In this document: piece after piece, positions 1-35,265 of the stretch
How the letters are laid out: each line of letters opens with the position of its first letter
How positions within the stretch are numbered: the stretch's first letter is position 1
Origin: a bacterium
GTDB lineage: Bacteria; Chloroflexota; Chloroflexia; Chloroflexales; Kallotenuaceae
Length of the DNA: 35,265 nt
NCBI GenBank assembly: GCA_016781505.1
Contig: JADDQF010000069.1
Location: 1 to 35,265 of the forward strand
Reading direction: 5' to 3'
Translations under genes and position numbers: made by a program
The notes under the pieces: generated by a model
What the model saw: only the letters and a program-made list of their open reading frames with translations
The model's database searches: none
What the model was told of the DNA's origin: nothing

Positions 1-90
1 GTTTGGCCGGCTCGGGTTTGGCCGGCTCGGGTTTGGCCGGCTCGGGTTTGGCCGGCGCAGGTGGTGCTGGCGCAGGTGGTGCTGGCGCAG
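1..90. repeat. 15-bp tandem repeat inside a coding region
   Basis: The unit GTTTGGCCGGCTCGG is present three times in a row and is followed by a variant ending GCGCAG, then by two copies of GTGGTGCTGGCGCAG. The array starts at the window edge, so its full length is unknown. Read on the minus strand it encodes E-P-A-K-P repeats preceded by A-P-A-P-P repeats. It is therefore part of the low-complexity tail of the minus-strand protein that covers this region. Such arrays can change copy number in steps of five residues without breaking the frame. Confidence 0.85.
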
Positions 91-948
91 GCTTCGCGGG
101 CGGCTCGGGTCTCGCCGACGGTGCCGCTACTGGTGCGGGCGCAGCCGTTGGTTGAGGCGCTGCTGGGACCTCAGGCTTGGCTGTTGGCGGTTGTGGCTGC
201 GGCGCACTTGTGGCTGGCGGTGGCACAGCGGTTGGATTGGTCTGGCCTGGCGACCGCCCGCCTGGCTTGCTTGGTGCCGCAGGTTGGGCAGCGTTTCCGG
301 CGGGTGGCTGTGGCGCTGCCGGTGCCCGTTGACCATTATCCGGTGCAGCTGGCACGGCTGGTGCTTGCCCGGCCTGAGGCGGCGTCGCCGCTGCCGGCCT
401 GGATGGTGCGGCAACTGCAGCAGGGCCGCTGGTGGCAGTTGGGGCTGGTTGCTGAACTACCACACTCGAGGGACGAGCAGGATTGGTCAGGGTGCGGCTT
501 GGGGTGCTGGTGGCTGTTGCCCTCGCCGCAGCCGCCCGAGCAGACGCAGGCGAGGGGTTGACTCCGGTTGGCTCCGGTGAAATGAACTCAAATCCTTGAG
601 CCGCTGGACCAGACGGGCTCAGCTCCTCATTCGCGGCCCGTTGCACTTGCGACTGGTCAGCTGCTTCGGAGGTGTTTGAGCCGATGCCAAAAAATCAAGC
701 ACGCCATTGGCTGGCAAGTCAAAAAAATCGAGCACTCCGCCCGCGTCATTGCCCTGAGCAACAACGACGTCCTGCTCCTTAACAGTATTGTGCGGCATGT
801 CCGCACGCTGCCCACGGGGACCCACCAGGCTCCAACCAGTTAAGATACTCACGCCGCAGGAGACAGCGACAAGCCAAAAGCGCGAGCGACGGCCACTGGT
901 GATACGGTTCACAACAGAACGTAACTGATGCACTGTTTGCCTCAACAA
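1..948 (-). CDS. Membrane-anchored Pro/Ala-rich protein next to ECF sigma factor, frame broken at a T run, partial
   Basis: I do not recognise the family. The gene lies just downstream of the sigma factor gene on the same strand, where an anti-sigma factor or sigma-regulated envelope protein is often found; that role is inferred from position only. The first frame, probably from a TTG codon at 948 (an in-frame stop lies at 952-954), gives a basic N-terminus of about 23 residues. A membrane segment follows at residues 24-43 (FWLVAVSCGVSILTGWSLVG). After it comes an outer part with a duplicated G-V-L-D-F motif at residues 71-87. This frame stops at 619-621. The next frame (-1) is open from about position 694 to the window edge, about 230 codons, and is Pro/Ala/Gln-rich ending in E-P-A-K-P repeats. 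The two frames join exactly at a run of six T on the minus strand (689-694). No zinc-binding anti-sigma motif (HxxxCxxC) is seen. The break could be sequencing error, slippage or true frameshifting. Confidence 0.6.
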
Positions 949-1107
949 CTTCTAACAGGTCACGAACCGAAACGAATGACCAGTGCCTGCCGTTGATCAC
1001 ATCGTCGTGATAACGTTCCTTGGAGGTAAGCAGTTACGCCATAAGTACAAAAATACTCCGGCAGGTCGCCGATGCTCCCCGTTTTGCGGCCTAGGTGCAA
1101 GAGCTAC

Positions 1108-1716
1108 CTAGTAGTTAAGTGCGCTGCTGTCTTCCTCGATCAGCGATGACAATGCGTGCCGCAGCTTTTCCATCCCGAGGCGAATCCGGCCCTTGATCGT
1201 GCCGACCGGCTCGTCCAGATGGGCGGCAATTTCGGTGGAGGATAGGCCGCCGAAGTAGGCCAGCTCGATCGCTTGCCGTTGCAATAACGGCAGGTTACCG
1301 AGTGCGTTCCTGATGTCCGCGCGCAGCACCGCAAACTGCTCAAGGCCACGCTCGACCGCGCCGCTTAAATCGGGCAGATGCTCCAACGGCGTTTCCCATT
1401 CGCGCGCTCGATGCCAGCGCGTGCGCACTTCGTCAATCGCGCGGTTGCGGGCAATGCCCGACAGCCAGGTCGAGACCGAGCCAGCCGTGGGACGAAAGGT
1501 CGTCGCGCGCAGCCAGACCGAGTGAAACACATCCTGCAGCACTTCTTCCGCCGCGTTCCGGTCGTCGGTGATGCGCAGGGCGATGCTGTACAATAGCCGC
1601 GCGTAGCGCTCGTACAAGGACGATAGCGCCGATTCATCGTGGCTACTGATTAAATGCAACAACATCTCGTCATCGAGATCCGGAATAGGCTCAAAATCGG
1701 GATTGTGTTCGGACAT
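1108..1716 (-). CDS. ECF-type RNA polymerase sigma factor
   Basis: An alternative sigma factor of the extracytoplasmic-function group, which directs core RNA polymerase to stress or envelope promoters. Region 2 is clear: L-Y-E-R-Y-A-R-L-L-Y, then AAEEVLQDVFHSVW and TWLSGIARNRAIDEVR. Region 4 carries the helix-turn-helix LSSTEIAAHLDEPVGTIKGR followed by R-L-G-M-E-K-L-R. At 202 residues it has the usual size and lacks regions 1 and 3. Two starts are possible. The ATG at 1716 has GGAG only three bases upstream; the GTG at 1725 has no Shine-Dalgarno sequence. I prefer the ATG. The downstream neighbour on the same strand (1-948) is a single-pass membrane protein that may be its partner, but it has no recognisable anti-sigma domain. 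The divergent gene is the acyl-ACP desaturase, 211 bases away, so membrane lipid composition could be a regulatory target; this is conjecture. Confidence 0.93.
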   Translation of the reverse strand: MSEHNPDFEPIPDLDDEMLLHLISSHDESALSSLYERYARLLYSIALRITDDRNAAEEVLQDVFHSVWLRATTFRPTAGSVSTWLSGIARNRAIDEVRTRWHRAREWETPLEHLPDLSGAVERGLEQFAVLRADIRNALGNLPLLQRQAIELAYFGGLSSTEIAAHLDEPVGTIKGRIRLGMEKLRHALSSLIEEDSSALNY

Positions 1717-1936
1717 ATGCTCCACTACGTTTCAGCTGTATTCTAACGTATTTTTGACAAATCTGCGCAAGTATAGGCAATTTGTACTATCTAGTGATCC
1801 GATGGTGATGCAATTTACGTACCATACTATAGCGGCGGTAAACGTGTCCCGAAACGGGAGATCGCCTCAAGATTATAACCTGCGCGGCGCCCAACGTTTC
1901 GGATGGTGACGGCGCGCAAGCGATACTGGAGCAACC

Positions 1937-2974
1937 ATGACTGTAGCAGAACCAAGCGCCTCATCCTTTGGGCATCCAAACTTTATTGCCGGGCCGTGGA
2001 CACGTGAAGCACGGACGCGGGCCATCCAAGAAGAAGTACGGGCGGCCTATATCAACTACTTCCGCAAAGCGGTTAAGGTTCGTAACTGGTTTCCCTGGGA
2101 TGATCTTCCGCTTGACGAGATGAAGGAGCGCGGCCACCTGTTATCGCCCGATACCGTCACGTTGATCGAAAGCTTTCTCGGCATCGAGGACTACGTCGGC
2201 GACTATGTCGAGAACGCGATCAACATCGTGCGGGGGGACCGTGAGCGGCGTAACATCTCGATCGTATGGGGCATGGAAGAGGCGAAGCACGCCGAAGCCT
2301 GGCACCTTGTGCTGCTCCACTCGGGTGTGCGCACGGAAGACCAGATCCGTGAATACCGCGACAAAGTAGGGGTTCACCGCTGGACCATGGGCGAGAACCA
2401 CCCCGGCTTCGACACGCCTCTCGGCGTAGCCGTCTACGCGATGGTGCAGGAGCGGGCGACATTCTTTAACTACGACGAGCTACGCAAGCGCATCCGGGCC
2501 GACTACGGCTTGCCTGAAAATCCGACCGAGGAAGAGCGCAAGCGCGGCAAGCAGTACGGCGCCGCGGCCGCCTTTAACATTGTGGCCAAGGATGAGATCG
2601 CGCACCACGCGATGTTCTTGCAGCTAGTCGACATCTACAAAAAGTACCAGCCCGAAGAAACGCTCGACATGATCTTCAAGGTGCTGAGCGGTTTCAATAT
2701 GCCGGCGCTCTACCTGATTCCGAATGAGTCGGAGATGAAGGAGGCGCTCATGCGGACCAAAATGTACACGCCGCTGAAGCACGCCCGATCAGTGGCTAAC
2801 CCGATCTTGGACAAGCTAGGCTTTGATAACAAGCGCGCCTTGGAGCGCGCCGTCCAAGAGGCTAAGCTGCTCCCGCCCGGCTGTGGACCGGAGCACGTCG
2901 CGATCGGCCGCTCGGGCGAGTTTGTGGTGTCGATGACGCCTGGACGAACAGTGACGCCCGCGGCGGCATCTTAG
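1937..2974 (+). CDS. Acyl-ACP desaturase (soluble diiron, fatty acid desaturase type 2)
   Basis: Introduces a cis double bond into a saturated acyl chain carried on acyl carrier protein, using O2 and electrons from ferredoxin, and so controls membrane fluidity. The 345-residue protein has the paired diiron motifs of the ferritin-like desaturases: EEAKH at residues 114-118 and DEIAHH at 219-224. It also has the Q-E-R-A-T-F stretch at 171-176, which matches the helix that supplies another Glu ligand in this family. There are no membrane segments, as expected for the soluble class found in plants and actinobacteria. The ATG is preceded by GGAG at a six-base spacing. The regiospecificity (delta-9 or other) cannot be read from the sequence. 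A ferritin-like oxygenase of another specificity is the main alternative. The gene is monocistronic by layout, with hairpins downstream. Confidence 0.85.
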   Translation: MTVAEPSASSFGHPNFIAGPWTREARTRAIQEEVRAAYINYFRKAVKVRNWFPWDDLPLDEMKERGHLLSPDTVTLIESFLGIEDYVGDYVENAINIVRGDRERRNISIVWGMEEAKHAEAWHLVLLHSGVRTEDQIREYRDKVGVHRWTMGENHPGFDTPLGVAVYAMVQERATFFNYDELRKRIRADYGLPENPTEEERKRGKQYGAAAAFNIVAKDEIAHHAMFLQLVDIYKKYQPEETLDMIFKVLSGFNMPALYLIPNESEMKEALMRTKMYTPLKHARSVANPILDKLGFDNKRALERAVQEAKLLPPGCGPEHVAIGRSGEFVVSMTPGRTVTPAAAS

Positions 2975-2993
2975 TGTACCGACAGGCCGGGGG

Positions 2994-3012
2994 TTCGGGG
3001 GTGTCCCCCGAG
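2994..3012 (+). other. Short GC hairpin after desaturase gene
   Basis: TCGGGGG and CCCCCGA face each other across a TGT triloop, 20 bases after the desaturase stop. No T run follows, so alone it is a weak terminator. It could protect the mRNA 3' end or be a copy of a dispersed GC palindrome. Confidence 0.5.
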
Positions 3013-3095
3013 CATTCCCCTCCCTAAAGCCATAAACCACGCGGCAAAACCGCAAAACACTGTTGAAGATGCACTAGCAACTACGCATACACGAG

Positions 3096-3128
3096 AATGC
3101 CCCTCGCCAAGTGACGAGGGGCATTTTT
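3096..3128 (+). terminator. Rho-independent terminator of the desaturase gene
   Basis: AATGCCCCTCG and CGAGGGGCATT form a perfect 11-bp stem with an eight-base loop. T bases continue to 3128, giving a U tract on the plus strand. The minus strand has no U tract here, so it works for the plus-strand desaturase transcript. Confidence 0.88.
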
Positions 3129-3237
3129 ATGTCGCCTAGCGGCCGCTGCGTCGAGGCCGCCGCAGCACTCCCCAACCATATGCCGCAGCGCAGCCCGTGA
3201 GCGTGGCGAGTGTAAGACCGGCGCCAAGCAGTGCCGA

Positions 3238-3261
3238 GCACGGACGATAACACGTCCGTGC
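3238..3261 (-). terminator. Hairpin downstream of the sulfatase gene
   Basis: GCACGGACG and CGTCCGTGC form a perfect 9-bp stem around a six-base loop, 35 bases past the sulfatase stop on the minus strand. No clear U tract follows, so it may be a weak terminator or a 3'-end stabiliser. Confidence 0.5.
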
Positions 3262-3295
3262 ATGCCTCAGGAGCGCCTCGCGCTGTGCGGATCGG

Positions 3296-5308
3296 CTACT
3301 CCCCTGGTACCTCGTCATACATCGAGTGCACCTTCGCGCGCCAGTCGACAAGCTCGGAGCGCCGCCGCTTCATCTCGTCAAGCGATCGCTCCGGCGCAAG
3401 ATTGATCTGTTCTGCCGGGTCGGACGCGAGGTCGAACAGCTCATCGGGTCGGTCGTCGAAGTGGTAGATGTACTTTTCGTTCCCTTTGAGGCTGGCCATA
3501 CACCCCTGATCGCTCGAGCAACTGAACATCAAGGTGCGGTTCTTGGGTAATGGCTGAAGGAGTGAGCTTCTGCCATACCGGCCACCTTCGATCTTGTAGC
3601 CTAAAAGGTCGGCGACGGTCGGGAGGATGTCTAACTGATCTACTGGGCCTTCAAGGCGGGCGCCCGCCTTAAAGCGCTGCGGGTCGTGAATCAGCAGCGG
3701 TATCCGCACGCCTTCCTCGTAGATCGCGTCGCCATGCACGCTTCGGCCGTGCTCGCCGAAGGCCTGCCCATGGTCGCCCAGGAGAATAAAGATCGTATCC
3801 TCGTACAGACCGAGCTGCCGGTATTGGTCGAAGAGATGCTTGAGGAAGAAGTCCTGGTTGCGGACACTGTTGAGGTAGCGGTTGATCTCATCGTTGTCGG
3901 TAAAGGCCATGCGACCATAGCGCTTCTGGGGAGCGAGGTAGTCGTGATGCGGCGCCGACGTCAGGTAAGCGGCTAGAAAGGGCTCATCCCGGCGCTGCTC
4001 AAGCCAGGCGCGGCTCGGCTCCAACATAACCTCGTCCTCAACGCCAAAGTAGTTCGTCGGCTCGAATCCCGCAGTATTCATGTCCTCTAATGAATGAAAG
4101 TCCTCGTAGCCAAGGTTTTGTACGATCTGCTGGCTGTTTTCAAAATCCTTCAGCTGGGACATAAAGTACGCCGTGCGGTATCCCTGCTCCTTCAGTAGGT
4201 GCGGTAAGCAGATGTCAGGAAGCGTCTCGGGTATCGCCAGCACCCTGATCCGTGACGCCTGAAGCGGCGGATAGATGCCACAGTTGATCGCGGTCAGGGC
4301 GTTGTTGGTATGCGGGACTATTGCATACGCGTTTGCAACCAGCAGGCTGCGCTTTGCTAATTCGTCGAGGAAGGGCGTTGTTGGCAGCGCCTTGTTATAG
4401 GGAGTGGTAGCCGCAGCGCGGGTTGACTCGAGAAAAATCAATACAACGTTCCGGCGCTTGGTCGAGGGCGTGGATACGAAGCGTGCCGCGGACGGGATCG
4501 GCTCGACCCGCAGATCGGTAACGCCCTGTGATAGCTCCTCGCCCTGCGCCACCTCGACACTGGTCAGCATCACGTTAACGAAAGCGTCTCGTGCGAAGGA
4601 CTTACTCACACCTGGCGTGCCGACATGGGGCTGCAGGGATAGCCAGAAGCAGGCGACCGCGGCCAGCCCCAGCGCGGATACCTGCAGGGACCGCGGCCAA
4701 CGGCCGACGTCCTTGGAATAATTGGCATTCGGGCTGCGCCACCGGCGCACCAAGGACGCCGCCAGTGAAGGTCCGAGCAGCGAGTAGACGACCATTGCCA
4801 CGACGAGCGCCAGTACACCTGCGTTCACCTCGCTGGCTATCAGGCTGCCCAGCTCGTCGAAGGTCGTGAGCCCCAGCATGAGCGTCTCGGAGTCTAGCGT
4901 CGAGCCGGTAGACTTGAAATACTGATATGCGATCGTGGTGATTAAAAGAATACATATTGTTACCAGGTGGAAAAGGCCAAGGATGATCCAGCGGAATACG
5001 CCCTTCCTCACCGCCGCAAACAATCCAATCCAGAGCAAGACGTAGCCCAGATTGAAAAAAAGGTCGGATTGCATCAGCGCAAGACCTTCTCCAACGCCGG
5101 TAGGCTTGGGCGCCGACATGCGGATCTGCATCAGCCCAAGTGCTTCGCCGATCTCCGGATCCATCGGCCGCGAAAAGATAAGCAGGCTCTTGAGCGCCAG
5201 GTCGTACACAACGAACGGGATCAGGAGACTGAGCAGGTAGGCCCAATCATGACCGGTGAGTAGAAAGTCGTATCGCAGTCTAGCTGACGTGTTATTTTCG
5301 GGTGGCAT
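3296..5308 (-). CDS. Membrane-bound sulfatase / LTA-synthase-like phosphotransferase
   Basis: A member of the alkaline phosphatase superfamily that acts outside the membrane on a sulfate- or phosphate-ester polymer or lipid. The first 225 or so residues hold about five membrane segments (near 22-45, 84-100, 106-128, 162-185 and 207-224). A catalytic domain starts at N-V-V-L-I-F-L-E-S-T-R, where E294 is a likely metal ligand. In P-H-T-N-N-A-L-T-A-I-N-C-G-I-Y, T334 sits where LtaS-type enzymes have their nucleophilic threonine. G-D-H-G (D512, H513) and E-H-G nearby complete the metal site. There is no C-x-P-x-R sulfatase signature, so a Thr-nucleophile phosphoglycerol or phosphoethanolamine transferase is more likely than a true sulfatase. 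At 670 residues it matches the LtaS-like size. No Shine-Dalgarno sequence stands before the ATG. A possible promoter lies about 100 bases upstream. The substrate is unknown. Confidence 0.85.
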   Translation of the reverse strand: MPPENNTSARLRYDFLLTGHDWAYLLSLLIPFVVYDLALKSLLIFSRPMDPEIGEALGLMQIRMSAPKPTGVGEGLALMQSDLFFNLGYVLLWIGLFAAVRKGVFRWIILGLFHLVTICILLITTIAYQYFKSTGSTLDSETLMLGLTTFDELGSLIASEVNAGVLALVVAMVVYSLLGPSLAASLVRRWRSPNANYSKDVGRWPRSLQVSALGLAAVACFWLSLQPHVGTPGVSKSFARDAFVNVMLTSVEVAQGEELSQGVTDLRVEPIPSAARFVSTPSTKRRNVVLIFLESTRAAATTPYNKALPTTPFLDELAKRSLLVANAYAIVPHTNNALTAINCGIYPPLQASRIRVLAIPETLPDICLPHLLKEQGYRTAYFMSQLKDFENSQQIVQNLGYEDFHSLEDMNTAGFEPTNYFGVEDEVMLEPSRAWLEQRRDEPFLAAYLTSAPHHDYLAPQKRYGRMAFTDNDEINRYLNSVRNQDFFLKHLFDQYRQLGLYEDTIFILLGDHGQAFGEHGRSVHGDAIYEEGVRIPLLIHDPQRFKAGARLEGPVDQLDILPTVADLLGYKIEGGRYGRSSLLQPLPKNRTLMFSCSSDQGCMASLKGNEKYIYHFDDRPDELFDLASDPAEQINLAPERSLDEMKRRRSELVDWRAKVHSMYDEVPGE

Positions 5309-5405
5309 AAGGTATCTATGGCACTATTGGGTTATCAAGGACCCGCCTGGTACTGGCCGTATCAGTCGACGCCGACCAACTGAAGGGATCCAAATCGTGG
5401 AAGCA

Positions 5406-5411
5406 ATTATA
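5406..5411 (-). promoter_or_regulatory. Possible -10 box for the sulfatase gene
   Basis: On the minus strand this reads TATAAT, in the most AT-rich part of the region, and would start transcription about 90 bases before the sulfatase ATG. No convincing -35 box is found 16-18 bases upstream, so the call rests on the -10 alone. Confidence 0.35.
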
Positions 5412-5472
5412 CACATGAGTTATACATTCGGCGTTACGTGATTAATGATAGGCTAATGTAATACCGTTCAGA

Positions 5473-5610
5473 AAGGAAATAATCAGCCTCCGCAATCACA
5501 ACATTCCGCAGAATGCGACACATCTGCCGGTGCTCACCAGCCTCAGGCCCGATGAGTTTAAGACCATGTTGCCGGCGTTCGAGGCGGCCTTCCTGGTGCG
5601 GCTGCGGGCC
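5473..5610 (+). pseudogene. Probable transposase N-terminal remnant
   Basis: One reading frame gives S-L-R-N-H-N-I-P-Q-N-A, then LTSLRPDEFKTMLPAFEAAF. This resembles the opening of IS5/IS4-like transposases, which often begin with a line of the type L-T-x-L-s-x-x-E-F-x-x-L-L-P-x-F-E. There is no ATG start, and the frame loses transposase character after about 45 codons and then runs into the back of the methyltransferase gene. No DDE catalytic residues and no clear terminal inverted repeats are visible. I read it as a decayed insertion sequence; the family is from memory of the motif and not confirmed. Confidence 0.4.
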
Positions 5611-5813
5611 TGCAACATTAATCAGCTCCCACGCCTCGACGTGCAGGATGCGCAGGTCTCACAGCTTGGATTCATTCGATCGACCACGCGCACCTACCTG
5701 CTGGCCGCACATCGCCAATTTTTCACTCATCAGGTTATGTGCATGATGCTCGTAGCACCTGTATGCAGGGCAAGGCTCGTAACCATACCAGAGCTTAGCA
5801 AACCAGCGAGCAA

Positions 5814-6485
5814 TCAATGGGCCTGCCGCGCCAGCAGAATCCATTGGAAACCAAAAAGTCGGGGGGCGATCAGCAAAGCTAGGTGCTGCAGCCGCATCAA
5901 TATGTTATACGATAAACTACCTTCACCGGCCGGCCACAGCTCATCCAGCGGCACGCCGGTCGGTCGTTGCCGCACAACCTCCAGGCCGGCATTGCGCAAC
6001 ATTTGGCGGGCCGTGTCAAGTGTATAAAAGTGCAGATGCGTGCGATCCAAGATGCCGCGCTCCATTTGCGGAAAGCGACCAACCAGCAGCAGCAGGCGGA
6101 CGGCCAGATGAGCTACGTTGGGCAATGATATCACAAACAGGGCGTCGTCGGTTGCCACCCGGCGCAGCTGCTGCACCACGGATACCGGATCGACCGTGTG
6201 TTCCAGCACATCGGCACACACGATCACGCGATAGGTCTTGCTCGGCAGCTCAGCATCCTCGATGCTGGCCGCATACACCTGCCGGTAAACTGGCCGCGCC
6301 TGCTCAGCCCAGTAGGCGTTCGGCTCGACGGCGTCAATGTCCAGGTGACTCCCCTGGAGCAGTTGCCCTAAAAAGCCCTGAGCCGCCCCCACATCCAAGA
6401 TGGGACTGCGGCCCAGGCGGCGGACCAACGCGGTAATTTGTTGATGACTACTTTTTGGGTCGCGATGCAAGCGGTAATGCAGCAT
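5814..6485 (-). CDS. Class I SAM-dependent methyltransferase
   Basis: A 223-residue Rossmann-fold methyltransferase. The SAM-binding motif I is I-L-D-V-G-A-A-Q-G-F-L-G near residues 29-40. The acidic residue of motif II follows in I-D-A-V-E-P-N-A, and motif IV is V-I-V-C-A-D-V-L-E-H, typical of the UbiE/Methyltransf_11 and _23 groups. The C-terminus ends in a hydrophobic patch. The start at 6485 is chosen because GGAG lies five bases before it; a longer frame upstream has no ribosome site. It overlaps the end of the glycosyltransferase gene by 38 bases, so the two are almost surely co-translated. Pairing with a GT2 enzyme suggests methylation of a lipid-linked sugar or glycan, but the substrate cannot be read here. 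Confidence 0.87.
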   Translation of the reverse strand: MLHYRLHRDPKSSHQQITALVRRLGRSPILDVGAAQGFLGQLLQGSHLDIDAVEPNAYWAEQARPVYRQVYAASIEDAELPSKTYRVIVCADVLEHTVDPVSVVQQLRRVATDDALFVISLPNVAHLAVRLLLLVGRFPQMERGILDRTHLHFYTLDTARQMLRNAGLEVVRQRPTGVPLDELWPAGEGSLSYNILMRLQHLALLIAPRLFGFQWILLARQAH

Positions 6486-7218
6486 GGGTTCTCCAGCGAT
6501 GCAACAGGGCAAACGCGAACGTTTCACGAATACAGTTGAGGGCGTACGGAATGCCGTTGACGTGGCAGATTTCATCGCCATAGTACGTTGGAATCGGTAC
6601 TTCCCTGATCCGATACCCCCGCTTCAAGAACTCGAGAATGATTTGGGTGTCAAAGTGCCAGTTGGTTGTCAGCTGTTCCAGCGGAATTGAGCGGAGCGCG
6701 TGGACCGAATAGGCTCGGTAGCCCGAGTGGAATTCACTCAAGCGGGTACCGGCCAGCGTGTTTTCCAACCAGGTCAAGACTTTGTTGCCCAGATATTTGT
6801 ACAGCGGCATGTTGCCTCGGAGCGCCGCTCCCGGAATCATCATGCGCGAGCCCATTACCATGTCGGCCTGCCCGGTCTCCAGCGGTGTGAGCAGCTCCTG
6901 CATCACTTCCGGCGCGTATTGACCATCGCCGTGCAGCAGCACCACGATGTCCAGACCGCGTTCAATCGCGTACTGGTATCCCCGCCGCTGGTTGCCGCCA
7001 TACATCAAATTGACGGGATTACGGAAGATACGCAGCTTATCCTCGGCCATCCGCTGCTGATACTCGACGCCGACCTGAAATGTTTGATCGCCGCTGGCAT
7101 CGTCAAAAACAAAAATTTCCTCGACCTTGGCCATTATGTCCGGCGGAATGCGCTGCAACACACTGCGCAGCGTTGCTTCCGCGTTATAAGCGACGACCAG
7201 AATGCCGATCCGGGCCAT
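6448..7218 (-). CDS. GT2-family glycosyltransferase (dolichyl-/polyprenyl-phosphate mannosyltransferase-like)
   Basis: Transfers a sugar from a nucleotide donor, most likely to a polyprenyl phosphate or glycan at the inner face of the membrane. The 256-residue protein begins with the GT-A opening I-G-I-L-V-V-A-Y-N-A-E and has F-V-F-D-D-A-S-G-D at residues 36-44. Other conserved parts are the G-N-Q-R-R-G-Y acceptor-side motif and L-L-H-G-D-G-Q-Y in place of the D-x-D metal motif. It lacks the C-terminal membrane helices of some DPM1 relatives. The start at 7218 is supported by GGGGAG five bases upstream. It is the first gene of an overlapping pair with a SAM methyltransferase, which points to a small glycan or glycolipid pathway. 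Acceptor and donor are unknown. Confidence 0.9.
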   Translation of the reverse strand: MARIGILVVAYNAEATLRSVLQRIPPDIMAKVEEIFVFDDASGDQTFQVGVEYQQRMAEDKLRIFRNPVNLMYGGNQRRGYQYAIERGLDIVVLLHGDGQYAPEVMQELLTPLETGQADMVMGSRMMIPGAALRGNMPLYKYLGNKVLTWLENTLAGTRLSEFHSGYRAYSVHALRSIPLEQLTTNWHFDTQIILEFLKRGYRIREVPIPTYYGDEICHVNGIPYALNCIRETFAFALLHRWRTHAALPLASRPKK

Positions 7219-7339
7219 AGCATCTCCCCTGTGGTCGCAAGACCGTATGTTGACCGCACGCGGCGGCCATGCCTCTTTGTCATTATATCCGGTTCTGCCC
7301 ACCAGCAAAACCACGACATGTCATGCCCAAGCTCACCGG

Positions 7340-7561
7340 CTAGCGTGAGGTCTCGTCCAACCCCGTCGAGCGACCCGCCTGCTGCTTGGCGTACATACCT
7401 CCCAGAAACACAAGCAGCGCAAGGGGGCGAACAAGTTGCGACAGCGTCTTCAGGCCGAAAAGGCGGAGCGTGAGCGGCCCGATAACGGCAGCCAATAACA
7501 CATAGCTGTACTGCCGCGATGGTACCTGCGCAAGTTGATCGAGTATTTCGTCGAAATTCAT
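7340..7561 (-). CDS. Small two-helix membrane protein
   Basis: A 73-residue protein of unknown function. After a short acidic-amphipathic N-terminus (M-N-F-D-E-I-L-D-Q-L) it shows two hydrophobic segments, near residues 19-35 (Y-V-L-L-A-A-V-I-G-P-L-T-L) and 41-57 (L-V-R-P-L-A-L-L-V-F-L-G-G-M-Y), then a polar tail. The ATG at 7561 has a GGAGG eight bases upstream, which is a strong argument that it is real. It stands 121 bases before the glycosyltransferase start on the same strand and could share its transcript. Confidence 0.7.
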   Translation of the reverse strand: MNFDEILDQLAQVPSRQYSYVLLAAVIGPLTLRLFGLKTLSQLVRPLALLVFLGGMYAKQQAGRSTGLDETSR

Positions 7562-7586
7562 CACACCCTCCTCCGATTCTTACAAA

Positions 7587-7606
7587 TTGCATCGCCAACA
7601 ATGCAA
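7587..7606. promoter_or_regulatory. Inverted repeat upstream of the small membrane protein
   Basis: TTGCAT and ATGCAA are separated by eight bases in the divergent region between the small membrane protein and the secreted protease. On the minus strand the first arm could double as a -35 box (TTGCAT) 18 bases before TAAGAA. It may be an operator; evidence is limited to the symmetry. Confidence 0.3.
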
Positions 7607-7778
7607 GCTTCGTGCCGCACGATTTATTGTAAGAACCAATGTCTCGATCCGCCCCTGCAGCGGGTAGTCCTTCTGGTGCAAAGCAGCATGACAAATAGCC
7701 TCTGGTCGTTGCGCTGTTTGGCTTCTACCATGATTAAGCATCAGAACGTGGTTTCAGGCTTATGATTACGAGGATGTT

Positions 7779-9077
7779 GTGAAACAACGAACGGTTTTAC
7801 TCCACATGCTCTGCCTCCTGGCAATGCTGAGTGTTACCTACACGGCATCCGCATTCAAGCCGCCTGTTGCACAGACGCTGGAAAAACAGCCGGAGGCAGT
7901 GCTTGGAGAGATGATCCTGATCTTTAAGCCGGAAACACCACCGGCAAACCGGCAAGCCCTGGCAAAGGCGCACGGCGGCGAGCTCGTTGAACATATTCCA
8001 GCGTTGAACGGCGAAGTTGCATTCTTTCCCCACCTTGCCCGCCAGCCAGATCAAGCCGCGGCACATTCCCTCATGAGCACGCTACGCCAGCAGCCCGGGG
8101 TGCGTCATGTTGAACCAAACCTCGTGTACACCACAACTACGACGCCGAATGACCCGTATGTGTCTAGTCAATGGGCTTGGAGCACAATTCAAGCGTACCG
8201 TGCGTGGGACACGACGCAAGGCGCTGCGAACATCAAGATCGCAATTATTGATAGCGGGATTCAGAGCAGCCATCCTGATCTGGATGCCAAGCTGGTACGG
8301 GGCTATGACTTTGTGGATGGTGATGCCGCGCCTGAAGATGGCAATGGCCATGGAACGCATGTAGCCGGTAGTGCCGCCGCCGAAACCAATAACGGGACGG
8401 GTGGCGCCGGGACGTGCCCTGCTTGTCGCATCATGCCCATCCGAGTCTTGGATGACGCAGGCAGTGGGACGCTCTCCGACGTAGCGGAGGGCATTGTCTT
8501 CGCCGCGGATCAAGGGGCCCAGGTGATCAACCTGAGTCTGGGCGGAGGCGGGTCGGTCTTGTTGGAAATGGCCGTAGACTACGCTTGGGACAAAGGCGCT
8601 TTTCTGGCGTGTGCCGCGGGCAACGACGGAACAACCAGCATAACGACGGCCTACCCCGCCCCGTACAACAACTGCTTTGCCGTTGCGGCAACTACCAGCG
8701 CCGATACGCGTGCCAGGTTTTCCAATTACGGAGCCTGGGTGGAGGTGGCAGCGCCGGGCGCCTCCATCGTTTCAACATGGCTTGCCGATGGGTACGCCAC
8801 TGTTAGCGGCACCTCAATGGCAGCACCGCATGTAGCCGGTTTGGCTGGCCTGTTGTCGTCGCAGGGGCTTTCAAATGCCCAGATTCGCGAACGCATCTGC
8901 ACAACGGCCGATCCTATTGCCGGCACCGGCAGCGAATGGACCTGTGGCCGGATCAATGCGGCCGCAGCAGTCGCAGAAACAGTCCAAGCACCGCCGCCAA
9001 ATACCGCACCTACGCCCATGACACCTGCCCCAACCATCGGCCCAGCCGTCTATGTTCCCCTGGTGCTTAACGATTAG
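7779..9077 (+). CDS. Secreted subtilisin-like serine protease (peptidase S8)
   Basis: A 432-residue exported endopeptidase. An N-terminal signal peptide (hydrophobic core about residues 5-19, A-S-A-F near 23-26) is followed by an inhibitor I9-like propeptide to about residue 118, which would be removed on maturation. The catalytic domain has all key residues: D158 (IAIIDSG), H191 (GHGTHVAG), oxyanion N282 (AAGNDG) and S346 (GTSMAAPHVAG). It is closest in style to thermitase. A Pro/Thr-rich linker of about 25 residues leads to a terminal V-Y-V-P-L-V-L-N-D. Similar short hydrophobic ends are familiar on secreted Chloroflexota proteins and might be a sorting or processing signal; that is inference. 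The GTG start has GAGG five bases upstream. It probably degrades extracellular protein. Confidence 0.94.
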   Translation: MKQRTVLLHMLCLLAMLSVTYTASAFKPPVAQTLEKQPEAVLGEMILIFKPETPPANRQALAKAHGGELVEHIPALNGEVAFFPHLARQPDQAAAHSLMSTLRQQPGVRHVEPNLVYTTTTTPNDPYVSSQWAWSTIQAYRAWDTTQGAANIKIAIIDSGIQSSHPDLDAKLVRGYDFVDGDAAPEDGNGHGTHVAGSAAAETNNGTGGAGTCPACRIMPIRVLDDAGSGTLSDVAEGIVFAADQGAQVINLSLGGGGSVLLEMAVDYAWDKGAFLACAAGNDGTTSITTAYPAPYNNCFAVAATTSADTRARFSNYGAWVEVAAPGASIVSTWLADGYATVSGTSMAAPHVAGLAGLLSSQGLSNAQIRERICTTADPIAGTGSEWTCGRINAAAAVAETVQAPPPNTAPTPMTPAPTIGPAVYVPLVLND

Positions 9078-9205
9078 CAGTCCTCCCTCACGATTTTAGC
9101 CTAGCCACCCAGCATCTGACACACTTTTCGACGGTGACGATGTGCGTGTTTGTAGTGGTTGTGGTTACCCCCCGTGAAGCGTGCCCTAGCTCTTCAGCTG
9201 CGCCT

Positions 9206-9259
9206 AAAGTCTACAAAGTCAGCTACAGACTTTACAAGCTCCTTACTTTGTGTTAGTAT
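9206..9259 (+). promoter_or_regulatory. HxlR gene promoter with repeated AAAGTC half-sites
   Basis: TTTACA at 9231-9236 and TAGTAT at 9254-9259 are 17 bases apart, a good housekeeping promoter. Overlapping its upstream side, AAAGTC occurs at 9206 and 9215 and inverted as GACTTT at 9228. The outer pair forms an AAAGTCT/AGACTTT inverted repeat. The position suits autoregulation by the HxlR protein encoded next. Confidence 0.65.
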
Positions 9260-9284
9260 AAACATAAAAAGTGCAGGTAGCGAT

Positions 9285-9647
9285 ATGACTGAAGATTTGT
9301 ATCATGTGTGTCCCAAATATGAGCGGGCAGTAGAAGTGTTAGGCAAGCGTTGGACTGGGCTGATTTTACGTGTGCTGGGCAATGGTCCGACGACCTTTAG
9401 CAAAATTGCCAAAACGGTTAGCAAGCTGAGTGATCGGGTTCTGTCGGAGCGGCTCAAAGAGCTTGAACGGCATGGCATCGTCGAACGGCAGGTCGATCCA
9501 AGCATTCCCGTGAAGATTACCTACAGCTTGACGGAAAAAGGCCGCGATCTCCAGCAAGTACTCGACGTGCTCCAAGCTTGGGCAGATCGCTGGGAAACCA
9601 GTGAAACTGCAGACGCAGAATTTTCCTCACCGGTTGCCCAGGCCTAG
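9285..9647 (+). CDS. HxlR-family winged-helix transcriptional regulator
   Basis: A 120-residue MarR-like DNA-binding protein. It opens with H-V-C-P-K-Y-E-R-A-V-E-V-L-G-K-R-W, the hallmark of HxlR proteins. C9 corresponds to the N-terminal Cys that senses electrophiles or oxidants in relatives such as YodB and HypR. The winged helix follows: F-S-K-I-A-K-T-V-S, the recognition helix LSDRVLSERLKELERHGIVER and the wing K-I-T-Y-S-L-T-E-K-G. The ATG at 9285 is chosen because the family start aligns there and an AGGT lies just upstream; the longer frame runs back through the promoter. No oxidoreductase, the usual target, is adjacent, so the regulon is unclear apart from likely self-control. Confidence 0.92.
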   Translation: MTEDLYHVCPKYERAVEVLGKRWTGLILRVLGNGPTTFSKIAKTVSKLSDRVLSERLKELERHGIVERQVDPSIPVKITYSLTEKGRDLQQVLDVLQAWADRWETSETADAEFSSPVAQA

Positions 9648-9801
9648 CCTCCCCCTCCAACCCGCTGCCACGTAGCTACTGGATTGTGCGCCTGATATGC
9701 AGCGCTCCGCGCTTGGCCCATATCTTGCCGCACTTTTTGCGGTCGTCGGCTGCCGCTGTTCTTGGGACTCGCAGTGCTGACGTGTGCGTGGAGGAAGCGT
9801 C

Positions 9802-10614
9802 ATGGAGCGCAACGTCAACAACCGGTTTCAGCTCGGCCTGATTATCTTTCTGCTTATGCTAGCCGTCGGCATGGGAATAATTATTTTCTGGCTGCTGCGG
9901 GAACGAGACGCATCACAACCAGTTCCACAGGCCGCGCTGGTTGAGCCCAGCCAACCAGCTGCCGCGACGACGGTCGCAACACCATCGCGGAACACTAGCA
10001 CAGCCTCAGCCACGGCGGCGTCCTTGCCGACACCAACATTTGTGCCCGTTAACCCGGCTAATGCGGGAAGTGCTGTGCCGCCCGCACAAACGGATTCGGC
10101 ACCGCTAGCGCCACAACCGTCTCGTGCCGCGCCGCCACAACCAATCGCACCAACGTCGGCACCGGTGTCGGTGCGCGCCGATGGCACAACCGTACGCTTA
10201 GACGACGATACCTGGCGCGGTGGGTATCGATCAGCACGCGGCTACGGCGGTCGTTCCGCGACCTGGATTTACGGCACCAACACTCAGTACAGCTCTATGC
10301 AAGCGGCCTTCGTTCTGGACGAACGGCCAACCGGCGCCACCCGGCTGGTGATCGAGGGCATGGACTCGGAGGATGGGCCCAAAACGCCGATCCTGATCAC
10401 CGTAAACGACGTCGAGATCTTCAACGGCCCGAATCCGCTGCCCAACGATGACCTGCCGCTCGAAACAGGAACGTGGGACAGCGCAGCCTTTCCATTTGAC
10501 CCAGGCCTGCTGCGTGCCGGCCAAAACACCATCCAAATCACGAATCTCAAGCCGGGCGCTTTCAGCCTGCCGCCCTTCTTTATGCTTGATTACGCCCTCG
10601 TGACGCTGGAATAA
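9802..10614 (+). CDS. Membrane-anchored protein with Pro/Thr-rich linker and C-terminal beta-rich domain
   Basis: A 270-residue protein. It starts with a short positive N-terminus and one membrane helix (about residues 11-29, LGLIIFLLMLAVGMGIIIFW). A linker of about 90 residues rich in Pro, Ala, Ser and Thr then carries a folded domain of about 140 residues outside the cell. That domain contains D-D-T-W-R-G-G-Y-R and Y-G-G-R-S-A-T-W-I-Y-G, then alternating strands ending L-D-Y-A-L-V-T-L-E. The pattern suggests a jelly-roll or galactose-binding-like fold of the carbohydrate-binding type, but no specific family is recognised. The ATG at 9802 has GGAGG seven bases before it. A hairpin after the stop ends the transcript. 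A role in the cell envelope is likely, the ligand unknown. Confidence 0.75.
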   Translation: MERNVNNRFQLGLIIFLLMLAVGMGIIIFWLLRERDASQPVPQAALVEPSQPAAATTVATPSRNTSTASATAASLPTPTFVPVNPANAGSAVPPAQTDSAPLAPQPSRAAPPQPIAPTSAPVSVRADGTTVRLDDDTWRGGYRSARGYGGRSATWIYGTNTQYSSMQAAFVLDERPTGATRLVIEGMDSEDGPKTPILITVNDVEIFNGPNPLPNDDLPLETGTWDSAAFPFDPGLLRAGQNTIQITNLKPGAFSLPPFFMLDYALVTLE

Positions 10615-10634
10615 GCGCATCGTCATACAGCACA

Positions 10635-10658
10635 AGCGGCGGACAGTTGTCCGCCGCT
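10635..10658. terminator. Bidirectional hairpin between convergent genes
   Basis: AGCGGCGGACA and TGTCCGCCGCT form a perfect 11-bp stem with only two loop bases. It sits between the convergent plus-strand beta-rich protein gene and the minus-strand Ala/Gly-rich protein gene. The U tract is poor on both sides, yet the position and stability fit a shared terminator. Confidence 0.75.
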
Positions 10659-10692
10659 CATTATGTTGGGACCCTAACCGGAAACCGCACGC

Positions 10693-11253
10693 TTACTTGC
10701 TTTTGTTCTTGCCATTGCCTTGGCCGCGGCCGTTGCCCTGACGACCGGCTTTGTTTTCTGGTTGCTTGCTCTGCCCAGCGTTTGCGTCGGCATCAGCAGC
10801 GCCAGTCAGCTTGACAAACACTTTGAGCGACTCAGGCGTGTTGCGCCCACCCACCAGCACCTGCACAACCCCGCCCTGCGACTCGACGGCATTGGCGGGC
10901 ACTGCGAAAGCCAATGTTACGGTGACGGGCGTGTTGGCCGTGAGGTTAAATGTGCTGCCTTGAGCAACCCCAGCGGCGGACACCTTGGTGATGCGGCCGA
11001 GACCACCAGGCACACGCAGCGATACCTTCGCGACATCGACGTTGCTGGTGAGCGTCACGGTGGCATTGCCCGATTCGCCAGCGTTCAGGCTGTGCTCAAC
11101 GCGCTTGACCGACCACGTCATACGTGCTTTCGCTTTTGGTCCTTTCGCCGTGCCCTTCGCTTGCGGCCCGGGTGCGGCACCAACAACACTTGCCGTAACC
11201 GCAAGCAACGCGGCGAGCAGCAGTGAAACCAACATACGACGTGATCGAACCAT
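10693..11253 (-). CDS. Secreted Ala/Gly-rich protein with beta-sandwich-like middle
   Basis: A 186-residue exported protein of unknown function. The signal peptide is clear (M-V-R-S-R-R, then LVSLLLAALLAVTASVVG and A-A-P). After a short Lys/Gly/Ala-rich spacer, a central part of about 100 residues has alternating hydrophobic and Thr/Val-rich strands. It includes N-A-T-V-T-L-T-S-N-V-D-V-A-K-V-S and T-P-V-T-V-T-L-A-F-A-V-P-A, similar in feel to an Ig-like or DUF11-type wall repeat. The tail is Gly/Asn/Lys-rich and basic. The ATG at 11253 has GGGGG close upstream and places the signal peptide at the N-terminus; a longer frame lacks both. The upstream 224 bases to lipA hold no other gene. Confidence 0.75.
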   Translation of the reverse strand: MVRSRRMLVSLLLAALLAVTASVVGAAPGPQAKGTAKGPKAKARMTWSVKRVEHSLNAGESGNATVTLTSNVDVAKVSLRVPGGLGRITKVSAAGVAQGSTFNLTANTPVTVTLAFAVPANAVESQGGVVQVLVGGRNTPESLKVFVKLTGAADADANAGQSKQPENKAGRQGNGRGQGNGKNKSK

Positions 11254-11477
11254 GGCAGCCCCCTTGATTGAGGATGGGTGAGGATGTTCTTTGGCTAAAC
11301 CGAACAGGCCGAGCCTTGGATATGGGTACTTTAGTACTGCTTTCAAACAAGGCACGCGCGAGCTATTTAGCCGGCTCACGCACAAACCTCCGGCACCACG
11401 CATGCCGATGGTGGGGCACTACTGCGGTTGCCGGAGGCCGCTGGAAGCTGAACAGTTGGAAGATGTGCCCGTAAGTC

Positions 11478-12377
11478 TTAGGGCATCAGCACCTCATCCT
11501 GCACATGCTCGTGGGCATGATACGACGAGCGGACGAGCGGCCCGGACTCGACGTGCTTGAAGCCGCGCTTAAGCCCTTCCTGCTTCAAAAAGGCAAACTC
11601 TTCCGGCGTATAGTAGCGGTCGAGCGGCCAGTAATCGCTGGCCGGCGGCAAATACTGGCCAATGGTTACCACGTCCACATCGACGCTGCGCAGATCGTCC
11701 AGCACCTGCAGCACCTCGTCGATTGTTTCACCCGCGCCGACCATCAGGCCGCTCTTGGTGCGTAGCTGCGGATCAAAACGTCGCGCACGATGGAGCAGGA
11801 TCAGCGACTGCTCGTAGGTAGCCTTGGGCCGGAACCGCGGAAAAACGCGCTTTACGGTCTCGATGTTGTGATTGAGCACATCGGGCCGCGCTTCCAACAC
11901 CATTTGGAGCGCCGCCGCATCGCCCATAAAGTCGGGGATCAGCACTTCGACGTTACAGCCTGGAATGTATTCCCGAATCAGCCGGATCGACTCGGCAAAG
12001 ATATGCGCGCCACCGTCAGGGAGGTCGTCGCGGTTGACCGAGGTCAGCACGGCATGGCGGAGCTTCAGATGCTGCACAGCCCGCGCGACTCGCTCCGGCT
12101 CCTGCTCATCCAGAGCCTTGGGCTTGCCCTTCCCGATGGCGCAATATCGACAGCCACGGGTACAGGTATCGCCAAGCAGCAAAAAGGTGGCCGTGCGATA
12201 GTTCCAACATTCGCCAATGTTGGGACAATGCGCTTCCTCACACACCGTGTGAAGGCCAAGCTCGCGCATCAGCCCGTACACATCCTCGTAGTTCTCGCCG
12301 GCCGGCATTTTGGCTTTGAGCCAGGGCGGTCGCTGTGGCCGCGCTTTGGGTGTTTCCATCAGATTTATGGTCGCCAT
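11478..12377 (-). CDS. lipA: Lipoyl synthase
   Basis: A radical-SAM enzyme that inserts two sulfur atoms into the octanoyl chain on lipoyl domains of 2-oxoacid dehydrogenases and the glycine cleavage H protein. The 299-residue protein has both iron-sulfur sites. The auxiliary cluster ligands are C46, C51 and C57 (CX4CX5C), and the radical-SAM ligands are C72, C76 and C79 (CX3CX2C in T-C-T-R-G-C-R-Y-C). The conserved R-S-S-Y-H-A is present near the C-terminus. The ATG has GAGG five bases upstream. It follows lipB with a gap of 12 bases, so both act in one operon making protein-bound lipoate from octanoyl-ACP. Confidence 0.98.
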
Positions 12378-12389
12378 ACGTACCTCGTG

Positions 12390-13088
12390 TTATCCTTCCG
12401 CCAGCGCCGTATCCGCGGCCTGCGCCATCGCCCCGACCATTTCAACACCAAAAACCTGTCCAAAGGCCGCCACGCTCCGGTGTACCACATCCGCCATCGC
12501 CACATCTTGCCCGGTTAAGCGCGCCAGCGAGCTAACACCTTTATTGCGAATGCCACACGGAACGATTTTGGCAAAATAGCTTAAGTCGGTCGTCACGTTG
12601 AGCGCAAAGCCATGTTGGGTTATGCCGTAAACATCCACTTTGGTGCCGATAGCCGCTATCTTGGTATCGCCGACCCACACCCCGGTCAAGTGCCGGGTGC
12701 GCGTTGCCGGCAGGCCATAGCTCGCCACCACCGCGATCAGCACCTCTTCGAGCGCGCGCATATACTGCACCGCGTCGAGCTGGTAGTCCGCCAAACGTAA
12801 GATCGGGTAGCCAACCAGCTGGCCCGGGCCGTGGTACGTTACATCGCCGCCGCGGTCCACATCGAGCACGGTAATACCCGCCGCCTCTAGCTCGGCCCGC
12901 GGCACCAGCAAATGCTCATGGGCGCGCCGCCCGCGGCTGCCAAAGGTGTAGGTATGAGGATGTTCCAACAGCAGCAGGGTATCGCCGGCGCTGTCCGCGG
13001 CACGCTGCGCCGCAAGCTCCTTTTGCAGCGCCCATGCCGCGACATAGTCCAGCTGCTCCTGCCAACGGACCTGGCATTGTTTCACCAT
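12390..13088 (-). CDS. lipB: Octanoyl-[ACP]:protein N-octanoyltransferase
   Basis: Moves the octanoyl group from acyl carrier protein to the target lysine of lipoyl domains, the first step of lipoate assembly. All family landmarks are seen in the 232 residues: R-G-G-D-V-T-Y-H-G-P-G-Q-L at 79-91, K143 in T-K-I-A-A-I-G, H-G-F-A-L-N-V at 159-165 and the acyl-carrying Cys178 in I-V-P-C-G-I. It is the first gene of a two-gene operon with lipA. No Shine-Dalgarno sequence precedes the ATG; a TATAAT box lies only six bases before it, so the message may be leaderless. Confidence 0.97.
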   Translation of the reverse strand: MVKQCQVRWQEQLDYVAAWALQKELAAQRAADSAGDTLLLLEHPHTYTFGSRGRRAHEHLLVPRAELEAAGITVLDVDRGGDVTYHGPGQLVGYPILRLADYQLDAVQYMRALEEVLIAVVASYGLPATRTRHLTGVWVGDTKIAAIGTKVDVYGITQHGFALNVTTDLSYFAKIVPCGIRNKGVSSLARLTGQDVAMADVVHRSVAAFGQVFGVEMVGAMAQAADTALAEG

Positions 13089-13094
13089 AGATTC

Positions 13095-13100
13095 ATTATA
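13095..13100 (-). promoter_or_regulatory. lipBA promoter, -10 box, probably leaderless
   Basis: The minus strand reads TATAAT and then six bases to the lipB ATG. A start site seven bases past the box would fall on the A of ATG. The -35 region is not convincing. Confidence 0.5.
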
Positions 13101-13139
13101 CGCCGATCCGTCCGCCTTGCTCCAGGCCCGCAGCCGCGC

Positions 13140-13610
13140 CTAGCTCAAAAGCGGAATAACGTTCTGATCCTTGCCCCTCAGCAGCGTATGCGGGATGTTG
13201 ATCGGCGGCGTGAAGGCCGGAACGCGCGTGCCGGGCTCGGCCGGGATGGATTCAGCCCAATCGGCATAGGCATCCGACAGCGAGCCATTGAAGTAGACAT
13301 GCACAACCTGGTTGTTTGTGACGCGGTTAAGCGCATCCCACACTTCGTTGTCGTCGGTGGAATGCACAACCAGCATGCCCCGCTCCGGCTGGAACTCGTC
13401 CTCGCCGGGCGGGATCACAAAGCCCAGCCACTCATTCGGATAGCGCCGCTCAACGGCGACGATCTCTTCAACCCGACCTTTTTCGACCATTCCCGTGTAG
13501 GGACAGCCGCAATCGCAGTCGATGCCGCACTGCCCGGCGCCACACGAGCTACCTCCGCATTGTTTGTTGCCGCCATGCGCGGCGGTCGTCAGCTGTATCA
13601 TCACAGGCAT
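13140..13610 (-). CDS. Protein with N-terminal six-Cys cluster
   Basis: I do not recognise a named family. The 156-residue protein has six Cys within 19 residues (C18, C23, C28, C32, C34, C36; spacing X4, X4, X3, X1, X1), with many Gly between them. The arrangement suits binding of a metal or an iron-sulfur centre. After about residue 45, the part Y-P-N-E-W-L-G-F-V and R-G-M-L-V-V-H-S-T-D-D-N-E-V-W resembles the short E-W-V ... L-V-A-H ... E-V pattern of DUF5678-like proteins; this is a resemblance, not a match I could test. No signal peptide or membrane segment is present. The ATG at 13610 has GGAG six bases upstream, favouring it over the ATG four codons earlier. Confidence 0.75.
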   Translation of the reverse strand: MPVMIQLTTAAHGGNKQCGGSSCGAGQCGIDCDCGCPYTGMVEKGRVEEIVAVERRYPNEWLGFVIPPGEDEFQPERGMLVVHSTDDNEVWDALNRVTNNQVVHVYFNGSLSDAYADWAESIPAEPGTRVPAFTPPINIPHTLLRGKDQNVIPLLS

Positions 13611-13729
13611 AACCTGCTCCATTCATAAGAATGACAGCATCTTACCGCAGCGGCGATTGATTCACAAATACCCACCGAGAAGTCCGAACCAGCACGACCA
13701 GCAGCACCTCGGTTTGCGGGCAACGAGGC

Positions 13730-15553
13730 TTATTGACGACTCTGCAACACCCGATACGCAAACTCCAGCATCAGCTCTTGATGTTGGATAGTCTGATCTA
13801 CAACGTACGAGCCATGGCCGGCGTCAAACCAATGGACCTCGATCTGCTTGCCGAGCTCCTTCATACGCGCCTCGTACAAGCGCATCGGGCGTGGCGGACA
13901 GCGGCTATCATTGCTGCCTTGAATGACCAGCACCGGCGCTTGCACCCGCTCAACATAGGTGATCGGCGACGCAGCAGCGTACACTTCGGGCTTTTCGTCG
14001 GGCGTGCCGCCAAGCAGCGCCAGCAGGTAGCCCTTGAGCGTTTCGGCGCTGTCCTCATATTGAATAGCCCAGTCGGCAATTGCAATACCGGCAAGACCAC
14101 CCGCCCACAGCTCCGGTCGTTTGCCGAGAGCTTGCAACGTCAGATAGCCGCCGTACGACCAACCGGTCAGCAGTATTTGGTGGGGAGCGCTGATGCCCTG
14201 GTCGACCAGCCAACGCTGCGCGGCGACCATGTCCTCAACCTCCCAATGGCCAACGTCGCCCCAGATTTGCTGCTCGAATTCCCGCCCAAAGGTGGTCGAG
14301 CCACGATAGTTAATCGTCGCAAACGCATAGCCATGATCGAGCCAGGCCTGAGCGCCCGCCGAATAATATTCCATCATCACCGCCGTCGGTCCGCCATGGG
14401 TATCAAGGATCGTGGGAAATGGCCCGTCGCCTTCGGGAAGCGCAAGCCAGCCCTGAATGGGCGTGCCGTCCGTTGAAGGAAACGTCATCGAGCGCCAGGG
14501 ACGGCTGGGAGGTACTTCGCCCGAAATCAGCACTGTGCGCAGGAGCTTTCCGGTTTGCGCATCCAGCGCGATGAGCTGTGGTGGGTGCGTGGCATCCTGC
14601 CAGTGGGCGAAAATTTGGCCATCGGGGCCGAAGGACACGCCTTCAAACACGCCGCGGGGATGCTCCAGCTTTTGCGCCGTGTTATCCAGTACGTTGTACA
14701 GATACAGTTGCTGCACCGCCTGCCGATACTGGCACAGCAAAATGTGCTGGCCGTCCGCCGACCAATCTTCGGGCTGCACCTCGCCCTCGACGCCAGGGAG
14801 CAACAGGTCCGCTCGCTCGCCGGTACGCGGATTCCACAGCAATGGCCGCGAGTTGCCGCTCCGGTTGGAGGTGCCAAGTATGCGCATGTCGTCGGGCAGC
14901 GGCGCGAACATTTTCATTTCTACACTGGTATCAGCGCCGTCACTCAGCTCCGCAAGGTGGGCACCACTCCTGCGATCAAGCGCCACCAGCTTGAAATGCA
15001 AGCCGCCCGTGCCCTGCGGAACGGCCACCACCGCCACCGAGCCATCATACGAGAGCGCAGGTCCCAACATCAGCTTGTTGGTTTGGAAGAGCGCCTGCGG
15101 CTCGCCGATTGTGTCGTCTGCTTCCACAGGCAACGCGTAGAGCTGAAAGCCGTTATCGTTCGCCACCGACACGCCGATAACACTGCTCGTCCGGTTGAGG
15201 CTTAAGCCCCACGATGCGTACGGGGGGAGCTCGGGCGTGATATCTTCCGGCGGGCCGCCCGCAAACGGCACGCGAACCCAGTGGCCGATCTCATTGCCCT
15301 GCTGGTCATCAAGATAAAAAATCCAGCGCGCGTCCGGCGCGATTACGCCGCCGGGAACGCCCCCCGCGCGATCGGTCAGCTGACGCAGTTCTCCGGTCGC
15401 AACATCCCAGGCGTAGAGCTGCGAGACGCCGGTGCGATTGCTCGCCGCCAGACCACGTTGTGGATTAGCCTTGGCGATCTGGGTCCTGGTCGTCACGCGC
15501 CGAAAGCGTTGCTTCCATGAGGCGTCGGCCTCGAGTTGTGGCTGTTGCAACAT
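13730..15553 (-). CDS. S9-family peptidase (prolyl oligopeptidase / acylaminoacyl-peptidase-like)
   Basis: A cytoplasmic serine peptidase that cleaves short peptides or blocked N-terminal residues. The first 350 or so residues form a WD40/TolB-like beta-propeller with recurring lines such as S-P-D/A-P-D-A-R-W-I-F-Y and D-W-S-A-D-G-Q-H-I-L. The C-terminal alpha/beta-hydrolase has the triad S466 (GWSYGGY), D549 (G-S-N-D-S-R) and H580 (D-A-G-H-G). D-T-H-G-G-P at 384-389 supplies the oxyanion turn. No signal peptide is found. At 607 residues it has the family's common size. The ATG has GGAG five bases upstream. Substrate class within S9 (S9B, S9C) is not decided by the sequence. Confidence 0.93.
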   Translation of the reverse strand: MLQQPQLEADASWKQRFRRVTTRTQIAKANPQRGLAASNRTGVSQLYAWDVATGELRQLTDRAGGVPGGVIAPDARWIFYLDDQQGNEIGHWVRVPFAGGPPEDITPELPPYASWGLSLNRTSSVIGVSVANDNGFQLYALPVEADDTIGEPQALFQTNKLMLGPALSYDGSVAVVAVPQGTGGLHFKLVALDRRSGAHLAELSDGADTSVEMKMFAPLPDDMRILGTSNRSGNSRPLLWNPRTGERADLLLPGVEGEVQPEDWSADGQHILLCQYRQAVQQLYLYNVLDNTAQKLEHPRGVFEGVSFGPDGQIFAHWQDATHPPQLIALDAQTGKLLRTVLISGEVPPSRPWRSMTFPSTDGTPIQGWLALPEGDGPFPTILDTHGGPTAVMMEYYSAGAQAWLDHGYAFATINYRGSTTFGREFEQQIWGDVGHWEVEDMVAAQRWLVDQGISAPHQILLTGWSYGGYLTLQALGKRPELWAGGLAGIAIADWAIQYEDSAETLKGYLLALLGGTPDEKPEVYAAASPITYVERVQAPVLVIQGSNDSRCPPRPMRLYEARMKELGKQIEVHWFDAGHGSYVVDQTIQHQELMLEFAYRVLQSRQ

Positions 15554-15669
15554 CGGGACTCCTTCGTTTCACCTTGCAAGCCAACCAATGGGCGGCACGC
15601 AGTGCCGCGCCGCGCCAGATGGTATCGCACGTGTTCCAGCGATAGCTCTGCCTAAACGCCGACAGCGGC

Positions 15670-16677
15670 TTAGTCCGCAGCGACAGGCCAATGAAACCAC
15701 GTCACAAAATAGTCATGGACATTTCGTGCGCCGATGTACCCTTCGGCCAAACAGCGCTGCAGCCCATGTACGCCATACGCATCGGCCACGAATTCGGCAC
15801 AGATCCGCAAGCCCAGGCCGGTCCCGCCCGTGGTAAAGCCACCCTCAAACAAACTGCCGAGATTGTCGCCGAACCGTTCTCGCAGCACGGCACTCTGCTC
15901 GGCTGTCATACGGTTATACACCACAAACCGCACATTGTGCTCGTCCACCTGGAAAATAGTCAGATACACATGCTGATCCGCGGCATGGCGGACCGCGTTA
16001 TTCAGCAGGTTATACAAAACACGGTCCAGCGCAGCGAACTCGATACAGCGCTCGGAAACATTGCCGTCGAATTTGGCGTCAACGACCACCACGGCCCGGT
16101 GGCTATCCAGCTGATACGTGGCTTGGCTCCACTTTTCAACCAAAAGCTGCACACGATGCGCTTTTTGGGCCCGATCCCGCTCGTACTGCGGCCGATCCAG
16201 GTCGGGCACGGCATTACGCATCATCTTGAGGTGATCCCGTGCCAAAAAGAACGCCTGCAGCAATTGGTTAGGTTGTACCTGGCCCCGCGTCAACAGTTGG
16301 AGGGTGACCGACAATGCCAAAAAGCTGCCACCCCGCAGATCGTGAATCACGGCGTTCAGCTGAGGCGAAGAATGATCTGTAATTGTCGCCTTGCCAAACT
16401 GCTGCATAGAGCGCACTGCACCTCCCCACTCAATCTGCTGCAGCGACTCCTCTATAGTTGGGCCGCCCACCCGAGCATCTTTAGCTGCTGCCAGCACGTC
16501 TAAGAGCTGGCCGAGTGTCTGATAGACACGCTGGAGGATTTGGCGATCCGCACCCACAAAGTCATGCAGCGCAACGCTTAATGTATCACCCATGAAGCGC
16601 GATGAACGGTACAAGGCCAGGTGTGTTGGCGCGAGCGTTTGAAGCACAGTCCACGATAACGGAGCTTGATCGGGCAT
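15670..16677 (-). CDS. Soluble sensor histidine kinase (orphan)
   Basis: A two-component kinase of 335 residues. H112 in V-I-H-D-L-R-G-G is the likely phosphorylation site in a dimerisation helix. The ATP-binding domain has the N box L-Y-N-L-L-N-N-A-V-R-H-A at 221-232 and the G2 box G-G-T-G-L-G-L at 284-290. The D-x-G-x-G G1 box is missing and replaced by V-Y-N-R-M-T. The first 105 residues contain no membrane segment and no recognised PAS, GAF or HAMP domain, so the input is unclear. The ATG at 16677 with AGGTG upstream is preferred to a longer frame with poor coding character. No response regulator gene is adjacent. Confidence 0.88.
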   Translation of the reverse strand: MPDQAPLSWTVLQTLAPTHLALYRSSRFMGDTLSVALHDFVGADRQILQRVYQTLGQLLDVLAAAKDARVGGPTIEESLQQIEWGGAVRSMQQFGKATITDHSSPQLNAVIHDLRGGSFLALSVTLQLLTRGQVQPNQLLQAFFLARDHLKMMRNAVPDLDRPQYERDRAQKAHRVQLLVEKWSQATYQLDSHRAVVVVDAKFDGNVSERCIEFAALDRVLYNLLNNAVRHAADQHVYLTIFQVDEHNVRFVVYNRMTAEQSAVLRERFGDNLGSLFEGGFTTGGTGLGLRICAEFVADAYGVHGLQRCLAEGYIGARNVHDYFVTWFHWPVAAD

Positions 16678-17193
16678 CTGGACACCTTTTGGTTGTTCGG
16701 CCAAGCACTCAGCTCCCACTATACCAGCCTTCAGCCAGCCTGCAACATTAACCCGCCGCGGTAGCGTCCTGCGGCATTGGACGGGCGCAAAAGCCCCCGC
16801 GTCGTTTTGGCGAACAACGAGGGGGTATAGGGATCGGCCGAGCGGATTGTCGAGGTCAATGTCCGCGGAGCACCTATGCCGCGGCTCGGCCAACCACTGA
16901 TGGAGGTGCTGCGTGTGCCTCAGCAGCGCCTCCCGTGGACGCGTCGGCGCCGGCTGCCCCAGCCGCAACACCGCCACTCACCCGGGAAACCTCGCCTGCG
17001 GCTGCTGAAGTTGTGCCTACACTCGCGCCCTCACGGTCCGCTGGTTGCTTTGACAAACTTGTGGTCGATGCGGCGGCCGAGCGGGGTTCGGTACGAGGAG
17101 GACGCGCCCGAACAGCAAAAAGTTCCGGACCCCATACCAGACCGGAACGGCAAGCAAGGCCCATCAGGGCCGAGGCGAAGTTTTGGAGGAGCA
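16678..17193. other. 516-bp region without a confident gene
   Basis: Lies between the divergently oriented kinase and Nudix genes. A GC-rich imperfect hairpin is seen near 16794-16825 (CCCCC/GGGGG with TCGTT/AACGA inside). From about 16870 several frames on both strands stay open and are Ala/Pro- or Arg-rich. One is in phase with the Nudix gene, but it lacks a ribosome site and recognisable motifs. It may be a decayed gene or merely GC-rich DNA with few stops. Confidence 0.55.
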
Positions 17194-17595
17194 GTGCTAA
17201 CAGTTGTCGCCGGCATCATCGAGCGGGATGGATTGATTTTGATTGCGCAGCGCAAGCCGGGAGATCGGCTGGAGCATCAGTGGGAGTTTCCGGGCGGCAA
17301 GGTGGAGCCCGGCGAAACGCCCCAGCAAGCGTTGGTGCGCGAGCTGCGCGAGGAATTTGCGGTTGAGACCGAGGTTGGGGCGTACGTCGGCCGCAGCGTC
17401 TTTGCCTATGAGCACGTCACGATCGAGCTGCTGGCGTATCGGGTCCGTTATCGTTCGGGCACCTTCGCGCTGCACGACCATCAGGCGATCCGCTGGGTGC
17501 CCATCGCGGAGCTCGACAACTACCAGTTTGCCGCTGCGGATGTTCCCCTGCTGCGGCTGCTGCAACAATCGCAACCGTCAACGCTGCCGGAATAA
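17194..17595 (+). CDS. Nudix hydrolase, MutT-like
   Basis: Hydrolyses a nucleoside diphosphate linked to another group, most likely oxidised dNTPs such as 8-oxo-dGTP. The 133-residue protein has the Nudix box at about residues 35-57: G-K-V-E-P-G-E, seven residues, then R-E-L-R-E-E-F-A-V. The box is complete except that Ala stands where the consensus has Gly near its end. The N-terminal strand with A-Q-R-K-P and the W-E-F-P-G-G-K segment are typical of MutT. The GTG at 17194 is chosen because GGAGG lies four bases upstream and the family's first strand starts there. It sits 98 bases before ettA on the same strand, which seems to have its own promoter. Confidence 0.93.
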   Translation: MLTVVAGIIERDGLILIAQRKPGDRLEHQWEFPGGKVEPGETPQQALVRELREEFAVETEVGAYVGRSVFAYEHVTIELLAYRVRYRSGTFALHDHQAIRWVPIAELDNYQFAAADVPLLRLLQQSQPSTLPE

Positions 17596-17680
17596 AGCAC
17601 GATCAGCGGAGGTGTGCCGAAGCATGCGAACAAGGGTCGATCGCAGGGCTCGTGCCTTACCCATTTGGCAAAATTCCGAG

Positions 17681-17686
17681 TATACT
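17681..17686 (+). promoter_or_regulatory. ettA promoter, -10 box, probably leaderless
   Basis: TATACT is followed by seven bases and then the ettA ATG. There is no Shine-Dalgarno sequence. A start at or next to the A of ATG is expected. The -35 hexamer is weak. Confidence 0.45.
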
Positions 17687-17693
17687 TGACGGC

Positions 17694-19364
17694 ATGAGCG
17701 ATCAAATTATTTATTCGATGGTACGCGTCAAACGCGTCTTTCCACCCAACAAAGAAGTTATCCGCGATATCACGCTCTCGTTCTTTTATGGAGCGAAGAT
17801 CGGCGTGCTCGGACTGAACGGCGCCGGCAAGAGCACCCTGCTGCGGATCATGGCCGGCATCGACACGGATTACCTGGGCGAAACGATGCTGGCGCCCGGC
17901 TATACGGTTGGCCTCCTGGAGCAAGAGCCCCAGCTTGATCCCAACAAAACAGTGCGGCAGATCGTGGAAGAAGCGGTCCAGCCGATTGTGGACCTGCTAG
18001 TGCGCTACGAAGCGATCAACAACCGCTTTGCCGAGCCCGACGTCGACTTCGACGCGCTGCTGGCCGAGCAGGCCGAGGTGCAGGAAGCGCTGGAGCACGC
18101 CGACGCTTGGAACCTGGACAGCCGGTTGGAAGTGGCGATGGACGCGCTGCGCTGTCCTCCCGGCGATACGCTCGTAGCGGTGCTGTCGGGCGGGGAGCGG
18201 CGCCGCGTCGCGCTGTGCCGTTTGCTGCTGACCGAGCCCGACATTCTGCTGCTGGACGAGCCGACCAACCACCTAGACGCCGAGTCGGTCTTGTGGCTGG
18301 AGTCGCATCTGCAGCAGTACAAGGGCACGGTTATCGCCGTTACCCACGACCGCTATTTTCTGGACAACGTGGCGAGCTGGATCTTGGAGCTGGACCGCGG
18401 CACCGGCATTCCGTGGAAGGGCAATTATTCGTCGTGGCTGGAGCAGAAGCAGGCCCGGCTGGCTCAAGAAGAAAAAGCCGACTCCAAGCGCCAAAGGACG
18501 CTTGAACGCGAGCTGGAATGGATTCGGATGTCGCCCAAGGCGCGCCAGGCCAAAGGCAAAGCCCGCATTAACGCCTATGAAAACTTGCTCAGCCAGGAGA
18601 CCGAGCGCCGCCGCGAGCATTTGGAGATTTATATTCCATCCGGGCCACGGCTGGGAGAGCCCGTGATCGACTGCCGCGACGTTTTCAAGGCCTTTGGTGA
18701 GCGGCTGCTGATCGACGACCTGGATGTTTCGATTCCGCCCGGCAGTATTGTGGGCATTATTGGGCCGAATGGCGCCGGCAAGAGCACCTTGCTCCGCATG
18801 ATCACCGGCAAGGAGCAGCCGGACTCGGGAACGGTTGTGGTGGGGCAGACCGTTAAGCTGGCGTATGTCGAGCAGCTGCGCGAGTCGTTGGACGGCGAGC
18901 GCACGGTGTGGGAAGAGATTTCGGACGGCAACGATATCCTAACCCTGGGCAACCGCAAGCTGAACTCACGCGCCTATGTCGCCAGCTTCAACTTTTTGGG
19001 CTCAGACCAGCAGAAAAAGGTCAAGGCGCTTTCCGGCGGCGAGCGCAATCGCGTGCTGATGGCCAAGATGCTCAAAGAAGGCGCGAACGTCCTGCTGCTG
19101 GACGAGCCGACCAACGATCTGGATGTTAACACGCTGCGGGCGTTGGAAGAAGCGCTGGATGCCTTTGCCGGCTGTGCCCTTGTGGTCAGCCACGACCGCT
19201 GGTTCTTGGACCGTGTAGCCACCCACATTCTGGCGTTCGAGGGCGACAGCACCGTTCGCTGGCATCACGGCAACTTTTCGGATTATGAGGCCGACCGTCG
19301 GCAGCGTTTGGGCCATGCCGCCGATATTCCACATCGGATCACCTATAAGCAGCTCAAGCGGTAA
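17694..19364 (+). CDS. ettA: Energy-dependent translational throttle protein EttA (ABC-F)
   Basis: A cytoplasmic ABC-F ATPase that binds the ribosomal E site and gates the first steps of elongation according to the ATP/ADP ratio. The 556 residues contain two ABC domains and no membrane domain. Domain 1 has Walker A GLNGAGKST at 40-48, signature L-S-G-G-E-R-R-R-V-A-L and Walker B LLLDEPTNHLD. Domain 2 has GPNGAGKST, L-S-G-G-E-R-N-R-V-L-M and LLLDEPTNDLD. The Arg/Lys-rich arm and linker (residues about 255-310, with M-S-P-K-A-R-Q-A-K-G-K-A-R) are those of EttA and not of the antibiotic-resistance members. The length equals the family norm. The ATG at 17694 matches the usual N-terminus. Confidence 0.95.
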   Translation: MSDQIIYSMVRVKRVFPPNKEVIRDITLSFFYGAKIGVLGLNGAGKSTLLRIMAGIDTDYLGETMLAPGYTVGLLEQEPQLDPNKTVRQIVEEAVQPIVDLLVRYEAINNRFAEPDVDFDALLAEQAEVQEALEHADAWNLDSRLEVAMDALRCPPGDTLVAVLSGGERRRVALCRLLLTEPDILLLDEPTNHLDAESVLWLESHLQQYKGTVIAVTHDRYFLDNVASWILELDRGTGIPWKGNYSSWLEQKQARLAQEEKADSKRQRTLERELEWIRMSPKARQAKGKARINAYENLLSQETERRREHLEIYIPSGPRLGEPVIDCRDVFKAFGERLLIDDLDVSIPPGSIVGIIGPNGAGKSTLLRMITGKEQPDSGTVVVGQTVKLAYVEQLRESLDGERTVWEEISDGNDILTLGNRKLNSRAYVASFNFLGSDQQKKVKALSGGERNRVLMAKMLKEGANVLLLDEPTNDLDVNTLRALEEALDAFAGCALVVSHDRWFLDRVATHILAFEGDSTVRWHHGNFSDYEADRRQRLGHAADIPHRITYKQLKR

Positions 19365-19389
19365 CGTTGGAGCGAGCGCATACCAGCCG

Positions 19390-19421
19390 GGGCGCTACGT
19401 TCCCCAGAAAACGTAGCGCCC
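19390..19421 (+). terminator. Hairpin after ettA
   Basis: GGGCGCTACGTT and AACGTAGCGCCC form a perfect 12-bp stem with an eight-base loop, 26 bases past the ettA stop. It lacks a U tract on the plus strand but is the only strong structure before the next gene. Confidence 0.65.
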
Positions 19422-19479
19422 TCTGCGCCATTATTTGTGGCACGGCATCTGCCCCGCATTCCAGCGAAGGAGCAGACGA

Positions 19480-20139
19480 ATGCGTGGACGTTGGGGTCGG
19501 GCGGGTGCAATAACAGGTTTATTGGTGGCCATATTTGGCGATCTCGGGAGGCGCGCCTGGTGGGCGTATCGTGCCGGCGGCAGGGAGCAGCGGGCGATCC
19601 GCACCTCGATCGTAGCTCGCCGCCCGGCTGATCGCGCCACCCATGTGCCACTGATCACTCCGGACTGGCAGCCCTTTGTCGCGCAGGCTTTGCCGGTCCA
19701 AGCCACGGCCGTGGCGCTGACCGACGAGGGCGACCAGCTACCGGTGGTCTGGATCGATGCTGCCCAGCGACCAGATGTTGCCGATCTGCCGCGCGTGCTG
19801 AACAACGCTGCTCAAGCATCCGATACGCCGGTGCTGGCCACGCAATGGTTAGCCGATCTGCCTGCCCGCCGGGTTGTGCTGGTCGTATCCTTTGTTGAGC
19901 CTGTAACCTGCTCCTGGGCGCTCAGCTTCGACCTCCTCCAATGCAAGCCTACCCTGGAACTTGCCGCGATCACCGCCGAGCTTGTTGTTGCCCTGCGCAA
20001 TCCGCCCAGCACGGAGGATCGCCAGCTGTCGCTCATGCCTTTGCGGGAAATACCGCTTAGCGTACGCCTGCCACTTGCCCCAACCGTGCAGCTGCATGCG
20101 ATTTTGACCGAATACACTCGCGGAGCTGTGGTGAGCTAA
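19480..20139 (+). CDS. Hypothetical protein
   Basis: I do not recognise this 219-residue protein. It begins with a basic segment and a weak hydrophobic stretch (A-I-T-G-L-L-V-A-I-F-G), not clearly a signal peptide. The rest alternates Val/Leu/Ala-rich strands with Pro, for example L-P-A-R-R-V-V-L-V-V-S-F-V-E-P and a single C-S-W-A-L-S-F-D-L-L-Q-C region. It is rich in Ala, Leu, Val and Arg. The ATG at 19480 has GAAGGAG with good spacing, which favours a real gene. It lies between ettA (with a hairpin before it) and the AAA ATPase, which has its own promoter, so it seems to be transcribed by itself. Confidence 0.65.
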   Translation: MRGRWGRAGAITGLLVAIFGDLGRRAWWAYRAGGREQRAIRTSIVARRPADRATHVPLITPDWQPFVAQALPVQATAVALTDEGDQLPVVWIDAAQRPDVADLPRVLNNAAQASDTPVLATQWLADLPARRVVLVVSFVEPVTCSWALSFDLLQCKPTLELAAITAELVVALRNPPSTEDRQLSLMPLREIPLSVRLPLAPTVQLHAILTEYTRGAVVS

Positions 20140-20301
20140 CGTTGCCTGCAGCCAACATGGTGGAGCATGTCTTCTACTGACCGACGTAGTTTCACAGCTT
20201 CGCACGGGTTACGTTGGACGCGCTGATCGTTCCGCCGTTCGTGTTTGGGGAACCTCCCCCTATCCCCTTCTCCACCACCCCGAAGTAGCACCAAGGTCAC
20301 G

Positions 20302-20330
20302 TTGCCTCCGGCGCGCCCCGTTTTTATACT
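20302..20330 (+). promoter_or_regulatory. Promoter of the AAA ATPase gene
   Basis: TTGCCT (20302-20307) and TATACT (20325-20330) are 17 bases apart. The message would carry a leader of about 95 bases before the ATG at 20431. Confidence 0.6.
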
Positions 20331-20430
20331 ACCCACTGCCAACAACATTTATTGCCGGCACGAACGGCCCTGCACCAGCCGCAGTGGCTGGCCATCAGCG
20401 CAAACTCAATCCGCCACCGGGGGACTCCAT

Positions 20431-22035
20431 ATGCGTTTTCTGCTTGATCAGCGATCCTACGATGACCTTCTGGCCCGCAAAGACCACACCGACGACTGTT
20501 ATATGCGGCCCGGCCAATACCTGCACCACATGTACGTCGACGGCGTTAAGTATGTTGTCGCCCGCGCACTTTATGATGGCATCAAGGAGGCGCGCGCCAA
20601 CAACGACCACGAGGCGTTGCGCCACCTGAGCATGCACAAACAGCACCTCGACGCGCTGGTGGCCGAGGCGCAGCGCAATGGCACCCTTAATGGTGCCCGT
20701 ATGCTGGGCAGCCCGGTTCCGGTCGACGCGGACACGCCCACCAGCAGCAACAAATTCGTCCCGCCGCTGCCACTGCGCGTTGAAGAGACCGGCCTTAATA
20801 GGTCGTTCATTCAAGACCTGATCCTGCGCTTTATCTACAGTCGCAGCCGGGCCGCCGGCATGGAGATCGCGAACGAGCTGTGCTTGTACTACAGCGTGAT
20901 CGACCCACTGCTGCAGGAGCTGCGGGCTGCGGATTTCGTGGATATTGCCGGCCAACGGGGCTTTGGCGATACAAACTACGAGTATATGCTCACGCCCCGC
21001 GGGACGCAGGCTGCCGCCGACGCGATGACCAAAACACAGTACAGCGGTCCGGCGCCGGTGCCGTTCCAAGACTATCTGGATTCGGTCAAAGCCCAGACCA
21101 TCAAAAACATGGTTGTGACGCGCCGCAACATTCGCCGCGCCTTTGCCGACCTGATCATCAGCGATCCAGTGCTCAACGAGATCGGCCCGGCGGTCAACTC
21201 GGCCTCGTCCATCTTTTTGTTCGGCTATCCCGGCAACGGCAAAACCAGTATTGCCGAGCGCATCACCCGCTTGATGGGCGACCATATCTATCTGCCCTAC
21301 GCGGTCGAGGCCGGCGGCCAGATCATCAAGCTGTACGACAACATCGTGCACGAGCTCGCCCCCGACGACGGGACGGACGAACAGTACGATCTCCGCTGGG
21401 CCCGCATCAAGCGGCCAGTCGTGGTTGTGGGCGGCGAGCTCACCCTGCCCATGCTCGACCTGACCTATAACGCCGCGGCGAAGTTCTACGAAGCGCCCTT
21501 CCAGATGAAGGCCAACGGCGGTATCTTCTTGATCGACGACTTTGGTCGCCAACAGTGCCGACCGATGGACTTGCTCAATCGCTGGATTGTGCCGCTGGAA
21601 AAGCGCTACGATTACTTGACCACCGTAACCGGCAAGAAGATGGAGATTCCGTTCGATCAGCTGCTGATCTTTTCCACCAACCTTGATCCAAATCAGCTTG
21701 CCGACGACGCTTTCTTGCGCCGCATTAAATTCAAGATCGAGGTGCGCGATCCCGACGAGGCGCAGTGGCGGCAAATCTGGGGCTTTGTGTGCAAGAGCCG
21801 CAAAGTCGAGCTGGACCAGAAGGGCCTTGACTATCTGGTGGACAAGTGGTACACGCCCTTTGAGCGGCCATTCCGGATGTGCCAGCCCCGTGACATTTTG
21901 GATCAGATGATCAGCATCGCCAAATACAACATGGAGCCGGCCACGTTCAGCCCCGATCTGCTGGATGCGGCCTGTGCCACCTATTTTGTGAGCAAAGAAG
22001 CCAAGAACTTCGGCGCGAAGGTGCGCTTGGAGTAG
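20431..22035 (+). CDS. AAA-type ATPase with N-terminal winged-helix region
   Basis: A 534-residue cytoplasmic P-loop ATPase. Walker A is GYPGNGKT at 265-272, Walker B is G-I-F-L-I-D-D-F at 364-371, and the sensor is F-S-T-N-L at 414-418. F-L-R-R-I-K-F-K-I follows, where an arginine finger could lie. Residues 120-200 look like a winged helix: F-I-Q-D-L-I-L-R-F-I-Y-S, I-D-P-L-L-Q-E-L, then Y-M-L-T-P-R-G. Residues 1-100 are helical and carry Y-D-D-L-L-A-R-K-D, R-P-G-Q-Y and V-K-Y-V-V-A-R-A-L-Y-D-G. There is no membrane segment. The ATG at 20431 has GGGGGA upstream. I cannot assign a pathway; similar proteins are often labelled only as ATPase. It differs from the MoxR protein in this window and has no obvious partner next door. 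Confidence 0.85.
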   Translation: MRFLLDQRSYDDLLARKDHTDDCYMRPGQYLHHMYVDGVKYVVARALYDGIKEARANNDHEALRHLSMHKQHLDALVAEAQRNGTLNGARMLGSPVPVDADTPTSSNKFVPPLPLRVEETGLNRSFIQDLILRFIYSRSRAAGMEIANELCLYYSVIDPLLQELRAADFVDIAGQRGFGDTNYEYMLTPRGTQAAADAMTKTQYSGPAPVPFQDYLDSVKAQTIKNMVVTRRNIRRAFADLIISDPVLNEIGPAVNSASSIFLFGYPGNGKTSIAERITRLMGDHIYLPYAVEAGGQIIKLYDNIVHELAPDDGTDEQYDLRWARIKRPVVVVGGELTLPMLDLTYNAAAKFYEAPFQMKANGGIFLIDDFGRQQCRPMDLLNRWIVPLEKRYDYLTTVTGKKMEIPFDQLLIFSTNLDPNQLADDAFLRRIKFKIEVRDPDEAQWRQIWGFVCKSRKVELDQKGLDYLVDKWYTPFERPFRMCQPRDILDQMISIAKYNMEPATFSPDLLDAACATYFVSKEAKNFGAKVRLE

Positions 22036-22070
22036 GTTTGTGTGGTTCTCAATCAGCTGTCTTAACGCCT

Positions 22071-22101
22071 AAAGGCCGCTTCCAAAGCGGAAACGGCCTT
22101 T
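22071..22101. terminator. Hairpin between convergent genes
   Basis: AAAGGCCG pairs with CGGCCTTT, and TTCC with GGAA inside, with one mismatch. It stands between the convergent ATPase and MBL-fold genes. A's before and T's after the stem make it usable in both directions. Confidence 0.75.
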
Positions 22102-22153
22102 GCCACCCATCAGCCTTATGTCATGCCACCGGCAATGCCAGGATACTGAAACA

Positions 22154-22846
22154 TCAGCGCGATTGTTCGAGCACGTAAATATGCTGTTCGGCAGGCAATG
22201 TTGCGGGCATTAGCTCGAGTGTCGGCCCACCGACCCGGGTGATCATCTCGTCCGGATAGCGGGCCAAAAACGCGTCGACCGGCTCGATCTGGAGCCAGCC
22301 GCGCGGGCTGTAGTAGTGCATCGGAATGATCACGCGCGGGCCGATCCTCTTAATCGCAGCGTCCAGATCGTCATAGGCGATCGTGGCATGCGCCCCCGCC
22401 AGCGCCAGCAGGATGTCGACGTTGCCCCGCAGCGCGTCAAGATGTTCCGGTGGGATCGGGTTGCCGGTATCCCCCAGGTGCAGCACTCGCAGCCCACCAT
22501 GCGTAAACAGGTACAGCGCATTGGCGTCCGGATGGCGCCCAAACTCGCCTTGAAAATCGAACGTCAAGCTTTCCATGGCTGGAAACGAACGGATCTGCAC
22601 GCCCTTCACGTTTGTTCCTTCCGGCGGCAGCTCCAGCGCATCGATCACCACCGGATCGCCACGAACATGGCTCGGATCGGAGTGGAAGGTATCGGTGGAC
22701 GAACTCATGATCACCAGATCGGCCGGCTCGTCGATCGGGTCGAAGCCCGAACCTGGCTTAGGACCGGGCGTGTACGGATCAGTAACCACCGCAACTCCGT
22801 CTGCCTCGAGCCGGAAGCTGGCATGGGCATAAAACGTTATCTTCAC
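22154..22846 (-). CDS. MBL-fold protein with a lost metal-binding motif
   Basis: A 230-residue protein of the UPF0173-like metallo-beta-lactamase fold. The opening K-I-T-F-Y-A-H-A-S-F-R-L-E, the strand V-A-V-V-T-D-P-Y, H-L-G-D-T-G at 123-128 and I-I-P-M-H-Y at 173-178 follow the family. The central HxHxDH metal motif, expected after L-V-I-M-S, reads S-x-S-x-D-T (residues 48-53): the three His are Ser, Ser and Thr and only Asp52 remains. A normal dizinc hydrolase is therefore unlikely. It may be a binding or regulatory protein, or use another chemistry. The GTG start has GGAGG seven bases before it. The next gene upstream on the strand is the plus-strand-free interval shared with the small ABM-domain gene. 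Confidence 0.85.
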   Translation of the reverse strand: MKITFYAHASFRLEADGVAVVTDPYTPGPKPGSGFDPIDEPADLVIMSSSTDTFHSDPSHVRGDPVVIDALELPPEGTNVKGVQIRSFPAMESLTFDFQGEFGRHPDANALYLFTHGGLRVLHLGDTGNPIPPEHLDALRGNVDILLALAGAHATIAYDDLDAAIKRIGPRVIIPMHYYSPRGWLQIEPVDAFLARYPDEMITRVGGPTLELMPATLPAEQHIYVLEQSR

Positions 22847-22975
22847 TGGTCATCCTCCAACCAGCGTCTTATCTGGCAGCATACACAAGCTCAACAAGAT
22901 AACGACGCAGCTCCCGTTGCAACATCCAGTTCTGATTCCACTCGTGGCTAGCCAATTGAACCCACACGTTGCGAT

Positions 22976-23269
22976 CTACGGGTTAACCTTTTCTCCCTGG
23001 AACAGCTCCCATACCTCGACGATGCCCTCGGTTTCGGCTGAGAACTGGGCGAGATGTGGCGATTGCATGTGCTGTTCCCAGAGCGGCTTGGTGGTCCAGT
23101 TCTCGTAGAACATAATGAGGCCAGGGTCTTCAATCGAGCGGTGCATGTCGTAGTTGATGCAACCTTCTTCCGCCAGCGTGGGCGCGATCAGCTTGCGACA
23201 GGCTTCGTACAGTTGGTCGTCCGCGCCAGCTTTGGCTTTCAACTTCGCGATAATTGTGAGCGGTGCCAT
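22976..23269 (-). CDS. Putative quinol monooxygenase (ABM domain)
   Basis: A 97-residue ferredoxin-like dimer of the antibiotic biosynthesis monooxygenase group (YgiN-like). It starts A-P-L-T-I-I-A-K-L-K-A-K, has C-R-K-L-I-A-P-T-L-A-E-E-G-C-I-N-Y-D and ends with the family strand I-V-E-V-W-E. The core F-Y-E-N-W and H-M-Q-S-P-H-L are characteristic. Members act on quinols or small aromatics without metal or cofactor, or have no known activity. The ATG at 23269 has GGAG nine bases upstream and gives the usual N-terminus. Confidence 0.9.
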   Translation of the reverse strand: MAPLTIIAKLKAKAGADDQLYEACRKLIAPTLAEEGCINYDMHRSIEDPGLIMFYENWTTKPLWEQHMQSPHLAQFSAETEGIVEVWELFQGEKVNP

Positions 23270-23455
23270 AGCCAACTTCTCCTTGTGCTTGGGCGTGCCA
23301 CTGTGCACAGCACCTATGCCTGGGCGACGCCTAACGCGCCGCCGTACACCGTCCGGTTTAGCTTAAGCAGCAAGTTTTAATCCAGCGGCGGACTACACAA
23401 TGTTCAGTGATTTGTGCTAGCTTGCGCAGTCCTCGAGATGGTCCAGGACCAGCCC

Positions 23456-26392
23456 TTAGCGATTGCGCCGGGCCCGATCCTTGGCGGCACGAAGTCTAGC
23501 CAGGGCATCGTCTTCGGCCGGAGCAGCATCGGCGGCCTGGCGGGTTTCGGCGGCTGATGGCCGCTCGACCGGTGCTACGCCTCGCCGTGCCGGCGCTGGG
23601 CTGGCTGCCGGTTCAGGTGCTGCGGGTAGTTCTTCTGCGGGGATCGAGAGCTGTGTCTGGGCAGTGTTGCGCCGCGCGCCGCGGACTGTAGCCCGCGCTT
23701 TCGCGCGCTGAAGGTCGCCCAGCACCGGCGCTGGAGCCGCCTGCGCTGCTCGACGTGCCGGCACACGCGCCACGGCCCAGGCTCGCGCTTCGACGAAGTC
23801 TCGGCGGCGCAAGCCTAGCCGCCGCACGGCAATGTCGAGCGGCAGCAGCAGCGCCGCCAGCAGCAGCAAGGGCAGGCTGATTTCTTGAGCGCGGCGGACG
23901 GCCTCCAAGTTGTGCTCAAAGACCGCCGCCGGTGTTTCAAGCACGCTGCCGCCGGTTTCGGCGGCAATGTTGGCCAGCAGCGCAGGATTCGCCTGCTGCT
24001 GACGATACTCGGGCGAGTAGGGCACCACTAGCCCCACCATTTGGGTACCGATCGGCTGGCCATTGTTCTGGGCATTGAGCTGCACCAGATACGAGCCGGT
24101 CTGCGGACTGGGAATGGTGGATTGAAACTGCCCGGGCCCGACTTGTTTGAGCGTGAGTTGTTGATCCGTACCGTCCTGACCGATGACGGAAGCGGCAATC
24201 GTCGCATCTGCCAGCGGCTTGCCATCACGATCTTTGGCTTCGGCGGTGATGATCGCCTGCGTGCCTTCCACCCGCGCCTGCGCATTGAGAGCGTTTTCCG
24301 CGTCGCGCGGTATGGTCCAGCCTACAAGCTGCGCGGCAAACGTTCCGAAAGCCTCCCAGCGCACCAGGTCGGCGCCCCACTGCCCTTTCATGTCCGAGGT
24401 CCAGGCTACCGAGCGGCCCAAGCCATGCTGCCACTGGGCGAGCACCGGATCGCCTTCGGGCGAGCGCAAAATCACCTGGGCAGCATCCTTGAGCTCGGTG
24501 CCGTTATAGCCATACAGCGCCGGCCAACCTTGGTCGGTCAAGCCGCGCATGATCGGCGAGTCGCCCACGAGCGTCGGGACGAACTGCTCCTCGATCAGGT
24601 ACGAGCCAACCGTTTTGACCGTCTCGTCCACAAAGACCTGCGGCACATCCTCCATGTTGGTAACCGGATAGTAGCGTCCTCCACCGCGCTCGGCCAGCTC
24701 TTCCAGGTACGGAGCGGAGCCGCCGCCGGCCGCAACCGTTGAAAGCGTAATCCCTTCGGCGCGCAGCTGGTCGGCAATATCGGTTTGATTCCCCGACGAC
24801 GACCAGCCGTCAGTCAGCAGAATAACATGCTTGACCTTTGCCTCCGTCTTTTCCAGGGCCTCTTTGGCCGCGAGCAGGCCGCCCCGCACATTGGTTTGGC
24901 CGTTAGGCGCAACCGGCGCCAGGGCGTCTTCGATCTCGTTGAGCGTCGGCACGCGATTAACATCGATCGCCCAACGCGGGACATCGTCGAACGCAACAAC
25001 GCCGAGCTGATCGTCGGGTTGGAGCAGCGCGCTCGCTTGCAGCACCGCCTCCTTCGCAATATCGACCTTGACCACACCACCCATGGGCGCGCCGCCACCC
25101 CGGTCCGGATTATTGCAGTGACAGGCTGCCATCGAGCCCGACTTATCGATCACAAAGACGATGGCGACATCCGGCCGCCGGTTCTTGTCTTTGACCTCCA
25201 TATCGACCGGCAGGGCGGCCTCAATCGGCGTTTTGTTGTAGCCACCCATGCCATACGCTCGGTCGCCGCCCAGCATGACCAGGCCGCGCCCAAGATCGCG
25301 CACATAGGCCGGCAGCAGCTTCATCGCCGAGCTTGGCAAGCGCGCGGCGGGCACGTTCGCCAGCACCACTGCATCATATCCGCCCAAATCGGCTAAGTTG
25401 GTCGGCATATTTTCGGGCGCAACAACCAGCGGGTTCATCTCCGCTGCCTCCAAAGCCGTCCGCAGGTTCGTCGACTCGCCCGGCTTGTCTTCGACGATCA
25501 GCACCCGTGGCTCGCCCTGTACATCCACAAGGGCCGCCGACTGGTTGTTTTGGCGCCGGTTATCGTTGGCGACCTCGATCTCGGCGCTGTAGCGCGCGAA
25601 GCCATCCGTCTCGGCCTTGACTGGAAATTGAAAGCTTTGCCGCCCAGGCGTGAGATCGACCTGCTGCTCGGCAATGATCTGCGAGCCCGCGCGAATCCTG
25701 ATCGTGGCGGGAGTAGCCACGCTCGCCTGCACCACCACTTCCAGCGGAATATTTTGCCCTTTGCGCACCGTTGCAGGCGCGCGAAGGTCCGACAGCTGCA
25801 CAAGGTCGTTGGTCGCCTCGCCCAGCGTCACAACCTCGACCGGCACATTGCGCGCCTGAGCCAGATCAATCGCTGCCCGAATATCCCCGGCGTTCTCGCC
25901 GCCATCCGATAACAGCACCAGCCGTTTTTCGGTATCGGCGGGCAACAGCGCCAAACCGAGCGTCAGCGCCTCGCCGATATTGGTCCGCGTGGTAACCGGC
26001 GCTGACTGGATCCGCCGCAACCCTTGTTCGGCCGACGGCGCGCGCTCCACCAGCGCATTTTCGCCGAACGCCACAATCGCCGCTTTGTCGCCCTCGGGCA
26101 TTGTGCTGAGCGCAGCCTGGATAAACTGCTCGGCGCGTGAGCGCTCCTCGGGCGACACCGAATCAGAGCTATCAACCAGAAAGACCGTCGTCAGCTGATC
26201 AACCCGGTGGACGATCTGCGTGCCCGCTAGCGCGCCGATCAGCGCCAGAAACAACAGTGTGCGCAGGACGAGACTTGTCGCAAAACGGGCCGGCGGGAGC
26301 CGCCGTGGCGCCAGCAGCGCTACCAGCAGGAGCGGAACAACGAGCAGGAGCAGCCAGAGCGCGGCAGGATAAATAAACGTAGCAATCATCAT
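23456..26392 (-). CDS. Giant membrane protein with two VWA domains and a GATase1-like domain (paralog 2)
   Basis: A 978-residue protein of the MoxR-associated VWA class. Two membrane helices open it (about residues 10-28 and 42-58). VWA domain 1 follows outside or between helices, with a complete metal site (D-S-S-D-S from D74, T-N-I-G-E-A, L-L-S-D-G). After Ig-like strands, a class I glutamine-amidotransferase-like domain spans about 295-400 (R-V-L-I-V-E-D, then L-G-R-G-L-V-M-L-G-G-D), without the usual nucleophilic Cys. VWA domain 2 has D-K-S-G-S-M from D416, T-N-V-R-G-G and L-L-T-D-G, with an insertion holding C-H-C just after the metal motif. A third helix near residue 850 and a basic Ala/Pro-rich tail of about 120 residues complete it. 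The ATG at 26392 has GGAG seven bases upstream. It is the last gene of the VWA group and about as divergent from its neighbour paralog as expected of an old duplication. Confidence 0.88.
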   Translation of the reverse strand: MMIATFIYPAALWLLLLVVPLLLVALLAPRRLPPARFATSLVLRTLLFLALIGALAGTQIVHRVDQLTTVFLVDSSDSVSPEERSRAEQFIQAALSTMPEGDKAAIVAFGENALVERAPSAEQGLRRIQSAPVTTRTNIGEALTLGLALLPADTEKRLVLLSDGGENAGDIRAAIDLAQARNVPVEVVTLGEATNDLVQLSDLRAPATVRKGQNIPLEVVVQASVATPATIRIRAGSQIIAEQQVDLTPGRQSFQFPVKAETDGFARYSAEIEVANDNRRQNNQSAALVDVQGEPRVLIVEDKPGESTNLRTALEAAEMNPLVVAPENMPTNLADLGGYDAVVLANVPAARLPSSAMKLLPAYVRDLGRGLVMLGGDRAYGMGGYNKTPIEAALPVDMEVKDKNRRPDVAIVFVIDKSGSMAACHCNNPDRGGGAPMGGVVKVDIAKEAVLQASALLQPDDQLGVVAFDDVPRWAIDVNRVPTLNEIEDALAPVAPNGQTNVRGGLLAAKEALEKTEAKVKHVILLTDGWSSSGNQTDIADQLRAEGITLSTVAAGGGSAPYLEELAERGGGRYYPVTNMEDVPQVFVDETVKTVGSYLIEEQFVPTLVGDSPIMRGLTDQGWPALYGYNGTELKDAAQVILRSPEGDPVLAQWQHGLGRSVAWTSDMKGQWGADLVRWEAFGTFAAQLVGWTIPRDAENALNAQARVEGTQAIITAEAKDRDGKPLADATIAASVIGQDGTDQQLTLKQVGPGQFQSTIPSPQTGSYLVQLNAQNNGQPIGTQMVGLVVPYSPEYRQQQANPALLANIAAETGGSVLETPAAVFEHNLEAVRRAQEISLPLLLLAALLLPLDIAVRRLGLRRRDFVEARAWAVARVPARRAAQAAPAPVLGDLQRAKARATVRGARRNTAQTQLSIPAEELPAAPEPAASPAPARRGVAPVERPSAAETRQAADAAPAEDDALARLRAAKDRARRNR

Positions 26393-26395
26393 CAA

Positions 26396-26518
26396 TCAGC
26401 TCCACTCGTCGGGCAATGCCAGGATCACGCCTAACCACAACACCCAAAACATACCGAAGGCCATGCAGGCTGCTGAAGTGTTGCCGTAAGACAGCACACT
26501 AATCGCGCTTAAGATCAC
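26396..26518 (-). CDS. Small membrane ORF between the two VWA giants
   Basis: A 40-codon frame fills the gap between the two giant genes. It could start at GTG 26518, overlapping the previous gene's last codons by 20 bases. Its TGA ends three bases before the earliest ATG of the next gene, whose GGAG ribosome site lies inside it. An internal ATG would give 22 residues, MAFGMFWVLWLGVILALPDE plus W-S. This is one membrane helix with an acidic end. Neither start has a strong ribosome site, so translation would rely on coupling. The close fit to the gap and the hydrophobic product argue for a real gene; the short length argues for caution. It could be a subunit stabilising the VWA proteins or merely a leader that couples translation. 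Confidence 0.45.
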   Translation of the reverse strand: MILSAISVLSYGNTSAACMAFGMFWVLWLGVILALPDEWS

Positions 26519-29300
26519 TTGCAGACGGCCGCTCTACCACGCCGCGTCGCGTTTTCCGCCAGTCATATTGTCCCCCTGCCGGCGCTGCTGACGTAGGAGC
26601 AGACGACGAGGTCCTTTCACTGGTTCCCGCTGCGGCATCTCGTTGCGCAACCGCGGCCGCTTGTTTCACCCGCGCACGCTGCCAGCCAAGCGCTTGTGCT
26701 GCCGGCTGAGCACTCCTGTTCGTCCGACCGCGCCACCAGCTTCGTACAGCTGTCGGTTTCGCCAGGGGAGCCAAGCGCGGGAACAAGCGACGGATGGCAA
26801 TGTCCCATGGCCAGAGCAGCACAGCCAGCCACAGCAGCGGCCACGTGATTGGCTGTGTGCGCCGTGATGCCGTCGGCGGCGCGTCCCACACGCGCTCCAC
26901 CGGCAATTCGCTGCGACCGCCCGTTAGCTCGGCCAGCGCGTTGAGCAAGGCTACGTTTCCGTCGCGCTGTAGATACTCGGCCGATGGCGGAATCACCGCG
27001 CCCGTGCTGACAACGCCGAGTGCCTGGCCATCACCGCCTTTGACCAGCACCTGTGCGCGATACACGCCGGCCTCTGGCAGCGCACTCGTGCCGCGATAGC
27101 GCCCCGGCTCGACCTCCAGCAGCGGCACCTCCAGCACACGGCCATCCCCACCAACGATGCGGCCGGTTGCGCTTAAGCCGGTGCGAGCTCGACCATCAGG
27201 CTGATCGGCGCGTAAATCCACCGCGAGGGCTGTGCCTTCGATGCGCGTGCCAGCCTCAAAACCTTCGATGCTCGGCGTTGGCAATAGTCCGGTGACGAGC
27301 CGGGCGGCGAAGCGACCAAAACCCTCCCACTGCACCCACTGCCTGGCCCATTGGCCTTTCATGTCAGGGGTCCACGCCGCGGCACGTCCGAGCCCATATT
27401 GCCACTCGGCCAAGATCGGATCGTCCTCATCCGACTGCAAAATCACCTGCGCCGTTTCTTTGGGCGTGACTGTGTTATAGCCGAACAAGGGCGGCACGAC
27501 GCGCAGATCACGCACAACCGGCGCGGGAAACGTGATCACCGGCGTAAACTCTTTTTCGACGATGCCCCGCCGCGCAATCCGCAACGACTCGTCAAAGAAC
27601 AAGCGCGGCACATCGTTGAAATCCTGCACCTCGTAGAAGCGCCCGCCGGTTTGCGCTGCGATAGCTTTGAGATGCGGCTCCCAATCGTCGATCCCGACCG
27701 TGGACAGGGTTATGCCGCCCGCTACCATCCGCTGCACCACATCGTCATAGTTTTTGTCGGCCTGGCCGTCGGTCAGCATGACCACATGCTTCACTTTCGC
27801 TTCGGCCTTTTCGAGCCCCTCCGTGGCGGCCTCCAACGCCGGCCGCAGGTCCGTGCCACCACCCACGCCGATACCGCCTAAATCTTGCAGAAACGCATCC
27901 GCCGGCGGCTTTTTTTGCAGCTCGACGGCCCAATTGGCGGAGGTATCAAACGCAATCACTCCAATCTGATCGCGCTCGTCCAACGTTGCATACGCCTGCG
28001 CCGCGCCTTCTTTGGCCAGGTCCAGCTTAGGACCGGACATCGAGCCGGATTGGTCGATCAGCAGCACAAGCGCGACATCGGGCTGCACCTTGACCCCACG
28101 GGTACGCATGGTTACCGGCAGCGCCGTTTCGATGGGCGTATCAAGGTAGCCGCCGGCGGCATAGCTATCTTCGCCGCCGACCATTAACAGACCACGACCG
28201 AGCTCGCGCACATACGCCGGCAGAAGTTCGGCAGCTCGCTTCGGCAATGCGCGATATGGCACGTCAACCAGCACGATCACATCATACGCATCCAGCCCCA
28301 CCAGTGATGGCGGCAGTTCATTCGGGGCAGCGACCACGGGAGTGAGCTTGGCTGCTTGCAGCGCGGCGGACAGGTTCGCCGCGCGACCAGGCGCGCCTTC
28401 CACCAGCAACACCCGCGGCTGGCCCCACACCTCCGAAAACCCAAACTGCACGTTGTTGGCGCCGACTGTATCGCCCTGCGCCACAAGCCGCGCTTCCCAG
28501 GCATGAAACCCTGGTCCAGGCGCAGTCACCGTTACCGGGATGCGGTTCAGACCGGCCTCCAGCTGCACGGTTGTTTCCAACACCAGCTGACGATCCAGCT
28601 GTACCTGTAGCGCTGCGCTCGTGGCTCGTCCACTGCGCGCCTGGATTGTCAGCCGAACCTGCTGCCCTTCGCGTACGGCTGCGGGAGCCTCCAACGCCTC
28701 AACCGCCACATCCTCGGCCGCGGGCGGCCCCACCAGCGACACCGTTTCGATGGGCACACCGGCTGCCTGCGCTACCTCCGCTGCATCCAACGCTCGCCCG
28801 CGTGTTTCGGCACCATCCGACAGCAGCACGATCCGCTTCCGTGTCTCGCTCGGCAGCAGAGCCAGTGCTAGCTGCAGGGCTCGTCCGATATCGGTCTGAT
28901 CACTCGGCGGCAACACGGTGGTACGCACGAATTCGGCGTTTTCACTGGGCGGCCGCTCCACCACCGCGTCGCCGCCAAAGACCACAATCGCCGCGCGATC
29001 GCCAGTCGGCATCCGCTGCAGGGCGGCTTTGATATATAGATCGGCCTGCGCCCGCGCGGTGGGCGCAACCGAGTCCGAATTATCGACCACAAACACGGTT
29101 GTCGTCTGCCCAGCCGGCCAGCGCAGCTGCGCACCGGCCAGTGCAAAGACGAGCGCCACCAGAATGACCGTGCGCAGGCCTAAGCTTGTCCACCGCAGCC
29201 ACGCGGCCGTCCGGCGCGGATCGATCAGCGCAACCGCCCACAGCGGCGCGAGCAGCAGCAGCAGCCAAAGATAGGCAGGCTGAACGAATGAAAACGGCAT
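26499..29300 (-). CDS. Giant membrane protein with two VWA domains and a GATase1-like domain (paralog 1)
   Basis: A 933-residue paralog of the next protein in the operon, with the same order of parts. Helices lie near residues 9-26 and 41-57. VWA 1 has D-N-S-D-S from D73, T-D-I-G and L-L-S-D-G. A GATase1-like domain spans about 295-395 (R-V-L-L-V-E-G, L-G-R-G-L-L-M-V-G-G-E) without a nucleophilic Cys. VWA 2 has D-Q-S-G-S-M from D416, T-D-L-R-P and M-L-T-D-G. The segment G-L-G-R-A-A-A-W-T-P-D-M-K-G-Q-W is shared almost word for word with the paralog. A helix follows near residue 820 and then a basic tail. VWA 2 lacks the C-H-C insertion of the paralog. It begins four bases after the BatA-like gene ends, so both are one transcript. 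The role is inferred from MoxR systems: membrane scaffold or adaptor for target activation. Confidence 0.88.
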   Translation of the reverse strand: MPFSFVQPAYLWLLLLLAPLWAVALIDPRRTAAWLRWTSLGLRTVILVALVFALAGAQLRWPAGQTTTVFVVDNSDSVAPTARAQADLYIKAALQRMPTGDRAAIVVFGGDAVVERPPSENAEFVRTTVLPPSDQTDIGRALQLALALLPSETRKRIVLLSDGAETRGRALDAAEVAQAAGVPIETVSLVGPPAAEDVAVEALEAPAAVREGQQVRLTIQARSGRATSAALQVQLDRQLVLETTVQLEAGLNRIPVTVTAPGPGFHAWEARLVAQGDTVGANNVQFGFSEVWGQPRVLLVEGAPGRAANLSAALQAAKLTPVVAAPNELPPSLVGLDAYDVIVLVDVPYRALPKRAAELLPAYVRELGRGLLMVGGEDSYAAGGYLDTPIETALPVTMRTRGVKVQPDVALVLLIDQSGSMSGPKLDLAKEGAAQAYATLDERDQIGVIAFDTSANWAVELQKKPPADAFLQDLGGIGVGGGTDLRPALEAATEGLEKAEAKVKHVVMLTDGQADKNYDDVVQRMVAGGITLSTVGIDDWEPHLKAIAAQTGGRFYEVQDFNDVPRLFFDESLRIARRGIVEKEFTPVITFPAPVVRDLRVVPPLFGYNTVTPKETAQVILQSDEDDPILAEWQYGLGRAAAWTPDMKGQWARQWVQWEGFGRFAARLVTGLLPTPSIEGFEAGTRIEGTALAVDLRADQPDGRARTGLSATGRIVGGDGRVLEVPLLEVEPGRYRGTSALPEAGVYRAQVLVKGGDGQALGVVSTGAVIPPSAEYLQRDGNVALLNALAELTGGRSELPVERVWDAPPTASRRTQPITWPLLWLAVLLWPWDIAIRRLFPRLAPLAKPTAVRSWWRGRTNRSAQPAAQALGWQRARVKQAAAVAQRDAAAGTSERTSSSAPTSAAPAGGQYDWRKTRRGVVERPSASDLKRD

Positions 29301-29304
29301 TCCG

Positions 29305-31206
29305 CTACGTACCCGCGCGGCGCGGCGCGCCCCGCCGGTTGGTGAACCAGCGTTCGCGGAGCCATGCGAGCGCGCTGCGCTGATACACCAGCCACTCCAC
29401 GATCAGCACACCAAGCGCGATCCAGGCCAGCCAGCGCCAAAATTCCGAGCGACCGGCCCGTTCCTCCGCCGTCGTGACGACGCGTCCACCCGCCTGGAAC
29501 AGACTGAGCTGCTTCCGCGGCGCGACTCGTGACTCGCCGGCATTCTGGAGATTGACGGCGGTAGCGCGAGCAAGCGGGTCGGCATTGGGCCGCTCAATGC
29601 TGATGGTGTAGACTCCCAGCGCGTCGGTATCACCATACACCGCCTGATTATTCTGCGGCGTTAGCTCCGCGACATTTCCTGCCGGATTGGTCACCGTCAC
29701 ACGTGTAGCATCCGGCGGCACCGGCACAACCAGCGGTTGGCCTGGCTGGAGCTGCGCGGCGTCACTGCCCTGGCCTGGCGCGAGATAGCCCACCAGATTG
29801 GCCATCAGCACGGGAAACGCAATCTGCAGCGGCAGATCCGAGTTTTGCAGCGCAAAGCCGAGCACGCCAATTCGGCGCCCGCTCTGCTCGCCCGCCAGCA
29901 ACATCGGCCCGCCGTCGCTGTCGATCACCGTGCGTGCCCACACCGGCTTAGTCAGCTGCGCCGCACGCAGCACATTGATTTCGGCAACGGAAACGTTGCG
30001 GAGCAGCGGCTCATTGCCGGTCGCCGGTCGTGACGCCGGGAACTCGAGCGCGCCCGTTACCGAAAAGAGCTCGGTGGAGCGGAGGGGCCCAATAAACAGC
30101 AAGTTACCGGGCGGCAGCGGCGCGGGCGTAACGCCATCCAGCACCGTCAAGGCGACGGTATCGGTAAAGGTCGTGGTGGTGGTCGGCACTGTGGTGACTT
30201 GAATGCCGGGCAGCAGGCTAAAGGCCGTCTCCAAAAAGCGATTGCCGTCGGTCATGATGCGAACAGTGGCTTTATCGGTGCCGCCGCTGGTAGCCCAGGC
30301 TTGATCGTCAAGCGGAAGCACATCGCTGCCGTCCAGGCGAGCCGTTGCGCGGCGCACAGTACTTGGCACATCCGCCACAATCGAGCGATCCTGGCCCGGA
30401 TCAAGTGTAAAGTCGTAGGCGTTAAAGAGCGCGCCGTCCAGCTCAACAACCATGCGACGTTGCACCGGCGCGCTGCCGTAGTTGGTCGCCTGGACGAACA
30501 GCGTTTGACCACCCTGGCCGGGCTGCAGCACAAACGCCGAGATCGCGACGTTGTCGGCCCGCGAGCCGATCGGGAAGAATTGCACCGGCACCGGCAGCGT
30601 AGCTTGATCAGGAATCGTGACTTGGCCGTCCGAAATAATGGCGACCTCGCTCTCGAACTCCCGCGCTGCGAGCGAGCCGGCTAGCGCCAAAGCTTGACTA
30701 AGATCACTTCCACCGCCGTTACGGATCTCCAGCCGCTCGATGGCCTGGCGCAGCTCACGCCGGTCGCTGGACGCCGACGCCGGCACTTCCATCTGCCCGC
30801 CGACGGCAATCACCGTCGCGCGTCCATTGTCCGGCAGCTGATCGATCAGCCGGAGTGCTTCGTGCTTGGCCGCCGCGAGCCGCGTTCCGCCCGCGTCGGT
30901 CGCTGCCATGCTCGCCGAACGATCCACGATCAAAATCAGGTTGTTGCCGGTGATGCCCGTGGTCAGCAGATAGGGCCGCGCCAGTGCAGCGATTAATGCC
31001 AGCAGCAACAACAGCTGGAGCAGCAACAAAATATTGCGCCGCAGCTTCTGCCAGGGCGTGTTGGCCTCGACATCGCGCACCATCCGCTGCCACAAAAACG
31101 TCGAAGAAACGGTTTGCTCTTCGCGGCGCAGCTTCAACAGGTACATCGCGACGATGACGGGAACAAGCAGCGCTAGTCCAAATGCAAGCGGAGCCAGAAA
31201 ACCCAT
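29305..31206 (-). CDS. BatA-like VWA membrane protein
   Basis: A 633-residue protein with the aerotolerance-regulator N-terminal domain. It opens with a helix (F-L-A-P-L-A-F-G-L-A-L-L), then Y-L-L-K-L-R-R-E-E, W-Q-K-L-R-R-N and a second helix of repeated Leu. The VWA domain has D-R-S-A-S-M from D95 and I-I-S-D-G, but the middle metal ligand Thr is replaced by Ser in G-G-S-D-L-S. About 400 residues of beta-rich regions follow, and a last helix (W-L-A-W-I-A-L-G-V-L-I-V-E-W-L) with a basic tail of about 30 residues. The ATG at 31206 has AGGA six bases upstream; a TTG five codons earlier does not. It heads the VWA group and abuts the first giant VWA gene. In related MoxR clusters such proteins cooperate with MoxR and DUF58 proteins at the membrane. 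Confidence 0.9.
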   Translation of the reverse strand: MGFLAPLAFGLALLVPVIVAMYLLKLRREEQTVSSTFLWQRMVRDVEANTPWQKLRRNILLLLQLLLLLALIAALARPYLLTTGITGNNLILIVDRSASMAATDAGGTRLAAAKHEALRLIDQLPDNGRATVIAVGGQMEVPASASSDRRELRQAIERLEIRNGGGSDLSQALALAGSLAAREFESEVAIISDGQVTIPDQATLPVPVQFFPIGSRADNVAISAFVLQPGQGGQTLFVQATNYGSAPVQRRMVVELDGALFNAYDFTLDPGQDRSIVADVPSTVRRATARLDGSDVLPLDDQAWATSGGTDKATVRIMTDGNRFLETAFSLLPGIQVTTVPTTTTTFTDTVALTVLDGVTPAPLPPGNLLFIGPLRSTELFSVTGALEFPASRPATGNEPLLRNVSVAEINVLRAAQLTKPVWARTVIDSDGGPMLLAGEQSGRRIGVLGFALQNSDLPLQIAFPVLMANLVGYLAPGQGSDAAQLQPGQPLVVPVPPDATRVTVTNPAGNVAELTPQNNQAVYGDTDALGVYTISIERPNADPLARATAVNLQNAGESRVAPRKQLSLFQAGGRVVTTAEERAGRSEFWRWLAWIALGVLIVEWLVYQRSALAWLRERWFTNRRGAPRRAGT

Positions 31207-31280
31207 ATCATGTCCTATCAATGGGGGAAATTGATCTTCTGCTGAATAAGACGTACACAGACCGAAAAAGTTCCAGGCGT

Positions 31281-31328
31281 GGGCTGGTAGACAATTCTAT
31301 TGTACAGCGGGGCCAGCCCAATCAACAA
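31281..31328 (-). promoter_or_regulatory. Promoter of the VWA group with an overlapping inverted repeat
   Basis: On the minus strand TTGTTG (31323-31328) and TACAAT (31299-31304) are 18 bases apart. The -10 lies inside ACAAT-N3-ATTGT (31291-31303), and GGGCTGG/CCAGCCC (31281-31287, 31313-31319) encloses both. The same sequence could be an operator, or an RNA hairpin in read-through from the MFS gene. Confidence 0.5.
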
Positions 31329-31409
31329 CCGAAAAAAGACTGAGGCGTTCCTGATAGCGTAGCGCAAGTCGCCGTGCCTATGGCCGAGACGAAGGAGCAC
31401 GGGTACTGG

Positions 31410-32651
31410 CTAGGAAACCGCAGTCTTTTCCACATCGCGTTTGTGGAAGCGCGGATCTTCGGACGGGCGGGCGGGAGGCAGCAAGCGCAGGGCCAGTCCA
31501 ACCGCAATTGTCACCAGCAGAGCGGCCAGCACAAACGGGAGCCAAGCCGCATACTCAAGCGCAAAGCCCGCGACGAGCGGTCCAATCACCCGGGCCAGCG
31601 CGGCCATCGATTGCGAAATACCTAAGACCTGACCACGCTCGGTGGGAGGGCTTTCGCGGGTGATCAGGCTGTTGGTGGTTGGGGTCGCAACGCCAATTCC
31701 CAGCGCTACCGGCAGCAGCGCGACGAGCAATACCTGCCAGCTGAGCACAAAGCCAACCCAGGCCAGCCCAAGGGCAGCGAATGCAAGCCCGGCCTGCAGC
31801 GTCCGCCGCTCGCCAAAGCGGCGCACAATCGGGCCGATCCCGCCACCTTGTAACAGGACCGCCAGCACGCCAACATAGGCCAGGAGATAGCCCGTTTCTT
31901 GCGCCCCAAAGCCAAACTTTTGCTCGTTGAAGAGGGCAAACAAACCTTGAAAGCCGGCCTGCGCCAGATTGAACAAAAAGAAGATCATCAGCAGCAAGCC
32001 AAGCTGCGCGTAGCCAAATGCCCGGCGTAAAGCGGCAATGTCGAGGATGCGCGGACGACGGGGCGACCTTCGCTGCCCGGCCAGCGTGTCAGGAGCTAGC
32101 GACTCGGGCAGCAGGAAGATAGTCAGCAACAGCGAAACCAATGAAATACCGGCAGCAACAAAGGCCGGCACATGGTAGTTATTGCCTTGACTCAGCACAC
32201 CGCCGATGGCCGGTCCAAGGATAAAGCCGAGGCCAAACGCGGCCCCAATCAAACCAAATGCTTTGGCCCGATCTTGTTCATCTACCACATCGCTGATATA
32301 GGCCTGGGCCGTGGAGATGTTTCCACCGGAGATGCCATCCAGAATACGTGCGGCAAAGAGCAGCGGCAGGCTGTTGGCCACACCAAGCAGCACAAACGAG
32401 AGCACGGTCCCAACCTGGCTGATGATCAATACCGGTCGTCGTCCAATGCGGTCTGAGAGCGCGCCGAGATAGGGCGTAGCCACCAGCTGCATCAGCGAGT
32501 AGGAGGCGAGGAGGGCACCGGCCACAAATGGGGAAGCGCCATACTGTGCTGCGTACAACGGTAAAAGCGGCAGAATGATACCAAAGCCTAGCAGTCCCAC
32601 AAACACGATCAGAAATATCGGAAGCAGGGGCAAACCCTGAACGCGCTTCAT
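31410..32651 (-). CDS. MFS transporter, TetA-like drug:H+ antiporter group
   Basis: A 413-residue integral membrane protein with about 12 helices. Motif A between helices 2 and 3 is clear: G-A-L-S-D-R-I-G-R-R-P-V-L. The opening G-F-G-I-I-L-P-L-L-P-L-Y and A-R-I-L-D-G-I-S-G-G-N-I-S-T-A-Q-A-Y-I are typical of the class B/TetA-like multidrug group. Motif C is in the A-A-F-G-L-G-F-I-L-G-P-A-I-G-G region. The ATG at 32651 has GGAG five bases upstream; a longer frame runs through the upstream hairpin. It lies on the same strand as the MoxR cluster but is separated from DUF58 by a terminator-like hairpin, so it is likely an independent insertion into the cluster. The substrate is unknown. Confidence 0.93.
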   Translation of the reverse strand: MKRVQGLPLLPIFLIVFVGLLGFGIILPLLPLYAAQYGASPFVAGALLASYSLMQLVATPYLGALSDRIGRRPVLIISQVGTVLSFVLLGVANSLPLLFAARILDGISGGNISTAQAYISDVVDEQDRAKAFGLIGAAFGLGFILGPAIGGVLSQGNNYHVPAFVAAGISLVSLLLTIFLLPESLAPDTLAGQRRSPRRPRILDIAALRRAFGYAQLGLLLMIFFLFNLAQAGFQGLFALFNEQKFGFGAQETGYLLAYVGVLAVLLQGGGIGPIVRRFGERRTLQAGLAFAALGLAWVGFVLSWQVLLVALLPVALGIGVATPTTNSLITRESPPTERGQVLGISQSMAALARVIGPLVAGFALEYAAWLPFVLAALLVTIAVGLALRLLPPARPSEDPRFHKRDVEKTAVS

Positions 32652-32783
32652 GCATGCTCCATACGTAAAAAAGGTCAACGTGCAGTGTACCACGCATGAA
32701 ATCAGCAAATATGGACAGCCAAGCATAAAACGAAGCTGCCCGACCAAGGAAGCGCATAGGCCAACCTTGGCGAATTTGAACAA

Positions 32784-32818
32784 GGGAGGCGCCCAGGAAT
32801 ATTTCCTGGACGCCTCCC
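32784..32818 (-). terminator. Strong hairpin downstream of the DUF58 gene
   Basis: GGGAGGCG plus CCAGGAA pair with TTCCTGG plus CGCCTCCC across one C/A mismatch, with a three-base loop. On the minus strand it starts 25 bases after the DUF58 stop and is followed by TTGTTCAAATT, a moderate U-rich stretch. It probably ends the moxR-DUF58 transcript before the MFS gene. Confidence 0.78.
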
Positions 32819-32843
32819 TGAGCTTGCTGTGCACTTGCACCAT

Positions 32844-33737
32844 TTACCGAACGATGCCACGCTGCCGGAGCAGGTTGAGCAGCAGATCCTCGATGGGATA
32901 GCTGGTATCAATCGGAATGTAATTGATACCCCGGCCAGTACAATACGTGCCGACTTCCTCGCGCCAGCTTTCCAAGCTGCGCTGGTAACGGCGGATGAGG
33001 TCGAGGTCGGCGGTTAGATCGACGGAAGCACCACCCTCCGCGTCCAACAGCCGCACATCGCCCTCAAGCTGCGGATTAAGCTCCTGCGGCGCGAGGATAT
33101 GCAACAGCGTGATCTCAAACCGGCGCGACAACAGCGCTTGCAAACCCGCTTGCCACTCCTCGTCCATCAAGTCCGAGCACAGGAGTAACGGGCCCGCATT
33201 GCGTGCCGTTTGCGCATAGCGCTTGCAGACCGCGGCAAAGTGGGTGGCGGTGCCCGGCTGAATATCCGTCAAAAACGAAAACAGCGGCACAACGCCCCGC
33301 TTGGAGCGCTGCGGCGGCAGCTTGAGCTCGCGCTCCTGCCCAAACGCCGTAAGGGTAACGCGATCCAGCTTCGAGAGCGCGAGGTAGCCCATGGCGCCCG
33401 CAGCGCGCTTGGCGTAGAGCAGCTTGTTGGGCTGGCCCCAGTCCATTGAGCGGCTGGTGTCGACCAGCAAATGGACGGTCAGCTCTTCCTCAGCCACAAA
33501 CAGCTTCAGAAAAAAGCGTTCCATCCGCGCATACAAATTCCAGTCGATCTGACGGAAATCGTCGCCGGCCACATACGGCTTGAAATCGGCAAACTCAACC
33601 GACGCGCCGCGCTTGGGACTGCGCCGTTCCCCTTGCAGCGCGCCGGCCACCACTTGTTTGGTCACAAGTGCCAGCCGATCCAGCTTGGTCAGAAACGCGG
33701 CATCAAACAAACGCTCGCTGGTAGGTGTAGACGTCAT
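32844..33737 (-). CDS. DUF58 domain protein of the MoxR system
   Basis: A 297-residue soluble protein. The DUF58 signature is at residues 38-80: R-R-S-P-K-R-G-A-S-V-E-F-A-D-F, then Y-V-A-G-D-D-F-R-Q-I-D-W and A-R-M-E-R-F-F-L-K. A VWA-like fold follows with a full set of metal residues: D-T-S-R-S-M from D93, G-T-A-T-H-F and L-C-S-D-L-M-D. There is no membrane helix, unlike many relatives that carry two. It starts 69 bases after moxR ends and is almost surely co-transcribed with it. In this family DUF58 proteins are the closest partners of MoxR ATPases; what they activate here is unknown. The ATG has AGGA seven bases upstream. Confidence 0.93.
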   Translation of the reverse strand: MTSTPTSERLFDAAFLTKLDRLALVTKQVVAGALQGERRSPKRGASVEFADFKPYVAGDDFRQIDWNLYARMERFFLKLFVAEEELTVHLLVDTSRSMDWGQPNKLLYAKRAAGAMGYLALSKLDRVTLTAFGQERELKLPPQRSKRGVVPLFSFLTDIQPGTATHFAAVCKRYAQTARNAGPLLLCSDLMDEEWQAGLQALLSRRFEITLLHILAPQELNPQLEGDVRLLDAEGGASVDLTADLDLIRRYQRSLESWREEVGTYCTGRGINYIPIDTSYPIEDLLLNLLRQRGIVR

Positions 33738-33806
33738 GGTGCTGTCCTAAGCATTCCCTGCGGGCGGGCTGAACAAACAACAAAGGACCGCGGTTTAGCC
33801 AGGGTT

Positions 33807-34814
33807 TTAGGCTTCTTCCTTGACCGATTCCACGATGCCGCGCACCACATCGTCGTTGGACACTCCTTCGGCCTGCGCCTCGAAGTTCAAGATCACACGA
33901 TGCCGCAGGGCTGGCAGGGCTGCCTGCTTAAGGTCGGCGAACGCAACATTGTAGCGACCGTCGAGCAGCGCCAAGATCTTGCCGGCCAGGATCAGCGTTT
34001 GCATACCACGGGGTGAAGCGCCGTAGCGTACATACTGCTGCGTGGCAGCAGGCGTATCGCGTCCGCCGGGATGAGTTGCCGAGACCAGACGCGCGGCATA
34101 GTTCAACACATGGCTGGCGATCGGCACCTCACGCGCCAACGCTTGCATCTGGATAATTGTAGCCGCATTCACTACCCGCCGAGGCTGCGGTGCATTTAAG
34201 CTGGTGGTACGGTTGGCAATTTCGACTAGATCATCCGTTGATGGGAACGGCACGTCGATCTTAAAGAAGAAGCGGTCGAGCTGCGCTTCCGGCAGAGGGT
34301 AGGTCCCCTCCATCTCCAACGGGTTTTGGGTCGCCAACACAAAGAAGGGCGCTTCCAGCTTGTGGATCGTTTTAGCGACCGTTACCGTCCGTTCCTGCAT
34401 CGCCTCCAGCAGCGCCGACTGCGTCTTGGGTGTAGCGCGGTTAATTTCGTCGGCGAGCACAAGGTTGGCAAAGATCGGCCCGGGCTCGAAGCGAAACTGC
34501 TTACGGCCGGTGTCGTCCTCCGCGATAATCGTCGTGCCTACGATGTCAGCGGGCATCAGATCGGGCGTGAACTGAATCCGAGAAAAGTGGCAATCGACCA
34601 CATCGGCCAACGTGCGCACCAGCGTCGTCTTGGCGAGGCCGGGAACGCCTTCCAGCAGCGCGTTACCGCCGGCCAACAGCGTGACCAAGGTAAGGCGAAT
34701 CAGTTGGCGCTGACCGACGATGACTTTGCTTACTTCATTCTCGATAGCCGTTGCAGCGGCGCGATATTGTTCGGGCGTAATCGTCGGGGGCGTGCGTAAT
34801 GCAGCTGTCGTCAT
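33807..34814 (-). CDS. MoxR-family AAA+ ATPase
   Basis: A 335-residue chaperone-like ATPase. Walker A is GVPGLAKT at 56-63, Walker B is L-V-L-A-D-E-I-N-R at 118-126, and sensor 1 is in V-L-A-T-Q-N-P. The MoxR hallmark A-T-P-K-T-Q-S-A-L-L-E-A-M-Q-E and P-E-A-Q-L-D-R-F-F-F are present, as is the C-terminal lid with Y-G-A-S-P-R-G. MoxR proteins are thought to remodel or insert metal into VWA-containing partners. Here it lies upstream of DUF58, and the three VWA membrane proteins follow beyond an MFS gene. The ATG has GGAG five bases upstream. No symbol is given because MoxR subfamilies differ in function. Confidence 0.96.
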   Translation of the reverse strand: MTTAALRTPPTITPEQYRAAATAIENEVSKVIVGQRQLIRLTLVTLLAGGNALLEGVPGLAKTTLVRTLADVVDCHFSRIQFTPDLMPADIVGTTIIAEDDTGRKQFRFEPGPIFANLVLADEINRATPKTQSALLEAMQERTVTVAKTIHKLEAPFFVLATQNPLEMEGTYPLPEAQLDRFFFKIDVPFPSTDDLVEIANRTTSLNAPQPRRVVNAATIIQMQALAREVPIASHVLNYAARLVSATHPGGRDTPAATQQYVRYGASPRGMQTLILAGKILALLDGRYNVAFADLKQAALPALRHRVILNFEAQAEGVSNDDVVRGIVESVKEEA

Positions 34815-34829
34815 GGAAACTCCTTAGAA

Positions 34830-34876
34830 GGCATCAGGTTTCAGGTCTCAGGTTTCAGGAGGAACTCCCCTGACGC
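34830..34876. repeat. 7-bp direct repeats and small inverted repeat before moxR
   Basis: On the plus strand GGCATCA, GGTTTCA, GGTCTCA and GGTTTCA follow one another at 34830-34857. Next to it TCAGGAGGAACTCCCCTGA can form a short imperfect hairpin. The block fills most of the 76 bases between the upstream gene and moxR. It may attenuate transcription or simply be a local simple repeat. Confidence 0.6.
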
Positions 34877-34890
34877 CTGTTGCCTGAAGC

Positions 34891-35265
34891 CTATTTATTT
34901 GGTGACAGTTCTGAAAAATAGTCGCGGACGTAGCCCTTGAGATGCGGCGGGATGGCCGAGCGGTCAAGCGCCTCACCTGCGGCATCGTTATATTCCGTAT
35001 AAACTTGCTCATAGGGTACCTGCGCGCCATTGGCAGCGCCCGGACCATATTGGCCAGGACGAACTTGCTCATTGCCGCTCTGGCCCTGCTGCCCGTTGAC
35101 CTGCTCGCCCTGACCGGTTTGGCCGGCAGATTTGTAGGGCTGATACACACTGTTGCCGCGATTGCGGCCATCAGTGAAGCTCTGGCCAGGACCATTACCG
35201 CCGACATTTCCGCTATTCGAGTTCGTGCCGTTGCCAAGATTATTGGCGTTCGATCCGCCCTGACC
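34891..35265 (-). CDS. Gly/Asn/Gln-rich protein upstream of moxR, C-terminal part
   Basis: Open from the right edge of the window; 124 codons are seen and the N-terminus is outside. The visible part begins with about 80 residues rich in Gly, Asn, Gln and Ser (short stretches such as G-Q-G-G-S-N-A-N-N-L and N-G-Q-Q-G-Q-S-G-N-E-Q). It ends with an ordered tail: V-P-Y-E-Q-V-Y-T-E-Y-N-D-A-A-G-E-A-L-D, then I-P-P-H-L-K-G-Y-V-R-D-Y-F-S-E-L. Tails of this kind (V-P-Y-x-x-V-Y ... I-P ... L-x-x-Y-V-x-x-Y-F) occur at the end of large membrane proteins in such clusters, as far as I recall. It lies 76 bases before moxR on the same strand and is likely its operon partner. Confidence 0.75.
   Translation of the reverse strand, partial: GQGGSNANNLGNGTNSNSGNVGGNGPGQSFTDGRNRGNSVYQPYKSAGQTGQGEQVNGQQGQSGNEQVRPGQYGPGAANGAQVPYEQVYTEYNDAAGEALDRSAIPPHLKGYVRDYFSELSPNK

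Follow-up and report, generated by a model that had tools for sequence, protein, structure and literature searches.

A proline-rich protein gene divided between two frames at a short T run beside an ECF sigma factor gene in a Chloroflexota genome

Introduction

Downstream of the gene for an ECF sigma factor in a Chloroflexota genome, a short reading frame that encodes a membrane helix stops beyond a run of T residues, and a second, displaced frame takes over from it and stays open to the end of the contig. Such an arrangement raises the question of whether the T run is a site of recoding, a switch that varies between cells, an error in the assembled sequence or simply the place at which a gene was broken. 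A sequence-only reading of the locus had allowed for slippage by polymerase or ribosome, a programmed -1 shift or a one-base error, and had suggested a comparison with close relatives. Here we ask whether the two frames are parts of a single gene, where the frame changes and which of these explanations best accounts for the change. The window, by which we mean the whole stretch of DNA analysed, comprises 35,265 nucleotides (bases 1-35265 of contig C137).

Results

Two frames, one gene

According to the list of open reading frames, the zero frame specifies a product of 104-109 amino acids (start at 933 or 948, stop at 619) on the minus strand (Table 1). Translation more probably begins at the GTG at 933, which a GAGG precedes by six bases; the TTG at 948 would give the 109-residue product. 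This first half has an Arg-rich N-terminus, one hydrophobic helix that by eye resembles a signal peptide or anchor, and two G-V-L-D-F-F motifs. The -1 frame on the same strand is open from just past a TGA at 697-695 as far as the window edge, where a Pro/Ala-rich tail gives way to PAKPE repeats. These coordinates agree with those of the sequence-only reading, and direct reading of the minus strand at 696-688 likewise returned the reported GAT TTT TTG, in which T_TTT_TTG conforms to the X_XXY_YYZ rule in the zero frame. The earlier description of a sister motif copy was accurate as to its seven Ts but not as to its placement 27 bases earlier, since the two copies start 33 bases apart (738 versus 705) and 27 is approximately the gap between the T runs. 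No Pfam domain was found in either half of the gene. Two terminator-like hairpins (window 743-729 and 716-702) end in the gene's two T runs; such sites are no more numerous than expected by chance.

Table 1. Positions of the split gene, its sequence motifs and the adjacent sigma factor gene in the window
Feature	Position	Strand	Basis
15-base tandem repeat (PAKPE) at assembly break	1..56	minus	
Second half of gene, -1 frame	2..694	minus	55-base overlap, C40 reading frame, third-position repeat pattern
First half of split gene, zero frame	619..933 (TTG start possible: 948)	minus	ORF list, start context
Heptamer T_TTT_TTG, zero frame	694-688	minus	
Second G-V-L-D-F copy with six-T run (694-689); likeliest frame-break point	688..705	minus	
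First G-V-L-D-F-F copy with seven-T run (727-721)	721..738	minus	direct reading, repeat comparison
ECF sigma factor	1108..1725	minus	Pfam Sigma70_r2 and r4_2

The contig ends within a tandem repeat, and the window edge matches exactly the first 55 bases of a second contig of the same genome, C40. On C40:1-394 the tail continues in the same frame for 130 residues (18 of them in the overlap), passing through PEPTA repeats to an Asp-rich C-terminus and a stop, beyond which the gene meets dnaK head-on. The overlap sits in a 15-base repeat, and because a unit divisible by three makes copy number frame-neutral, the contig break leaves the frame undisturbed; the join is further supported by synteny, as the sigma factor gene and dnaK directly adjoin in genomes of the same genus. 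C40 is thus the physical continuation of the window and carries dnaK. The joined gene is at least about 420 codons long and specifies, in order, a short N-terminus, the helix, the two GVLDFF motifs, the Pro/Ala-rich stretch, the PAKPE repeats, the PEPTA repeats and a poly-Asp tail. The protein is of low complexity and probably exported or membrane-anchored.

Signs of coding in the zero frame up to the T run and in the -1 frame beyond it

Openness of the -1 frame is by itself weak evidence for coding, since the opposite-strand frames are open here as well (186-192 amino acids). The internal repeats are more informative. Pairwise comparison of the seven PEPTA units in the -1 frame revealed 6, 0 and 71 differences at codon positions 1, 2 and 3, respectively (71 of 77 at the third), and because the differences fall almost entirely at third positions, selection has kept the frame as protein. 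This pattern on C40 constitutes strong evidence that the -1 frame codes, and the tail, which is free of stops and decay, has been under protein-level constraint. Similarly, the GVLDFF copies, compared up to the T run, differ at third codon positions only (GGA/GGC and CTC/CTT), so that the zero frame codes as far as that run. GC content by codon position between 694 and 620 was 0.64/0.44/0.64 in the -1 frame and 0.46/0.67/0.67 in the zero frame, against 0.66/0.45/0.71 in ordinary genes of the window, so that the -1 frame resembles ordinary genes there and the zero frame does not.

When a codon model was trained on some 135,000 codons from the same genome, its best-scoring switch fell at the T run (9.7, versus -9.0 for no shift), with an optimum that is nearly flat down to about 646, or across about 45 bases. 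The model and the third-position patterns bear out the proposal that the gene is broken at the T run: the two stretches are halves of a single gene whose frame breaks at or just after the run at 694-689. A run of at least six Ts would occur by chance in the 79-base interval with a probability of about 0.02 on the given strand (0.04 for A or T), which makes the coincidence of frame break and T run mildly significant.

The gene lies at a variable site between sigma factor and dnaK genes

The suggested comparison with close relatives yielded the sigma locus in three same-genus genomes, but the split gene is absent from it there, leaving no tract or stop to compare. In these genomes the sigma protein is 80-84% identical to that encoded in the window and has the same flanks, in the order diiron/desaturase-like enzyme (divergent), sigma factor, dnaK (convergent), with respective identities of 84-92%, 81-84% and 87-96% across the block. 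No gene lies between sigma factor and dnaK in any of the three, the interval being about 100-220 bases. A family member from another genus (genome G005) has different genes downstream of its sigma factor gene, with part of dnaK about 4 kb further on. As the interval is empty in three genomes, holds the split gene here and holds other genes in G005, it is a variable insertion site.

The functional link to the sigma factor implied by the sequence-only reading gained no support from this comparison: the sigma factor gene is conserved with its neighbors in the genus, but none of the other genomes examined has the split gene beside it. Nor is an anti-sigma factor indicated, given the absence of the gene beside the orthologous sigma factor gene in the three same-genus genomes and its lack of a Pfam domain. 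A scan downstream of other ECF sigma factor genes for Pro/Asp-rich proteins revealed no recurrent partner. Elsewhere in the window (3299-5308) lies a gene for a 670-amino-acid membrane protein with a Pfam sulfatase domain that resembles lipoteichoic acid synthase-type enzymes.

With the N-terminal half as query, 60 relatives, 400 phylum genomes and IMG/VR yielded no homologue beyond its own genome at E 0.001, and PLSDB yielded none at 1e-5; weak matches at E 0.03-0.1 among 158 genomes of the class were taken as chance. The sole match to the tail was another PT-rich protein, encoded in a 729-codon frame. By these searches the split gene appears to be an orphan of one species, inserted in this lineage between the sigma factor gene and dnaK. 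The region at G000:C117:46953 (L133:1-3100) contains a sortase-like gene and, after it, a gene whose long PT-rich product has repeated domains, by eye probably a surface protein pair.

A chance one-base indel is the most probable explanation of the break

Taken as the cause of the break, a one-base difference in the length of the T run is the simplest reading, as the sequence-only reading had proposed among its options. We consider it probable that this difference is a chance indel in a lineage-specific gene, which would make the assembled sequence a young null allele and not a programmed switch. The gene, inserted between the ECF sigma factor gene and the convergent dnaK, is split at its second T run, most likely through replication slippage by chance in the sampled lineage; as assembled, it would yield only a short membrane peptide that lacks the tail, and the split gene would presumably have lost its function. 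Viewed as a pseudogene, the locus combines a disrupted frame with an undecayed tail, and the genomes searched held no intact homologue for comparison. Counting against a null allele, an undecayed tail is what a gene that is intact or was broken very recently would show.

An intact gene is what a consensus or assembly error would imply, the T run having been called one base short. The undamaged, constrained tail and the seven Ts of the sister motif copy are what such an error would leave, but the character of the assembly speaks against it. N gaps of 59-249 bases and exact overlaps of 50 and 55 bases at contig ends indicate that it was built from paired short reads, which seldom miscall six or seven Ts. 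Moreover, about 660 kb of the same genome yielded no further homopolymer break that was convincing. In a tract scan of this sequence, 115 coding homopolymers of six or more stayed in frame and four switches were flagged, the scan having low sensitivity for weakly biased genes and thresholds that the split gene itself, with its weak codon bias, did not pass. None of the four is convincing as a break: two read as gene junctions, one (window 5866) as the normal end of a gene, and the last (L138:4846) was called weakly. The scan replaced an earlier dynamic-programming search for frame breaks, discarded as too permissive (3,569 calls). We therefore regard an error as unlikely and favor a real indel.

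Less likely still is a contingency locus, in which slippage by DNA polymerase would vary the tract length between cells and switch a surface protein's tail on or off. A probably exported or surface protein belongs to the class in which phase variation is typical (PMC3711429), and a single added base would restore the open -1 frame. As in homopolymer phase-variable surface protein genes subject to slipped-strand mispairing, the tract decides the C-terminal part of the product. However, unlike in those genes, the tract is short, one allele has been observed and no relative has the locus. Six or seven Ts are few for phase variation, the survey threshold for poly-A/T being at least seven (PMC3711429); runs of this length are frequent, with 158 per strand across 660 kb of the same genome; and a single tract length is known, from one assembly of the species.

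Recoding, by a ribosomal -1 shift on U_UUU_UUG or by transcriptional slippage on the U run, would yield some full-length protein alongside a truncated form that is also used. The zero-frame heptamer, which leads into an open frame, and the constraint on the tail that this frame encodes fit such a mechanism, and the heptamer is shared with dnaX-type and IS-element frameshifting (for example the IS911/IS3 signals; PMC4066793). Unlike with those signals, no stimulatory structure or Shine-Dalgarno element was found and no conservation is seen: RNA folding downstream of the heptamer was indistinct from that of shuffled sequences (z of +0.97, -0.04 and -0.87), no AGGAGG-like element precedes it at 720-695, and the 60 relatives, 158 class genomes and 400 phylum genomes yielded no convincing homologue that might show a conserved shift site. 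Nor is the heptamer distinctive: of 287 ordinary long ORFs in the same genome, 129 contain an in-frame X_XXY_YYZ, and T_TTT_TTG itself occurs ten times. It also needs no separate cause, because removing one base from a run of seven Ts in the same phase before a G creates T_TTT_TTG automatically. Heptamers shift little in Escherichia coli when no stimulator is present, those of the best, A_AAG type reaching about 0.3% (PMC4066793). For transcriptional slippage the six Ts are short: in Thermus thermophilus dnaX, where a homopolymer likewise links two frames, the run is of nine As, and selection against such slippage is mostly seen from about nine A/T (PMC1088944). The heptamer is not evidence of programming, and the locus looks like a chance indel; on all these grounds we find the earlier suggestion of programmed -1 frameshifting unsupported and hold recoding in either form to be very improbable.

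Discussion

The chance indel that we favor need not have silenced the tail completely. In one precedent, an E. coli rpoB mutation, a chance frameshift was strongly suppressed, with 5% shifting (PMC7022156), and on that basis partial read-through of the break is conceivable. We give little credence to the broader idea of a lineage-specific surface protein of a Chloroflexota bacterium, uncultured or environmental, whose long Pro-rich, acidic tail would be switched by changes in T-run length or by low-level ribosome slippage.

The gene recalls the frameshifted singleton orphans of the GeneTack survey (PMC3711429), which share with it a frame break at a homopolymer and a lack of homologues; it differs from them in that constraint on the downstream frame can be demonstrated from internal repeats. 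As found, it is of little significance, being another orphan gene that carries a one-base homopolymer break and essentially ordinary. The match to a slippery heptamer carries almost no weight after a homopolymer indel, since the indel itself makes the match. If mixed tract lengths did exist, the locus would encode a surface protein subject to phase variation in a Chloroflexota lineage from the environment.
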